The notes under the pieces are model-generated. The model searched no databases, was not told where the DNA came from, and saw only the letters and a program-made list of their open reading frames with translations. Source: a virus. From it: a stretch of 58,534 nt of DNA. The position numbers and the translations under genes were made by a program. Of this stretch, positions 1 through 58,534 are shown in pieces. The first letter of the stretch is position 1; the number at the start of each line of letters is the position of its first letter. Location of the stretch: IMG/VR virus record IMGVR_UViG_3300003937_000088, positions 1 to 58,534 of that record; one strand, 5' to 3'.

Positions 1-114
1 ATTAAACCTGATGCATCTCTTCGTGATTGTGCTCGTAATCAAAAATGTTATCATGAACTGATGGATGTTCGCAATGATGTTTTGGATTATCTCAAAACAA
101 AAAGATGGCAATAA
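1..114 (+). CDS. Hypothetical protein, C-terminal fragment cut by window start
   Basis: An open frame runs from the first base to a TAA at 112-114, giving the last 37 residues of a protein. It is charged and includes an NQKCYHELMDVRNDVLDYL stretch that looks helical. The start lies outside the window. I recognise it only as the kind of short conserved hypothetical seen in T4-like cyanophage accessory regions. No function can be given. Confidence 0.6.
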   Translation: MKPDASLRDCARNQKCYHELMDVRNDVLDYLKTKRWQ

Positions 115-144
115 TATAACTAATAAAGAACTATAGTTAAAGTT

Positions 145-306
145 ATGGACCCCGAAGAAATTACTTTAAATACCACAAGCAGGCAATTTACCTATGAAAA
201 GATGTCTCGCGATCTTGATGGTTTGACTCCTGATGAACTGAGAGATATGTGCAAATGTTATATGAAACTTTACCTCAAACAACAAGAAGTTCTCAAGACT
301 ATATGA
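145..306 (+). CDS. NblA-like small protein (putative phycobilisome degradation adaptor)
   Basis: This 53-residue frame starts at ATG 145 and stops at TGA 304-306. Residues 15-52 follow the NblA pattern: an aromatic (F15) and Y17, a spacer, then LTPDEL (27-32), hydrophobic positions in MCKCYMKLYL, and KQQEVL (45-50). This resembles the LSREQAQELL...LYKQMM..DN layout of host NblA. NblA proteins are small helical adaptors that bring phycobilisome proteins to the Clp protease, and phage copies are known. Here the similarity is of pattern and length only, so the call is an inference. Two cysteines (36, 38) are unusual for NblA. It could instead be an unrelated helical phage protein. Confidence 0.45.
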   Translation: MDPEEITLNTTSRQFTYEKMSRDLDGLTPDELRDMCKCYMKLYLKQQEVLKTI

Positions 307-457
307 AGGTAAGCACATCATCCTAGGCATAAATTTTTATTTCAGAAACTTGCAAATGTCAGCAATTCGTGATAAATATTAGGGAGAACTTCGGAGGAAC
401 GATGACCTGAAAATCTTACATTATGTCTTTTGTTTATCTAATACATGGAGGTTCATC

Positions 458-619
458 ATGCACAATCTAATATCATTTAATCAATTAGCAGGTTTTAAAC
501 TGGACGAAAAAAAGTCTGAAATTTCTGATAATTTAATCAACGAGTATTATGAATGTCTGGTAGAATGTGACAATAATCAGTCAGTCTGTAAAAGAATTTG
601 TCGGGAGGTTCTAGTTTAA
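458..619 (+). CDS. Conserved small cysteine-containing protein
   Basis: A 53-residue protein starting at ATG 458 with a strong ribosome binding site, GGAGG at 447-451, seven bases upstream. The C-terminal half has four cysteines (in YYECLVEC and VCKRIC), a pattern suggesting a helical hairpin held by disulfides or a metal. It stands alone, with about 150 bp of leader before it. I know the type as a recurrent cyanophage hypothetical with no assigned role. Confidence 0.6.
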   Translation: MHNLISFNQLAGFKLDEKKSEISDNLINEYYECLVECDNNQSVCKRICREVLV

Positions 620-648
620 GTTTGTATACATTCAGTTGGAGGTAAAAA

Positions 649-675
649 ATGTTAGTTTATCTGCATCCGCCTTGA
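649..675 (+). other. Eight-codon mini-ORF with a strong Shine-Dalgarno
   Basis: GGAGG at 639-643 is followed by ATG 649 and only eight codons (MLVYLHPP) before TGA 673-675. An intrinsic terminator follows directly at 702-721. A good ribosome site with such a short frame between a gene and a terminator suggests either a leader-peptide arrangement or a remnant gene start. This is position-based inference; no peptide function is claimed. Confidence 0.3.
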
Positions 676-701
676 TTATTCAGAGAATTTAATAAGATTA
701 A

Positions 702-721
702 CCCTCGCAAGAGGGTTTTTT
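702..721 (+). terminator. Intrinsic terminator, GNRA-loop hairpin with U-tract
   Basis: CCCTC (702-706), GCAA loop, GAGGG (711-715), then six Ts (716-721). This is a short perfect stem capped by a GNRA tetraloop and followed by a U-run, the standard layout for factor-independent termination on the + strand. It ends the transcript carrying the 458-619 gene. Confidence 0.85.
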
Positions 722-766
722 AATGCAAAGTTGTTAAATACTTAAAACATCCAAATAAAACTTAAA

Positions 767-919
767 GTGGATTTATCCGACAAAAAAGCATCAAAAAAAA
801 TTATCAAAAGATTTAAAAAACATCCTGACTGGTATACACCAGAGGAGGTTTTGTATGCTAAAATGATTAAAAAGCAACTCAAGAAAGATGGAAGACAGTC
901 TGAAAGTAGAACAGAATGA
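767..919 (+). CDS. Conserved small basic protein
   Basis: Read from GTG 767 this gives 50 residues; the frame stays open back to 746, so a rare non-ATG start a few codons upstream is possible. The N-terminal half is lysine-rich (KKIIKRFKKHPDW), then comes WYTPEEVLYAKM. It resembles short cyanophage hypotheticals with the same RFKK.P.WYTPEEVLYAKM pattern. It overlaps the next gene by 32 bp in another frame. The basic helix could bind nucleic acid, but that is only inference. Confidence 0.55.
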   Translation: MDLSDKKASKKIIKRFKKHPDWYTPEEVLYAKMIKKQLKKDGRQSESRTE

Positions 920-1049
920 AGATGGCACATTCACTATAGAATGGGATAATGATGATCCTAGATGGAATTTTTTGAATAACTTGACAAGTAAAGAAATTAG
1001 TACTATGATAGAAACCCTAGTCAAAGATAATCTAGATGAAACCATTTAA
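888..1049 (+). CDS. Conserved small acidic protein
   Basis: A 53-residue acidic protein starting at ATG 888, inside the end of the preceding gene, and ending 14 bases into the next one (ATG 1036). It has a DGTFTIEWDNDDPRWNFLN core followed by LTSKEISTMI, a layout common among short cyanophage hypotheticals. A consensus sigma70 promoter (981-1009) lies within its coding sequence and serves the next gene. Function unknown. Confidence 0.6.
   Translation: MEDSLKVEQNEDGTFTIEWDNDDPRWNFLNNLTSKEISTMIETLVKDNLDETI
981..1009 (+). promoter_or_regulatory. Sigma70-type promoter TTGACA-17-TATGAT
   Basis: TTGACA at 981-986, a 17-bp spacer, and TATGAT at 1004-1009. It lies inside the 888-1049 gene and about 27 bp before ATG 1036, so it can drive the 1036 gene separately. 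It is close to the host housekeeping consensus, as expected for phage early transcription. Confidence 0.7.
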
Positions 1050-1443
1050 TGAGCACGAAGATTACTCACTGAATATGTTATCCGATTGGGTTAAGGAATC
1101 ATTAGAGTCTTCACATACTCCACAACAAGTGTATGAAACAATTGTAAGAGCTGTCAGGGAGAAAAGAGACTATCATGAAACATGCTATAACCATAGCAAG
1201 AAACTTTTAGAACTTTTAAAAGGTGAATTGACACCTCTGCCAGAACATTATGATGACTTTGAGTGTCCTGTTCCAAAGCAAGAAACTATTACTTTTTCGG
1301 GACAAGATGGATCTGCAGAATCTTTAAGAAATTGGGAAAATTTTTGGTATGATGAGAATCATTTAACATTCAATTCTTCTTTACAACAAGAGGTGGATAG
1401 AATTGGTAAGGAAGGTGGATATGAATGGACACCAGGAACCTAA
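1036..1443 (+). CDS. Hypothetical protein
   Basis: A 135-residue protein starting at ATG 1036, overlapping the previous gene by 14 bp and placed right after a consensus promoter. The N-terminal 60 residues are predicted helical (SDWVKESLESS..PQQVYETIVRAVREKRDYHETCYNHSKKLLELL). The C-terminal half is polar with tryptophans in WENFWYDENH. I recognise no catalytic motif or family. Confidence 0.65.
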   Translation: MKPFNEHEDYSLNMLSDWVKESLESSHTPQQVYETIVRAVREKRDYHETCYNHSKKLLELLKGELTPLPEHYDDFECPVPKQETITFSGQDGSAESLRNWENFWYDENHLTFNSSLQQEVDRIGKEGGYEWTPGT

Positions 1444-1537
1444 CATAATATTTGTAAAGCAATTACAAAGAAAATCTTAAATTACTAACTAATTTTGTGC
1501 GGAAACGCTAAAATATCTCAGTAAAAGCAAGACACCT

Positions 1538-1702
1538 ATGACTCTTCCCCAAAATGGCAAGAAATTGACAGAAATAGAGAAGAAAAGCATGAAAATTGCT
1601 TTAAAAGAGGCAGACATTCGTGCAATTCATCCCGAAAGGATGGAAGCACTCGCAGATTCTATGGTTCAAAGACTCAAAAATAGTGCAAATGTAGCACTTT
1701 GA
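1538..1702 (+). CDS. Hypothetical small helical protein
   Basis: A 54-residue frame from ATG 1538 to TGA 1700-1702. It is rich in lysine, alanine and methionine (KKLTEIEKKSMKIALKEADIRAIHPERMEALADSMVQRL), consistent with two helices. No Shine-Dalgarno is visible; about 95 bp of AT-rich leader precede it. Position between two recognisable genes and a clean reading frame support it; the function is unknown. Confidence 0.5.
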   Translation: MTLPQNGKKLTEIEKKSMKIALKEADIRAIHPERMEALADSMVQRLKNSANVAL

Positions 1703-1714
1703 ACCATCAATCAA

Positions 1715-1722
1715 AATAAATA
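1715..1722 (+). promoter_or_regulatory. Late-promoter-like motif AATAAATA upstream of CP12
   Basis: AATAAATA differs by one base from the T4 late consensus TATAAATA and lies 26 bp before the CP12 start at 1748, the same spacing as late-type motifs before structural genes here. The match is imperfect and AT-rich DNA makes chance hits likely. Confidence 0.3.
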
Positions 1723-1747
1723 AGTAAAACAAATTACAAAACTTCGC

Positions 1748-1975
1748 ATGGACACAATCGAGCAGCATATTGAGGTGGATAAACAGATCCTTGACAATCC
1801 TCTAACTTCTCCTAATCAACGTCGTCACATTGAAGGTGAGCTACATGAATTAGAAGATTATGTAGAGCATCATCAGAAAGAAATTGAAGCAGGTGATCAT
1901 CATGACCCCACCGCACTTGAACTTTATTGTGATTCTAACCCATCAGAACCTGAATGTAAAGTTTATGAGGATTGA
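1748..1975 (+). CDS. cp12: CP12-like Calvin cycle inhibitor
   Basis: A 75-residue protein that I recognise as phage CP12. The C-terminal block, CDSNPSEPECKVYED (61-75), keeps the cysteine pair C61/C70 around the NP turn and the final YED of CP12, which closes onto GAPDH. The middle (HIEGELHELEDYVEHHQ) is helical and the N-terminus is charged. In cyanobacteria CP12 bridges GAPDH and phosphoribulokinase and shuts down carbon fixation. Cyanophage copies are thought to push carbon toward the pentose phosphate pathway and so toward nucleotides. The N-terminal cysteine pair of full CP12 is absent. It is followed at once by an intrinsic terminator. Confidence 0.85.
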   Translation: MDTIEQHIEVDKQILDNPLTSPNQRRHIEGELHELEDYVEHHQKEIEAGDHHDPTALELYCDSNPSEPECKVYED

Positions 1976-1999
1976 TCGGGACAGTTAAAGAACTGGTTC

Positions 2000-2024
2000 A
2001 GCACTCTTGACTGGGTGCTTTTTT
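2000..2024 (+). terminator. Intrinsic terminator after cp12
   Basis: AGCACTC (2000-2006) pairs with GGGTGCT (2013-2019, one G-T pair) around a six-base loop, followed by five Ts (2020-2024). The loop contains the TTGACT -35 box of the next promoter, so termination and re-initiation are packed into the same stretch. Confidence 0.8.
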
Positions 2025-2036
2025 ATGTCATACTAT
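2007..2036 (+). promoter_or_regulatory. Sigma70-type promoter TTGACT-18-TACTAT
   Basis: TTGACT (2007-2012) lies in the loop of the cp12 terminator; an 18-bp spacer leads to TACTAT (2031-2036). The start at ATG 2063 follows 26 bp later. This suits an independent early promoter for the REase-like/methyltransferase pair. Confidence 0.6.
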
Positions 2037-2062
2037 ACGTATCAAAAGAACCCACCCCACTC

Positions 2063-2626
2063 ATGTTTGATTCTATCTTTGCTGATGGTTCTCTTCGTGA
2101 ATACATCAACGACAATCTGAAAGATCCTTGGGAAGGTACAAATTTTGAGGGTTATGTATACATGTCTCCCAAACAAAAGGGTGAATTTGGTGAGCGTTTT
2201 GTTCACAAATATATGAATCTCCTTGAATATAAAGTAGAACGGGCAAAAACCTCCACTGCCGGTCATGATCGTGTGATTCTAGAGTATCTGGAGGAAGTTA
2301 TGACTAGCAGGTATCTTACAGAAATCAAATTTTCTCTTGCCACTAGGAATAAAAAAGATGGTGTAGTTGATGATAAGTTCATCATCAATCATGTCTCTGT
2401 TGGTAAAGATTGGGAGCGTCTCATCTTCTGTGGTATCAATCCTGACGAGCAAGATGTTCGCTTCGTGTTTATCACCAAAGCAGACTTTGAAGCACACTTG
2501 AAGAGTGATAAGTGTTATTTCAATGTGCAGCAAGGTGGTAAGAAAGTCGGTAATGATGATTACATTTGCACAAATGTTGCTGCTCTGCTAGAATGTGACT
2601 TCGTGAAGGATATTGCTGAATGGTGA
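2063..2626 (+). CDS. Putative PD-(D/E)XK restriction endonuclease
   Basis: From ATG 2063 (downstream of the promoter; an upstream start at 2015 would lie in the terminator) the protein has 187 residues. A conserved acidic helix GEFGERF (40-46) precedes GHD (67-69, metal-binding D69) and EIK (87-89, with FS after), the usual order of a PD-(D/E)XK nuclease core. The rest (residues 108-130) is strand-rich. Its stop overlaps the start of a DNA methyltransferase by seven bases, the classic layout of a type II restriction-modification pair. The family call rests on motif and context; I cannot name the specificity. A Vsr-like or other host-DNA-degrading nuclease is the alternative. Confidence 0.6.
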   Translation: MFDSIFADGSLREYINDNLKDPWEGTNFEGYVYMSPKQKGEFGERFVHKYMNLLEYKVERAKTSTAGHDRVILEYLEEVMTSRYLTEIKFSLATRNKKDGVVDDKFIINHVSVGKDWERLIFCGINPDEQDVRFVFITKADFEAHLKSDKCYFNVQQGGKKVGNDDYICTNVAALLECDFVKDIAEW

Positions 2627-3387
2627 ATTTACTACTGGGCGATTGTTTATACCTGCTGCCTACGATTGCAGATAACAGTGTTGATATGCTGCTGGTAGAT
2701 TTGCCCTACGGTACAACTGCGTGTAAGTGGGATAGTATTATCCCTTTGGATAAGTTGTGGGATCAATATAACCGAATCTGTAAAGAAAACGCAGCAATGG
2801 TATTTACTGCCGCACAACCTTTCACAACTATATTGGCAGCATCTAATATCAAAAATTTGAAGTATGAATGGATATGGGAGAAACCGCAGGGAACTAATCC
2901 CATGAACGCCAAAGTCATGCCTCTTAAGAGTCATGAAAACATCCTGGTATTTTATAGAAAGAAACCAACATATAATCCTCAAATGTGGTATTCAACTCCA
3001 TATAGTGGGTTTAAGTCTGAGACAGCAAAGATAGGCGAAGTTTATGGAGGAGCAAAATCTAAGCATCGGGACAATCCTGAGGGGTCTCGCTACCCCAAGA
3101 CCATTTTAAAATGCAAGCAAGAGAAGGGTTTGCATCCAACGCAGAAACCTGTGGCACTGATGGAGTATTTGGTTAAAACATACACTCATAAAGGTGAGAC
3201 AGTGCTGGATAATACCATGGGAAGTGGCACAACAGGCGTTGCATGTGTCAATACTGATAGAAATTTCATAGGAATTGAGAGTGATGAAAAGTATTATGCC
3301 ATAGCAGAGAACCGCATGAACAGCACTGTGCCACTTGAAGAACTGGAGTCAACCCCTTGCAATCCACTCACTAATGCCTTATATTAA
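2620..3387 (+). CDS. DNA methyltransferase, beta-class N6-adenine or N4-cytosine
   Basis: A 255-residue methyltransferase starting at ATG 2620 inside the end of the nuclease-like gene. The catalytic motif IV, DLPY, is at 27-30. The SAM-binding motif is near the C-terminus as DNTMGSGTT (197-205), preceded by HPTQKP (172-177). This IV-then-I order is that of beta-class amino-methyltransferases; DLPY is seen in both N6-adenine and N4-cytosine enzymes. It would modify phage and host DNA and protect it from the partner nuclease or from host restriction. The catalytic and SAM motifs all look intact. Confidence 0.88.
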   Translation: MVNLLLGDCLYLLPTIADNSVDMLLVDLPYGTTACKWDSIIPLDKLWDQYNRICKENAAMVFTAAQPFTTILAASNIKNLKYEWIWEKPQGTNPMNAKVMPLKSHENILVFYRKKPTYNPQMWYSTPYSGFKSETAKIGEVYGGAKSKHRDNPEGSRYPKTILKCKQEKGLHPTQKPVALMEYLVKTYTHKGETVLDNTMGSGTTGVACVNTDRNFIGIESDEKYYAIAENRMNSTVPLEELESTPCNPLTNALY

Positions 3388-3485
3388 GGAAGTGGAGGGG
3401 AGACCCGACACGACACACCCAGAGGCAACACACATAAGAGCAGAGACAAACCTCTGCCGCCTCTCATCCACATTCTCTTTCTAGC
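3388..3485 (+). other. Leader with GAAGTGGAGGGGA motif and a small hairpin
   Basis: The segment begins with GAAGTGGAGGGGA (3391-3403), which also occurs in the leader of the 15238 gene (15190-15202). A perfect 6-bp hairpin follows, GCAGAG (3440-3445)/CTCTGC (3452-3457) with a six-base loop, but without a T-run. The last 28 bases before ATG 3486 are C/T-rich and almost G-free. Confidence 0.45.
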
Positions 3486-3926
3486 ATGGCAACCCGCGCC
3501 CGCATTGGTATTCAACTCTCAGATGACTCCATTCTTTCTGTTTATCATCACTGGGATGGTTATCCTACTTGGTTGGGTCGGATTCTCAAGACGCACTACA
3601 ATACAAAGGAGAAAGTAGCAGAACTGATTGATGGTGGTGATATGTCATCTTGCTGGACAAAAGATCGCTGGACTGGTAAGCAAGTTGCAAAATATGTGAT
3701 TGAAAATGTTGAGGTTGAAGAATATGGTCCTCAATATTATTCTGCTCGTGGTGAGAATTGCCCTCCTCGTCTTGATGACCTGTTTGAGTATCTTGACAAG
3801 AAAAACAATGAAGAGTATGCTTACATTTGGACTGTAAATAACAAATGGGTTTGCATGGATATGAACCAGTTCAATGACAATAACCCTGAAAAGGTTGAAA
3901 TTCCAGAAGGAGCACTTGCAGTATGA
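3486..3926 (+). CDS. Conserved phage protein of unknown function
   Basis: A 146-residue protein starting at ATG 3486 after a C/T-rich leader with no Shine-Dalgarno. The N-terminus MATRARIGIQLSDDSILSVY with HHWDGYPTWLG (22-32) marks a family I know from many phages and plasmids, function unknown. The body is soluble and alpha/beta with no membrane segment. Its stop overlaps the next gene (ATGA at 3923), so the two are translationally coupled. Confidence 0.75.
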   Translation: MATRARIGIQLSDDSILSVYHHWDGYPTWLGRILKTHYNTKEKVAELIDGGDMSSCWTKDRWTGKQVAKYVIENVEVEEYGPQYYSARGENCPPRLDDLFEYLDKKNNEEYAYIWTVNNKWVCMDMNQFNDNNPEKVEIPEGALAV

Positions 3927-4258
3927 CATCAATGCTTTTCACTTCCGGACAATCATCACACTCACATCTTGCTCAAAGTGTATTTGAGTTCTTTACATCA
4001 CTCTATGGTGTAAAGAGTGATGTTGAAGTATTTCATACAGATCTCACTGATGACAATGCATTTGGTTTTACTGAAATCAATGGTGATGAGCAATTCATTC
4101 AGATTCACAATGATTTGAATGAGAATGATTACATTACCACACTATTGCATGAACTTGTTCATGTTGTTCAGAATGAAAATGGTCAGTTTGATGACACTCA
4201 GAGAGAGAAGGAGGCATATGAGTTAGAGTCTATCCTGTTCAACCGGTTCGGCAAATGA
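3923..4258 (+). CDS. Small HExxH zinc metallopeptidase-like protein
   Basis: A 111-residue protein with HELVH at 76-80 inside a helix (LLHELVHVVQNENG) and a possible third zinc ligand E97 in REKEAY. The pattern of HExxH followed by EAY suits small SprT/ImmA-like gluzincins. It starts at the ATGA overlap at 3923. It lies between two REase-like/methyltransferase pairs, so it may act on a host defence regulator or a phage protein. That role is inference; the motif itself is clear. Confidence 0.7.
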   Translation: MTSMLFTSGQSSHSHLAQSVFEFFTSLYGVKSDVEVFHTDLTDDNAFGFTEINGDEQFIQIHNDLNENDYITTLLHELVHVVQNENGQFDDTQREKEAYELESILFNRFGK

Positions 4259-4297
4259 CACAAGGGGGTTGACACAGACCTCCAACTCGTGTATATT
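4255..4297 (+). promoter_or_regulatory. Sigma70 promoter TTGACA-17-TATATT with degenerate upstream element
   Basis: TTGACA (4269-4274), 17-bp spacer starting CAGACCTC, and TATATT (4292-4297). The spacer shares CAGACCTC and CGTGTAT with the promoters at 14605 and 15156. A TGACACA-like element at 4255-4264 sits 37 bp before the -10, a degenerate form of the GTGTCACACG element found in the other members of this promoter set. Confidence 0.7.
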
Positions 4298-4352
4298 AGG
4301 TTCATGGGAGAGGAAGTGCCCTAAAGACTCCACATTCTATAATCCCACCTAC

Positions 4353-5072
4353 ATGGGTGGCGTCATTCCAATGACTGTAATGTTCAAATCCGATCTTTCA
4401 AAAATTCGTATCACACGCCAATTTGAGACAAATATTGCTCTTGCTGAGGGTATTTGTCATACAGAAAATATTAGTGATACCGATCTCAAGAAACTGATTA
4501 ACTTCAAGTCTCTTGATCGTCTTGCTGAACTTCTTTGTACCAATCGTGAATACGTCTATGAGAAGTGTAAAGCAGACTATGAGTTTGCTTTAGCTGTTGC
4601 TCATGGCACTGCTATTCTTGCCTCACGTCAAGGTTCAAAGGATGAATCTTACGTTCTTGATCAGATTAACCGCGTCTCTAGTGGTTATGGTATCTACGTA
4701 CAATCTCTGAACAATCAGGATCTTCGTCCTACAAAGGATGGACGCCTGTTGAACAAAGCAGAGTTCCAAGAGTCTGGTCTTGATAAACTTGAGTGCCTCA
4801 AGTCTATCGATGGTGTGATCAACGGTAATGTAGAAGGATACATCTTTGCCAAGATTTGTTTTGGTGAAGGTGGACATCAGGATAATGTGTTCCACGAAGC
4901 AGCACACTTTGCTGACTGGGCAGAACAGTATGGTGAGGAAGGCAAAGTATATGTCATCCTCATCGATACTGACCTGACTAACAAGTTTGATCGTCTTAAG
5001 TTTAACTACGACTCTGACACAGTTTGGGTCGTTGATCATGTAGAATTCCAGCAACGTCTTGGTATTGAATGA
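4353..5072 (+). CDS. Putative type II restriction endonuclease, second R-M pair
   Basis: Start ATG 4353 is the first downstream of the promoter (239 residues); ATG 4371 is an alternative and no Shine-Dalgarno decides. Numbered from 4371, conserved blocks are SRQGSKDE (85-92), DLRPTKDGR (117-125), KSIDG (144-148) and FAKICFGEGGHQDN (159-172). I associate this set of blocks with restriction endonucleases encoded beside methyltransferases. The acidic and lysine residues could form a metal site. It overlaps the adenine methyltransferase gene by an ATGA, again a restriction-modification layout. The specificity is unknown, and activity cannot be judged from sequence alone. Confidence 0.55.
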   Translation: MGGVIPMTVMFKSDLSKIRITRQFETNIALAEGICHTENISDTDLKKLINFKSLDRLAELLCTNREYVYEKCKADYEFALAVAHGTAILASRQGSKDESYVLDQINRVSSGYGIYVQSLNNQDLRPTKDGRLLNKAEFQESGLDKLECLKSIDGVINGNVEGYIFAKICFGEGGHQDNVFHEAAHFADWAEQYGEEGKVYVILIDTDLTNKFDRLKFNYDSDTVWVVDHVEFQQRLGIE

Positions 5073-6040
5073 GTAAGCAACTCCTGGGTCAGTATTATAC
5101 AACGACTGACCCATTCAACAACTCCGGTGCATTCCGTTCCTGGTATCAGATGGTGCCCAAGACTACAATCTTGGAACCATTTGCAGGTGCGGGGCACCTT
5201 TTTTCGTATGTAAATGCAGAGTGGCATGGATATGATATTGAGCCCAATCATCCTGATATAGAGTATAGAAATACATTTGAACAGTTTCCTACTGGGTACA
5301 GAGTGTGTATCACTAACCCACCATACCTTGCGAAGACAGTAGTATCACGTAAGAAACTACCAGTGCAACTAATACATGAAGACATGTACCTTGATGCACT
5401 ACAATTAATGCTGGATAACTGTGAGTACGTCGCTGCAATCATACCCAGTACATTCTGGAACCAAAGATTATTCAAGGATAGACTGTATGCATGGGATAAG
5501 TTTGATATGCAACTATTCACAGATACTGATGCACCCGCAGGTGTTGCATATTTTGTTCCGCATAGAGTAGAACACACACGAACATTTGTCAATGGTGAGG
5601 AGATTGTGCTCACATCTGACAACACACCAACAAAAACTGATTTTCATGTGCGCTTCAACCCACGCGACCTAGCACCCATCCTCGTAAATGGAATTGATAC
5701 AAATACACAGAATAACATTCATCTCCGTATGTTACAGGACAATGACATACCATCACTAGTGAATAGTACTGGTGAGTGTAAGAATACTAACAGAAATCAC
5801 TTCCCAATTGAGTCAACAATGGTAAAAGAGGCAGATCTACCCGCAATCAATGCAATGATAGACCAATGGAGAGATGAGACTATGGATTTTTTCCTTACTA
5901 GTTTCAAGTCTCCCATGGCATCAGGCAAGTACAGAAAACGGATCAGTTTCATGGAAGTCAGGTGGTTGCTTTGGAAATTCTATATGCCAGTTGAAGAAGT
6001 GTCACAGAACCCATTGGAAAGTGCTCTGTATACCCTATAA
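5069..6040 (+). CDS. DNA N6-adenine methyltransferase, gamma class
   Basis: A 323-residue protein with motif X-like LGQYYTT (6-12), SAM-binding EPFAGAG (36-42) and catalytic NPPY (83-86). This order is that of gamma-class N6-adenine methyltransferases such as those of type II systems. The C-terminal 200 residues would be the target-recognition part. It starts inside the stop of the preceding nuclease-like gene, so the two are coupled. It probably modifies phage DNA against the partner nuclease or a host enzyme. Confidence 0.85.
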   Translation: MSKQLLGQYYTTTDPFNNSGAFRSWYQMVPKTTILEPFAGAGHLFSYVNAEWHGYDIEPNHPDIEYRNTFEQFPTGYRVCITNPPYLAKTVVSRKKLPVQLIHEDMYLDALQLMLDNCEYVAAIIPSTFWNQRLFKDRLYAWDKFDMQLFTDTDAPAGVAYFVPHRVEHTRTFVNGEEIVLTSDNTPTKTDFHVRFNPRDLAPILVNGIDTNTQNNIHLRMLQDNDIPSLVNSTGECKNTNRNHFPIESTMVKEADLPAINAMIDQWRDETMDFFLTSFKSPMASGKYRKRISFMEVRWLLWKFYMPVEEVSQNPLESALYTL

Positions 6041-6067
6041 TAACTACATAAGCAACCAACCCCACCC

Positions 6068-6334
6068 ATGCAACTTACAAACTCCGTCTGTGTCGTTGAT
6101 TTCTTCCCTGAGGCATTCATTGCCGAGGCAGATCCTATCACAGGAATGAAGGTTGTTGTTAAGCGTTTCCAGAAGCGTGTCACTTTCCGTGCCAATGGTC
6201 AAAAATCTTATAGCACTGTGACCATGCTCACTGCCAAGAATGAGTGGGCAGAGCGTATTGCCAATGGTGCAACAGTTACTAACTACAACACCGACAAAAT
6301 GGATCGTTCCGAGTACACTCCAATGGGTTGCTGA
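6068..6334 (+). CDS. Hypothetical protein
   Basis: An 88-residue protein starting at ATG 6068 after the G-free leader CCAACCCCACCC. It is strand-rich with no cysteine cluster; the N-terminal half (VCVVDFFPEAFIAEADPITG) is hydrophobic and the middle is basic (VVVKRFQKRVTFRANG). It has no membrane segment. It opens a run of small genes to 6728. I do not recognise a family. Confidence 0.6.
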   Translation: MQLTNSVCVVDFFPEAFIAEADPITGMKVVVKRFQKRVTFRANGQKSYSTVTMLTAKNEWAERIANGATVTNYNTDKMDRSEYTPMGC

Positions 6335-6336
6335 TT

Positions 6337-6483
6337 ATGTTTACCACAGAAGACCATGAGTTTATCGATTTTCTCTTCGGTAAACTCACTTCTCTTACTG
6401 ACACTGAGATGATTGATTTGCAGGATGATGATTCATGCTGCGATCACCTTGAATTTGAACAACTAACTCTCCCCGAATCATGA
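6337..6483 (+). CDS. Hypothetical small acidic protein
   Basis: A 48-residue acidic protein starting at ATG 6337, two bases after the previous stop, and ending with the ATGA overlap of the next gene at 6480. It has a CC pair (34-35) and a helix-like EDHEFIDFLFGKL stretch. Tight coupling on both sides supports it as a gene. Function unknown. Confidence 0.5.
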   Translation: MFTTEDHEFIDFLFGKLTSLTDTEMIDLQDDDSCCDHLEFEQLTLPES

Positions 6484-6728
6484 ACCCACAATTTTCTGGT
6501 GTATTTACAACGGTCAAAGATCATGGTGGAGTCTATGCAGTTTGTACTGAAGGTGAATTATTTTACTCTCCAATGTATGAAGATGGTAGTGTAAATTTTG
6601 AGGAGTTTGAAATTGTAGATTTTTGGGATTCTAAAATTGATCCAGAGGAACTTGAAAAAATTCAATCGGTATTGATTGATATGATGCAGATTGCTGGTCT
6701 GTATTTTAAGTCCATGGTGCCAGTTTAA
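6480..6728 (+). CDS. Hypothetical protein
   Basis: An 82-residue acidic protein starting at the ATGA overlap at 6480. The first half is strand-like (FSGVFTTVKDHGGVYAVCTEGELFYSPMYEDGSV), the last 25 residues helical. No catalytic motif is visible. It is the last gene of this small cluster; the promoter for the next transcript begins directly after it. Confidence 0.6.
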   Translation: MNPQFSGVFTTVKDHGGVYAVCTEGELFYSPMYEDGSVNFEEFEIVDFWDSKIDPEELEKIQSVLIDMMQIAGLYFKSMVPV

Positions 6729-6731
6729 CCG

Positions 6732-6774
6732 GTGTCACACGGCATCTTGAAACCCTCTCAGGATGCCCTATAAT
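6732..6774 (+). promoter_or_regulatory. Promoter TTGAAA-16-TATAAT with GTGTCACACG element
   Basis: GTGTCACACG (6732-6741), TTGAAA (6747-6752), 16-bp spacer and a perfect TATAAT (6769-6774). The GTGTCACACG element begins 37 bp before the -10, matching the arrangement at 13567, 14592 and 15143. ATG 6799 follows with a 24-bp leader. Confidence 0.7.
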
Positions 6775-6798
6775 ACATTCATACAAGGGAAACCACCC

Positions 6799-7185
6799 AT
6801 GACTGCCACCTTCACAGATTACGTTGCTCAACAGGATGCACGTAACACCATTCAGTTGAATGTCACTAAGTATGCTCTCATGCTTTGTGATGCACTGCAA
6901 CAGTCTCATCAACGTTCACATCCAAATGGTCGCAACTATTCTTATGCACTGATTTCTGGTCGTAAGTATCACAAAGTCATGCAGTGTGTAGATGGTCAGA
7001 CTGAATCAGTTCATGCCTTCATTGATAAGAAGACCGGTGAAGTTTACAAGGCAGCATCATACAAAGCACCAGCAAAAGGTGTACGTTTCAATCTGCTAAT
7101 CATCGAAGAACGTGAGTTTGTGTTGGAAAATTGTGATTGGGCAGGTGGATATCTCTATCGTAATGCATACTATCAAGGTGCATGA
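6799..7185 (+). CDS. Conserved phage hypothetical protein
   Basis: A 128-residue protein from ATG 6799, chosen because an in-frame ATG at 6763 lies inside the promoter -10 region. The leader ends ACCACCC, with no Shine-Dalgarno. The middle GRNYSYALISGRKYHKVMQ and VHAFIDKKTGEVYKAASY are strand-rich and resemble a widespread phage hypothetical family. The stop overlaps the next gene. No function can be assigned. Confidence 0.65.
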   Translation: MTATFTDYVAQQDARNTIQLNVTKYALMLCDALQQSHQRSHPNGRNYSYALISGRKYHKVMQCVDGQTESVHAFIDKKTGEVYKAASYKAPAKGVRFNLLIIEEREFVLENCDWAGGYLYRNAYYQGA

Positions 7186-7322
7186 TAGAATTTAATGAAG
7201 AACAATACTGTCTTATTATGGAGGCAGTAGAGGATTATGCTATGCTAGTTGATGAAGAAACCTCCTTCAAATGTGAGGAGATTAACTCTATTATTCAGGC
7301 ACATCTTGATGAATTACACTAA
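7182..7322 (+). CDS. Hypothetical small helical protein
   Basis: A 46-residue, strongly acidic and helical protein. It starts at the ATGATAG overlap with the preceding stop and overlaps the start of the next gene (ATG 7309) in another frame. It is one link in a chain of overlapping genes from 6799 to 8136. Function unknown. Confidence 0.55.
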   Translation: MIEFNEEQYCLIMEAVEDYAMLVDEETSFKCEEINSIIQAHLDELH

Positions 7323-7509
7323 AGGACAACTGATTGATGCACTTGTGGCAGAGTGGGACTATCTTTGCCATGATGATTATGACCCAGAAGATCCAACACC
7401 AGAAGAATATCGTAAAGAGATGGAAGAACTTACAATCGAACAATTGATTGAAGAAACATCAACTGGTGAAGGTTACACTCTTGATGAATTTATGGAGAAC
7501 CATTCATGA
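7309..7509 (+). CDS. Conserved acidic small protein
   Basis: A 66-residue acidic protein starting at ATG 7309, inside the end of the previous gene. YTKGQLIDALVAEWDYLCHDDYDP and a C-terminal EQLIEETSTGEGYTLDEF are patterns repeated in many cyanophage genomes. Its stop overlaps the next ATG by four bases (ATGA at 7506). Function unknown. Confidence 0.6.
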   Translation: MNYTKGQLIDALVAEWDYLCHDDYDPEDPTPEEYRKEMEELTIEQLIEETSTGEGYTLDEFMENHS

Positions 7510-7889
7510 CACACGAATACGATCTCACGGACCAATCTGACCTTGATATGTTGGATGAGGTTGATGGTGAGTATTACAATTGGGACCAGAATCACTCTGG
7601 TTATTTGTGGTTGACTGATGCATGTGTGGAGAAGTATGGATTAGAGAAGGGTATGGATGTAGAACCCATTGACTGGGATATTTGGGATGATGAGTATTAT
7701 GCTGAATACAAAGAGAGAGGATTAAAGTGGGATTTTTATATTCAACAATATGCCTCAGTGCATGATAAGGATGGAAAGTATCTCCGTGATTGCACTTATG
7801 AAGACTGGGAGGTATGTAAGGCAAATGGTATTAAGGAAGAAATGTTAAGTGATGAAGGTTGCGAAGTTATGGGATGGTGCGACGGATGA
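7506..7889 (+). CDS. Hypothetical acidic protein
   Basis: A 127-residue protein starting at an ATGA overlap and ending at another (7886). It is very rich in D, E, W and Y (for example YYNWDQNHSGYLW and WDIWDDEYYAEY), giving strong negative charge. Such aromatic-acidic proteins can mimic DNA or bind basic partners, but no family is recognised and that is speculation. Confidence 0.55.
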   Translation: MTHEYDLTDQSDLDMLDEVDGEYYNWDQNHSGYLWLTDACVEKYGLEKGMDVEPIDWDIWDDEYYAEYKERGLKWDFYIQQYASVHDKDGKYLRDCTYEDWEVCKANGIKEEMLSDEGCEVMGWCDG

Positions 7890-8044
7890 AAGTATCATGT
7901 GATCGATGGGTTGTCTCATGGAAACGTGAGAAGAAAAATGGTTATACTTCAACCCAGCAGGTTGTGGTCTATGGAATCGAAAATGTTGAGCACGTCATCA
8001 ACACAATGGTTCCGACAGATGAATGGAGTGTAACACCGGCATGA
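7886..8044 (+). CDS. Hypothetical small protein
   Basis: A 52-residue protein from ATG 7886, the overlap with the preceding stop; an in-frame ATG at 7859 would give nine more residues but loses the coupled start. It is a small strand-rich protein (RWVVSWKREKKNGYTSTQQVVVYGI) with two tryptophans in its first half. Its stop overlaps the ATG of the next gene (8041). Confidence 0.5.
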   Translation: MKVSCDRWVVSWKREKKNGYTSTQQVVVYGIENVEHVINTMVPTDEWSVTPA

Positions 8045-8136
8045 CTTCCACACACAAACTAATCTTTATAGCATCCTTTATGTGGTTTATGAATTGGGGA
8101 ACACGATTAACCTATTCTCTTCTGAGTGGATTATGA
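8041..8136 (+). CDS. Small hydrophobic membrane-type peptide
   Basis: A 31-residue frame coupled by ATGA to the previous gene. Residues 7-18 (LIFIASFMWFMN) form a short hydrophobic segment, followed by a polar turn and another hydrophobic stretch. It could insert in a membrane. Very short length keeps confidence low. Confidence 0.35.
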   Translation: MTSTHKLIFIASFMWFMNWGTRLTYSLLSGL

Positions 8137-8150
8137 TTGAAGTTCCTCCA

Positions 8151-8179
8151 TTGACATGTGGTATAAATTAAAGTAAAAT
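8151..8179 (+). promoter_or_regulatory. Promoter TTGACA-17-TAAAAT with embedded late motif
   Basis: TTGACA (8151-8156), 17-bp spacer, TAAAAT (8174-8179). The spacer contains TATAAATT (8162-8169), one base off the T4 late consensus, so the site could be used in both early and late phases. ATG 8204 follows, preceded by GAGG at 8192-8195. Confidence 0.55.
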
Positions 8180-8203
8180 AGTAACACACTTGAGGTGAAC
8201 CCC

Positions 8204-8380
8204 ATGGAAGAAAGACTTTTCAAAATTCAAGAGTTGAGTACAGTCGGGTGGGAGGATGTTGTTGAGGACGACAATTCTAATCGTAAATTGACTAAGGAAC
8301 AATGTAATGCCAAACTGCAAGGTTATCTCGGAATTGGAATCGCACCAGACAGACTCAGAGCAGTTATTGACAACGATTGA
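8204..8380 (+). CDS. Conserved small protein
   Basis: A 58-residue protein from ATG 8204. The upstream GAGGTGA (8192-8198) gives a normal ribosome-binding site for this start and disfavours the GTG at 8195. The acidic middle (WEDVVEDDNSNRKLTKEQCNAKLQGYL) resembles short cyanophage hypotheticals of unknown function. It is the first gene after the promoter at 8151. Confidence 0.6.
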   Translation: MEERLFKIQELSTVGWEDVVEDDNSNRKLTKEQCNAKLQGYLGIGIAPDRLRAVIDND

Positions 8381-8669
8381 ACTTCCGCGTGATTTCACAC
8401 ATCAATCTCCAAAAGGTTTCTCATATGAAGTTACAGAGCATAGAAAAAATATGCTTGCTATTTGGATTCTCAACCATGGTATGTTCTCTTATACTGATAC
8501 ACCTCCCCGATCAATCTGGGGATTCTATAGTACAAAGAAGAGATGCTATCATGCGCCTATTAACTCCACCAAGCACGGAGATAAGGTAGATATTAGTTCT
8601 ACGACTCCATATACCGCAATGCAACTCAACCTCAACCCTCTTGAATATGCACTATACTCCAAAAGTTGA
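8367..8669 (+). CDS. Conserved hypothetical protein, TTG start proposed
   Basis: About 100 residues if read from TTG 8367, which overlaps the previous gene by 14 bp. The frame is open to 8307, but the conserved-looking part begins TTIELPRDFTHQSPKGFSYE, so a start near 8367 is most likely. SIWGFYSTKKRCYHAPINS and YTAMQLNLNPLE recur in a cyanophage hypothetical family. No ATG fits this start, which is unusual. Confidence 0.55.
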   Translation: MTTIELPRDFTHQSPKGFSYEVTEHRKNMLAIWILNHGMFSYTDTPPRSIWGFYSTKKRCYHAPINSTKHGDKVDISSTTPYTAMQLNLNPLEYALYSKS

Positions 8670-8943
8670 TGACTATGTTATTTGGAATCATAATGGTTTA
8701 GTTCATAAGGGTTGGGTATATTTTGTGGATGAACTGTATATTACGATTGAGACTGGTATCAAACCAAAACCTAATTGTCAATATACAAAGAATGAGAAAC
8801 ACAAATACATTCATACACTCTTACTATGTCATCCATACTATTGGAAAGAGTTAGAGTATGTTCATACAAGGAAGAATAAGTACGGCAAAACCTTAGATGA
8901 GATGGATATATACGATCGGTTTGATAATGTTGAGGTAGATTAA
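8647..8943 (+). CDS. Conserved hypothetical protein
   Basis: A 98-residue protein from ATG 8647, starting within the end of the preceding gene. MHYTPKVDDYVIWNHNGLVHKGWVYFVDELYITIE looks like a small beta-barrel, and a histidine/cysteine patch (LLLCHPYYW) follows. Conserved with cyanophage hypotheticals; function unknown. It ends five bases before the first oxygenase gene. Confidence 0.6.
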   Translation: MHYTPKVDDYVIWNHNGLVHKGWVYFVDELYITIETGIKPKPNCQYTKNEKHKYIHTLLLCHPYYWKELEYVHTRKNKYGKTLDEMDIYDRFDNVEVD

Positions 8944-8947
8944 ATTT

Positions 8948-9598
8948 GTGAATCCATATAAAAAGGTATTATTCCCAATACACATCTTCCAGGCTCATAT
9001 CAAGGAGAATGAGTTAATTAAGGAGGAATTGTCTCATGCGATTGAGAACTATCGTGATAAGGGAGATTCAAAAGTACCCGAAGGATGGTTGACTGATAAT
9101 CTACTGACATCATTTGATGCAACTAATTTTAACTTCAAACTCTTTTCTGAGAGTCATGTGACACAGAGATTGTATGAAAAATATATTCTTAAGTTCTTTG
9201 ATAGACCGACAAAGGTCAATGTACTCGAAATGTGGTTTAATTATTATAGCAATGGTGAGTATCAAGAAGTGCATACACATGTGCAACCAGATATATTTGG
9301 TATTCGACCACATTTCTCATGTATTCATTATTTAAAGTTTGATCCTGAGGTACATCAACCAGTGGTATTCAATGACCCAATCGGAATACTAAGGCAAACC
9401 AATTCAATTGAACTTGACTCTAATAACTATAATGATGAGTATGAACCACAATTAAGAGAGGGTAGCATACTCATGTTCCCTCCATACTTGGAGCACTATG
9501 TACCAAAATCAGAACCAACACCCGACAATCCAAGAATCAGTGTGGCATTTAATATTATCCTGACAGAATACGGAGAGGACAAATTGTATGGACCTTAA
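8948..9598 (+). CDS. 2-oxoglutarate/Fe(II)-dependent oxygenase-like protein
   Basis: A 216-residue protein with a GTG start at 8948. The core reads EMWFNYYSNGEYQEVHTHVQP (H109, H111), a strand region, then FPPYLEHYVP (H183) and PRISVAFNI (R196). This matches the double-stranded beta-helix oxygenases in which a His-x-His/Asp pair and a distal His bind iron and an Arg binds 2-oxoglutarate. T4-like cyanophages carry several. The substrate is unknown. It overlaps the next oxygenase gene by 11 bp and heads a cluster with two more and an adhesin. Confidence 0.75.
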   Translation: MNPYKKVLFPIHIFQAHIKENELIKEELSHAIENYRDKGDSKVPEGWLTDNLLTSFDATNFNFKLFSESHVTQRLYEKYILKFFDRPTKVNVLEMWFNYYSNGEYQEVHTHVQPDIFGIRPHFSCIHYLKFDPEVHQPVVFNDPIGILRQTNSIELDSNNYNDEYEPQLREGSILMFPPYLEHYVPKSEPTPDNPRISVAFNIILTEYGEDKLYGP

Positions 9599-10067
9599 TT
9601 ATATCGATCAGTTTTTTTCTGAGGAGGAGCATCAGGTTATTCATGAGTATTGTATGAGTGCAGAGTATTCATATGGTGAGAGAGATGATATGAATTTACC
9701 TGTGACGGGTATGATTCATAATATACCAGAGACAGAGTTTGTTTATAAATTAATCAAAAAGAGGTTAAAAGATTCATCAGAGCAAGTGCAGGGTAAGAAA
9801 CTCTACCGAATGTATGTGAATTGTTTTGTACCATGTGAGCGTCCATATTTTCATACCGATGGAGAGGAAGGAATTACATTCATCTATTATCCAAATATGG
9901 GATGGGACAAAGATGATGGAGGAGAGACACAATTTCTAATGAATGATGAACTGTATGGTATATTACCAATACCGAATCGTATGGTCGTGTTTAGTGCGAA
10001 TCTATTGCATCGTGCCACAACATTCAGAAATGACCACCGATTTACCGTCGCAATTAAATATATGTGA
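9588..10067 (+). CDS. 2-oxoglutarate/Fe(II) oxygenase, prolyl-hydroxylase-like
   Basis: A 159-residue protein with HTD at 89-91, DDGGETQF (109-116), distal H141 and R151. These are the iron ligands HxD...H and the 2-oxoglutarate arginine of the prolyl 4-hydroxylase type. The small size is a bare catalytic core. It begins inside the previous oxygenase gene and is followed by the glycine-rich adhesin-like gene. It may hydroxylate a virion or host protein; this is inference from the family and position. Confidence 0.82.
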   Translation: MDLNYIDQFFSEEEHQVIHEYCMSAEYSYGERDDMNLPVTGMIHNIPETEFVYKLIKKRLKDSSEQVQGKKLYRMYVNCFVPCERPYFHTDGEEGITFIYYPNMGWDKDDGGETQFLMNDELYGILPIPNRMVVFSANLLHRATTFRNDHRFTVAIKYM

Positions 10068-10078
10068 ATAAATAAATA
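10067..10078 (+). promoter_or_regulatory. Late-promoter-like overlapping AATAAATA pair
   Basis: AATAAATA occurs twice in overlapping form (10067-10074 and 10071-10078), one base from the T4 late consensus, 22 bp before ATG 10100. It suits late expression of the adhesin-like gene. Confidence 0.4.
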
Positions 10079-10099
10079 TGGGTAAAAACTGTTTCTGTA

Positions 10100-11290
10100 A
10101 TGGCAATTAATAAAACACAAACCAAATACTTTAGTTCCGGAGAGATTAAATTCAGTGCCATTCGGGATACTTTCGGTGATTTAGCAGGAACGAATGTAAG
10201 TGCATCTGATTATCTAAGAAATGCCGGTGATGATGTAGATTGGTCTGATGATTCTAATATCACTCCCAGAGTACCAAATGCGACAGAGAATGAGAATGTC
10301 GCGACATCATCTAATTGGAGTACATCACAATTAAGAGATTCGATTGTAGAATATAATATCACACAAAGTGGAAATGATGAAGAATTAGAATTTGCGGATA
10401 CGAATGCATCACAATGGAATTCTAATTTATCAAAGAATGTTCCAAAGAGAATGGATGTGGAGGGTGTTGTTTATGCGAATGAGACCAGTAAGTATGCACT
10501 GAAGTTTAGTCAGGGAGAATATAATAATCTAACGATTAATGTACCGGACGGTGGTGCAATCTATGGTGAGGGTGGTGCTGCCGGAGGAGGAAATGGTGGT
10601 GGTGCCCTGTATATTGAGAATACTGCCAGTTATGATAATGTATCGATCACATTAGGAAGTAATGGTCGAATATGGGCCGGAGGTGGCGGTGGAAATAGTG
10701 GGAATCCTGGAAATAGTGGTTCATCTATTAGTTGCAGTAGTACAAGTAGTGCCGGTACGCAGGTCAATAGTGGAATGAATGCCGAGCGATATTGGAATTA
10801 TAGTGTAGCAGATGCTGCATGTAGAAGTGCATATGGAAATAATGCAAAGTTAGTAAATGCTGCTCCGGTTGCCGGAACTGTAAGAAATCGTTGTCGTGGT
10901 TCAGGTGGAATAGGATTTCGTAGAGGACAAGGATGGAATGGTTTGAGTGGATATAGTTGTAATCCGTCTTGGAATTTAGATTGTAGTTTTACTAACTATA
11001 ATAATATTGGTGGTGGTAGTGGAGGTTCTGGAGGTAGTGGAGGAGTCGGACAAGGATTTAGTAATCAAGGTGGACCTGGTGCCGGTAATCCTGGTAATAG
11101 TGGTAATACTAACTCATGTGCGAACTCAGGTGCAAGTAGCAGTGGAAATCCTGGAAATAGTGGTGGCACAGGAGGAACATGGGGAGTTTCGGCAGGAGGT
11201 AGTGCCGGATTTGCGATTAAGAAAAAGAGTACAAGTGTCAATCAAGGATTATCGGTTAATACTGTCAAGGGCAGTATCAGTAATATATAA
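10100..11290 (+). CDS. Glycine-rich tail adhesin-like protein
   Basis: A 396-residue protein. The N-terminus (FSSGEIKFSAIRDTFGDL, then SASDYLRNAGD) resembles the attachment region of phage tail-fibre proteins. The middle and C-terminal parts have glycine-rich blocks (EGGAAGGGNGGGALYI at about 152-171, GNPGNSG repeats, GGSGGSGGVGQ near 298-314) separated by cysteine-bearing segments. Such blocks are typical of T-even gp38-type adhesins, in which glycine loops carry the receptor-binding surface. The closing IKKKSTSVNQG is basic. It sits between two oxygenase genes and a zinc-ribbon gene. It is probably a host-recognition factor; a low-complexity structural role is the alternative. Confidence 0.65.
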   Translation: MAINKTQTKYFSSGEIKFSAIRDTFGDLAGTNVSASDYLRNAGDDVDWSDDSNITPRVPNATENENVATSSNWSTSQLRDSIVEYNITQSGNDEELEFADTNASQWNSNLSKNVPKRMDVEGVVYANETSKYALKFSQGEYNNLTINVPDGGAIYGEGGAAGGGNGGGALYIENTASYDNVSITLGSNGRIWAGGGGGNSGNPGNSGSSISCSSTSSAGTQVNSGMNAERYWNYSVADAACRSAYGNNAKLVNAAPVAGTVRNRCRGSGGIGFRRGQGWNGLSGYSCNPSWNLDCSFTNYNNIGGGSGGSGGSGGVGQGFSNQGGPGAGNPGNSGNTNSCANSGASSSGNPGNSGGTGGTWGVSAGGSAGFAIKKKSTSVNQGLSVNTVKGSISNI

Positions 11291-11311
11291 TTGAAAGTAT
11301 GATATAATAGT

Positions 11312-11650
11312 ATGATGAATGATGTGAAACTTGCGACAATTGTATTTCATTTTCTGGATGAATTCTTTTTGCAGGAAGCATCCGGAAAGGAATGGAGTGC
11401 ATCAAAGAACTGTCAAAAGGAAAGGTGGTCAATTTGTGATGAATGTGAGTATTTTGATGAACCCGAGGAGGGATGTAAGTATTGTGGATGTTATCTACCA
11501 CATAAGATAAAGGATCCATTTGGTGATTGTCCATTAGATAAGTGGATATCAAATAGTGAGCAGTGGTATGATGAGGACTATGATTATCTCAAACAATTAA
11601 TTATTGAAAAGAACCCAGAACTGAAGGAGTATTTGAATGGAAACAATTGA
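11312..11650 (+). CDS. Zinc-ribbon protein
   Basis: A 112-residue protein (two adjacent ATGs, 11312 and 11315). It holds cysteines at 42, 45, 55, 58, 60 and 73 in CDEC...CKYCGC...CP, a clear zinc-binding ribbon. The spacing is exactly the same as in the 12232 gene, so the two are paralogous modules. The remaining parts are acidic and helical. It could help fold or bind a partner of the oxygenase/adhesin group, but function is unknown. A TATAAT (11303-11308) lies just upstream without a clear -35. Confidence 0.6.
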   Translation: MMNDVKLATIVFHFLDEFFLQEASGKEWSASKNCQKERWSICDECEYFDEPEEGCKYCGCYLPHKIKDPFGDCPLDKWISNSEQWYDEDYDYLKQLIIEKNPELKEYLNGNN

Positions 11651-12239
11651 ACTCAAAGGTGAATATAGTGATTTTATAGGAACGTATTCTAATGTATATG
11701 ATTCTAAGTTCTGTGATGGTATTATAAAGTCTTTTGATTATTATCAGGATATTGATGCAGTGTTCTGTGAAGACAATCAATTTGAGAACAGTAATGCCGG
11801 ACGATTTGATTGGGCATTAGATTTGGCAGAGATGAATCCTGCAATGAAAGATAATCAATCACAGTTATTAAATGAAACATTACAACCATGTTTTAATGAA
11901 TATGTAAATGTCTTTGGTCATCTAAAGACTGTACCAATGTATTCACTTTCACAGAAGATACAGAAGACTCCTGCCGGTGGTGGTTATCATGTCTGGCACG
12001 ATGAGAACTCAAACTTAGAACAATCCAATCGATGTCTTGTATGGATGATCTATTTGAATGATGATTATCAAGGTGGAGAAACAGAGTTTTTATATTATAA
12101 GAAAAGAATACAACCTGAGAAGGGAAAGTTACTAATATGGCCCGCAGGTATGACACATTGCCATAGAGGAGGGTTAGTCTTAGAAGGAACAAAGTATATT
12201 GCAACAGGTTGGTTCTATTTGGCAAATTACAATGGATGA
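11637..12239 (+). CDS. 2-oxoglutarate/Fe(II) oxygenase
   Basis: A 200-residue protein with GGGYHVWHDE (114-123, H121 and E123 or D122 as ligands), GGETEF (146-151), distal histidine in GMTHCHRG (H174 or H176), and a final GWFY strand. The motif order matches phage 2OG-Fe(II) oxygenases. It is the third such enzyme in this cluster and overlaps both neighbours. Their shared neighbourhood with the adhesin suggests post-translational hydroxylation, which is unproven. Confidence 0.82.
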   Translation: METIELKGEYSDFIGTYSNVYDSKFCDGIIKSFDYYQDIDAVFCEDNQFENSNAGRFDWALDLAEMNPAMKDNQSQLLNETLQPCFNEYVNVFGHLKTVPMYSLSQKIQKTPAGGGYHVWHDENSNLEQSNRCLVWMIYLNDDYQGGETEFLYYKKRIQPEKGKLLIWPAGMTHCHRGGLVLEGTKYIATGWFYLANYNG

Positions 12240-12528
12240 TAATAACAAGGACGCACAGAGTGCTCATCCCCAGGGGGAAGAGTTTCCTACAATTAAGGAA
12301 CAAGGAAAGAGTCTTGCAAAGTTTACATTTGAAGTGGTCAAGGATGGTGTATTAAATCTATCACCAGGAGAAGTATTCGCAAGTGATGAATTAAAAAAAG
12401 AACGATTGGATATATGTAAGAAGTGTGAGTATTATAGTATGAGACAGAATAGATGTAAACACTGTGGTTGTTGGTTAGAACATAAGGTTAAGTTCAAGGT
12501 AAGTGAGTGTCCTATCTACAAATGGTGA
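12232..12528 (+). CDS. Zinc-ribbon protein, paralogue of the 11312 product
   Basis: A 98-residue protein from ATG 12232, overlapping the oxygenase stop; the frame opens to 12199 but that would lie inside the oxygenase gene. Cysteines at 62, 65, 75, 78, 80 and 93 repeat the spacing of the 11312 protein exactly. The N-terminus is different, so only the ribbon is shared. It is probably a metal-binding domain; partner unknown. Confidence 0.6.
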   Translation: MDDNNKDAQSAHPQGEEFPTIKEQGKSLAKFTFEVVKDGVLNLSPGEVFASDELKKERLDICKKCEYYSMRQNRCKHCGCWLEHKVKFKVSECPIYKW

Positions 12529-12741
12529 ATGATAATGAATGAGATAGTTAAGGTATGGAAGTATACTCTGGGTAGTTTTAATGATGAAAAGACTGAGAGA
12601 TATGATAATATTATTTGTATTCTAAGAACGGGTATATTACTGACTTATCTGTTGACGAATGTCTTTATTGTGGCAGGAGTGGTGAGACACTGGAATTCAG
12701 TTAAAAGTGTATCCATTGATACAGAATACATTAAAAAATAG
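12529..12741 (+). CDS. Small membrane protein
   Basis: A 70-residue protein starting at ATG 12529, directly after the previous stop (ATG 12535 is the alternative). Residues about 27-54 (NIICILRTGILLTYLLTNVFIVAGVV) form a long hydrophobic segment, long enough for one or two membrane passes, with KTERYDN before it. I have seen the ERYDNII...RT.....AGVVRHW pattern in cyanophages. Role unknown. Confidence 0.6.
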   Translation: MIMNEIVKVWKYTLGSFNDEKTERYDNIICILRTGILLTYLLTNVFIVAGVVRHWNSVKSVSIDTEYIKK

Positions 12742-12755
12742 GTTTTAAATATGAT

Positions 12756-12763
12756 TATAAATA
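12756..12763 (+). promoter_or_regulatory. T4-type late promoter motif TATAAATA
   Basis: A perfect TATAAATA lies 15 bp after the 12529 gene stop and 23 bp before the first DnaA-like box. Transcription from it would run through the box cluster. No gene starts nearby, so it may serve a non-coding or primer transcript. Confidence 0.45.
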
Positions 12764-12785
12764 TAAAACTCTTTTTTAACAAGGT

Positions 12786-12846
12786 TGTGGAAAAGTGTAT
12801 TATTTGTGTGGATAAACCCTTATATTAGTTGTTTATCTGTGGAAAA
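12786..12846 (+). promoter_or_regulatory. Three DnaA-box-like 9-mers, same orientation
   Basis: TGTGGAAAA at 12786-12794 and 12838-12846, and TGTGGATAA at 12807-12815. The reverse complements are TTTTCCACA (reported cyanobacterial DnaA box form) and TTATCCACA (E. coli consensus). Three matches in 61 bp, all on one strand, next to AT-rich tandem repeats look like a DnaA binding cluster rather than chance. Confidence 0.55.
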
Positions 12847-12856
12847 CTATGAGTAT

Positions 12857-12900
12857 AGTATCTTCCAAGTATCTTCCAAGTATCTTCTAAGTATCTCTTA
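12857..12900 (+). repeat. Tandem 11-bp repeat array, AGTATCTTCCA
   Basis: Four head-to-tail units: AGTATCTTCCA (12857-12867 and 12868-12878), AGTATCTTCTA (12879-12889) and AGTATCTCTTA (12890-12900). A fifth related unit, AGTATCTCATA, occurs at 12923-12933. The array begins 10 bp after the third DnaA-like box. Eleven-base periodicity keeps sites on one face of the helix, as iterons do. Confidence 0.75.
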
Positions 12901-13050
12901 AACCTTAGATCTAATATCTTTAAGTATCTCATAAACCTCACATCTTATGCAAGTTTAGCGAGCGTATCATGGAGAGCGCGGTTTGTCAACCCACGGGACG
13001 CGAAATTTTTCTCGACGAGACATAAATTGTAACATAAAGACATCTTATAG

Positions 13051-13058
13051 TATAAATA
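13051..13058 (+). promoter_or_regulatory. T4-type late promoter motif TATAAATA
   Basis: A perfect match, 89 bp before ATG 13148. The same gene also has a sigma70 promoter, so it may be expressed in two phases. Confidence 0.4.
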
Positions 13059-13090
13059 TATTGATTATAAATCTCGTCTAGATCTTACAT

Positions 13091-13120
13091 TTGACATAGA
13101 ACGAGATTACATGATATAAT
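13091..13120 (+). promoter_or_regulatory. Sigma70 promoter TTGACA-18-TATAAT
   Basis: Both boxes are perfect consensus: TTGACA (13091-13096), 18-bp spacer, TATAAT (13115-13120). A TCTCGACGAGA palindrome (13134-13144) lies just after the expected start of transcription, a good place for a repressor. ATG 13148 follows. Confidence 0.75.
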
Positions 13121-13147
13121 CATACAATAGATATCTCGACGAGAACC

Positions 13148-13327
13148 ATGAACGACTACGAGACATTCTACATATGGGACTACGAGACATCATGTCATGA
13201 TACTCGCGACGAGATGTATATGCTCGACGAGATGCATCATGATACACAATACACATATGATCTAGATGATGAATATGCACGAGATAGCACAGACTATCAG
13301 GCACTTGCATATAGACATTACGCATGA
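13148..13327 (+). CDS. Hypothetical protein rich in Asp, Tyr and Thr
   Basis: A 59-residue frame from ATG 13148, four bases after a palindrome and behind a consensus promoter. It is unusually rich in D, Y, T, M and H (for example DYETFYIWDYETSCHDTRDEMY) and has internal repeats of DYET and DE(M). The composition differs from neighbouring genes. Part of the low complexity comes from repeated GACGAG sequence. Function unknown. Confidence 0.5.
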   Translation: MNDYETFYIWDYETSCHDTRDEMYMLDEMHHDTQYTYDLDDEYARDSTDYQALAYRHYA

Positions 13328-13333
13328 TATAAT
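13305..13333 (+). promoter_or_regulatory. Sigma70-type promoter TTGCAT-17-TATAAT
   Basis: TTGCAT (13305-13310), 17-bp spacer and a perfect TATAAT (13328-13333) directly after the 13148 gene stop. It drives the gene at 13358. Confidence 0.6.
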
Positions 13334-13357
13334 ACGTAAACATCACACGAGATACAC

Positions 13358-13510
13358 ATGTACGCACAGAAACGAATTGTGAGTGTTACATTAGACATTG
13401 AGTGTTATGAAGATCTAGATGTAGAGAATATCGATTGGACTGATATTCTAGGTCTAGAAGGTGATGAACATATTGACATTAGTATAAAAGAAACAGTTAA
13501 CAACTACTAG
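13358..13510 (+). CDS. Conserved small acidic protein
   Basis: A 50-residue acidic protein from ATG 13358. VSVTLDIECYEDLDVENIDWTDILGLEGDE is a pattern I know from several cyanophage hypotheticals. A perfect 10-bp inverted repeat follows 14 bp after its stop. Function unknown. Confidence 0.6.
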   Translation: MYAQKRIVSVTLDIECYEDLDVENIDWTDILGLEGDEHIDISIKETVNNY

Positions 13511-13524
13511 TGTGTCAGTTTGTA

Positions 13525-13560
13525 GATTGGCACACTTAAAACTAGTGTCTTGTGCCAATC
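13525..13560 (+). repeat. Perfect inverted repeat GATTGGCACA
   Basis: GATTGGCACA (13525-13534) pairs with TGTGCCAATC (13551-13560), with a 16-base loop. No T-run follows, so it is more likely an operator or a stable RNA element than a terminator. It contains the GGCAC/GTGCC half-sites that recur at the promoters downstream. Confidence 0.65.
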
Positions 13561-13566
13561 GAACTA

Positions 13567-13608
13567 GTGTCACACGAGGCGGCCACAGACCTGAAAATCG
13601 TGTATTGT
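13567..13608 (+). promoter_or_regulatory. Promoter of repeated GTGTCACACG type, weak -35
   Basis: GTGTCACACG (13567-13576), CGGCCA at the -35 position (13580-13585), 17-bp spacer, TATTGT (13603-13608). The weak -35 suggests need for the upstream element. It serves the 13634 gene. Confidence 0.6.
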
Positions 13609-13633
13609 AGTTAAGTCATCAGAAATTCACCAA

Positions 13634-13873
13634 ATGCAAGGTTACAACGGTTGGGCAAATTGGGAGACCTGGAATGTTGCTCTCTGGATCGGAAATGATC
13701 CTGGTTTGTATGAACTGGCATGTGAAACTGCAAGGGATGGTGGAACTTATGGTCACCTGGTAAGTATGATTCTCGATTGTGGAAGTAAAGAAACACCAGA
13801 CGGATGTAAGTGGGACGATGTAAAGATAGACGGAATCGAGGTTAATAACATGATGAAAGAACTTATAGACTAA
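13634..13873 (+). CDS. Conserved protein of the NWETWNVALWI family
   Basis: A 79-residue protein. The N-terminus NGWANWETWNVALWIGNDPGLY is shared with many phage and plasmid hypotheticals; no enzymatic motif is known. The stop (TAA 13871) is part of the GACTAAGTAAC motif that ends several genes here. It opens a run of small genes. Confidence 0.65.
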   Translation: MQGYNGWANWETWNVALWIGNDPGLYELACETARDGGTYGHLVSMILDCGSKETPDGCKWDDVKIDGIEVNNMMKELID

Positions 13874-13889
13874 GTAACTTTTCATCAAA

Positions 13890-14039
13890 ATGGATTACGA
13901 CACTTTCGACACTGACATTTTCTCTGAGATTAATGACATGCCAGGAGAGATTTATGATGTGATTGAATACAAGGAAGAATATGAAGATGATAAGAAGTTT
14001 GATGTGGAAGAATATATTGAAGGAAATACAGACTACTAA
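13890..14039 (+). CDS. Hypothetical acidic small protein
   Basis: A 49-residue protein, about 40% Asp and Glu, from ATG 13890, following 16 bp after the previous stop. The reading frame is bounded by copies of the GACTAAGTAAC motif. Acidity is like that of other small phage proteins that bind basic host proteins, but no family is known. Confidence 0.5.
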   Translation: MDYDTFDTDIFSEINDMPGEIYDVIEYKEEYEDDKKFDVEEYIEGNTDY

Positions 14040-14074
14040 GTAACACTCACTCATTCACCCTATCTAACACTACC

Positions 14075-14230
14075 ATGACCGAACTTGAAATGCAAGCAAT
14101 TGAAGTCCTTGAAATCGTTGAGGATTCAGTAGAATACATTTGTGCCGAAAATGTTATCAGTGGAGAAAAGGTCTGGACTATGATAGCAGCACTTGCAGAT
14201 GCCAAACTTGCACAATTCCCTGATAATTGA
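14075..14230 (+). CDS. Conserved small helical protein
   Basis: A 51-residue acidic, helical protein from ATG 14075 after the C-rich leader CTATCTAACACTACC. ELEMQAIEVLEIVEDSVEYICAENVISGEKVWTMIAALADAKL recurs in cyanophages. Function unknown. Confidence 0.6.
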   Translation: MTELEMQAIEVLEIVEDSVEYICAENVISGEKVWTMIAALADAKLAQFPDN

Positions 14231-14266
14231 GAGACTAAGTAACACTCACCTCACTTCATTCAAATC

Positions 14267-14557
14267 ATGAACTACACTCTCAAGCAACTTCAAGACCGTG
14301 TTAATAGTATGATCAAAGAACAGGGAGAAGATGCAGAATGTGCCGCATGGATTTATACCAAGGAAGATATTCATATGAAGGATGAAAATGGTGAGGTTGA
14401 TTATGATATTGAGGTAAATGATCCTACACTTGTTGCACGTATCTTTGATGATGTTGGGCAGATAGATTACATCTACACCATGATTCAAGACTGTGTGGAT
14501 GAGGTTACAGAGGAGCAACTAATGTTACAACAGCAGGAATTAGTGGAGACTAAGTAA
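14267..14557 (+). CDS. Conserved hypothetical protein
   Basis: A 96-residue acidic protein from ATG 14267 behind an intergenic leader of the repeated type. NYTLKQLQDRVNSMIKEQGEDAECAAWIYTKEDI then a strand-rich middle and helical C-terminus. The pattern is common among cyanophages; no activity known. Confidence 0.6.
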   Translation: MNYTLKQLQDRVNSMIKEQGEDAECAAWIYTKEDIHMKDENGEVDYDIEVNDPTLVARIFDDVGQIDYIYTMIQDCVDEVTEEQLMLQQQELVETK

Positions 14558-14591
14558 CACTCAGGTCAGCTGCCCGTGGACGGTTGAGTTA

Positions 14592-14633
14592 GTGTCACAC
14601 GATTTTGGCACAGACCTCAAAACCGTGTATTGT
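14592..14633 (+). promoter_or_regulatory. Promoter TTGGCA-17-TATTGT with GTGTCACACG element
   Basis: GTGTCACACG (14592-14601), TTGGCA (14605-14610), a 17-bp spacer (starting CAGACCTC) and TATTGT (14628-14633). Nearly identical to 15143-15184. The GTGTC and GGCAC parts are near-complementary halves of an operator. A predicted start codon at 14592 in this region is rejected for this reason. Confidence 0.75.
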
Positions 14634-14657
14634 AGAAGGGTGAAAAAAATCAACCAA

Positions 14658-14873
14658 ATGCAAACCTACACCGACCCTTGCACCTATGCCATGCAAAGTG
14701 ACATGCGCCAACTGAAAGAGATGATCGCATCAGACCTTGCAAACTACATGTTGGAGATGATGCCTCCCCTTGATATGTGTGTCGATTGGGTATGTGATCG
14801 TTTTGCATTGGATGCAACCGACGAACTGATAGATTTCGTTGCTGATTGTCATGATGAGTTCTTCGGTAACTGA
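14658..14873 (+). CDS. Hypothetical acidic protein
   Basis: A 71-residue protein from ATG 14658, the first ATG after the promoter. It contains CTYAMQSDMRQLKEMIASDLANYMLEMM, mostly helical, and CVDWVCDRF with two cysteines (45, 49). Function unknown. Confidence 0.6.
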   Translation: MQTYTDPCTYAMQSDMRQLKEMIASDLANYMLEMMPPLDMCVDWVCDRFALDATDELIDFVADCHDEFFGN

Positions 14874-14882
14874 TTCAAACCT

Positions 14883-14990
14883 ATGAAATTCACCATCGTT
14901 AAGTTCAAAGGTCGTTGGGTCAAAGTATCCAACAAACTATCACCTCCGACTGAATGGGTTACAGTCATCAACAAAGCAAACCTTAAGTAA
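14883..14990 (+). CDS. Hypothetical small basic protein
   Basis: A 35-residue basic protein (KFTIVKFKGRWVKVSNK) from ATG 14883. It lies nine bases after the previous stop and ends in the TAAGTAACAC motif. It has the look of a short strand-rich domain. Function unknown. Confidence 0.45.
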   Translation: MKFTIVKFKGRWVKVSNKLSPPTEWVTVINKANLK

Positions 14991-14999
14991 CACAAACTC

Positions 15000-15131
15000 A
15001 TGCGTATCTGTCTTTCTGCCATTGTTATTTTGTTGGGTGCTAATCTTCTCATCGATCTGCTGGATTCTGATATGGTACAAATTATGCAAGAACGTAACGA
15101 AACAATCCAGCGCAGCATAGACCGCATGTGA
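15000..15131 (+). CDS. Small single-pass membrane protein
   Basis: A 43-residue protein with an N-terminal hydrophobic segment (residues 3-21, ICLSAIVILLGANLLIDLL) and an acidic/polar helical tail. It could be a membrane anchor or a signal-like peptide. No family recognised. Confidence 0.5.
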   Translation: MRICLSAIVILLGANLLIDLLDSDMVQIMQERNETIQRSIDRM

Positions 15132-15142
15132 CAGTCGGACTA

Positions 15143-15184
15143 GTGCCACACGATTTTGGCACGACCCTCAAAACCGTGTATTGT
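15143..15184 (+). promoter_or_regulatory. Promoter TTGGCA-17-TATTGT with GTGCC/GGCAC inverted repeat
   Basis: GTGCCACACG (15143-15152), TTGGCA (15156-15161), 17-bp spacer and TATTGT (15179-15184). GTGCC (15143-15147) and GGCAC (15158-15162) make a perfect inverted repeat overlapping the -35. It drives the 15238 gene through a leader with GAAGTGGAGGGGA (15190-15202). Confidence 0.75.
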
Positions 15185-15237
15185 ATAGAAGTGGAGGGGA
15201 CAACGCCCGCCACACGCTCTAAACCTCTTCTCTTCTC

Positions 15238-15564
15238 ATGCGTAAAATCGAAACCCAGATGAACGTCGCAGTCCAGGCGAACCAGAACTGGACCTCCGGC
15301 AACACCAGCGTTTTGACAGAGGACGGCATCTCCAAAGTCTATCTCCATGGCAACCTGATCGCTGAGGTTGATGAAGATTCAATGAAACTCTACGACGGCG
15401 GTTTCCAGTCCAATACCACCAAATCTCGTCTCAACGCTCTCTGTGATGCGTTCGGTTATTCTGGCGAAGGCGTATTCCAGAAGAACTGGACCTGGTTCGT
15501 CCGTCTCTGGACTGGCACCGAATTCCATACCACTGAGTTCCGGAACGGTATGCGCCTCGCCTGA
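15238..15564 (+). CDS. Conserved phage protein
   Basis: A 108-residue protein from ATG 15238, with visibly higher GC than its neighbours. The layout MRKIETQM..AV....NW.SGNTSV, then VYLHGNLIA and TNTTKSRLNAL, is known from many marine phages; function unknown. The strong promoter, GC-rich codons and compact leader suggest high early expression. Confidence 0.7.
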   Translation: MRKIETQMNVAVQANQNWTSGNTSVLTEDGISKVYLHGNLIAEVDEDSMKLYDGGFQSNTTKSRLNALCDAFGYSGEGVFQKNWTWFVRLWTGTEFHTTEFRNGMRLA

Positions 15565-15605
15565 TACAAATCTCCCTCTAATCCTTCAAAATCCTAATTC
15601 ACAAC

Positions 15606-16391
15606 ATGACAAAAAACCTTCACATCGAACATCCCGAAGACACAATCCTTACCGGAGATACTTCGTTTTTGGTATCTCTCAAACTGAAGGGTGATTTATC
15701 AGTGAAGATTGATGGTGCTCCGGCAATCGTTTGGGGGACCAATCCTGCATCGGGTGAGTTCTTCGTTGGGACCAAATCCGTATTCAACAAAGTAAAGATC
15801 AAAATCAACGAATCGCATCAGGACATCGATGCAAACCACACGGGAGAGGTTGCAACAATTCTGCATAAGTGCTTCGACTATCTACCACGGGTCGGGGGTA
15901 TTATTCAGGGGGACTTCATCGGATTCGGTGGGTCTGATGAATACACACCGAACACAATCACGTATCAATTCGATGATACCGTAGAAGAGGAAATCATCGT
16001 GGCACCTCATACGGGATTGGATCAGTTTGAGATGCCTCCCGTCATAGACTTGATTCGTCAGGTGTATGATAAGACAACATTCGTAAGTGATAGAGACGCC
16101 GCACAGATTAAGCAAAATGTGAATAAGTCAATTCGCGAAGGTTATCCTATGACGAATGAGGACTTCATGGGCAATGAGTCACTTATGCACCTCTACGGGT
16201 TGATGATAGTTTTGAAAGAAGAGTTGATGAATCAGTGCCGCAATGTAGGTCCTGAGGCATACCTCGGTCAGGATAGAATCGATGGTGAGGGTTATGTTTA
16301 TTCCACTGAGTTAGGTACATATAAGTTGGTTAATCGTCAGCAGTTTTCTGTTGCTAACTTCAACAACACTAAGTTCACAACAGTCTCATAA
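15606..16391 (+). CDS. Putative nucleotidyltransferase of the RNA/DNA-ligase fold
   Basis: A 261-residue protein with KIDG at 34-37 (motif I lysine K34, followed by APAIVWG), FVGTKS (53-58), EGYV (228-231, motif IV-like) and YKLVNR (239-244, motif V-like). This matches the order of covalent nucleotidyltransferases (ligases and capping enzymes), in which K34 would be the adenylylation site. The central residues 95-200 fit a divergent nucleotidyltransferase domain. The protein could repair RNA or DNA. It could also be a fold relative with no ligase activity. A GC hairpin follows the gene. Confidence 0.5.
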   Translation: MTKNLHIEHPEDTILTGDTSFLVSLKLKGDLSVKIDGAPAIVWGTNPASGEFFVGTKSVFNKVKIKINESHQDIDANHTGEVATILHKCFDYLPRVGGIIQGDFIGFGGSDEYTPNTITYQFDDTVEEEIIVAPHTGLDQFEMPPVIDLIRQVYDKTTFVSDRDAAQIKQNVNKSIREGYPMTNEDFMGNESLMHLYGLMIVLKEELMNQCRNVGPEAYLGQDRIDGEGYVYSTELGTYKLVNRQQFSVANFNNTKFTTVS

Positions 16392-16415
16392 TCAGTCGTT
16401 CGTGAATACAGCAGT

Positions 16416-16433
16416 CCCCCCGTTTAAGGGGGG
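16416..16433 (+). terminator. GC-rich hairpin, possible terminator
   Basis: CCCCCC (16416-16421), GTTTAA loop, GGGGGG (16428-16433): a strong 6-bp stem with a short loop after the 15606 gene stop. There is no clear T-run after it, so termination may be incomplete; the function is inferred from position. Confidence 0.5.
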
Positions 16434-16550
16434 GCGTTTATAAAAACCCATGACTCCCCTAACCTACAAAGGTTTCCAAGAGCGCGATAAAATTCCAAGG
16501 CACATAAAATTTTTTTTCGCTATATAAAATCAAGTGTAAGGTTCGCGTAT

Positions 16551-16727
16551 ATGCAAAAAAATTCCGAGAAAATTTTTAGTGAAGTAGAGGTCGATCCTGT
16601 GACTGGGGATTATTATGTAACGGTGCCCGAAGTAATTTTGAATGAGATGCAATGGTATGAGGGCACTACTTTAAGGTGGTTAGTGGATGGAGATGAGATT
16701 GTTTTAGCAGAAGAAAAGAGTCCTTGA
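16551..16727 (+). CDS. AbrB/SpoVT-like DNA-binding protein
   Basis: A 58-residue protein. DYYVTVPEVILNEMQWYEGTTLRWLVDGDEIVLAEE (20-55) fits the AbrB/MazE swapped-hairpin fold: a V-P-E start, a helix, EG and a final DGDEIVL strand. Such proteins are regulators or antitoxins. The gene is short and alone, so regulation of the downstream promoter is plausible. Two bases overlap the -35 box of the next promoter. Confidence 0.55.
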   Translation: MQKNSEKIFSEVEVDPVTGDYYVTVPEVILNEMQWYEGTTLRWLVDGDEIVLAEEKSP

Positions 16728-16752
16728 CAATCGCTATATAATGTTGTATGAT
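16724..16752 (+). promoter_or_regulatory. Sigma70 promoter TTGACA-17-TATGAT
   Basis: TTGACA (16724-16729) is at the end of the AbrB-like gene; 17-bp spacer; TATGAT (16747-16752). It drives the glycosyltransferase gene at 16775, possibly controlled by the AbrB-like product. Confidence 0.65.
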
Positions 16753-16774
16753 TCGAAAGTAAATTGTTATTCTT

Positions 16775-17527
16775 ATGGCAAAGGGATTCACAGTAAAGGC
16801 AAAAACGCCGGTCAAAAAAACTGCAGAGTGGGATTATGATAAAGCAAAAGAGATGGTAAGAGGAAAGGCAATTGTCTTTTGTCTTCCAGGGAGAGGATGT
16901 TCTTATGCTTATCTAAAGAATTTCGTACAACTTTGTTTTGACTTAGTACAATCGGGAGCAAGCATCCAGATTTCGCAGGACTATTCGTCCATGGTTAACT
17001 TTGCAAGGTGCAAGTGTCTTGGAGCAAATGTATTGCGTGGTCCGGACCAATTGCCCTGGGACGGAAAATTAAAGTATGATTATCAGTTATGGATTGATAG
17101 TGATATTATTTTTAATACTGAGAAGTTTTGGCAATTGGTTCTAATGGATCAAGACATTGCATCCGGATGGTATGCCACAGAAGATGGTAGAACGACCTCA
17201 GTAGCACACTGGATGGAAGAGGATGATTTCCGTAATAATGGCGGTGTGATGAATCATGAAACGGTTGAGAGTATTTCAAAGCGCAGATCTCCATTCACCG
17301 TAGATTATGCCGGATTTGGATGGTTACTCATCAAGCACGGAGTCTGGGAGAATAGTGAGATGAAGTATCCATGGTTTGCTCCGAAGATGCAAGTCTTCGA
17401 GAGTGGCGAAGTACAGGATATGTGTGGAGAGGATGTCTCATTCTGCCTTGATGCAAAGGAGGCAGGTTTCGAGATTTGGTGTGATCCTCGTGTTCGCGTT
17501 GGGCACGAAAAGATGCGAGTAATCTAA
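16775..17527 (+). CDS. Glycosyltransferase (GT-A fold) candidate
   Basis: A 250-residue protein with a DSD metal motif at 108-110 (LWIDSD) and a Rossmann-like N-terminal half (AIVFCLPGRGCSYAYLKNFV). A C-terminal GEDVSFCLDAKEAGFEIWCDP is the usual acceptor-site block of family 2-like glycosyltransferases. It could add sugar to modified bases, to a virion protein, or to host LPS. Cyanophages commonly carry such a gene. Substrate unknown. Confidence 0.7.
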   Translation: MAKGFTVKAKTPVKKTAEWDYDKAKEMVRGKAIVFCLPGRGCSYAYLKNFVQLCFDLVQSGASIQISQDYSSMVNFARCKCLGANVLRGPDQLPWDGKLKYDYQLWIDSDIIFNTEKFWQLVLMDQDIASGWYATEDGRTTSVAHWMEEDDFRNNGGVMNHETVESISKRRSPFTVDYAGFGWLLIKHGVWENSEMKYPWFAPKMQVFESGEVQDMCGEDVSFCLDAKEAGFEIWCDPRVRVGHEKMRVI

Positions 17528-17528
17528 G

Positions 17529-17690
17529 ATGGCACGTCAGGAATTTTATAGAATTCTTGTAGATGATAAAATTCTTTATGATCAATTGAGCACTGAAGAA
17601 TTTTTTGATAAGATAGAGGACCTGTCCATAGAATTTTATGAGACAGGTCAATCAGGTAACATTAGAACTGAAATTATTATTGAGGAATAA
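17529..17690 (+). CDS. Hypothetical small acidic protein
   Basis: A 53-residue frame from ATG 17529, one base after the previous stop. FYRILVDDKILYDQLSTEEFFDKIEDLSIEFYETG is helical and acidic; tight linkage supports an operon with the glycosyltransferase. Function unknown. Confidence 0.5.
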   Translation: MARQEFYRILVDDKILYDQLSTEEFFDKIEDLSIEFYETGQSGNIRTEIIIEE

Positions 17691-17698
17691 GGAGTCTT

Positions 17699-17848
17699 AT
17701 GGCAGTACGATCAAAGGTTGGTTTAAATGGTGAAAGAAACATTGAATCAAAACCGAAAAAAACTCGTCAAGGTAGTGGTAAGAACACGACGTATTCTGCA
17801 ACATCCAGAAACGCGGCTCGTAAAAAGTATAGAGGTCAGGGAAGATAA
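17699..17848 (+). CDS. Conserved small basic protein
   Basis: A 49-residue basic protein, with AAGGAG (17689-17694) as ribosome site. MAVRSKVGLNGERNIESKPKK and a lysine/arginine-rich tail (RNAARKKYRGQGR) match short basic proteins of cyanophages. Its charge suggests DNA or RNA binding. Role unknown. Confidence 0.6.
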   Translation: MAVRSKVGLNGERNIESKPKKTRQGSGKNTTYSATSRNAARKKYRGQGR

Positions 17849-17877
17849 TAGATAGTATTAACTATTAAACTTTCTTC

Positions 17878-18552
17878 ATGTCTTGTTTGATCTCAAATTT
17901 ACCTGCCTATGAAGTATGGGTAAGAAAAGAATATCTCACCGATCATCAAAGTGGTCATGGTGAATTTGTAAAGGGCGTCTGGGTATCGGTTAAATCGATG
18001 CCTGGGCGTGCTTTTTATTTTGAAACGTACTTACCAGAGTATGCCGCAATGTATGATAAGTTACCTATAAGCGCGTTTGTCTCGTCTCCGGAAAAACCAA
18101 CTCCTGATATGACACTTCATAATCTACAATTTTGGAACTGTATGGATTATGGTGTTACAACAATTCAAAAGCAATTCATTGGTTCAATGCATTTTGAAGT
18201 TTATACTCGTGATTATGGAACTCAAACGGGCACTTATGTTTGCACGATCGATAATTATCATCAAGATGCTGATGCAATTGATTATTCGACCAGTGAAAAT
18301 CCATCAGAACACAAGTCTCATAACCTAATTGAACTTGATAATGGGCAGTTCTGTCTCTATCCAAATAATAGAACTCGTATTTTTGATAATAGTCTGACAC
18401 CAGAGACGCCAAAGATTCCAGATTTTAAAGTTTCGACTGTTTATTACCAGGTAGAAAATGGTCATGATCGTGATGGACTTGGTAATGATGACAATTATTT
18501 TTGGAAAACTGCCAAAGAACATAAAACCGAGGATCAAATTCCTAATTATTAA
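17878..18552 (+). CDS. Conserved protein next to gp25
   Basis: A 224-residue protein just upstream of the late promoter for gp25. It is strand-rich with few charged helices (YEVWVRKEYLTDHQSGHGEFVKGVWVSV). No motif was identified. It may be a virion or baseplate-associated protein, based on position only. Confidence 0.5.
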   Translation: MSCLISNLPAYEVWVRKEYLTDHQSGHGEFVKGVWVSVKSMPGRAFYFETYLPEYAAMYDKLPISAFVSSPEKPTPDMTLHNLQFWNCMDYGVTTIQKQFIGSMHFEVYTRDYGTQTGTYVCTIDNYHQDADAIDYSTSENPSEHKSHNLIELDNGQFCLYPNNRTRIFDNSLTPETPKIPDFKVSTVYYQVENGHDRDGLGNDDNYFWKTAKEHKTEDQIPNY

Positions 18553-18554
18553 GT

Positions 18555-18562
18555 TATAAATA
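18555..18562 (+). promoter_or_regulatory. T4-type late promoter TATAAATA for the baseplate genes
   Basis: A perfect consensus, 19 bp before ATG 18581 of gp25. It starts the long baseplate transcript (gp25, gp6 and the 4009-residue gene, packed with 1-bp gaps). Confidence 0.8.
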
Positions 18563-18580
18563 AAGAAAAACTCCTTGTCA

Positions 18581-18982
18581 ATGGCCATTCAAAGGATATC
18601 AAGAGCATTTAAAGATATTAGTTTGTCTTTTGACGCACATCCTATCACCAAAGATCTACAAATATTAAAAAATGAGAACGCGATTCGTAGATCCGTAAGA
18701 AATATAGTAGAAACTATCCCCACTGAAAGATTTTTTAATTCCTTATTAGGATCTGAAGTGAGAAGTAGTCTCTTCGAATTTGTTGATTTTGGTACTGCAT
18801 CAGTAATTCAAAATCAAATAGAGATTGCACTTGAAAACTTTGAACCAAGAATTGATAACGTACAGGTCCAGGTTGATCCTTTTCCGGATAGGAATACCTT
18901 TAATGCTACAATCATCTTTGATATCATCGGACAAGAGTTTCCAACTCAAGAATTTTCTTTCCTATTAGAGGCAACGAGATAA
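18581..18982 (+). CDS. gp25: gp25-like baseplate wedge protein
   Basis: A 133-residue protein from ATG 18581 (a TTG at 18575 would add two residues). FKDISLSFDAHPITKDLQILKNENAIRRSVRNIVETIPTERFF is the typical start of the T4 gp25 family, followed by the EFVD (62-65) and QIEIALENFEPR blocks. In T4 gp25 joins the baseplate wedge near the sheath. One base separates it from gp6, with which it interacts in the baseplate. Confidence 0.9.
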   Translation: MAIQRISRAFKDISLSFDAHPITKDLQILKNENAIRRSVRNIVETIPTERFFNSLLGSEVRSSLFEFVDFGTASVIQNQIEIALENFEPRIDNVQVQVDPFPDRNTFNATIIFDIIGQEFPTQEFSFLLEATR

Positions 18983-18983
18983 T

Positions 18984-20894
18984 ATGCCTTTTACTAAGTA
19001 TACAAATCTAGATTTTGATCAAATAAAAACATCCATCAAGGATTATCTTCGTGCAAATTCAACTTTCACCGATTTTGATTTTGAGGGATCTAACTTTTCT
19101 GTCTTAATAGACACTCTAGCATATAACACATATATCACAGCATTCAACTCAAATATGATTGTGAATGAATCCTTTTTGGATTCTGCCACTCTCAGAGAGA
19201 ATGTTGTTTCATTAGCAAGAAATATTGGTTATGTACCCCGCTCTAGAACCTCTGCAAGGGCACAAATATCATTTTCAATACAAAGACCCGATGGAGATTC
19301 ATCTGCTCAGGTGACGCTTCAGAGAGGTCTTGTATGCACAGGCACTTCTGCTAATACTTCATACGTATTTTCAATACCCGAGGACCTTACTAGAGGTTTT
19401 GTTAATGGAGTTGCAACTTTTGATAATATTGAAATTTATGAAGGCACATATTTAACCAAACAATTCTTATATGATGGTTCTCTCGATCAAAAATTTATCA
19501 TTGATAATTCATTTGTCGATACCTCTACCTTAAAAGTTTATATCAAAAAAGAAAATGATATAGGAATTGGGATCGAATACTCTTTAGTTGATAATATTGT
19601 TAATGTAACTCCAAGTTCTCAGATTTATCTTCTTCAAGAGATACAAGATGAAAAATATCAATTGCTTTTTGGTGATGGATTAATAGGAAAAAAACTTGGA
19701 ACCGATCAAAATTCCGATGGTAATATAATTGTTGCCAATTATATTATATCAAATGGGATTGAAGGCAATGGAGTATCTAATTTCTCCATGGCTGGAAGTT
19801 TTTTGACATCAGAAAACAACAATATCAATCCATCTAATATAACAATCACGTTAAATCGTGCATCTCAGAATGGATCTGAAATTGAATCTATTGATTCAGT
19901 TAGATATTACGCTCCAAAGATATATTCTGCACAATCTAGAGCAGTAACGGGTCGTGATTATGAGGCAATTATTAAGAGCATTTATCCAGATACAGAATCT
20001 GTTGCCGTGGTTGGTGGAGAAGAGATGGTTCCTCCACAATTTGGTACTGTAAATATCAGCATTAAACCAAAAAATGGAACTTTTGTCTCTGATTTTAATA
20101 AATCTAGAATTTTATCACAATTAAAACAATATACTGTCTCTGGAATAAACCAAAAAATAACAGATCTCAAAATTTTATATGTTGAAATTGATTCTTCAGT
20201 TTATTATGACTATTCAAGAATATCAACTGCCGAAACTTTGAAAACAAGAGTGTTGGATACCCTTAAAACGTACTCAAATTCTTTAGAAATTAACAAATTT
20301 GGAGGAAGATTTAGATATAGTAAAATTCAACAAATTATTGACAATACTAATACTTCTATAACTTCTAATATTACTAAGGTTAGGATTAGAAGAGATTTAA
20401 AAGCAATTATAAATCAATTTGCACAGTATGAATTGTGTTATGGAAATAGATTTCATATAAATTCAACTGGATATAACATTAAATCGACAGGATTTAGAAT
20501 TGCATCTGATCCTGATGTTGTTTATTTGACAGATATTCCCAATTCTGATGGAATGACAGGAATTTTGTCAATTGTAAAACCAGTTAGTAATGAATCGACA
20601 AGAGTTGTTGTAAAATCAGCAGGAACTGTTGATTATATTAAAGGTGAACTTAATATTAACACTATAAAAATTACTTCAACAGAAAAACAAAACAATATTA
20701 TTGAAATTCAGGCATTCCCAGAGTCAAATGATGTGGTTGGATTGAAAGATTTATATCTTAATTTTAACATCTCAGCAAGTTCAATAAATATGGTGAAGGA
20801 TGTTATTTCATCAGGAGACGAAATATCGGGAACGGTATTTAATAGAGACTATTACACATCAAGTTACTTAAACGGGAATTTAATAAGAGAGTAG
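18984..20894 (+). CDS. gp6: gp6-like baseplate wedge protein
   Basis: A 636-residue protein. The FDQIKTSIKDYLRANSTFTDFDFEGSNFSVLIDTLAYNTYITAFNSNMIVNESFLDSA start and SVRYYAPKIYSAQSRAVTGRDYEAII (central) are hallmarks of the T4 gp6/J-like baseplate wedge family. T4 gp6 is about 660 residues, so the size fits. Gp6 dimers link the wedges into the ring around the hub. It lies in T4 order after gp25. Confidence 0.92.
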   Translation: MPFTKYTNLDFDQIKTSIKDYLRANSTFTDFDFEGSNFSVLIDTLAYNTYITAFNSNMIVNESFLDSATLRENVVSLARNIGYVPRSRTSARAQISFSIQRPDGDSSAQVTLQRGLVCTGTSANTSYVFSIPEDLTRGFVNGVATFDNIEIYEGTYLTKQFLYDGSLDQKFIIDNSFVDTSTLKVYIKKENDIGIGIEYSLVDNIVNVTPSSQIYLLQEIQDEKYQLLFGDGLIGKKLGTDQNSDGNIIVANYIISNGIEGNGVSNFSMAGSFLTSENNNINPSNITITLNRASQNGSEIESIDSVRYYAPKIYSAQSRAVTGRDYEAIIKSIYPDTESVAVVGGEEMVPPQFGTVNISIKPKNGTFVSDFNKSRILSQLKQYTVSGINQKITDLKILYVEIDSSVYYDYSRISTAETLKTRVLDTLKTYSNSLEINKFGGRFRYSKIQQIIDNTNTSITSNITKVRIRRDLKAIINQFAQYELCYGNRFHINSTGYNIKSTGFRIASDPDVVYLTDIPNSDGMTGILSIVKPVSNESTRVVVKSAGTVDYIKGELNINTIKITSTEKQNNIIEIQAFPESNDVVGLKDLYLNFNISASSINMVKDVISSGDEISGTVFNRDYYTSSYLNGNLIRE

Positions 20895-20895
20895 T

Positions 20896-23800
20896 ATGAT
20901 ACAGACTGGATTTGAATCTAAAGTCAAGATTCAACAAATTATTGACAATCAACTTCCTGAGTTCATTTTGGATGAAAATCCAAAAACAGTAGAATTTTTA
21001 AAGCAATATTATATTTCTCAGGAATATCAAGGCGGACCAGTTGATATTGTTGATAATTTGGATCAATATCTAAAATTAGATAATCTGACTCCAGAAGTTA
21101 TAGTTGATAGCACCTATGCCACTTCAGGAATCTCTTCTACGGATACTACAATCGCCGTAAATAGCACTAAAGGATTCCCAAGTCAATATGGTCTATTTAA
21201 GATTAATAATGAGGTTATAACCTATACTGGAATCACTACAAATTCATTCACTGGATGTCAACGTGGATTTAGTGGGATTACTTCATACCATAGTGAATTA
21301 AATCAAGAGGAACTTGTATTTTCTGATACCTCAAAAGAAAACCATAATGAAGATGCAACAGTATATAATTTAAGTTCTTTATTTTTAAGAGATTTTTATA
21401 AAAAATTAAAATATACTTTTGCTCCTGGATTAGAAGATGTTGATTTTGCAAAAGAATTAAATGCTGGAAATTTTATAAAAGAAGCAAAATCTTTTTATCA
21501 ATCGAAAGGAACTGACGAATCATTTAGAATTTTATTTAATGTTTTATATGGAGCAACACCAAGAGTAGTAAATTTAGAAGATTATTTAATTAAACCATCT
21601 TCTGCAGAGTATCTCAGAAGAGAAATCGCAATTGCCGAAGTAATTAGTGGAGATCCTTCAAAATTAGTAGGACAAACAATAACCAAATCTACAGATTCTG
21701 GAACTACAGCAGCAATATCTGAAATAGAACCTTTCACTAGAAATAATAAGCAATATTTTAAATTATCTCTCTTTATTGGATATGACGAATCCTCGACAAT
21801 TCAGGGCAATTTTGCTATTACCCCTAGCACAAAAAATATTGAAACTGTTGCCATAGGTGCTTCTGTAATTAGTGTAGACTCTACGATTGGTTTTGCACAG
21901 ACTGGAATGGTTATTTCTGGTATCAATAGCATAACTTATTCTGATAAAACTGTTAATCAATTTATTGGATGTACTGGAGTTGCATCGACAATCTCTTCTG
22001 CAAGTAATATTAGATCCGATGAGATTTATTTTGGTTATGAAGATGGGGATTCGGATAAAAGAGTAGAAATAAGATTAACTGGAGTATTATCTAATTTTAT
22101 TCAGGTGTCCGATGATTTAAATATTTCTGAAGGTGATACAATTTCTGTCAATAATGTTGGTGATTTAATTTTAAACCCAAGTATTGGCAACAGAACATAC
22201 AAAGAAATTTTTGCAAATTCATGGATATACAATACTAGTTCATCTTATGAAATAAAAGATTTTGGTGTTAATTTATCATTAACATTAAAAAGTGAAATCG
22301 ACAAATCCAGTTTAAAAGAAGGAGATAGTGTCGAAATTATAGAAAGTAGTGGTAATAATCCAGGAAAAGTAGTATTTCCTACATCATCTTCAAGTATTAC
22401 TCATGTAGTTGATATTTCTCCCGATAAAAAATCAATTAGTTTAGATAATTTTACTTTTAATCCAAGTCCCAATGTAGAGTATAGTTTAAGAAGAAAAATT
22501 AATAAAGCAAGAAGTACAGGTGCTCCCATAGAATATGGAAATTCTGCCATCTTAGGAGATGTTCAAAACGTATATACTGATAGCACAGAAAATTTTGGAT
22601 ATGTTGCATCTAATTCTCTACCATCTTCAACAACAGGACTTACTACATTCTTTACATATGAAATAACTAAAGAAATTAATTCTGCGTTTATAGATTCTGA
22701 AGTAAGTTTAGGAAATATTAATGAACTTAACAATTATACGACTATTACTTTTTCGGAAAATGCACCATTTCTTACTGGAGATAAAATATTATATAAACCA
22801 GATGTCGATCCTCTTGAAGGACTAGTTGAAGGATCATATTTTGTTGAAGTTCTAGCATCTAATAAAAAAACCATTAAATTATACAATTCTTCATCTTTTA
22901 TAGGATCGACGGATTTTGCAACTTTTTCAGTTCCAAGTTCTGGAATGAATAAGCATACTTTTACTTTATTTGAGCAGAGAATTGGAGAAATAGGGGCACA
23001 AAAACTTCTTAAAAAATTCTCTATTCCTCCAAATAATAAAAATGGAAAAGGAGAATTGACCATACCAGGAACTACTGGTATGTTGATTAATGGTGTTGAA
23101 GTTGTAAATTATAAATCAGAAGATAAAATTTATTATGGACCTTTAAATTCTATAAAGGTATTAAATGGTGGTAGCAATTATGATGTGATTAATTTGCCAC
23201 AATTATCAGTTTCTGCTGGTTTGGGGACAACTGCATTATGTCGTCCGGTAATTCAGGGGTCTATTGAAAGAGTTGACATCGATACTCAGGATTTTGATAT
23301 TGACAATGTTACTTCAATTAAAGTAATTGGTGGAAATGGTACTGGAGCCGATATTAGGGCAGTAGTTGGTAAAAGAGTTAGAGAAGTAAATTTTGATGGA
23401 CAGTTAATATCGTCAAATGGTGGAGTAGATAACAATACAAATCAAATAACTTTCTTAACGGATCATAATTTTTCAGATGGTCAAGAAGTAATTTACGATT
23501 CTAACAGAAATACAGGAATTGGAGTTGGAATAGGAACTTCATCTCTAGTTGATGAAGGTTCTTATTTTGTAAAAATTGATAATAATACGACAGTTCAATT
23601 ATTTGAATCATATGATGATTATTCTTCAAATAGTAATGTTGTAGGTCTTAGTACTCTTTATACTACGGGTATTCATAAATTTAAAACAAAGGAAAAGACT
23701 AAAACAATTTCTTCTGTTGATGTAATTAATGGTGGAAGTGGATACACTAATAGAAAATTAATTGTTTCTCCAACGGGAATAACCACATCAAATGGTTTGA

Positions 23801-26800
23801 TTAGTTTTAAAAATCATGGATTTGCTGATGGTGATTTAATTCTTTATTCCACTGATGGAACATCAATTACTGGATTAACAACATCAACAGGAATAACAAC
23901 AACATCAGTTCAGTACCAAATAATAAAAGTTGATAATAATTCATTTAAACTTGCTAATGCTGGAGTTGGTGGAACATCCCCCCTAAATTATCAAAATAAC
24001 AATTTTGTTAAATTATCTTCAACGGGAGTTGGATATCAGAATTTCGCTTATCCTGATATTTCTGTTTCTATTGAATTTACATCTGTAGGCGTTGGAACAA
24101 CTGTATCCACCAGAACATTATCAGCAACTCCTTTAGTAAAAGGTAGTATTATTGATGCATACATTTATGATGCAGGAACTGGATATGGATCCAGTGCTAT
24201 TAATTTTGAAAAGAAACCTTTAATTACTCTAAAAAGTGGAAAGAAAGCACAATTAAAACCCATCATAGTTGGTGGAATGGTTGATGTAGTAAATGTTCAG
24301 TTTGGAGGAGTGGAATATTTTTCTGTTCCTGACTTAGAAGTTATAGATTCCAGTGGATCTGGATCTGGTGCTTTATTGAGACCGGTCATATCAACATCCG
24401 GAAAAATAACAGATGTTAAAATTATTAACGCTGGTATAGGATACTCTAGTACTTCCACTTCCATTAAAGTTGTCCCTAGTGGGTCTGGTGCTATTTTTGA
24501 CACTGAAGTTAGATCGTTGAGTGTTAATAATATTCATAAGTACGGAAATGAAATATTAAGAGAGACTAAAAACAAATTGCAATATACTATTTCTGGATAT
24601 TATACTGAGTTAAGATCTACATTTAAAGATGTTCAGAGTAAAGTTTCTGGAATAATTGGTTGGGCATACGATGGAAATCCGATATACGGACCATATGCAA
24701 ACTCTGATGTGTTGGATACAAGTTCTGGTCCAATACGTTTAGAATCTGGATACACCAGTAATTCTTCTAGAATTATTGATAGACCCATGGGATTTGATGA
24801 TGGATTTTTTATTGAGGATTACGAATATACAAATTCTGGAGATTTGGATAGACACAATGGTAGATTTACAAAAACAGTAGATTTTCCTAACGGTGTTTAT
24901 GCGTATTTTGCCACCATTGACAGCAATGGAAACCCACAATTCCCATATTTTATCGGAGACAAATATAGGACAAATACTTTAGAAGAAAATAAACTTTTAA
25001 ATCAAGAATTTAATTTTACAAATTCTAATTTACTTAGAAATACTTTCCCATATAAAGTATCCGACCCTTTTGCAAATAATGACTTTTTAATTGAAACCAA
25101 TGAAATTTCAAGACAAAAATCAGTTATTGAATCTGTCACAGAAGGACCAATAGAAAAAATTGATATTCTCAATTCGGGCACAGGTTATAAAGTAAATGAT
25201 TCTTTAAATTTTGATAATAATGAAACTAATGGTGATGGGGTTATTGCAAAAATAACTTCAATTTTAGGAAAAAATGTATATGATATACAAACTTCGATAG
25301 AAACTTATGATGATGCCATTTTTACTTGGAATGGAGAAAATGAGATAAAAGTTTCAATTTTACCTCAACATAATCTCAGAGATAAAGAGTATGTAACTAT
25401 TTCCGGATTTAGTAGTGATTTATCTCAATTAAATAATAATTTTCAGATTGGAATCAGTTCTTTTTACTCCAATCTTTCCTCACCAATAGTTGGGTCCGAT
25501 GCATCTCCTGGAGCAGCAACTACGGAGATATACGTATCTCAAATTCCAAGTTCCGTTTCTGCCGGAAGTAGTGTTGGAATTGGATCCGAAACTTTACAAA
25601 TATTAAATATATTTCCCAATCTGAATATTCTCAGAGTTAAGAGAGGTTTAGTCGGAACTTCTCATACTACCACCACAAAAATTGAATATATTCCAGATTC
25701 TTTTACAATATCAAAGAATGCGAGTTATTTTGAGTCTTCAGTAAATGATAAAGCATACTTCAACCCTAAAGAATCAGTAGGTGTTGGCACGATTGTTGGA
25801 ATATCAAGTTCAATGACTTTTGAATTTGGTGATTCTTCTGTGACAAGAGATATTCTAACACAAAGAATTTATATTGAAAATCATCCATTTATAACCAATC
25901 AACCTGTCAATTTGATTGTTCCGGCTGGTGGCGCAATTTCAATTTCCAACACATCTTTAAGCACTCCATATAACTTACCAATATCAGGAGTTACTACCAC
26001 AGTATATGTTGTAAAAAAGACAATAAATTCTATTGGTATTAAAACAGGAATTGGAAATGAATTTAAGGAAGTATTTTTCCGCAATAACGGAACTGATAGT
26101 GATGAATATTTATTTGAAAGTATTAGTCCACAAAAAAAATCAAAAGTTCAAAGAATTAATTCAGTTGTTTCAATTTCAACTGTTGGTCTGAATACGGTAG
26201 ATCCCGGACAAACTTATCATAAATTGTCCTCTGGAGATAAAATTACTTTAAATGTTCAACCTAAAATTTTTGGAGGAATAGGAACGGATACATCAGTAAT
26301 TGTAAAGAGAGACACTCTTACTGATAGTCTCATTGTAAATCCAATTACCATTGATCCTTCTAATATTGATTCTGTAACTAATCAGATTACAATCAATTCT
26401 CATAAATTAGAAACAGGTCAAAAAGTAAGTTATGCTGCATCTTTACCTGCTTCCGGACTATCTACCGGGTCTTACTATGTCTATAGAATAAATGAAAATA
26501 TTATTCAACTTTCCGAGACATACATTAACTCTACATCAAATCCACCCAATGTAGTGAGTATTGCAAACACTGGTGGCGGAACACAAACAATTTCTCCAAT
26601 AAATCCAAAAATTAAGATAGTCAAAAATAATAGTTTAGTTTTTGATCTGTCAGATTCCTCTTTAGATGGATATCTATTAAAAATTTATTATGATAATCAA
26701 TTTAATAATGAATTTGTCTCTACTGGTTCAACTAGTGGAATAACTATTGCGGGTGTAGGAACTGTCGGTGTTAGTGCTAATGCCAAGTTGACTCTCAATT

Positions 26801-29800
26801 ATAACACTGACAATTCTACCAATATTTTACCAGAAAAATTATATTATAACTTAGAAAAATCTGGATATATTAGCACTGCAGATGCCGAGGTTAATAATTA
26901 TTCGGAAATAGAATATATTAAAAGTTCTTACAATTCTACATATCCTATTTCAGGAATTGGAGAAACGACATTTAATGTTGCACTTAATGAAATTCCAGAA
27001 AAACTATCTTATGAATCATCCGAATGTTCTACTTTGGAATATTCTACAACTTCATTAAATGCAGATGGACCAATTGAAAAAATTAATATTGTTTCTGGAG
27101 GGGCTGGATATAAAAAATTACCAAATTATGTTGGTTCTTCAAATACCACAGCAAAAGATGCTAATTTGATTGCATCTTCCAAATCTGTTGGTAATACAAA
27201 AAATGTGAGAATAATTAATGAAGGATTTGAATATTCTTCTGATAGAACTTTACAACCAAAAGCAAATATACCAGCAATAGTTACAATTAAAAATTCAAAT
27301 ACTATTGGAATAGTTACAGTTATTAATGGAGGAAAAAATTACACAGAATCTCCAAGAGTAGTGATAGTAGACACTGGTACTGGACAATCAATTGATAGAG
27401 GAATTTTATCAGCAAGTATTGTTGGAAACTCTATTAGTTCAGTAGATGTTCTTCAGTCACCTAAAGGTCTTCCTGATAAATCAACAGAATTATTTACTGT
27501 AGAGAATACAAATGGAATTAGCATCCAAAGAGTCATCCAAGAAACAGACACTAGGTTTGTTTGTAGAATAACAACACCGGCTCTCGGATTTAGTACTAGT
27601 TCATTTAGTGTTGGAGAAAAAGTTTTTATTGAGGGAATTCAAAAAGTTGGTGCTGCAGGTTCTGGATTTAACTCTGAAGATTATGGATATAAATTCTTCA
27701 CTGTCAGTGAATATAAAAACTCTAAATTTGTTGGAGGTATAACTCAAGATGAGGTTACAATTGATCTGAGTGAATTTACAACTAACATAGGAACTGCCAA
27801 GACAATTCAAGATTCTCTTGGAAATATAATTAAAAAATCTGATTATCCAACTTTTGACATTGTTCAAGAAATATCTGAATTTACTTTAGGAGAAAAATTA
27901 TCTATCAATGGACAAAATTCTAACTTAATAGTTTCTGGACTTAATCCAGGATCTATAAAAATTTCCGGAGATGATAATGAAGATATAGTTGTTGGTGATA
28001 TTCTTACAGGACAAGTAAGTTCAAATATTGCTACTATAGATCACATTGTTAGAAATAATGGTAGATTTGAAGTTAGTTTCTCTAATAAAAAAAGAATAGG
28101 ATGGGATAATAACATTGGTAAACTAAGTTCGGACGATCAAGTAATTCCTGATAACGATTATTATCAAAATCTTTCATATACAGTTAAGAGTCCTATTGAG
28201 TGGAGAGAATTTAGAACTCCTGTTAATAGTCTTGTTCATACTAGTGGTCTTAAGAATTTTGGTGATCTTGGAATATCTTCAACAGCAAATGCTGGTATTG
28301 GTAGCACAACTGCATTTACTATAGTACGTGATCTTTTAGAAGAACTTAGAGTAGATACCATTTATAATTTTGACAATGTTCTTGATATTGATGTTGTTGG
28401 ATCTCAATCCAAATTCTTAAAATTACAAAATAGAAAATTAACTGATTTTACTTTATCAAAAAGTAATGTAGTTTTAAAAATTGATGATATCAGTGACACA
28501 TTTTCTAATTCAAACAATATTGAAGATACTGATGTTAAAGATCTTTTCACATTTGCTAGTTCAGATTCCTTTGATGATGTTTTGGTTAGAGTAACTAATT
28601 CTAATAATAGCCAAATTCAATTAGCAGATTTTACTATTATTAGTGATAATAGCGGAGGCAATTTCTTATTAGAAAAAGGAAATATTGCTAATATTGGGTC
28701 AGCTTTAACTTCTGTAGTGGGTGAGGATTATGGAAGTTTTTCTGTGACGGATACAAATACATTAAGGTTTGCACCCAAAGATCCGGATAATATTGATTAT
28801 AATTTTAAATTTATTAAAAACACTTTTGGATCTGCAACTTCTGGTGTTGGAACCACATCCATCGGATTTATAAATCTAACTGGTTTTAGTGGTGTTGTAA
28901 CTTCTGGTGGTTCTGGAATAACCAGTTCTATTATCGGAGTTGCTACTGATAAATTTACTTCATTACATGTTAATACTCAAATTATTCAGTCTAATACAAA
29001 TGAACTGAATTTTGTAGAATTGTATATTACCCATAATGGTACAGATACTTTCTTATCAGAGTATTATTTTGATACTAATGAAAATGCTTCATCTTTCAAT
29101 TTTATCGGTTCTTTTGGTGCTGATATTAGTTCTGGAGTTTTAAATCTAAGTTATACTAATGATACTGCAAATGATGTTCAACTGAGATCTAAGATTGTTG
29201 GATTTGGAACCACCTCAGTGGGAGTTGGAACACATAGATTTATCTTACCATCTCAACCAGAAGGATCTGAAAGAAGTGCAATAATCAAATCTGCATATGA
29301 AACTACAGTTTCAGCGGCCGCGACAACAGTCATAAGTTTTGATAGAAATCTATTCAACTCAGTTAAATCTTTAGTTGAAGTAAGTATGGGGTCTACAAAA
29401 GCAGTTCATAATGTATTGGCTTTACAAGACAATACTTTTGATAATTATGTTCAACAATCATCTTTCCTTTCTGCTGGGGGAATAGGAGTAACTGATGCAC
29501 AGAGTGGAATGGGAACATTTGGTGTGGAATATTCTGGAGAAAACTTTATACTTAAATTCTATCCAGATGCTGCAATGACATCATCTTTACAAGTTTCGTC
29601 TCTCAACGAAATGTTGTATACAGAATTAGATTTAAATAATACTGCACCCATTCATCAATATGGCGACATAACACAATCTTTAAATGCTGAATTCTATAAT
29701 GCGGTAAATGGAAGTAGAATTGATAAAACTGATTTTATAGCACAATCTAATGGAATTCCAATTTTTGGAAAAACTTTTAACCCAACTAACCCTTTACAAT

Positions 29801-32800
29801 TAAATCTCAGTACTGGCGTATTTACAATTGACAATCACTTCTTCAGAACTGGCGAAGCTCTTTCATATACTCCCCAATCAACTTTTGTTGGAGTTGGGTC
29901 AACTGCAATGACGTATGGTACTGGAACGCCTTTACCATCAGTTGTATATGCAATTAGAGAAAATGATGATGAATTTAAACTTGCCACAACTAGAGCAAAT
30001 GCGGAAGCAGGTGTAAATGTATCTTTCGGATCATCTGGTGAAGGAAATGCTCATGAATTGTCAATGTTATTAGGTAATGAAAAAACATTAATAACCATAG
30101 ACAGTATAGCACAATACCCACTGAAGTTTACTCCAATTGCACATACACTATCAGGAAACCCTGGGGGTCAGATTGGAACCACATCCACATTTTTGAGTTT
30201 AAGTGGAATTTCTTCAATAACCCCGACAGATTTAATAAAAATTAATGATGAATATATGAAGATTATAAGTGTTGGTATTGGAACTACAGCAGTTGGACCA
30301 ATAACTGGAATAGGTCAGTCATCTTTGGTTGAAGTCAAGAGAGGAGTAGTTGGTTCCACAGCAACATCTCATTCTGCTGGGAATGAAGTTAGAGTATATA
30401 AAGGTTCGTATAATATTTCCGGTAGAAATATTCACTTTGTTGATCCTCCAAAAGGAAACACTTCAGTTAAAAAAGATGTAAGTAATCTCGAACCAGCAAA
30501 ATCAGATTTTACTGGCAGAGTTTATCTTAGAAATAATTATGATACAAATCAAATATATGACGATATTTCTAATCAATTTACTGGAATAGGGGCAACATTT
30601 ACATTGACTGTTGGTGGAGCAAACACTACTGGAATTGGAAGTACTGGTGGTAATGGCATTCTGTTTATAAATGGCATTTTCCAGACTCCTTCAACAGCCA
30701 ATAATCCGGATAATAATTTTTCGTTAAATGATGAAAGTACTGTGGGTGTAACAAGTGTTACCTTCAGTGGAATAACTTCTACGGATGGAACTAAGTATTT
30801 GTCAAATACTGATTATAATGCAAATCAATTGCCGAGAGGAGGAGTAATTGTTTCCCTAGGATCCTCTGGTGGACTTGGATATGCACCCCTAGTTGGTGCT
30901 GCTGTGAGTGCCGTAGTTGGTGCCGGTGGTTCTATAGCAGGATTTACCACAGCATTAACTGGTGGTTCTTTTGGGTCTGGATATAATGGAATAGTATCAA
31001 TAGGTGTGAGTGTTCATGAGAGTGGGCATACTGGTGCTGCTGCAGTAGTATCAGCAACTGCTCTAGTTGGAGCCGGTGGAAGTTTATCTCTTATCGTAGT
31101 TGGAAATGGAGGATCGGGATATTCAAATCCAGAAGTAATTGTTTCAGAACCAACTTATGAAGGTCTTGAGATAGAAGGAATTTCTAGATTAGGATTTGGT
31201 AATACTACACTAACTGGTGTTAATTTATTGGTTGATATTGAGGTAGGTGCTGCAACAACAAGTGGAATAGGTTCTGATACATTTGAAGTTTCAAACTTTA
31301 AAATTGCAAGAAATGGATATGGATTCAGAAAAGGAGATATTATTAGACCAGTTGGTTTAGTCACACATAGTACTCTTTCATCAGCAACTTCCGAATTTTT
31401 ATTGACAGTTGATGATGTATACAACGATTCAATTGGAGCATGGCAATTTGGTGAATTTGATTACATAGATTCAATTAAAAATTTCCAAGATTCTAGTAGA
31501 ACTAGATTCCCACTTTTCTATAATGACGAACTTATAAGTTTTGAAGCACAGGAAGGAACACAAGTAAATCTTGCTAATGCATTATTAATTGTAATTAACG
31601 GCATTATTCAAGATCCTGGAGTTGCATATTTCTTTGAAGGTGGAACTTCATTCAGTTTTATTGAAGCACCTAAACCAGAAGATAATATTGATATTTTCTT
31701 CTATAGAGGAACCAGGAATGGTGATGATCAATTGGTCACAAGTATCAATCAAACCATCAAACGGGGCGATTTGGTACAGGTTTATAAAAATAATGCAATT
31801 AATGGAACAATATCACAAAATAAAAGAACTGTATTTGACTTATCATTCTCGGATAAATTCGAAACAAACTTATATTCTGGCAACGGAATTGATGAGACAA
31901 ATTACAAACCACTTGCATGGACAAAACAAAAAATAGATAAAATTATTAATGGTGAAATTGTTTATAAGTCCAGAGATTCTATAGAGACACAAGTATTCCC
32001 GACTGCTAAAATTATCAATACGGTAGAAAGCAGCGATACTGAAGTATTTGTAGAAAATTTGAAGTTGTTTGATTATGATTCTGCCAGTGATTTTAGTGGT
32101 TTGATTGTTAGTGGTTCTACAGATCCAGTAGCAGCTGCTATAACGGCCACTGTTTCGACTGCAGGAACTATCACTGGATATACAATTTCATCTGGTGGTA
32201 GTGGATATACCTCAATTCCGACTATTTCAGTTGTTGCTCCGCCAGAAGTTGGAGTTGGAGTAGGAACAACTGCGACTGCGACTGCCACTATTTCTGCCGG
32301 TGCAGTTTCATCAATTTTAGTTAATAATCCAGGACTTGGATATACGATTGCTCCACAGGTTATCGTATCTCTTCCAAATCCAACTTATGAGAATATATCT
32401 AGCATTGACGTAATTCAAGGTTTTAGTGGTATTGTTACTGGAATTACTACCGTAAATGCTCAGGGAATAGGAACATTAGCAATTCAATTTAACTTACATA
32501 GATTAGATAGCATATCAAATTACAATAATCTTGTTGTTGGATATCCAATTTACATCTATGATACTTCAGTCGGAAATGGCGTAACTTCAATTGCTAATAA
32601 TGATTTATCTGTTGTTGGTGTTGGTACAACTTTCGTAGATAATGTATACTTCATTCAGGAAATATCTAACGTTGGTCTTGCGGGTTCTATTGTTTGTTAT
32701 GTAAATTCAGGAACTTCAGTTGTTGGTATTGCAACAACATCAAATTCGAGCAATCCTGTTGGAAGATTCTCATGGGGAAGATTTGCTGGAATAAGTAGAT

Positions 32801-32925
32801 CTAGTTCCCCAGTTTCTATAGCAGTAACTGGAAATACTGTTGATGTTGGATTGACAACTTTCCCAACAATTCAGAGAAGAGGTACTGGATTAAGGGATGG
32901 AGGAGCACTTCCAAAAAATATATAA
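20896..32925 (+). CDS. 4009-residue baseplate protein in the gp7 position
   Basis: One unbroken 12-kb frame starting 1 bp after gp6. By T4 order it sits where gp7 would be, but it is four times longer than T4 gp7 (about 1030). The N-terminal 230 residues (VEFLKQYYISQEYQGGP, FRILFNVLYG) look like a baseplate-joining domain. Around 1255 there is a YHYH-type block, GWAYDGNPIYGPY. GGxGYT-type repeats recur from residue 758 to 3812. A second repeated unit, NNEVITYTG...RG..G.TS..H, appears near 90-140, 1540-1600 and 3110-3160. It is probably a giant wedge or peripheral baseplate/fibre-attachment protein; direct gp7 homology is not shown. Confidence 0.75.
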   Translation: MIQTGFESKVKIQQIIDNQLPEFILDENPKTVEFLKQYYISQEYQGGPVDIVDNLDQYLKLDNLTPEVIVDSTYATSGISSTDTTIAVNSTKGFPSQYGLFKINNEVITYTGITTNSFTGCQRGFSGITSYHSELNQEELVFSDTSKENHNEDATVYNLSSLFLRDFYKKLKYTFAPGLEDVDFAKELNAGNFIKEAKSFYQSKGTDESFRILFNVLYGATPRVVNLEDYLIKPSSAEYLRREIAIAEVISGDPSKLVGQTITKSTDSGTTAAISEIEPFTRNNKQYFKLSLFIGYDESSTIQGNFAITPSTKNIETVAIGASVISVDSTIGFAQTGMVISGINSITYSDKTVNQFIGCTGVASTISSASNIRSDEIYFGYEDGDSDKRVEIRLTGVLSNFIQVSDDLNISEGDTISVNNVGDLILNPSIGNRTYKEIFANSWIYNTSSSYEIKDFGVNLSLTLKSEIDKSSLKEGDSVEIIESSGNNPGKVVFPTSSSSITHVVDISPDKKSISLDNFTFNPSPNVEYSLRRKINKARSTGAPIEYGNSAILGDVQNVYTDSTENFGYVASNSLPSSTTGLTTFFTYEITKEINSAFIDSEVSLGNINELNNYTTITFSENAPFLTGDKILYKPDVDPLEGLVEGSYFVEVLASNKKTIKLYNSSSFIGSTDFATFSVPSSGMNKHTFTLFEQRIGEIGAQKLLKKFSIPPNNKNGKGELTIPGTTGMLINGVEVVNYKSEDKIYYGPLNSIKVLNGGSNYDVINLPQLSVSAGLGTTALCRPVIQGSIERVDIDTQDFDIDNVTSIKVIGGNGTGADIRAVVGKRVREVNFDGQLISSNGGVDNNTNQITFLTDHNFSDGQEVIYDSNRNTGIGVGIGTSSLVDEGSYFVKIDNNTTVQLFESYDDYSSNSNVVGLSTLYTTGIHKFKTKEKTKTISSVDVINGGSGYTNRKLIVSPTGITTSNGLISFKNHGFADGDLILYSTDGTSITGLTTSTGITTTSVQYQIIKVDNNSFKLANAGVGGTSPLNYQNNNFVKLSSTGVGYQNFAYPDISVSIEFTSVGVGTTVSTRTLSATPLVKGSIIDAYIYDAGTGYGSSAINFEKKPLITLKSGKKAQLKPIIVGGMVDVVNVQFGGVEYFSVPDLEVIDSSGSGSGALLRPVISTSGKITDVKIINAGIGYSSTSTSIKVVPSGSGAIFDTEVRSLSVNNIHKYGNEILRETKNKLQYTISGYYTELRSTFKDVQSKVSGIIGWAYDGNPIYGPYANSDVLDTSSGPIRLESGYTSNSSRIIDRPMGFDDGFFIEDYEYTNSGDLDRHNGRFTKTVDFPNGVYAYFATIDSNGNPQFPYFIGDKYRTNTLEENKLLNQEFNFTNSNLLRNTFPYKVSDPFANNDFLIETNEISRQKSVIESVTEGPIEKIDILNSGTGYKVNDSLNFDNNETNGDGVIAKITSILGKNVYDIQTSIETYDDAIFTWNGENEIKVSILPQHNLRDKEYVTISGFSSDLSQLNNNFQIGISSFYSNLSSPIVGSDASPGAATTEIYVSQIPSSVSAGSSVGIGSETLQILNIFPNLNILRVKRGLVGTSHTTTTKIEYIPDSFTISKNASYFESSVNDKAYFNPKESVGVGTIVGISSSMTFEFGDSSVTRDILTQRIYIENHPFITNQPVNLIVPAGGAISISNTSLSTPYNLPISGVTTTVYVVKKTINSIGIKTGIGNEFKEVFFRNNGTDSDEYLFESISPQKKSKVQRINSVVSISTVGLNTVDPGQTYHKLSSGDKITLNVQPKIFGGIGTDTSVIVKRDTLTDSLIVNPITIDPSNIDSVTNQITINSHKLETGQKVSYAASLPASGLSTGSYYVYRINENIIQLSETYINSTSNPPNVVSIANTGGGTQTISPINPKIKIVKNNSLVFDLSDSSLDGYLLKIYYDNQFNNEFVSTGSTSGITIAGVGTVGVSANAKLTLNYNTDNSTNILPEKLYYNLEKSGYISTADAEVNNYSEIEYIKSSYNSTYPISGIGETTFNVALNEIPEKLSYESSECSTLEYSTTSLNADGPIEKINIVSGGAGYKKLPNYVGSSNTTAKDANLIASSKSVGNTKNVRIINEGFEYSSDRTLQPKANIPAIVTIKNSNTIGIVTVINGGKNYTESPRVVIVDTGTGQSIDRGILSASIVGNSISSVDVLQSPKGLPDKSTELFTVENTNGISIQRVIQETDTRFVCRITTPALGFSTSSFSVGEKVFIEGIQKVGAAGSGFNSEDYGYKFFTVSEYKNSKFVGGITQDEVTIDLSEFTTNIGTAKTIQDSLGNIIKKSDYPTFDIVQEISEFTLGEKLSINGQNSNLIVSGLNPGSIKISGDDNEDIVVGDILTGQVSSNIATIDHIVRNNGRFEVSFSNKKRIGWDNNIGKLSSDDQVIPDNDYYQNLSYTVKSPIEWREFRTPVNSLVHTSGLKNFGDLGISSTANAGIGSTTAFTIVRDLLEELRVDTIYNFDNVLDIDVVGSQSKFLKLQNRKLTDFTLSKSNVVLKIDDISDTFSNSNNIEDTDVKDLFTFASSDSFDDVLVRVTNSNNSQIQLADFTIISDNSGGNFLLEKGNIANIGSALTSVVGEDYGSFSVTDTNTLRFAPKDPDNIDYNFKFIKNTFGSATSGVGTTSIGFINLTGFSGVVTSGGSGITSSIIGVATDKFTSLHVNTQIIQSNTNELNFVELYITHNGTDTFLSEYYFDTNENASSFNFIGSFGADISSGVLNLSYTNDTANDVQLRSKIVGFGTTSVGVGTHRFILPSQPEGSERSAIIKSAYETTVSAAATTVISFDRNLFNSVKSLVEVSMGSTKAVHNVLALQDNTFDNYVQQSSFLSAGGIGVTDAQSGMGTFGVEYSGENFILKFYPDAAMTSSLQVSSLNEMLYTELDLNNTAPIHQYGDITQSLNAEFYNAVNGSRIDKTDFIAQSNGIPIFGKTFNPTNPLQLNLSTGVFTIDNHFFRTGEALSYTPQSTFVGVGSTAMTYGTGTPLPSVVYAIRENDDEFKLATTRANAEAGVNVSFGSSGEGNAHELSMLLGNEKTLITIDSIAQYPLKFTPIAHTLSGNPGGQIGTTSTFLSLSGISSITPTDLIKINDEYMKIISVGIGTTAVGPITGIGQSSLVEVKRGVVGSTATSHSAGNEVRVYKGSYNISGRNIHFVDPPKGNTSVKKDVSNLEPAKSDFTGRVYLRNNYDTNQIYDDISNQFTGIGATFTLTVGGANTTGIGSTGGNGILFINGIFQTPSTANNPDNNFSLNDESTVGVTSVTFSGITSTDGTKYLSNTDYNANQLPRGGVIVSLGSSGGLGYAPLVGAAVSAVVGAGGSIAGFTTALTGGSFGSGYNGIVSIGVSVHESGHTGAAAVVSATALVGAGGSLSLIVVGNGGSGYSNPEVIVSEPTYEGLEIEGISRLGFGNTTLTGVNLLVDIEVGAATTSGIGSDTFEVSNFKIARNGYGFRKGDIIRPVGLVTHSTLSSATSEFLLTVDDVYNDSIGAWQFGEFDYIDSIKNFQDSSRTRFPLFYNDELISFEAQEGTQVNLANALLIVINGIIQDPGVAYFFEGGTSFSFIEAPKPEDNIDIFFYRGTRNGDDQLVTSINQTIKRGDLVQVYKNNAINGTISQNKRTVFDLSFSDKFETNLYSGNGIDETNYKPLAWTKQKIDKIINGEIVYKSRDSIETQVFPTAKIINTVESSDTEVFVENLKLFDYDSASDFSGLIVSGSTDPVAAAITATVSTAGTITGYTISSGGSGYTSIPTISVVAPPEVGVGVGTTATATATISAGAVSSILVNNPGLGYTIAPQVIVSLPNPTYENISSIDVIQGFSGIVTGITTVNAQGIGTLAIQFNLHRLDSISNYNNLVVGYPIYIYDTSVGNGVTSIANNDLSVVGVGTTFVDNVYFIQEISNVGLAGSIVCYVNSGTSVVGIATTSNSSNPVGRFSWGRFAGISRSSSPVSIAVTGNTVDVGLTTFPTIQRRGTGLRDGGALPKNI

Positions 32926-32948
32926 TGAATATATAATGACAATTCTCT

Positions 32949-32956
32949 TATAAATA
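32949..32956 (+). promoter_or_regulatory. T4-type late promoter TATAAATA
   Basis: Perfect consensus 18 bp before ATG 32974. It separates transcription of the gp8-type gene from the long gene upstream. Confidence 0.75.
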
Positions 32957-32973
32957 TCTAAAAAACTATTAAT

Positions 32974-34521
32974 ATGGCTGCGGTAGTAACAGATCAATTT
33001 AGAATATCAAATGCAAATAATTTTGTAGACTCTGTAGCAAATACGAGCAATTCTTATTATGTATTTTTAGGATTACCAAATCCAGCTAATCCAGTATCTG
33101 GTTTTGGTAGAACTACTTCAGATACTGAATGGAATAGTAATACTCCAACTCCAACAGATAATTTGCAGTTTACTTCACAATATAGAGATACTGCTTTATT
33201 TGGAAAAAAAGTGACAACATCTAATGTTAGAAGACTTATACGAAAAGTTAATTGGGCTTCTAATACTAGATATGACATGTACAGGCATGATTATAGTATT
33301 TCAAATCCTGCCCCCAATTCCAATCTAAGTAGATTATATGATACGAATTATTATGTGATTAATAGTGACTTTAGAGTTTATATTTGTATCGATAATGGTT
33401 CTTCAGGTTCTAATTTGAAAGGAAATGTATCAAAGGATGAACCAACATTTACTGACTTAGAACCATCAGCAGCTGGAACTAGTGGTGATGGATATATTTG
33501 GAAATATCTTTTTTCAGTAGCTCCTAGCGATATTATAAAATTTGATTCTACCGAGTATGTTGTAGTCCCTAATGACTGGGCAACAACAACAGATACCCAA
33601 ATTCAAAGTATTAGAGAAGCAGGTGATTCTGATATAAATTTGAATCAGATTAAGAAAATATACATTGCTAATGGTGGATCTAATTACACCTCCGGAATTG
33701 TGGCAATTAACGGTGATGGAAGTGGTGCCAAAGCATTAATTGATGTAAATTCTTCCGGAACAATAACTTCTGCCACTGTAACTGCTGGTGGTAGTGGATA
33801 TACTTATGGAATAGTCGATTTAGGATCTCTTCAACCTTCCGGAACATTGGCAGATCCTGCAAATTTAATACCAATTATTCCACCATCAAGAGGTCATGGT
33901 TATGATATCTATACTGAATTAGGTACAGATAAAATATTAATCTATGCCAGATTTGATGATTCGAATAGGGATTTTCCAATTGACACCAAATTTACTCAAA
34001 TTGGAGTATTAAAAAATCCGCAACAATATTCATCTGCTACAATATATACTGCCAATCAATATTCATCTTTATTTTCAGTAAGATTGAATTCAGTTACATC
34101 AACTCCAGTTGTAGGTGCAGCAATGTCACAATCGGTAAGTGGAGGTGCTGCTAAAGGATATGTTGCATCATATGACGATGAAACTAAAGTATTAAAATAT
34201 TTTCAAGATAGATCATTATACTTTGGAAATACAAAAGATCATACTGACATTGATAATGTTAGTAGTAATAGTAAATTATTATCTTTTGAATCTTCAGGTA
34301 ATAATATTTCCCCATTTACAGGATCAATTGATACTGGATTTTCTGGAATTAAAACAACCATAAATTCTAAGGAAATTGATTTGGGAGTCAATTTTACAAA
34401 TGGACTTGCAAATCCCGAGATAAATAAGAAGACAGGGGAAATCATTTACATTGATAATAGACCTCTAATTCAAAGAGATTCTCGCCAAAAAGAAGACGTT
34501 AAAATTATTCTGGAATTCTAA
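32974..34521 (+). CDS. gp8: gp8-like baseplate wedge protein
   Basis: A 515-residue protein. VTDQFRISNANNFVDSVANTSNSYYVFLGLP is the typical N-terminus of the cyanophage gp8 type, and gp8 comes after gp7 in T4 order. T4 gp8 is 334 residues; the extra length includes two GGSNYT/GGSGYT blocks at about 234 and 272. Gp8 in T4 sits in the wedge with gp7 and gp10. The GGxGYT region could be an insertion between the wedge domains. Confidence 0.8.
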   Translation: MAAVVTDQFRISNANNFVDSVANTSNSYYVFLGLPNPANPVSGFGRTTSDTEWNSNTPTPTDNLQFTSQYRDTALFGKKVTTSNVRRLIRKVNWASNTRYDMYRHDYSISNPAPNSNLSRLYDTNYYVINSDFRVYICIDNGSSGSNLKGNVSKDEPTFTDLEPSAAGTSGDGYIWKYLFSVAPSDIIKFDSTEYVVVPNDWATTTDTQIQSIREAGDSDINLNQIKKIYIANGGSNYTSGIVAINGDGSGAKALIDVNSSGTITSATVTAGGSGYTYGIVDLGSLQPSGTLADPANLIPIIPPSRGHGYDIYTELGTDKILIYARFDDSNRDFPIDTKFTQIGVLKNPQQYSSATIYTANQYSSLFSVRLNSVTSTPVVGAAMSQSVSGGAAKGYVASYDDETKVLKYFQDRSLYFGNTKDHTDIDNVSSNSKLLSFESSGNNISPFTGSIDTGFSGIKTTINSKEIDLGVNFTNGLANPEINKKTGEIIYIDNRPLIQRDSRQKEDVKIILEF

Positions 34522-34527
34522 AGAAAA

Positions 34528-37500
34528 ATGTCACAAAAAACAAACTTAAATATCAATCCATATTATGATGACTATGATTCTGAAAAGAATTTTTATAAGG
34601 TCTTATTTAAACCAGGATTTCCAGTTCAAGCAAGAGAATTAACAACGTTACAATCTGTTCTGCAGGGACAGGTAGAATCTTTTGGTAGTCATATATTTAA
34701 AGAAGGTTCAGTTGTTATACCGGGAAATATTTCTTATGATGGCCAGTTTTATGCTGTAAAACTTAATGCTACTAGTGCTGGAATTGATGTCGCACTGTAT
34801 ATTGAAAATTTTATAGGTAAAAAAATAATTGGTCAAGAATCAGGCACTACTGCCAAAATTCAACAAATTGAATTTGCTGATAATAATAATTTTGAATTTT
34901 TGACAATTTACGTAAAATATCTAGACTCTGATAACGATTTTGAATTTACTCCGTTTCAAGATGGAGAATCCTTATCTTGTGTGGATAATGTAACTTATGG
35001 AAACACTACTATTCCTGCAGAAACAGAATTTGCATCTTTAATCGCATCAGATGCAACTGCTATTGGTTCTGCAGCTTCCATTGGTAAGGGGGTTTATTTT
35101 ATTAGAGGATATTTTGTAAATGTTTCGCAGCAAACTTTACTTTTAGATAATTATACGAATACACCATCATATAGAGTTGGTTTAAAAATTGATGAGTTAA
35201 TTTTAGGGTCTAAAGATGATGAGTCTTTATTTGATAATGCAAAAGGATTTACAAATTTTGCCGCGCCAGGTGCAGATAGATTTAAAATAAATTTAACTCT
35301 TACCAAAAAATTAATATCAGACGTTAATGATACAGATTTTGTTGAACTTTTAAGATTAAAAGATGGTAAGATTCAAAAAATTACCACAAAAACACAATAT
35401 AATCAAATTCGTGATTATATGGCTGAAAGAACATATGATGAATCTGGTGATTATGCAGTAATACCATTTGATCCGTCAGTTCATAATTCATTGAATAATA
35501 GACTAGGGAATAACGGTCTTTTCTTCTCCAATGAATTAACAGAACAAAGAAATACACCATCCGAAGATTTGATGTGTTTCAAAATATCTCCAGGAAAAGC
35601 ATATGTGAGGGGATATGATGTAGAAAAAGTTGGAACTACAATAATTGATGTAGACAAACCTAGAGATACACAAAAAGAATCTAACGTAACTGTCCCATTT
35701 GAGATGGGAAATTTACTTAGAGTTAATAACGTTACTGGTGTTCCTCAAAACAAAGCAACAATTCAATTATTAAATAGAAAAACAGGTGATACAGAATCAG
35801 TAATAGGTGACGCTAGAGTATATACCTTTAATCTTACAGATGCTGCATATTCTGGAGTAGAAACAAAGTATGATTTGAGATTATATGATATTCAAACATA
35901 TACCAAATTATCCCTCAATCAGAGCGTAGATGCCACTGATATGCCAGAGGGATCTTTTATTAAAGGTAAGAGTAGTGGTGCAAGTGGATTTCTTGTTGGT
36001 GCTGGTGGAGGAGCGTCTGTAGGTATTTTATTGAGACAAACTTCTGGTTCTTTTGCTAAAGGAGAGCAAATAACTATTAATGGAGTTGATTTCTCAAGAA
36101 CAATTTCAGATTTTATTGAATATGGAACTCAAAATATTAAATCAGTAAAACAGGCAGCGGGTAGTGGTTTTCCTGCATTTACGGCAGATTCAGTTCTTGA
36201 AAAATTTGATATGCCCAATGGAATATCACAAATATCAATTCCATTAGTTGGTAATTTAGGAAATACTGGTGTTTCAACAGTAACAGTAACAGGAAACGTA
36301 TTCAGTGGAATAAAAACTGATACTCTTATTTCATATCAAAGACCAGGATTTAGTACCGAAACTGTTAATAGAGTTTCTTCTATCTCTGCGGATAAACTTT
36401 CTATAGAACTTAGTCCAGTCAGTGCTGGTGCCGGAATCACTGGTGTTTATGATGGCAAGTTACCTTCTGGAAGTGGAAATCTTTTAGTTACACCACTTGC
36501 TCGTGGACCAATTATTGATAGTGAAAATGCACAGTTATTTTCACGATTGCCAGATATTAATATTTCTTCAGTAGATTTACTTAATTCAACATTTACAGTT
36601 GTCGATCAAATAACTGGAGAATCTACCGATTCTTCTGGCACATTGACATTTGATCTTTCAAGTATTTCTGGAATAACCAGTGCTTCTTTTGCAACTTTTG
36701 ATCAGGAGAGATATGGCGTTCATTATTCTACCGGAATAGCAGGAACAATTACAAGTGATACTTTTGATTTAACAAATAATGTCGTAACAATTAAAGGATT
36801 GAGAGCAAGTCAATCAAATATTATTGTAAATACAACTCTTACTAAATTTGGAGTTCAAAGTAAGATTAAGCAATATAATAGAAGTCAGACATTAAATATA
36901 ACAAGATCAAAATATTCCGATTCTGGAGTTGGTATTAATACTTCCAACAATGATGGACTCAATTTTAATACTCAATATGGATTAAGAGTTCAGGATGAAG
37001 AAATTTCTTTAAACTATCCAGATGTTGCAAAAGTTATAGTAATTTATGAATCTTTGGGAACAGGAAATCCCACTTTAGATAAATTTCAGTTTACTTCAAC
37101 CGCTAATGTTCAAACGAATGCAATAATTGGGGAAAATATAGTAGGAAATTCTAGTAATGCGATTGCTAGAGTTGTTTCATCTCCATCTGCAAATAATTTA
37201 GAGTTAGTATATTTGTCCGACGATGTATTTAATGTTGGCGAAACAGTAACTTTCCAAGAATCAAATATAATTACAGAAATAGAAACTATTACATTGGGAA
37301 GTTATAAAGATGTAACTCAATTATTTAAATTGAATAAGGGACAGAAGGATGAATATTATGATTATTCCAGAATTGTTAGAAATAAAAATGTTCCAGAACC
37401 AACTCGTAGATTATTAGTCATCTTCGATTATTATTCTGTGCCATCTGATGATAATGGAGATGCATTTACTGTATTGAGTTATGATGAAGAAAGATTTGCA

Positions 37501-40500
37501 CAAGATATACCAACCATAGGTCGTTATAGAATAAGAGCAACGGACACTTTAGATTTCCGTCCAAGAGTATCCGTATTTGATCCAACTACTGCAACAATTT
37601 CTCCGTTTGATTTTAGTTCTAGAAGTTTTGATTCGGTTCCAAAACTTTTAATGGCACCTGGAGAAGGGTCCATTGTAGGGTATGAGTATTATCTTCCTAG
37701 AATTGATAAATTATATATTGATAAATATGGAACTTTTATTGTTGAAAAAGGAATATCATCAAAGTATCCCAAAGCACCCACTAAAAATGATGCATTGTTA
37801 GAAATTGCTAGCATCAATCTTCCACCTTACTTATATGTTCCACAAAATGCTTCTATAACTCTGATTGATAATAGAAGATTTACCATGAGAGACATTGGTG
37901 ATATTGAAGATCGGGTTGAAAATTTGGAAAGAATAACTTCATTATCGTTATTAGAGTTAAATACACAGACGTTACAAATTAGAGATGCTGACGGAAAAAA
38001 TAGATTTAAAAGTGGATTCTTTGTTGACGATTTTAAAAATTATTCTTTAATTGACAGACCATTATCTTCTATACAAATTAATCCAACAGCAGAAGAATTA
38101 ATACCAATTATTAGTAGAAATTCTCTTAAATCACAAATTGCACAAATTGATGATATTATCCCTCAAAGTTTAGATTTTATTAGTAATTTTGATTTATTAG
38201 ATCCAAATGTTCAGAAGACTGGAGATTCGGTAACTTTAAAGTATGACGAGATAGATTGGATTGAACAACCAATAGCAACTACAGTAGAAAATGTTAATCC
38301 ATTTCATGTTGTTGTATATACTGGAGATATTGAATTGAATCCAGCAGTTGATACTTGGGTTAGAACTATTCAACTTCCAGATAGAAGTATTAGAACTTCC
38401 ACCAGTAGATCTAGAACTCTTACACAAAATCTTACCAGCAGGATAAATTTAAATCTAGGCACAGCATCGATTGATGGTCAAACCACTACTAACACTAATC
38501 TGGACCGTATAGGAACAAGAGATCTTAGATTAGTTCACAGAACTGGAGTAAGAACTAATGTAAGAAACCAAAATCTCAGTGCCAGTAGTTCAAGTTTTGA
38601 TTCTAGCACAACTGTTGATACTATTAGTTTTGATGATATTAGTATTAGGAATGAACATATTTCATCTTCGGATGAAGTATTCATGAGATCTAGAAATACT
38701 GAATTTTTAGTATCTAATCTCAAACCATCCACAAGATTCTATCAATTTCTTGATGGAAACAGTGGCGTTGATTTTATTCCAAAATTAATTGAAATTGCAA
38801 ATAGTGAATCTTTGGCAACTTACGGAACTTCCAATGGTTCTTTCGTAATTGGAGAGACGGTAGTTGGATCTGCCGCAGGTGCAGGTGGAATTGGTCCATC
38901 TATTTCATTCAGAGTTGCTACACCAAATCATAAATATGGAGGATTTAATAATCCGTCATCAGTATTTAATGTAAATCCATATGTAACCTCAGAGTCTATA
39001 CCCTCAACATATAGTCAATCCTCCAAAATTCTCAATGTTGATACTTCTTCTTTATCTGAAGAAGCACAGGGATTATATTCTGGTTATATTATACAAGGAA
39101 TGAAATTAGTTGGTCAAACTAGCGGCGCAATTGCATATGTAAAAGATATTAGATTAATTTCAGATAACTATGGAGATTTAATAGGATCCTTCTTTATAAG
39201 AGATCCAAATGCAATACCAGTCCCTTCAGTTAGACTCCAGACTGGAACAAAGACATTTAAAGTTACTTCTAGTGCTTCAAATGATTTGGGTCTTCCAGGA
39301 AGCAATTCAGTTTCTTTTGCAGAAGCAAATTATAGTTCTACAGGTTCTTTAGAGCAGTGGCAAAATGAAGTTACTACTCGCACTGATAACCTTACAACTA
39401 CATCCGTAATAAATCTTAGAACTCAAGCATCCGCATCTCTAGCAATTTCACAATCAGACACTGTAATTACTGAAACATATTCTGATCCATTAGCTCAAAC
39501 ATTTATTGTTGGAGGAAATGTAGAGGCACCATCAGATATTGATACTAGTGAAGATATAAATGGAGCATTCTTAACTGCTGTTGATATTTTCTTTGCCAGA
39601 ATAGACGAAGGAAACTCTCCAGTTAAAATTCAAATCAGAACTACAGAATTAGGATTCCCAACTAGAACTGTTTTGGGAAAAACAGTCACTTTAAGACCTA
39701 CAACTGTCGATGCTAATGGCAATATTGTAAAAAATATTCAAACATCAGATACTGGAGATATTGCTACAAAAGTAATATTCCCAGAACCTATTTTTCTACC
39801 ACCCGGAAGAGAATATGCTGTTGTTCTCTTGGCACCAACTAGTGATGAATATGAAGTGTGGACGGCCACCATGGGCGAAACTTCTGTAGCATCTGTCAAT
39901 CTTCCACCAAATTCAAATGCACAAAGTGCTGTTTATTCAAGACAATTTGCGCTTGGAAGTTTATTCAAATCTCAAAATGGATCTATTTGGACTCCTAATC
40001 AGTATCAAGATCTTAAATTTAAACTTTATAAAGCACAATTTACTTCTCAAACAGGAACAGCATTCTTCTACAATCCAGTATTGGATAAGAGTAATGATTA
40101 TGTTTCTAAATTATCTATCGATCCGGTAAGAACTTTACCAAAAACTGGAACAATTGGTATTACCACCATCAGCGGATCTTCTGCTAATATTGGAATACTG
40201 ACCACAGGAAGAAAACTTGCAGGTGCCAATAATACTAATGGATCTGCAATTGTTGTCGGTAGAGGAAGTTCTATAACAACATTAGGTGTGACTGAAGGTG
40301 GTTCTGGTTATGTGGTAGATTCTAGTGTAAATACTTTTAATGTAGTCGGTGGTGGTTCTGGATTAAAATTAAATATTAGTGGTATTAATGCTGATACCGG
40401 TGCAATTACTGGTATTGCTGCAGCATCCGCAAAAGAAGATCGTGGTAATGGATATAAAATAGGTGATGTTGTTGGTATTGTTACCTCAACTGTTTCTAGT

Positions 40501-42060
40501 TCAACTGGAAAAGATGCGAGAATTACAATTACCGGAATTTCAACAGATGTTGATACACTTTATGTTTCGAATGTTCAAGGAGAATTTGGTTCTAGTGGTA
40601 CTGGAAAAGCATTTACAGTAGGCGCTGGAATAAGTTACTTTGCTAATGATGGAACATTAACTTCTATAGGAACTAATGATATATTAACTGTTACTGGAAC
40701 AGGTGGTGTATATTCTGGAAACTATATGAGGGTAAATCATTTCAATCATGGAATGTACTCCAATACAAATAAGGTGATATTGAGTGATGTTCAGTCTAAT
40801 ATTGAACCGACAACTTTATCTGCAACATTATCAGTTAGCGATATTACTAGTGTCAGCGTAGCAAACACTAGCAACTTTACCACGTTTGAAGGTGTGGATG
40901 TAAGTGCATCAAATCCGGGATACATTAAAATAAATAATGAAATTATTACTTATGATGGTGTAGGTTCTGGATCACTTTCAATTGCTAGTGATGGAAGAGC
41001 AACGGATTCTACTATTGCAGAATTGCATGATATTAATAACATCGTTTATAAGTATGAACTTAATGGAATCTCTTTGAGAAGAATAAATAAAACTCACACT
41101 ATTGCGGAACCAATTGAAATTGACAATTATAGTATTGTTGTTGATGTATCCGCAAATGGGGTTGATAGAAGTGTTGATGGAACTCCTGAAGGAATGCCGC
41201 AACTTAATTTCTCTAATGAAGCATCTACTGGCGGAAATGCTATTAGAGCAACAGAAAATATTCTGTATGATTCTATAGTTCCAACTTATGACATAATTAC
41301 TCCAGGTTCTTCTACTTCCATAAATGGGACAATAAGAACTATTAGTGGAACTAGTGTTGATGGAAATGAATCTTCATTCAATGATAATGGATTTGAACCA
41401 ATTGGGATAAATGTGTTAAATACTTTGAATTCTCCGAGAATTGTTTGTTCTGAAGTAAATGAAAAACAATTCTTACCAAATCTCCCCAAAAACAAATCTT
41501 TTACAACAGGAATAACTTTAAATTCTAATGATTCTAATTTATCTCCACAAATAAATTTAGATACTGCATTTACAGAGTTTAGATTTAGTCGTTTTAATAA
41601 ACCAGTTATCGATTATGCGTCTGATGGTAGAGTCAAATCAATTTTCAATGATCCACACTCTGCAATATATGTTTCTAACACTGTATTTTTGTCAAATCCT
41701 GCTACATCACTCAAAGTAATTTTAAATGCATATAGACATCAATCTGCAGACTTTAGAGTTCTTTATAATTTAATAAGATCAGATTCTGGGGAAGTTGATC
41801 AAACATTTGAATTATTCCCTGGATATGATAATTTAACTTTTACTGATGATCTTGGATATACTATCATAGATTCATCTAAGAATAGTGGACTACCGGATAA
41901 GTTTGTTCCAGCAAGTTTGTCTAATCAATTTTTAGAATATGATTTTACTGCAAATGAATTGCCATTGTTCATTGGATACACAATTAAAATTGTAATGTCT
42001 GGTACTAATCAGGCATATCCCCCAAGAATTAGTGAATTGAGGACTATAGCAGTAAGATGA
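34528..42060 (+). CDS. 2510-residue DUF4815-type baseplate protein (gp9/gp10 position)
   Basis: A very long frame. The N-terminus NINPYYDDYDSEKNFYKVLFKPGFPVQARELTTLQSVLQGQVESFGSHIFKEG is the DUF4815 hallmark. The position matches T4 9/10, baseplate proteins that hold the long tail fibres and pin. A GGSGY block is near residue 1925. An INNEIITYDG unit, as in the 4009-residue protein, is near 2135. The C-terminus (SDFRVLYNLIRSDSG-type) resembles the end of similar cyanophage proteins. Exact T4 counterpart cannot be decided from sequence. Confidence 0.75.
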   Translation: MSQKTNLNINPYYDDYDSEKNFYKVLFKPGFPVQARELTTLQSVLQGQVESFGSHIFKEGSVVIPGNISYDGQFYAVKLNATSAGIDVALYIENFIGKKIIGQESGTTAKIQQIEFADNNNFEFLTIYVKYLDSDNDFEFTPFQDGESLSCVDNVTYGNTTIPAETEFASLIASDATAIGSAASIGKGVYFIRGYFVNVSQQTLLLDNYTNTPSYRVGLKIDELILGSKDDESLFDNAKGFTNFAAPGADRFKINLTLTKKLISDVNDTDFVELLRLKDGKIQKITTKTQYNQIRDYMAERTYDESGDYAVIPFDPSVHNSLNNRLGNNGLFFSNELTEQRNTPSEDLMCFKISPGKAYVRGYDVEKVGTTIIDVDKPRDTQKESNVTVPFEMGNLLRVNNVTGVPQNKATIQLLNRKTGDTESVIGDARVYTFNLTDAAYSGVETKYDLRLYDIQTYTKLSLNQSVDATDMPEGSFIKGKSSGASGFLVGAGGGASVGILLRQTSGSFAKGEQITINGVDFSRTISDFIEYGTQNIKSVKQAAGSGFPAFTADSVLEKFDMPNGISQISIPLVGNLGNTGVSTVTVTGNVFSGIKTDTLISYQRPGFSTETVNRVSSISADKLSIELSPVSAGAGITGVYDGKLPSGSGNLLVTPLARGPIIDSENAQLFSRLPDINISSVDLLNSTFTVVDQITGESTDSSGTLTFDLSSISGITSASFATFDQERYGVHYSTGIAGTITSDTFDLTNNVVTIKGLRASQSNIIVNTTLTKFGVQSKIKQYNRSQTLNITRSKYSDSGVGINTSNNDGLNFNTQYGLRVQDEEISLNYPDVAKVIVIYESLGTGNPTLDKFQFTSTANVQTNAIIGENIVGNSSNAIARVVSSPSANNLELVYLSDDVFNVGETVTFQESNIITEIETITLGSYKDVTQLFKLNKGQKDEYYDYSRIVRNKNVPEPTRRLLVIFDYYSVPSDDNGDAFTVLSYDEERFAQDIPTIGRYRIRATDTLDFRPRVSVFDPTTATISPFDFSSRSFDSVPKLLMAPGEGSIVGYEYYLPRIDKLYIDKYGTFIVEKGISSKYPKAPTKNDALLEIASINLPPYLYVPQNASITLIDNRRFTMRDIGDIEDRVENLERITSLSLLELNTQTLQIRDADGKNRFKSGFFVDDFKNYSLIDRPLSSIQINPTAEELIPIISRNSLKSQIAQIDDIIPQSLDFISNFDLLDPNVQKTGDSVTLKYDEIDWIEQPIATTVENVNPFHVVVYTGDIELNPAVDTWVRTIQLPDRSIRTSTSRSRTLTQNLTSRINLNLGTASIDGQTTTNTNLDRIGTRDLRLVHRTGVRTNVRNQNLSASSSSFDSSTTVDTISFDDISIRNEHISSSDEVFMRSRNTEFLVSNLKPSTRFYQFLDGNSGVDFIPKLIEIANSESLATYGTSNGSFVIGETVVGSAAGAGGIGPSISFRVATPNHKYGGFNNPSSVFNVNPYVTSESIPSTYSQSSKILNVDTSSLSEEAQGLYSGYIIQGMKLVGQTSGAIAYVKDIRLISDNYGDLIGSFFIRDPNAIPVPSVRLQTGTKTFKVTSSASNDLGLPGSNSVSFAEANYSSTGSLEQWQNEVTTRTDNLTTTSVINLRTQASASLAISQSDTVITETYSDPLAQTFIVGGNVEAPSDIDTSEDINGAFLTAVDIFFARIDEGNSPVKIQIRTTELGFPTRTVLGKTVTLRPTTVDANGNIVKNIQTSDTGDIATKVIFPEPIFLPPGREYAVVLLAPTSDEYEVWTATMGETSVASVNLPPNSNAQSAVYSRQFALGSLFKSQNGSIWTPNQYQDLKFKLYKAQFTSQTGTAFFYNPVLDKSNDYVSKLSIDPVRTLPKTGTIGITTISGSSANIGILTTGRKLAGANNTNGSAIVVGRGSSITTLGVTEGGSGYVVDSSVNTFNVVGGGSGLKLNISGINADTGAITGIAAASAKEDRGNGYKIGDVVGIVTSTVSSSTGKDARITITGISTDVDTLYVSNVQGEFGSSGTGKAFTVGAGISYFANDGTLTSIGTNDILTVTGTGGVYSGNYMRVNHFNHGMYSNTNKVILSDVQSNIEPTTLSATLSVSDITSVSVANTSNFTTFEGVDVSASNPGYIKINNEIITYDGVGSGSLSIASDGRATDSTIAELHDINNIVYKYELNGISLRRINKTHTIAEPIEIDNYSIVVDVSANGVDRSVDGTPEGMPQLNFSNEASTGGNAIRATENILYDSIVPTYDIITPGSSTSINGTIRTISGTSVDGNESSFNDNGFEPIGINVLNTLNSPRIVCSEVNEKQFLPNLPKNKSFTTGITLNSNDSNLSPQINLDTAFTEFRFSRFNKPVIDYASDGRVKSIFNDPHSAIYVSNTVFLSNPATSLKVILNAYRHQSADFRVLYNLIRSDSGEVDQTFELFPGYDNLTFTDDLGYTIIDSSKNSGLPDKFVPASLSNQFLEYDFTANELPLFIGYTIKIVMSGTNQAYPPRISELRTIAVR

Positions 42061-42269
42061 TTAAAGTTAAAGGTTATCAAAATTTATATCGTGATGAAAC
42101 AAGTGGAGCTATAATTAATACTGATTCTATGGCATATAATCAGTATGTAAGTTCTTTGGAACAAAGAAATCTCCAAAAAAGAGAAATCTCTGAAATGAAA
42201 AATGATATTAACGAGATAAAATCTCTTCTCAGAAATTTATTGATGAATTCTGAGAATATAAATATCTAA
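42057..42269 (+). CDS. Conserved small virion-cluster protein with coiled coil
   Basis: A 70-residue protein overlapping the stop of the 2510-residue gene by four bases. GYQNLYRDETSGAIINTDSMAYNQYV is followed by a coiled-coil-like helix (LQKREISEMKNDINEIKSLLRNLL). The pattern is common in cyanophages. It may bridge or fold fibres; unproven. A late promoter motif is at its 3' end. Confidence 0.6.
   Translation: MIKVKGYQNLYRDETSGAIINTDSMAYNQYVSSLEQRNLQKREISEMKNDINEIKSLLRNLLMNSENINI
42257..42264 (+). promoter_or_regulatory. T4-type late promoter TATAAATA
   Basis: A perfect consensus inside the 3' end of the 42057 gene, 33 bp before ATG 42297. It drives the fibre-type genes. Confidence 0.7.
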
Positions 42270-42296
42270 AGATAAGATAGCATAATTTTTTGAATA

Positions 42297-42632
42297 ATGG
42301 CAGTATTTGTATCTAACATCACGATTGAACAAGGTTTCGACTTTGATACTTCTTTTCAGTTAGAAGATACCAGAACAAACACCCCATTGGTTTTAACCGG
42401 TGCTGCGACAGAAGGCATGTTGAGAAAAAGTTACACTAGTGCAAGTGCCGTTTCCTTTGCTTCTACAGTCTCTGACGATGTTAATGGGATTATTTCAATA
42501 TCTCTAACATCTTCGCAAACAGTAGGACTAAAAGCAGGAAGATATGTATATGATGTAAAAATAACTAGTGCCGGAAAAGAATATAAAGCTGTTGAAGGGT
42601 CAGCATTAGTAAGAGCCGGAGTCACTAGGTAA
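42297..42632 (+). CDS. Small virion-type protein
   Basis: A 111-residue strand-rich protein. VFVSNITIEQGFDFDTSFQLEDTRTNTPLVLTGAATEGMLRKSY suggests a beta-sandwich similar to upper baseplate or fibre-attachment domains in other phages. The stop overlaps the next gene by one base. Role as a fibre adaptor is inferred from position. Confidence 0.55.
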   Translation: MAVFVSNITIEQGFDFDTSFQLEDTRTNTPLVLTGAATEGMLRKSYTSASAVSFASTVSDDVNGIISISLTSSQTVGLKAGRYVYDVKITSAGKEYKAVEGSALVRAGVTR

Positions 42633-44581
42633 TGCCAAGCATAAACGATAGAATTGGATCACAAAACGTAATTCGCGTATTATCCAATGCTTCTGCGCCA
42701 CCATCAAGATTACTCAATCTAACTGACGTTGATTCAACATCTCAGACAGATGGTAATTTATTAATCTGGGATTCTACAGATAATAAATTCTTCATGAGTC
42801 GTACTCTCGATTCAACAGAGGGATACGAATTTACTGGTGGAACAAATTCAGTAGGAATAGTATCATTTTCGGGAAGCACTCAATCAGAATCAACTGTAAC
42901 TGGTGCAGTAATTGTTAGTGGTGGTTTTGCAGTAGGAAAAAATGTAAATTTTGCTGCCGGATTAAATGTTGTTGGTATTGCAACTTTCTCAAATGAACTT
43001 GATATTAATGCCGCTGTTGATATTTTAAGGGGATTAAATGTCTCCGGTATTACGAGTGTAGCATCCCTCAATATAGGTGCCACACAAGTAATTAGTAGCG
43101 GAAGAGAACTTCAAAATATTGCTTCTTTAGATGCTACCACCACAGCAACTATTGAGGCAGCAATTGAAGTAGCTCCAAATAAATTTACTGATTTAAAAAT
43201 TACCGGTGTATCAACTTTCATCGGTATCGCAACATATGCCGCAGGACTTCAAGTCTTTTCCGGTGTATCAACATTTAATGCTGCGGTTGACATTGATGCG
43301 GGATTAGATGTAGATGGACAGACTGACCTAGATGAACTAGTCGTTGCTGGTGTTTCAACTTTTAGTAATACAGTTGATATAAATGCTGGCGGTCAGGCAA
43401 ATACATTTAAAGTAGAGGATCTTACAGATAATCGAGTAGTAATTGCCGGAACTGGTGGAGAACTTGAGGATGATTCAAATTTCACCTTTGATGGTGCTAC
43501 ATTATCAGTTGGTGTAAAATTAGATGTAGATGGAGACACTCAAGTAGATGATCTAAATGTTGCAGGTGTTGCGACTTTTAGTTCTCTCGTTGATGCAAAT
43601 AATCGTCTTGATGTAGTCGGTGGTGCCAATCTAGACCAACTAAATGTATCCGGTATTACTACACTTGGTGCTGTTGATATTAACGGCATAATAGACATTG
43701 ATGGTCAATTAGATGTAGATGAGTTAATAGTTGCTGGTGTTTCCACTTTCAATTCTGCGGTTGACATTGATGCAGGATTGGATGTAGATGGACAAACAGA
43801 TTTAGATGAACTAGTCGTTGCTGGTGTTTCTACATTCTCTAATGCGGTTGATATTAACAGCACATTAGATGTAGATGGCGATACTCAAGTAGACGATTTA
43901 AATGTTGCTGGTGTTGCAACCTTCAGTTCTCTCGTTGATGCCAACAACAGATTAGATGTTGTTGGTGGTGCTAATTTAGATCAATTAAATGTTGCTGGTG
44001 TATCTACATTTAGTGCTGCTGTTGATATCAATAGCACCTTAGATGTTGATGGAGACACTCAAGTAGATGATCTCAATGTTGCCGGTGTTGCAACATTTAG
44101 TTCACTTATAGATGCTAACAACAGATTAGATGTTGTTGGTGGTGCTAATCTGGATCAACTTAATGTTGCCGGAATTGCCACATTTACTACTATTGACGCT
44201 AATGGTGGTTTAGATATTGATGGACAATTGGATGTTGATGAACTGGTTGTTGCCGGTGTTTCTACATTCTTGAATGCTGTAGATATCAATAACACTCTTG
44301 ATGTTGATGGTGATACTCAAGTAGATGACCTCAACGTTGCCGGTGTTGCGACCTTCAGTTCTTTAATAGATGCCAATAACAGATTAGATGTTGTTGGTGG
44401 TGCAAATTTAGATCAATTAAATGTTGCTGGAGTATCGACCTTTGGTAATGTTTCTATTTTCAATGATGATGTAAGAATTACTGCCGGGGGATTGAATGTT
44501 GTTGGTGTTTCAACATTCTCTACTAATGTAAATGTTACAGGAACACTTGATGCCGGACTCATCGATGGAGGTACATACTGA
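42632..44581 (+). CDS. Repeat-rich fibre-like protein
   Basis: A 649-residue protein. After about 100 residues the sequence is built of beta-rich repeats: VAGVSTF and LDVDG/DLNVAGVATFSS alternate with ANNRLDVVGGANLDQLNVAG. Four 42-residue copies of the DVDGDTQVDDLNVAGVATFS unit lie at 43523, 43868, 44042 and 44300. The repeats predict a long beta-helical fibre. It overlaps gp13 by one base. It is a tail-fibre or whisker candidate, by layout rather than homology. Confidence 0.65.
   Translation: MPSINDRIGSQNVIRVLSNASAPPSRLLNLTDVDSTSQTDGNLLIWDSTDNKFFMSRTLDSTEGYEFTGGTNSVGIVSFSGSTQSESTVTGAVIVSGGFAVGKNVNFAAGLNVVGIATFSNELDINAAVDILRGLNVSGITSVASLNIGATQVISSGRELQNIASLDATTTATIEAAIEVAPNKFTDLKITGVSTFIGIATYAAGLQVFSGVSTFNAAVDIDAGLDVDGQTDLDELVVAGVSTFSNTVDINAGGQANTFKVEDLTDNRVVIAGTGGELEDDSNFTFDGATLSVGVKLDVDGDTQVDDLNVAGVATFSSLVDANNRLDVVGGANLDQLNVSGITTLGAVDINGIIDIDGQLDVDELIVAGVSTFNSAVDIDAGLDVDGQTDLDELVVAGVSTFSNAVDINSTLDVDGDTQVDDLNVAGVATFSSLVDANNRLDVVGGANLDQLNVAGVSTFSAAVDINSTLDVDGDTQVDDLNVAGVATFSSLIDANNRLDVVGGANLDQLNVAGIATFTTIDANGGLDIDGQLDVDELVVAGVSTFLNAVDINNTLDVDGDTQVDDLNVAGVATFSSLIDANNRLDVVGGANLDQLNVAGVSTFGNVSIFNDDVRITAGGLNVVGVSTFSTNVNVTGTLDAGLIDGGTY
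43523..44425 (+). repeat. Four 126-bp coding repeats, protein-conserved and DNA-diverged
   Basis: Copies at 43523-43648, 43868-43993, 44042-44167 and 44300-44425 encode the same 42 residues apart from one V/I change, but use different synonymous codons (for example AATCGTCTT versus AACAGATTA for NRL). The DNA identity is therefore lower than the protein identity. Confidence 0.8.
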
Positions 44582-45432
44582 TGGCAAAACCAGCAAGCAG
44601 ACAGGAATTAGTTGATTATTCACTGAGGCAGTTGGGAGCTCCTGTATTGGAAATCAATATAGATGATGATCAACTAGATGACTTAGTTGATGATGCTCTT
44701 CAATATTTTCAGGAACGCCATTTTGATGGTATTGAGAGAATGTATCTCAAATATAAACTTACCGAAGATGATATTAATAGAGGAACTGCTCAAGTTGGCG
44801 GGACTAATACAGTAGGTATTGTAACAACATCTGGAATCACTACCACAGTAAGTGGTATGACTACAGCAACTAATTATTTTTACGAAAATTCTAATTTCCT
44901 TCAAGTTCCAGATTCGGTTATTGGAATTGAAAAGGTGTTTAGATTTGATAGTAGCACTATATCAAACGGAATGTTTAATATTAAATATCAGTTATTTCTG
45001 AATGATATATATCAGTTCAATTCAATAGAACTCCTTCAATATTCAATGGTAAAAACTTATTTGGAAGATATTGAATTTTTACTGAGCACCGATAAGCAGA
45101 TTAGATTTAATAAAAGACAAAATAGATTGTATTTAGATATTGATTGGAAATCAGAAAAGAAAGATACTTTTCTGATTCTTGATTGTTATAGAATTTTAGA
45201 TCCCAACACATTTACTAATGTGTATAATGATAGTTTTTTAAAGAAATATTTAACTGCTCTCATAAAAAAACAATGGGGACAAAATTTATTGAAATTTAGA
45301 GGTGCAAAACTTCCAGGTGGATTGGAACTTAATGGAAGAGAATTGTATGATGATGCTTTGAGAGAATTAGATGATATAAAGCAAAGAATGTCATCAGAAT
45401 ATGAACTACCACCTCTTGATTTAATCGGATAG
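44581..45432 (+). CDS. gp13: gp13-like neck protein
   Basis: A 283-residue protein. SRQELVDYSLRQLGAPVLEINIDDDQLDDLVDDALQYFQERHFDG is typical of the gp13 neck family. A small threonine/glycine-rich stretch (73-95) interrupts an otherwise typical sequence. In T4 gp13 and gp14 complete the head before tail joining. Position before gp14 is as in T4. Confidence 0.88.
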   Translation: MAKPASRQELVDYSLRQLGAPVLEINIDDDQLDDLVDDALQYFQERHFDGIERMYLKYKLTEDDINRGTAQVGGTNTVGIVTTSGITTTVSGMTTATNYFYENSNFLQVPDSVIGIEKVFRFDSSTISNGMFNIKYQLFLNDIYQFNSIELLQYSMVKTYLEDIEFLLSTDKQIRFNKRQNRLYLDIDWKSEKKDTFLILDCYRILDPNTFTNVYNDSFLKKYLTALIKKQWGQNLLKFRGAKLPGGLELNGRELYDDALRELDDIKQRMSSEYELPPLDLIG

Positions 45433-45437
45433 TTATC

Positions 45438-46886
45438 ATGGTATTAAATTCTTATTTTTTGCAAGGGAGTACTGGTGAGCAAACGCTCATGCAGGATTTG
45501 GTTAATGAGCACATACAAATTCATGGCATAGAGGTATACTATCTACCAAGAAAAATATTTAAAACTGACAATATCATCAAAGAAATTCAGTCCTCAAAAT
45601 TCGATGATAGTTTTCTTATAGAAGTATATTTAAATAATGTTGATGGTTATACGCCAGACAGCGATATAATGACAAAGTTTGGTTTAAGATTAAAAAATGA
45701 AATAAATTTAACAATATCAAGAGAAAGATATGAGGATTTTATTGCTCCCTTTCTTGAAGGAATTTCTTCTGGTATTAGAGATGGTCAAATTTTAGAATAT
45801 ACTTTTGGAGATTTGATTGAAAGACCCAAGGAAGGAGATTTAATTTACTTTCCTCTTGGAGAAAGATTGTTTGAAATAAAAAGAGTAGAACACGAAAAAC
45901 CATTTTATCAACTTGGCAAACTTTATACGTATGATTTGAGTTGTGAATTGTTTGAATATGAAAATGAATTTATTGATACTAGTATTGCCGAAGTTGATAA
46001 TCAACTGAAAGATGAAGGTTATATTACAACAATTGACCTTGTTGGAATTGGACGAACTGCAGATGCAACTGTCGGAGTATCAAGTGGTCGTGTCACTGAG
46101 ATATTCTTAAATAACGATGGTTCAGGTTTTACATCTGCACCTACTATTACTTTCTCGGATCCGCAAAATGGTGGATTTACTGCTTCTGCAGTTGCCATTA
46201 CAACTCAGAGAGCTAATGTCACTTCAATCTTTAGGATTGAAATGACAAATGCTGGTGCTGGATATACATTGGCACCAACCATTACAATTTCTGGTGGTGG
46301 TGGTTCAGGTGCTGCCGCAACATGTTCTATCTCCACTACTTTTGGTGTTCAGAACGTTGTTGTTGGTACTGCCGGAACTGGGTACTCATTTGCTCCAGAT
46401 TTTACTATTGCTACTCCTCCATCAGGAATTAACACTGCCGTTCTTAATCCAGTATTCGCATCTTCTGTCGGTGCTGGAATTAATACAGTAAGAATTCTGA
46501 ATTCTGGTATTGGTTATACATCCGGTCCAATAAGTCTTGAGTTCTCTGGACCCACTTCTGGAGTTGGAACTTTCCGCTATAATGAAACGGTCACGGGTCA
46601 AAGTTCTGGAGTTACTGCTGTTGTTAAAGACTTTGATTCTGGTGTCCTAGTTTCTGTTGCAGGAACAGTAACGGTTATTGAAGAAACTAAACTGAGAGTA
46701 TCACTCAATACAGGTCAATTCTTTGAAGGAGAAACTATTGTCGGAAGTGCATCCACTGCTACATATATTGTAAAGGCTCATGATCTTGATAGTCATGATC
46801 AACCATCGGACTCAAATGAAGAAATTGAATTAGAAGCAGATTCTCTTTTAGATTTTAGCGAAAGTAATCCCTTTGGAGAATATTAA
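45438..46886 (+). CDS. gp14: gp14-like neck protein with a GGxGYT-repeat insertion
   Basis: A 482-residue protein; T4 gp14 is about 256. The N-terminal 190 residues (MVLNSYFLQGSTGEQTLMQDLVNEHIQIHGIEVYYLPRKIF) are typical of the family. Residues about 205-370 hold four copies of a GxGYT..P.I unit (GYT/GFT at 228, 272, 313, 355), spaced about 42 residues, and are absent from T4 gp14. The C-terminus (YIVKAHDLDSHDQPSDSNEEIELEADSLLDFSESNPFGEY) returns to the gp14 pattern. The insertion may decorate the neck. The stop overlaps gp15 by one base. Confidence 0.85.
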   Translation: MVLNSYFLQGSTGEQTLMQDLVNEHIQIHGIEVYYLPRKIFKTDNIIKEIQSSKFDDSFLIEVYLNNVDGYTPDSDIMTKFGLRLKNEINLTISRERYEDFIAPFLEGISSGIRDGQILEYTFGDLIERPKEGDLIYFPLGERLFEIKRVEHEKPFYQLGKLYTYDLSCELFEYENEFIDTSIAEVDNQLKDEGYITTIDLVGIGRTADATVGVSSGRVTEIFLNNDGSGFTSAPTITFSDPQNGGFTASAVAITTQRANVTSIFRIEMTNAGAGYTLAPTITISGGGGSGAAATCSISTTFGVQNVVVGTAGTGYSFAPDFTIATPPSGINTAVLNPVFASSVGAGINTVRILNSGIGYTSGPISLEFSGPTSGVGTFRYNETVTGQSSGVTAVVKDFDSGVLVSVAGTVTVIEETKLRVSLNTGQFFEGETIVGSASTATYIVKAHDLDSHDQPSDSNEEIELEADSLLDFSESNPFGEY

Positions 46887-47683
46887 TGTTAGGAACTTAT
46901 TACTACCACGAAATAATACGAAAGACAATTATTTCTTTCGGAACTTTGTTTAATAACATTAATATTAAGCATAAAAAATCAGATGGAACGATTCTTGATG
47001 ATATTAAAGTTGGTTTGGCATATGGACCACAACAAAAGTATTTGGCAAAAATTCAAGAACAAGCAGAGTTGTCAAAATCAATTGCCATAACTTTACCAAG
47101 AATGTCATTTGAGATGACAAATATTCAATATGATCCTACAAGAAAATCTGGAATAACACAAACATTCAAGGCATCAGATGGGACAAATTTGAAAAAAGTT
47201 TTTATGCCTGTTCCTTATAATATTGGATTTGAGTTAAGTATTTTCAGTAAATTGAATGATGATGCATTACAAATTATTGAACAGATACTTCCATTTTTTC
47301 AACCATCATTTAATTTAACAGTAGATCTAGTAAGTTCTATTGGAGAAAAAAGAGACATACCCATAGTGCTAGAAAATATTTCTTTCCAAGATGATTATGA
47401 AGGATCTTTTGAAACTAGAAGAGCATTAATATACACTTTAAGTTTCACTGCAAAAACTTATTTGTTTGGTCCGGTTGCCGAAAGTACAGAAGGACTTATC
47501 AAAAAAGTTATTGTCGATCAACATTCTGGCACAAATACTCAAACTGCAAAACGAGAGGTCAGATATACCGTTACTCCAGATCCATCGGATGCCGGACCAA
47601 ATGATGATTTTGGATTCTCCGAAACTTGGACTGATTATGATGATTCAAAAGACCCCAGTCCTACAAGACAAATAGATTTGTAA
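46886..47683 (+). CDS. gp15: gp15-like tail sheath stabiliser
   Basis: A 265-residue protein, near T4 gp15 (272). LGTYYYHEIIRKTIISFGTLFNNINI and ITLPRMSFEMTNIQYDPTRKS are typical. Gp15 closes the top of the tail and contacts the neck. It follows gp14 with a 1-bp overlap. Confidence 0.9.
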   Translation: MLGTYYYHEIIRKTIISFGTLFNNINIKHKKSDGTILDDIKVGLAYGPQQKYLAKIQEQAELSKSIAITLPRMSFEMTNIQYDPTRKSGITQTFKASDGTNLKKVFMPVPYNIGFELSIFSKLNDDALQIIEQILPFFQPSFNLTVDLVSSIGEKRDIPIVLENISFQDDYEGSFETRRALIYTLSFTAKTYLFGPVAESTEGLIKKVIVDQHSGTNTQTAKREVRYTVTPDPSDAGPNDDFGFSETWTDYDDSKDPSPTRQIDL

Positions 47684-47689
47684 TTTGAT

Positions 47690-48130
47690 ATGAAAAATAA
47701 CTATGATAATTTAGATCAAGCACTTAATGTTGAGAGCAGCATTGTTGAGGTTGATAAAACACCTAAATCTCTTGATGTTGTTCCTCCAAAATCTGCATCA
47801 AAACCAGAAGATATTAAAAAAGATTATGATTATACCCGAGCAAATTTATATTCTCTGATCGAAAAAGGTCAGGAAACTTTAAATGGTATAATGGAACTTG
47901 CCAGCGAAGGCGGAAGTCCCAGAGCATATGAAGTTGCAGGTCAACTTATTAAATCAGTTGCTGATACGACTGATAAATTGATGGACCTACAGAAAAAGGT
48001 AAAAGAGGTAGATGAAGAATCGACAAGTAAAACTAGCAGTGTCACAAACAATGCAGTGTTTATTGGTTCTACCTCAGACTTATCAAAAATGTTAAAGAAA
48101 GGATTTTTAGATAGTAATTCCGAAAAATAG
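47690..48130 (+). CDS. gp16: gp16-like small terminase subunit
   Basis: A 146-residue protein (T4 gp16 164). The central helix-rich YDYTRANLYSLIEKGQETLNGIMELASEGGSPRAYEVAGQLIKSVADTTDKLMDLQKKVKEV fits the coiled-coil oligomerisation core. It helps the large terminase initiate packaging. It lies directly before gp17. Confidence 0.88.
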   Translation: MKNNYDNLDQALNVESSIVEVDKTPKSLDVVPPKSASKPEDIKKDYDYTRANLYSLIEKGQETLNGIMELASEGGSPRAYEVAGQLIKSVADTTDKLMDLQKKVKEVDEESTSKTSSVTNNAVFIGSTSDLSKMLKKGFLDSNSEK

Positions 48131-48145
48131 TTTTGTATTTAAATT

Positions 48146-49795
48146 ATGACTGATAGTGTATACCTAGGTAATCCCAACCTAAAAAAAGCAAATACGCCGA
48201 TTGAATTTAGTGAAGAACAAATCATTGAATTCCTCAAGTGTAAAGAAGATCCCGTATATTTTGCAAATAATTATATAAAAATTATTTCTCTGGATGAAGG
48301 ATTGACACAGTTCCATCCATATCATTTTCAGAAAAAATTAATTAATAATTTTCATAACAACAGATTTAATATTTGTAAGATGCCACGACAGACTGGTAAA
48401 TCTACAACTGTTATTTCATATCTCCTTCATTATCTTATTTTCAATGATAGTGTCAATATTGGAATTCTTGCAAACAAAGCAGCAACTGCCAGAGAACTTT
48501 TAGCAAGACTTGCAACAGCATATGAGAATCTTCCTAAGTGGATGCAACAGGGTGTATTAGTTTGGAATAAAGGTAATATTGAATTAGAAAACGGAAGTAA
48601 AATTTTAGCAGCATCTACATCTGCAAGTGCTGTCCGAGGAATGTCATTTAACATTTTGTTTCTTGACGAATTTGCATTCGTTCCAAATCATGTTGCAGAT
48701 TCTTTCTTTGCATCTGTTTATCCTACTATTACTTCCGGTAAAAACACCAAGGTAATTATCGTATCTACACCACATGGTATGAATCACTTCTACCGTATGT
48801 GGCACGATGCTGAGAGGGGAAAGAACGAATATATCCCGACTGATGTCCATTGGAGTGAAGTTCCCGGCAGGGATGCCGAATGGAAGGATACTACGATTGC
48901 AAACACATCTGAACAACAGTTTAAGGTTGAGTTTGAATGCGAATTCTTAGGTTCTGTTAATACACTAATCAATCCATCAAAACTTAGAAACCTTGTATAT
49001 GAAGATCCGATAAAAAGAAATGCTGGTCTTGATATCTATGAGAATCCAATAAAGGAACATAATTATATAATGACTGTTGATGTCGCAAGGGGACTTGGAA
49101 ATGATTACTCTGCATTCATAGTTTTTGATACAACAGAATTTCCATATAAAGCTATTGCCAAATACAGAAACAACGAAATAAAACCAATGTTGTTTCCAAA
49201 TATTATTCTTGATGTTGCTAAAGCATATAATCAAGCATACTTAATGATAGAAGTAAATGACATTGGAGATCAGGTTGCAAGTATTCTTCAATATGATTTA
49301 GAATATCAAAATATTTTAATGGCTTCCATGAGAGGAAGAAATGGTCAGATTGTCGGACAGGGATTTTCTGGAAAGAAAACTCAACTCGGTGTAAGAATGA
49401 CTGCTGCAGTTAAAAAATTAGGATGCTCTAATTTAAAGACACTTTTAGAGGATGATAAGTTACTTACGGTAGATTATGATATCATTTCAGAACTAACTAC
49501 ATTCTCTCAAAAACATAATTCTTTTGAAGCAGAGGAAGGATGTAATGATGACCTTGCAATGTGTCTTGTTATTTTTTCTTGGTTAGTGCAACAAGAATAT
49601 TTCAAAGAAATGACTGATCAGGATGTAAGAAAAAGATTGTACGAAGATCAAAGAGACCAGATAGAACAGGACATGGCTCCATTTGGATTTATATCCGATG
49701 GATTTGAGGATAGTGGTAGTTTTGTAGATAATAATGGAGATCGTTGGCATACCGATGAATATGGCGATAAATCATATATGTGGGATTATATGTGA
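48146..49795 (+). CDS. gp17: gp17-like large terminase subunit
   Basis: A 549-residue protein. Walker A RQTGKST (81-87), Walker B ILFLDEF (D174, E175), nuclease acid D312 in MTVDVARG, D372 in NDIGD and D468/D469 in NDDLAM. This is the ATPase plus RNase H-like nuclease of the DNA packaging motor. T4 gp17 is 610 residues, so it is slightly short, and no insertion or frameshift is seen. Its stop overlaps the next start (TGATG). Confidence 0.95.
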   Translation: MTDSVYLGNPNLKKANTPIEFSEEQIIEFLKCKEDPVYFANNYIKIISLDEGLTQFHPYHFQKKLINNFHNNRFNICKMPRQTGKSTTVISYLLHYLIFNDSVNIGILANKAATARELLARLATAYENLPKWMQQGVLVWNKGNIELENGSKILAASTSASAVRGMSFNILFLDEFAFVPNHVADSFFASVYPTITSGKNTKVIIVSTPHGMNHFYRMWHDAERGKNEYIPTDVHWSEVPGRDAEWKDTTIANTSEQQFKVEFECEFLGSVNTLINPSKLRNLVYEDPIKRNAGLDIYENPIKEHNYIMTVDVARGLGNDYSAFIVFDTTEFPYKAIAKYRNNEIKPMLFPNIILDVAKAYNQAYLMIEVNDIGDQVASILQYDLEYQNILMASMRGRNGQIVGQGFSGKKTQLGVRMTAAVKKLGCSNLKTLLEDDKLLTVDYDIISELTTFSQKHNSFEAEEGCNDDLAMCLVIFSWLVQQEYFKEMTDQDVRKRLYEDQRDQIEQDMAPFGFISDGFEDSGSFVDNNGDRWHTDEYGDKSYMWDYM

Positions 49796-50025
49796 TGGAC
49801 TTTGATGATCAATTAGAACTTGAACATCTTCTTTTTTATGAAAGAAAGTGTAGAGTTTGTGGTCAGAAGAAAGATTTAATGGATGGATTTTACTTGATAA
49901 GAAAGGGTAGGGGAACTTTGCCCTCGGCATATTCTTATGAATGTAAGGAATGTACGAAAAATAGAATATTGAAAAAAAGAAAAGATAAAGGTTTAAAAAG
50001 TGTGTGGGAATATCCGGATTGGTAA
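49795..50025 (+). CDS. Small zinc-binding protein coupled to gp17
   Basis: A 76-residue protein starting at the TGATG overlap with gp17 (ATG 49795). Cysteines in CRVC (19-22) and CKEC (50-53) form a zinc ribbon, and the tail is basic (RILKKRKDKG). It resembles the zinc part of small HNH-like or homing-type proteins but shows no HNH histidines. It could assist packaging or be a nuclease remnant. Confidence 0.6.
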   Translation: MDFDDQLELEHLLFYERKCRVCGQKKDLMDGFYLIRKGRGTLPSAYSYECKECTKNRILKKRKDKGLKSVWEYPDW

Positions 50026-50063
50026 TGTTCATGCATTGTTTCCCCAATGAAAATACCCGTTTT

Positions 50064-50071
50064 AATAAATA
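50064..50071 (+). promoter_or_regulatory. Late-promoter-like AATAAATA upstream of gp18
   Basis: One base off the late consensus, 38 bp before ATG 50109. GAGAGG (50095-50100) near the start is the likely ribosome site. Confidence 0.5.
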
Positions 50072-50108
50072 TTTTTAGAATAAACTAGGACTGAGAGAGG
50101 AACTTAAG

Positions 50109-52289
50109 ATGCCGCTAAATTTAGCATCTCCCGGTATTGTCGTAAGAGAAGTAGACCTTACTCAAGGAAGAATTGACTCTTCAACTAATAAGACAGGCGG
50201 AATGGTTGGTGCTTTTGCACAGGGACCAGTAGAATTGCCAACCCTTGTTGGAAACGAAAATGATTTACTGAATAATTTTGGTCAACCATATGGTTCTGAT
50301 AAGCAATATGAAACCTGGATGGTTGCCTCATCATTCTTGGCATATGGTGGGTCATTAAGAATTGTAAGAGCAGATGATGACGACCTTAAGAATGCTGTAG
50401 ATAGTAGCAATAGTTCTACAAGTATTAAAATTAAGAGTACAGAACATTATGAAGAATTAAGTTATGACGAAAATGTCGTTCCTAATGTAATCGTAACTGG
50501 CAAGAACCCTGGTTCTTGGGCAAACGGAGTCAGAGTTGCCATTCTTGACTGCAAGGCAGACCAAATTTTAGAACTTCCTGCTGCAGGAATTGCCACTGTA
50601 GGATTGGGTGTAACTCAAGCTATCGATAGTGTCCTTCCTGGTGTCGGTGCAGGAACAACTCTTGACGGAGTTCTGAAAGGAATCATTACTCAAGTAGAGG
50701 GAGCACAAGCATACGTTAAAGTCGTATCTCATGTTTCTGCTGCAGGAACAGAAACTGCTGTTGATTATCAACAGAACGGAATTTATCAGTTTGGTACATC
50801 CAATAATATTACAGTTGTTACTAACGCTGGAGTTGCTGCTGCACATACAAGTGTCAATGCAACAGCAGATTGGTTTGATCAGCAAACTCTTGCAACTTCA
50901 ACAAATAATGTTGGTGTTGGAACCAGTGTAGCAACTATTCAGTGGAACATTCTTGCTGATAGACCAGGGACTTCCGATTATGCTTCAGCAAGAGGATCAA
51001 GATTTGATGAACTTCATGTTGTAGTTCTTGACGGAGACGGAAAAATTACCGGAAATGCCGGAACTGTTCTTGAAAAACATCTTAATCTTTCCAAAGCAAA
51101 GGATGCAGAGTTCTCTGCTGGTTCTACTGCTTATTGGAGAAAATATCTAAAAAATAATTCAAACTTCATTTTTGGTGGTGGTGCTCCCACTGGATTAACA
51201 ACCACCGGATTTAGTGCTGCCTTCACCGAACAGGGTGATTTTGGTTGGGATCAGAATGCTAAAGGAATTATATTTGGTGCAACTGGAAAACAAGACCTGA
51301 CTTTGGTAAACGGCAAAGATTATAATGGTGCTTCCGGAATCGGAACAGTTGATAGTTTGAAAGCAACTGTTTCTAAGTTATCGACAGGATATCAGTTATT
51401 CCAAAATAATGATGCTTATGCAGTAGATTTCTTATTGATGGGTTCAGGAAATCACGGTAAGACAGAAGCGCAAAATCTTGCTCAACAAGTTATTGCAGTT
51501 GCTGACATCAGAAAGGATGCAGTCGCATTTATTTCACCTTATAGAGGTGCATTCATAAATGACTCTTCTGCCGGTTCTGTAACCGTTAATAATGATGTTG
51601 AGATCACTAGCAATGTTCTGAGTTTCTATTCTCCATTAACATCATCATCCTATGCTGTATTTGATAGTGGATACAAGTACATGTATGATAGATTTGCAGA
51701 CACTTTCCGCTATGTACCTCTGAACGGCGATATTGCCGGAACATGTGTCAGAACAGACATTAATAGTTTCCCCTGGTTCTCTCCAGCAGGAACTGCTAGA
51801 GGTGCCATTCTTAATGCAGTTAAACTTACATACAATCCATCAAAAGAGCAAAGAGACGTTCTGTATTCCAACAGAATTAATCCAGTCGTATTCCAAGCTG
51901 GTTCAGGAATCGTTCTTTTCGGAGACAAAACAGCACTTGCCAAGTCTTCGGCATTTGATCGCATCAATGTTCGTCGCTTATTCATCTATCTGGAAAATGC
52001 CATCGAGGCTGCTGCCAGAGATCAATTGTTTGAATTCAACGATGAAATCACGAGAACTAATTTCGTGAATATTGTTGAACCTTTCCTCCGTGATGTAACG
52101 GCAAAGAGAGGTATTCAAGATTACGTTGTTGTCTGCGATGAGACAAACAACACTGCTGCTATTATAGATAATAATGAGTTTGTAGCAGACATCTTTGTCA
52201 AACCAGCAAGATCGATTAACTTCATTGGTCTGACATTTGTTGCCACACGCACAGGTGTCTCATTCGAAGAAGTTATTGGTTCTGTTTAA
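50109..52289 (+). CDS. gp18: gp18-like tail sheath protein
   Basis: A 726-residue protein. NLASPGIVVREVDLTQGRIDSSTNKTGGMVGAFAQGPVELPTLV is a typical sheath N-terminus, and the C-terminal RDQLFEFNDEITRTNFVNIVEPFLRDVTAKRGIQDY is the conserved sheath end. T4 gp18 is 659 residues; the extra length lies in the middle (about 170-270), a surface domain. It contracts during infection. Confidence 0.95.
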   Translation: MPLNLASPGIVVREVDLTQGRIDSSTNKTGGMVGAFAQGPVELPTLVGNENDLLNNFGQPYGSDKQYETWMVASSFLAYGGSLRIVRADDDDLKNAVDSSNSSTSIKIKSTEHYEELSYDENVVPNVIVTGKNPGSWANGVRVAILDCKADQILELPAAGIATVGLGVTQAIDSVLPGVGAGTTLDGVLKGIITQVEGAQAYVKVVSHVSAAGTETAVDYQQNGIYQFGTSNNITVVTNAGVAAAHTSVNATADWFDQQTLATSTNNVGVGTSVATIQWNILADRPGTSDYASARGSRFDELHVVVLDGDGKITGNAGTVLEKHLNLSKAKDAEFSAGSTAYWRKYLKNNSNFIFGGGAPTGLTTTGFSAAFTEQGDFGWDQNAKGIIFGATGKQDLTLVNGKDYNGASGIGTVDSLKATVSKLSTGYQLFQNNDAYAVDFLLMGSGNHGKTEAQNLAQQVIAVADIRKDAVAFISPYRGAFINDSSAGSVTVNNDVEITSNVLSFYSPLTSSSYAVFDSGYKYMYDRFADTFRYVPLNGDIAGTCVRTDINSFPWFSPAGTARGAILNAVKLTYNPSKEQRDVLYSNRINPVVFQAGSGIVLFGDKTALAKSSAFDRINVRRLFIYLENAIEAAARDQLFEFNDEITRTNFVNIVEPFLRDVTAKRGIQDYVVVCDETNNTAAIIDNNEFVADIFVKPARSINFIGLTFVATRTGVSFEEVIGSV

Positions 52290-52322
52290 TTCTACTTAAT
52301 TACAAACGAGGTTTAAAGAAAA

Positions 52323-52916
52323 ATGCCTAGTCGTCAGCAACTAAACACCACTCCACTAAGAACAATTAGTGATTTCAAAAGTAGATTATCTGGTGGTGGA
52401 GCAAGACCAAATCTATTTGAAGTAGAATTAGCATTCCCGGATGCTGTTGCAATTAATAATGATATTTTGCAGAAAGCAAGATTCCTTGTGAAAGCAGCTG
52501 CTCTTCCAGCATCTACCATTGCTCCTATTGATGTTCCATTCAGAGGGCGTATCTTAAAGATTGCCGGAGATAGAACTTTCGAAACTTGGACAATTACCGT
52601 CATCAACGATACTGATTTCTCCATTCGCTCTGCCTTTGAGAAATGGATGAATACAATTAACAAAATGTCGGATGCAACAGGTGTTGTGGACCCAGAAGCA
52701 TATCAAAAAGATGCTACTGTGAAGCAATTAGATCGTGATGGTTCTGTTCTTAGATCCTATAAATTCTGGGATATTTTCCCAACTAATATTTCTACAATTG
52801 ACTTAAGTTACGAAACAACTGATACTCTCGAAGAGTTTACAGTTGAACTTCAAGTTCAGTGGTGGGAAGCATATAGAGGAACTTCACCAGCAGCAGGTGG
52901 TGAAAATATCAGCTAA
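52323..52916 (+). CDS. gp19: gp19-like tail tube protein
   Basis: A 197-residue protein (T4 163). FKSRLSGGGARPNLFEVELAFP, VKAAALPASTIAPIDVPFRGRILKIAGDRTFETWTITVINDTDF is diagnostic of the tail tube. It stacks in hexamers inside the sheath. It has its own short leader after gp18. Confidence 0.95.
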   Translation: MPSRQQLNTTPLRTISDFKSRLSGGGARPNLFEVELAFPDAVAINNDILQKARFLVKAAALPASTIAPIDVPFRGRILKIAGDRTFETWTITVINDTDFSIRSAFEKWMNTINKMSDATGVVDPEAYQKDATVKQLDRDGSVLRSYKFWDIFPTNISTIDLSYETTDTLEEFTVELQVQWWEAYRGTSPAAGGENIS

Positions 52917-52919
52917 ATA
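52912..52919 (+). promoter_or_regulatory. Weak late-promoter-like GCTAAATA upstream of gp20
   Basis: GCTAAATA overlaps the gp19 stop, 27 bp before ATG 52946. Two mismatches to TATAAATA; listed because of spacing. Confidence 0.3.
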
Positions 52920-52945
52920 GTCAAACAGAGTAAAACTACTATAAT

Positions 52946-54619
52946 ATGGCCAAACTTTTTGGTTTTTCTATTGGGGACAAAGAAAAAAAATCTGCTTCCA
53001 TAGTTTCCCCCGTTCCCGCTAATAACGAGGACGGGGTTGATAACTTTGTTGCAAGTAGCTTTTATGGTTCCTATGTAGATATTGAAGGTGCATACAGAAA
53101 TGAGTCGGAACTAATAAAAAGATATCGTGAAATGGCACTTCATCCAGAAGCGGATGGTGCCATTGAAGACGTTATCAGTGAAGCAATTGTAAGTGATTTG
53201 TATGACTCACCGATTGAAATTGAACTCAGTAATCTAAATGCTAGTGATAAATTAAAAAAAGTAATTAGAGAAGAATTTAAGACAATTAAAGAAATAATGG
53301 ACTTTGATTCAAAGTCTCATGAAATTTTTAGGAATTGGTATGTTGATGGAAGACTTTATTACTTAAAAGTAATTGATGTCAAAAAACCAGAAGAAGGAAT
53401 CAAAGATTTGAGATATATTGATCCAATGAAGATGAAGTTTGTTCGTCAGGAGAAAAAACCTGATAAGAACACTGCCATAACTTTAAGATCAAATAGAGAT
53501 GAAGATGCATCAAATGCATTGTCTCCAGAAATTGAAGAATATTTTGTCTATACACCAAAACCAAGTTATCCATCAAATTCTCTATCTGGAGGAGGTGGTG
53601 GTAAAGGAGTTAAGATAGCAAAAGATTCTGTCACTTATGTTACGTCAGGACTTGTAGATCGTAATAAAGGAACGGTTCTTTCTTATCTTCACAAAGCAAT
53701 CAAAGCACTCAATCAACTAAGAATGATTGAAGATTCTTTGGTCATCTATAGATTATCAAGAGCACCAGAGCGTCGTATTTTCTATATCGATGTTGGCAAT
53801 CTTCCCAAAGTAAAAGCAGAGCAATACCTTAAAGAGGTCATGTCTCGTTATAGAAATAAACTCGTCTATGATGCGAATACTGGAGAAATCCGTGATGATC
53901 GCAAATTTATGAGTATGATGGAAGACTTCTGGCTTCCTAGAAGAGAAGGTGGTCGTGGAACTGAGATTACAACTCTTCCTGGTGGACAAAACTTGGGAGA
54001 ACTTGCTGATATTGAGTATTTCCAAAAGAAACTTTATAGAGCACTTGGAGTTCCAGAATCAAGAATTGCTGCCGATGGTGGATTTAATCTTGGTCGTTCT
54101 TCAGAAATTCTTCGTGATGAACTTAAGTTTTCTAAGTTTGTTGGAAGACTAAGAAAGCGTTTTGCAAACATGTTTAATGACATGTTGAGAACTCAATTAA
54201 TTCTAAAAAATATTTGTACTCCAGAAGATTGGAATCAAATTAGTGATCATATTCAATATGATTTCCTTTATGATAATCAATTTGCAGAATTAAAAGAAAC
54301 TGAAATGATGAATGAGCGTTTAGGAACGCTTGCAACAATTGAACCTTACATCGGCAAATTCTACTCAAATGAGTATGTTCGTAAGAAGGTTCTTCGTCAA
54401 ACTGATGCTGAAATTATTGAAATTGATGAGCAAATTCAAAAAGAAATTGAAGATGGAATTATTCCAGACCCCAATGCTATTGATCCTATAACAGGAGAAC
54501 CATTACCTGCAGAAGGTGGGGATATTGGAGCAATGGGTGATGTCCCAATGGAACCAGAAATTGATGGTGGTATCACTGATGCAGAGATGCAAAAAGATAC
54601 TAAAAAAGCAGAGATATAA
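52946..54619 (+). CDS. gp20: gp20-like portal protein
   Basis: A 557-residue protein (T4 524). YVDIEGAYRNESELIKRYREMALHPEADGAIEDVISEAIV and VPESRIAADGGFNLGRSSEILRDELKFSKFVGRLRKRFANMF are typical of T4-like portals and of the marker used for cyanophage typing. The C-terminal 50 residues are acidic. It is the vertex through which DNA passes. Confidence 0.95.
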   Translation: MAKLFGFSIGDKEKKSASIVSPVPANNEDGVDNFVASSFYGSYVDIEGAYRNESELIKRYREMALHPEADGAIEDVISEAIVSDLYDSPIEIELSNLNASDKLKKVIREEFKTIKEIMDFDSKSHEIFRNWYVDGRLYYLKVIDVKKPEEGIKDLRYIDPMKMKFVRQEKKPDKNTAITLRSNRDEDASNALSPEIEEYFVYTPKPSYPSNSLSGGGGGKGVKIAKDSVTYVTSGLVDRNKGTVLSYLHKAIKALNQLRMIEDSLVIYRLSRAPERRIFYIDVGNLPKVKAEQYLKEVMSRYRNKLVYDANTGEIRDDRKFMSMMEDFWLPRREGGRGTEITTLPGGQNLGELADIEYFQKKLYRALGVPESRIAADGGFNLGRSSEILRDELKFSKFVGRLRKRFANMFNDMLRTQLILKNICTPEDWNQISDHIQYDFLYDNQFAELKETEMMNERLGTLATIEPYIGKFYSNEYVRKKVLRQTDAEIIEIDEQIQKEIEDGIIPDPNAIDPITGEPLPAEGGDIGAMGDVPMEPEIDGGITDAEMQKDTKKAEI

Positions 54620-54622
54620 ATA
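54615..54622 (+). promoter_or_regulatory. T4-type late promoter TATAAATA
   Basis: Perfect consensus overlapping the gp20 stop, 27 bp before ATG 54649. It drives the prohead gene cluster. Confidence 0.75.
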
Positions 54623-54648
54623 ACTGAATAGGACTTATATTAATTTTT

Positions 54649-54831
54649 ATGGAAGAAATTGTAGATTTGATTGCTGTTGATTCGTCGGCAGCAGAAATCA
54701 GTGATAAAATTAAAGATCTTTTATACACAAAAGCAACTGAAAGGATTGATAATCTTAAACCAGAAGTTGCATCTTCTATGTTCGGTGAAGTAGAACCTGA
54801 GGACCAATCATCATCTGAGGATCAAGAATAA
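54649..54831 (+). CDS. Small prohead-cluster protein in the gp67 position
   Basis: A 60-residue acidic protein. VDSSAAEISDKIKDLLYTKATERIDNLKPEVASSMFGEVEPEDQSSSEDQE resembles short cyanophage prohead-type proteins. T4 places 67 and 68, prohead core components, here; true homology with 67 is not shown. Its stop overlaps the next gene by one base. Confidence 0.6.
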   Translation: MEEIVDLIAVDSSAAEISDKIKDLLYTKATERIDNLKPEVASSMFGEVEPEDQSSSEDQE

Positions 54832-55406
54832 TGGCACATAAACCGGTAGGAAGCGGAGTATCCTTTGCTGCTTCTGCAGCAACAGCGACATCTGGTATCA
54901 TGACTCATTTTACCGATACTGTTAGGATAACTGCTTTTGGTGGAGATGCACATGTTGTAACTGGAATTGATCCTACTTCATCCAAATTTGACTATTATAT
55001 TCCAACAGGTACTTCGGCAACACTGAGTATTGGAAGACCAAAATCGCAAAAAGTTGTTGGTGTCACAACTGGTGCTACTACAACTATTGATTTCCCTGCA
55101 GGAAGTGGAAGTCCATTCGAAGTTGGAGATAAAGTTCAACTGACTGGAATTGTTCCTGCCGGTGCTAATGGTGGTACTTCTGGAATAGGACTTACAGTTC
55201 TTTCAGTTCTCGATGGATCTTTTAGTAGAAATTCTAACGGAGATCCTGGATATTTTAGCACTAGACTTACTCTTGCTCACAACACTGCTAGTGTAGGACC
55301 AATCACTGATGGTGAGGGTGAACTGAGAGATGTTTTCCAAGTAGCAGCAGTTGGAACTGCTTCGGGTGTATATGTCCAACAAGTTCAAATTACCGGAGTA
55401 GCCTGA
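54831..55406 (+). CDS. Probable virion/prohead protein of unknown family
   Basis: A 191-residue protein, low in charge and rich in G, T, A and V. SGVSFAASAATATSGIMTHFTDTVRITAFGGDAHVVTGIDP and the rest are beta-rich. It stands between the gp67-type gene and gp21, where T4 has 68; it does not look like gp68, which is a charged helical protein. It may be a capsid decoration or neck component. Confidence 0.5.
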   Translation: MAHKPVGSGVSFAASAATATSGIMTHFTDTVRITAFGGDAHVVTGIDPTSSKFDYYIPTGTSATLSIGRPKSQKVVGVTTGATTTIDFPAGSGSPFEVGDKVQLTGIVPAGANGGTSGIGLTVLSVLDGSFSRNSNGDPGYFSTRLTLAHNTASVGPITDGEGELRDVFQVAAVGTASGVYVQQVQITGVA

Positions 55407-56056
55407 TGAAACTAATCACGGAAGAAATTTCTAGCGTCAAATTTGTCACCGAAGGCAAAGGTTCTAGTAAAAAGATGTATATTGAGGGCACTTTCCTTCA
55501 GGGCGAAATTAAAAATCGCAATGGAAGAATGTATCCTGTTTCAACTCTTGCAAAAGAAGTTGGAAGATATAACGAATCATTCGTCAATAAAGGACGTGCT
55601 CTTGGAGAACTTGGACACCCCGATGGTCCTACTGTCAATTTAGATCGTGTTTCTCATAAGATTGTTTCTCTTCGTCAGGAAGGGAATAATTTTGTAGGTA
55701 AAGCACAACTGCTTGATACTCCGATGGGTAAGATTGCAAAATCACTTCTTGATGAAGGTGTGATGCTTGGAGTCTCTTCTCGTGGTATTGGTTCCATTAA
55801 AGAAGATACTAATGGTGTCAAAGTTGTAGGTGAAGATTTCATGTTAGCAACTGCTGCTGATATCGTTGCCGATCCTTCTGCACCTGATGCTTTTGTATCA
55901 GGAATTATGGAAGGAAAAGAGTGGATTTGGGAAGGAGGAATCCTTCGCGAACAACTTGCAGAAAGAACACAACAAAGAATTAATACTCTTGTCTCTCAAA
56001 AAAGACTTGAGGAACATAAGCTGGAGTTATTTAATAATTTCCTCTCAAATCTTTAA
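55406..56056 (+). CDS. gp21: gp21-like prohead protease
   Basis: A 216-residue protein (T4 212). GELGHP (67-72, H71), LGVSSRG (121-127, S124/S125) and DPSAPDA (156-162) mark the serine protease of the T4 gp21 type. It cleaves scaffold and capsid proteins after (L/I)xE sites. A fitting site, LGE, lies at residues 52-54 of the gp23 product in this window. Confidence 0.93.
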   Translation: MKLITEEISSVKFVTEGKGSSKKMYIEGTFLQGEIKNRNGRMYPVSTLAKEVGRYNESFVNKGRALGELGHPDGPTVNLDRVSHKIVSLRQEGNNFVGKAQLLDTPMGKIAKSLLDEGVMLGVSSRGIGSIKEDTNGVKVVGEDFMLATAADIVADPSAPDAFVSGIMEGKEWIWEGGILREQLAERTQQRINTLVSQKRLEEHKLELFNNFLSNL

Positions 56057-56058
56057 AT

Positions 56059-56066
56059 TATAAATA
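56059..56066 (+). promoter_or_regulatory. T4-type late promoter TATAAATA
   Basis: Perfect consensus 20 bp before ATG 56086 of gp22. Confidence 0.75.
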
Positions 56067-56085
56067 AATATAGATTAATACAATC

Positions 56086-57237
56086 ATGTCTAATCAAATG
56101 TCCGTTGGTAGCAATTTACAAGAAATGGAAAACGTAGTAACTAAAAACGCTGCGCCTGGAGAACCAATGCAGAAGTTAACCACAGGTGGTACTCCTGCTA
56201 CGTATGAGGATCTAGGTGGGCCGACCCCAGAGAACTCTAGACCCGATGACGATTCTAACAAACTCGCCACTCCTGGTGCATCTCTTAAACAAGTTAGAGA
56301 TGTTGTAAACAAAGGTGCCAAACCTGCGGAAACTGCAAAAGGCATGAAGGAAGAGGAAACTGAAGTAGAAGTAGAAGAGGATCAAGAAATTGTATCCGAA
56401 GAGGAAACAACCGAAGAAGAAGTAGTCTCTGAAGAAGAGACCACTGAAGAAGAAGTTGTTGCCGAAACTACTGAAGATTCAGAAGAAGCAATTGTCGAGG
56501 AAGAAGTAATTGATGTTGAAGAAGACATCAATGCTCTTATTTCTGGAGAAGAACTTTCCGAAGAATTCCAAGAAAAGGCACGCACCATCTTTGAAGCAGC
56601 AATTAGAACTAAGATTGCAGAAATCAAAGAAGAGATGAAGTCTGAGTATGAGAATTCTCTTGTAGAGGAAGTTGCTGCTGTTAAGGCAGAACTCTCCGAG
56701 CGTACCGACGCTTATCTTGAGTATGTTGCTGATGAGTGGATTTCTGAAAATCAACTCGCAGTTGAGCACGGTCTTAAGACCGAAATGACCGAATCATTCC
56801 TCACTGGAATGAGAGGACTTTTTGAAGATCATTATGTAACTATCCCTGAAGAAAAATATGATGTAATTCATAGTATGGTAGAAAAACTTGATGAAATGGA
56901 AGATAAACTCAATGAGCAAATCAATAAGAACGTTGCTCTAAACAAAAGATTATCAGAATCGGTTGCCGATGTAATCCTTGCGGATGTATCAGAGGGTCTT
57001 GCTCTCTCCCAAAAGGAAAAACTCGCTTCTCTTGCTGAAAATGTTGAGTTTGAAAGTGAATCTAACTATCGTGAAAAACTGGCAACGCTGAGAGATTCTT
57101 ATTTCTCTGCTAATCCCAGCGCACAGAGAAACCATTCAGAAAATATTTCTGAAGGTGCAGAAGGAGGACATCAACCAGAAGTGTCTGGATTGATGGAATC
57201 ATATCTTCAGACTCTGAATAGAGTTTCGAAAAAGTGA
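56086..57237 (+). CDS. gp22: gp22-like prohead scaffold protein
   Basis: A 383-residue protein (T4 269). The middle (about 85-150) is extremely acidic with tandem SEEETTEEEVV repeats; the C-terminal half is helical and includes LAENVEFESESNYREKLATLRDSYF, known from the scaffold family. Scaffold is degraded by gp21 before DNA packaging. The longer acidic block accounts for the extra length. Confidence 0.88.
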   Translation: MSNQMSVGSNLQEMENVVTKNAAPGEPMQKLTTGGTPATYEDLGGPTPENSRPDDDSNKLATPGASLKQVRDVVNKGAKPAETAKGMKEEETEVEVEEDQEIVSEEETTEEEVVSEEETTEEEVVAETTEDSEEAIVEEEVIDVEEDINALISGEELSEEFQEKARTIFEAAIRTKIAEIKEEMKSEYENSLVEEVAAVKAELSERTDAYLEYVADEWISENQLAVEHGLKTEMTESFLTGMRGLFEDHYVTIPEEKYDVIHSMVEKLDEMEDKLNEQINKNVALNKRLSESVADVILADVSEGLALSQKEKLASLAENVEFESESNYREKLATLRDSYFSANPSAQRNHSENISEGAEGGHQPEVSGLMESYLQTLNRVSKK

Positions 57238-57292
57238 TTTTTTAAATTATTAACAACAAACAAAACAAAAAAATTTAAGAGGCAAAATTCAA

Positions 57293-58534
57293 ATGCAAAT
57301 GTTCAACGCCGAACAACTGCAGGAGAAGTGGGCACCAATCCTTAATCATGACGGTCTCGGAGAAATCCAAGATCCTCATAAGAGAATGGTTACCTCAGTT
57401 CTTCTGGAGAACCAAGAAAAAATGCTTAGAGAGGAATCTGAATTCCTCGGAGAAGCAGCTCCTACTAACTCCACTACCGGTGGTACTGGAGCAATCAGTA
57501 ATTTCGACCCCGTTCTGATCTCTCTGATCAGACGCTCTATGCCTAACCTGGTCGCTTATGACCTGGCTGGCGTTCAACCGATGAACGGTCCTACTGGACT
57601 GATCTTCGCAATGCGCTCTCGCTATGCCGGACAAGGCGGCGAAGAAGCATTCTACAACGAAGCAGATTCTGCATTCTCTGGTCAGAATAACAACTTCGAC
57701 CTGACCGGTGGAATGACTCAGGCTGCTGTTGGTTTGGGTACTACCAACCAGCAAGGAACCAACCCTGGCGCTCTTGATGGCACTTTCCCTGCTACTGCTG
57801 ATGCCACTACCTACAACTTAGGTAACGGCATGACCACCCAGAATGCTGAAGCATTGGGTGATGGCACGAATAATGAGTTCAACGAGATGGCTTTCTCGAT
57901 TGAGAAAGTTACCGTTACTGCCAAGTCACGCGCTCTGAAAGCTGAGTATTCACTCGAACTCGCTCAGGACTTGAAAGCAATTCATGGTCTGAATGCTGAA
58001 GCGGAACTCGCAAATATTCTCTCCACAGAGATTCTTGCTGAGATCAACCGCGAAGTCATCAGAACCATCTATAACGTTGCTGTTCCTGGTGCTCAGGCTA
58101 ATGTTGCAACCGGTGGTACTTTCGACCTTGACATCGACTCTAACGGACGTTGGTCTGTTGAGAAGTTCAAGGGTCTCATCTTCCAGATGGAAAGAGATGC
58201 TAACGCTATCGCGCAGCAAACTCGTAGAGGAAAGGGTAATATGATCCTCTGCTCTGCTGACGTTGCTTCGGCACTCACCATGGCAGGTGTTCTTGATTAC
58301 ACCCCTGCACTCAACGCTAATCTTAACGTTGACGACTCCGGTAACACCTTCGCTGGTGTTCTTCAAGGTAAGTATCGCGTCTACATCGATCCTTATGCTG
58401 CTAACGTTGCTGCTAACCAGTACTACGTTGTTGGATATAAAGGTTCTTCACCTTATGACGCAGGTCTGTTCTACTGCCCTTACGTTCCTCTTCAGATGGT
58501 TCGTGCAGTTGGAGAGAACACCTTCCAGCCCAAA
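57293..58534 (+). CDS. gp23: gp23-like major capsid protein, 5' part
   Basis: 414 codons from ATG 57293 to the window end, in frame. EKWAPILNHDGLGEIQDPHKRMVTSVLLENQEKML, NFDPVLISLIRRSMPNLVAYDLAGVQPMNGPTGLIFAMRSRY and the later AEYSLELAQDLKAIHGLNAEAELANILSTEILAEINREVIR are diagnostic. An LGE site at 52-54 is the probable gp21 cut. The GC content and codon choice are higher than in neighbouring genes, as expected of the most abundant virion protein. The C-terminus lies beyond the window. Confidence 0.97.
   Translation, partial: MQMFNAEQLQEKWAPILNHDGLGEIQDPHKRMVTSVLLENQEKMLREESEFLGEAAPTNSTTGGTGAISNFDPVLISLIRRSMPNLVAYDLAGVQPMNGPTGLIFAMRSRYAGQGGEEAFYNEADSAFSGQNNNFDLTGGMTQAAVGLGTTNQQGTNPGALDGTFPATADATTYNLGNGMTTQNAEALGDGTNNEFNEMAFSIEKVTVTAKSRALKAEYSLELAQDLKAIHGLNAEAELANILSTEILAEINREVIRTIYNVAVPGAQANVATGGTFDLDIDSNGRWSVEKFKGLIFQMERDANAIAQQTRRGKGNMILCSADVASALTMAGVLDYTPALNANLNVDDSGNTFAGVLQGKYRVYIDPYAANVAANQYYVVGYKGSSPYDAGLFYCPYVPLQMVRAVGENTFQPK

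Follow-up and report, generated by a model that had tools for sequence, protein, structure and literature searches.

The window analysed here comprises 58,534 nucleotides of an IMG/VR fragment from a T4-like cyanomyovirus; among named phages, Synechococcus phage S-SKS1 is its closest relative. A cluster of putative DnaA boxes occupies a non-coding region flanked by small rightward genes, with gp25-gp6 lying 5.7 kb further downstream. The features of this region and its neighbours are as follows.

12726..12769, no strand assigned: AT-rich element, candidate unwinding element, with a conserved core AGGTTTTAAATATGATTATAAATATAAAAC at 12740-12769
12756-12763: late-promoter-like octamer TATAAATA, inside the AGGTTTTAAATATGATTATAAATATAAAAC core
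12786..12794, minus strand: DnaA box 1, TTTTCCACA, kept in the 15 closest box-bearing relatives
12807..12815, minus strand: DnaA box 2, TTATCCACA, 21 bp (about two helical turns) from box 1
12838..12846, minus strand: DnaA box 3, TTTTCCACA, 31 bp (about three helical turns) from box 2
12857..12945, plus strand: tandem AGTATCTTCCA units and a diverged 33-bp repeat (TRF), number not conserved
12961..12989, minus strand: leftward sigma70-type promoter, with TTGACA at 12984-12989, a 17-bp spacer and an extended -10, TGA-TACGCT (-10 at 12961-12966)
13010..13140, no strand assigned: TCTCGACGAGA-type near-palindromes (13010, 13071, 13102, 13133), candidate operators, continuing into the small ORF
13091..13120, plus strand: rightward sigma70 promoter TTGACA-18-TATAAT, 12/12 match
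13148..13327, plus strand: small ORF of 59 aa without a family match, following the rightward promoter
13358..13510, plus strand: small ORF, 50 aa, phrog_12516, syntenic anchor
18575..20894, plus strand: baseplate wedge genes gp25 and gp6, 5.7 kb to the right, serving as synteny anchor

Relatives of the 59-aa ORF (13148..13327) were found in S-SKS1, S-SRM01 and AG-345-L05, and the equivalents of the rightward promoter in S-SKS1 and AG-345-L05 have 17-bp spacing. From 13010 to 13350, TCTCGACGAGA-type near-palindromes surround this promoter and recur inside the small ORF, an arrangement seen in many cyanomyoviruses; the motif is also found in S-SKS1, S-SRM01, S-T4, P-SSM2, AG-345-L05, AG-345-F15 and S-BM3, and is possibly the operator of a phage regulator. 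An Rfam search gave no match, and no intrinsic terminators were found.

Boxes were scored with the pattern TTWTCCACA. The first-pass annotation had reported three DnaA-like 9-mers on one strand within 61 bp, two of the form TTTTCCACA and one TTATCCACA, and the letters at 12786, 12807 and 12838, all on the minus strand, bear this out. One further match lies elsewhere in the 58.5-kb window, giving a total (4, against 2.3 expected) that is not unusual. The clustering is unusual: across the whole window, not one of 1500 letter-permuted 9-mers occurred three times on the same strand in 61 bp. When the same permutation test was applied to whole relatives of 207-208 kb, the count was 7 of 1500 for G001 and 4 of 1500 for S-SKS1, both of which carry the box cluster at the same place as the window.

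The region contains a cluster of host-form DnaA boxes, as in an oriC-type origin. An 8-mer scan of the DNA preceding dnaN in 30 host-family genomes ranked GTGGAAAA first, and one host oriC beside dnaN contains five copies of TTTTCCACA, so that the phage motif corresponds to the host DnaA-box form. Cyanobacterial DnaA binds TTTTCCACA in vitro, and TTTTCCACA boxes in a small intergenic cluster are a feature shared with the oriC of Cyanothece, Anabaena and S. elongatus, with three boxes in Cyanothece (PMC4674748). The dnaA gene was present in 60 of 61 host-family genomes and absent from all six phages tested. Host oriC lies mostly beside dnaN, whereas the phage locus has no dnaA and its boxes form one exchangeable module. 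Three direct boxes in a row did not occur in four host genomes tested; the host boxes found came as pairs or in mixed orientation, some of them beside dnaN and others not.

A search of related cyanophage genomes, which the first-pass annotation had proposed as a check, recovered the cluster in S-SKS1 and some two dozen relatives, and boxes in other layouts in further lineages. The S-SKS1 counterpart is intergenic, with three boxes spaced 21/21 bp, two of them of the TTATCCACA form; compared with the window, its boxes show a difference at the W position alone (TTTTCCACA versus TTATCCACA), although the spacers have diverged. The same holds more widely: about two dozen IMG/VR relatives, like S-SKS1, have near-constant box offsets and the TTWTCCACA form, with diverged spacers. 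Among three-box loci following the AT-rich core, spacings were 21/31 (n = 15), 21/22 (n = 9) and 21/21 (n = 1, S-SKS1), and the spacings of the main layouts are all near whole helical turns. Two other sets, L039 and L100/L108, have three boxes after the core in differing layouts.

Elsewhere in the family the number and placement of boxes at this same locus vary; its position is near 151.4 kb in S-SKS1 and near 19.3 kb in S-PM2. Three boxes were found in S-PM2, on the far side of the AT-rich DNA, two exact boxes in S-BM3, two boxes 21 bp apart plus one partial in S-SM2, and one box plus one partial in S-SCSM1. Four exact boxes in AG-345-O18 lie on both sides of the AT-rich DNA, as do the boxes of DSL-LC03, where 7 of 13 genome-wide boxes flank a TTCTCAATA array on both sides. 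Syn9 has two boxes; the Syn9 and DSL-LC03 loci were identified partly via their boxes. The locus contains no exact boxes in P-SSM2, S-T4, Bellamy, S-SRM01, S-CAM7, Sf-FS3 or SynMITS9220M01. In S-PM2 (AJ630128) an annotated tRNA cluster at 17492-19333 also covers the DnaA boxes; ARAGORN detected no tRNA between 17500 and 27500, and the coordinates of the annotated cluster look shifted.

Across 13 near-complete genomes, 21 of 80 boxes fell at the locus against 0.23 expected (p about 5e-35). With S-SKS1, G001, Syn9 and DSL-LC03 removed, the four genomes where selection bias is most likely, 6 of 44 boxes remained at the locus (p about 3e-9). An unbiased set was also assembled from 128 loci for which the AT core or the leftward promoter was the sole selection criterion, and these were grouped into 51 sequence clusters. 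In the cluster representatives, picked regardless of boxes, box density in the slot between these two elements was 28-fold that of flanking DNA, and an unbiased scan for the 8-mers most often repeated in the slot returned TCTCAATA/TTCTCAAT and TGTGGAAA/GTGGAAAA. Exact boxes occurred in 8 of the 51 clusters and were missing in 43. Even in the window's own sequence cluster, 4 of 25 members have no DnaA boxes, as is the case for many other lineages. Because the majority of lineages retaining the rest of the locus have no exact boxes, DnaA cannot be the general initiator of the family.

In box-less lineages the slot holds other motifs, chiefly TTCTCAATA. This alternative repeated motif (TTCTCAATA / TATTGAGAA) was found in at least seven lineages (L003, L004, L005, L042, L053, L059, L064, L312). 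Upstream of dnaN, 30 host-family genomes showed no copy of it, and it was rejected as a host oriC motif. We suspected TTCTCAATA to be a cyanobacterial Fur-type box; a literature search returned no paper supporting this.

The first-pass annotation had also described four and a half tandem 11-bp units as iterons. The AGTATCTTCCA units do start 10 bp past the third box, at 12857, but TRF gave 3.6 copies (12857-12896) rather than four and a half, with the diverged 33-bp repeat at 12881-12945. The AGTATCTT repeat varies from 0 to 4 copies among otherwise near-identical relatives. Owing to this variation, the 11-bp repeats were rejected as conserved iterons, also in the comparison with T4 oriE; they are probably slippage products, and not essential iterons.

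To the left of the boxes, the AT-rich element is among the five least stable 40-60 bp sites of the window by computed stability. Its instability rank among more than 5,000 sites was 2 in G001, 12 in S-SKS1 and 19 in P-SSM2. Such an adjacent AT-rich element, here of low computed stability, is a further feature shared with oriC-type origins. The AT-rich core alone, used as a query, matched 62 IMG/VR contigs, and was single-copy in all three records that had it, out of seven tested. Since the core contains the late-promoter octamer, part of its conservation could reflect promoter function.

To the right, the leftward promoter aims through the box slot at the AT-rich DNA, usually with no gene ahead. 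A query for this conserved downstream element, in which the gap was allowed to vary from 3 to 14 bases, found 113 IMG/VR contigs; among the matches listed, TTGACA and the extended -10 were 17 bp apart in every one. The -10 matches TATAAT at 3 of 6 positions, which is why a generic promoter scan misses it, and the promoter call therefore rests on the invariant spacing and the perfect -35. No leftward ORF common to relatives was seen ahead of the promoter in 12 loci. In S-BM3 and S-CAM7 the left-hand neighbour genes are on the minus strand, so that there the leftward transcript could serve genes. An inverted repeat at 12949-12980 (CTTATGC...GCATAAG / CTTGTG...CACAAG) overlaps the leftward -10 in the window and in many relatives, where it could form a hairpin or serve as an operator. 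As a sign of structured RNA, CTTATGC...GCATAAG is partly explained by the extended -10.

A putative promoter transcribing into an AT-rich unwinding element is also the arrangement of the T4 R-loop origins oriF and oriG, for which RNA priming has been proposed (PMC3016281). Those origins differ in using MotA-dependent middle promoters, and cyanomyoviruses have no motA (PMC2984593). In position the locus resembles T4 oriE, which depends on an early promoter (PMC3016281) and is found 1.7 kb before gene 6; its primer RNA runs leftward, antisense to gene 5 (AF158101 annotation). In S-SM2, G001, Syn9, P-SSM2, S-PM2 and S-SKS1, about 3-9 kb separate the cyanophage locus from gp25-gp6 downstream. The locus shares with oriE the position upstream of gene 6, a leftward early promoter (its class judged from sequence), a predicted leftward RNA complementary to rightward genes, and repeats nearby. 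The differences are that oriE is located inside gene 5, with RepEA and RepEB annotated on the minus strand, ORFs of which no counterpart was seen ahead of the leftward promoter in the 12 cyanophage loci; and that a review of T4 replication initiation makes no mention of DnaA and describes no DnaA boxes at oriE (PMC3016281). The correspondence is a parallel in position and in proposed function rather than a demonstrated homology of sequence. In T4 itself, the evenly spaced oriE repeats (AF158101 79424-79570; L492 3427-3570) are 24-bp repeats within the gene 5 coding sequence, and their iteron role may thus be a by-product of protein repeats.

Taken together, the features suggest that a cyanomyovirus replication origin lies here, a conclusion we hold to be rather probable. 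The first-pass annotation had called it origin-like, with host-DnaA boxes; conservation, synteny, recurrence, the adjacent low-stability element and a promoter facing no gene favour that description, while the iterons and GC skew do not. Neither GC nor AT skew gave any origin signal at the locus. The GC-skew switch of an oriC-type origin, another proposed check, was absent in that no inflection occurred there in three genomes; the test is weak, because genes run uniformly in one direction and T4-type phages switch to recombination-dependent replication. The best reading is an origin primed by transcription, with a position like that of T4 oriE; many cyanomyoviruses would have added host-DnaA sites to it.

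Control of transcription by DnaA, or a DnaA decoy, is less likely than an origin. Were the boxes to repress or activate the leftward promoter or TATAAATA, they would form an early/late switch with no part in replication. The octamer, about 20 bp from box 1, does fit the published cyanophage late promoter, NATAAATA (PMC2984593), and the same interval holds two promoters and near-palindromic, operator-like repeats. However, the leftward promoter has no shared ORF ahead of it; in S-PM2 and Syn9, TATAAATA is missing from the AT-rich element while AT-richness and boxes are retained; and the placement of boxes relative to the AT-rich DNA varies, as in S-PM2, DSL-LC03 and AG-345-O18. We regard this explanation as unlikely. 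Phage DNA multiplies during infection, and its copies might instead titrate host DnaA and stop initiation on the host chromosome, in the manner of datA, and the boxes do match the host oriC form. Yet most lineages have only 1-4 boxes, held at one fixed spot by the AT-rich element and promoter and not spread out, and relatives swap the array for unrelated motifs at that spot, which makes a decoy improbable. Equally improbable is that the boxes are sites of another phage or host protein resembling DnaA boxes, or a functionless repeat of rapid turnover like the tandem repeats of the same interval, given the near-identity of window and S-SKS1 boxes amid diverging spacers and their recurrence in many genera.

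Three or more direct DnaA boxes are also common in IMG/VR contigs outside the cyanomyoviruses (L070-L148). Three direct TTWTCCACA boxes fall within about 100 bp in at least 120 IMG/VR stretches; the cyanomyovirus layout of AT-rich element and leftward promoter was present, among the stretches examined, only in L008, L100 and L108. Use of host DnaA by phages may be widespread.

For the proposed transcription-primed origin, the following sequence of events can be envisaged. The leftward RNA would be made by host RNA polymerase early in infection, and host DnaA on the boxes would help to melt the AT-rich DNA or keep it open. The RNA would stay paired as an R-loop and be extended by the phage polymerase as leading-strand primer, and the phage helicase and primase would enter the opened DNA. 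The box array would be an exchangeable module: sister lineages retain the promoter and AT-rich element but have TTCTCAATA or other motifs in the slot, presumably serving other binders. More generally, and with somewhat less assurance than we would need to call it probable, T4-type cyanophages may possess a modular origin, syntenic with T4 oriE, in which the leftward primer promoter and the unwinding element stay constant while the initiator array is exchangeable; many lineages would have recruited host DnaA independently for that array, and others a protein reading TTCTCAATA.

For the very abundant T4-like cyanophages, replication origins are essentially unmapped: the only one given in a review is a predicted theta origin, for Syn9 (PMC2984593), which could be this locus. 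Our literature search, mostly without subscription papers, found nothing linking cyanophages with DnaA boxes at an origin. The present analysis points to a specific 300-bp locus in the laboratory phages S-PM2, Syn9 and S-SKS1, and so makes the origin question directly testable. If the modular organization is true, it would represent a DnaA-assisted origin in T4-like viruses, and the use of host DnaA would link phage replication with an initiation factor of the host, unlike the T4 model.
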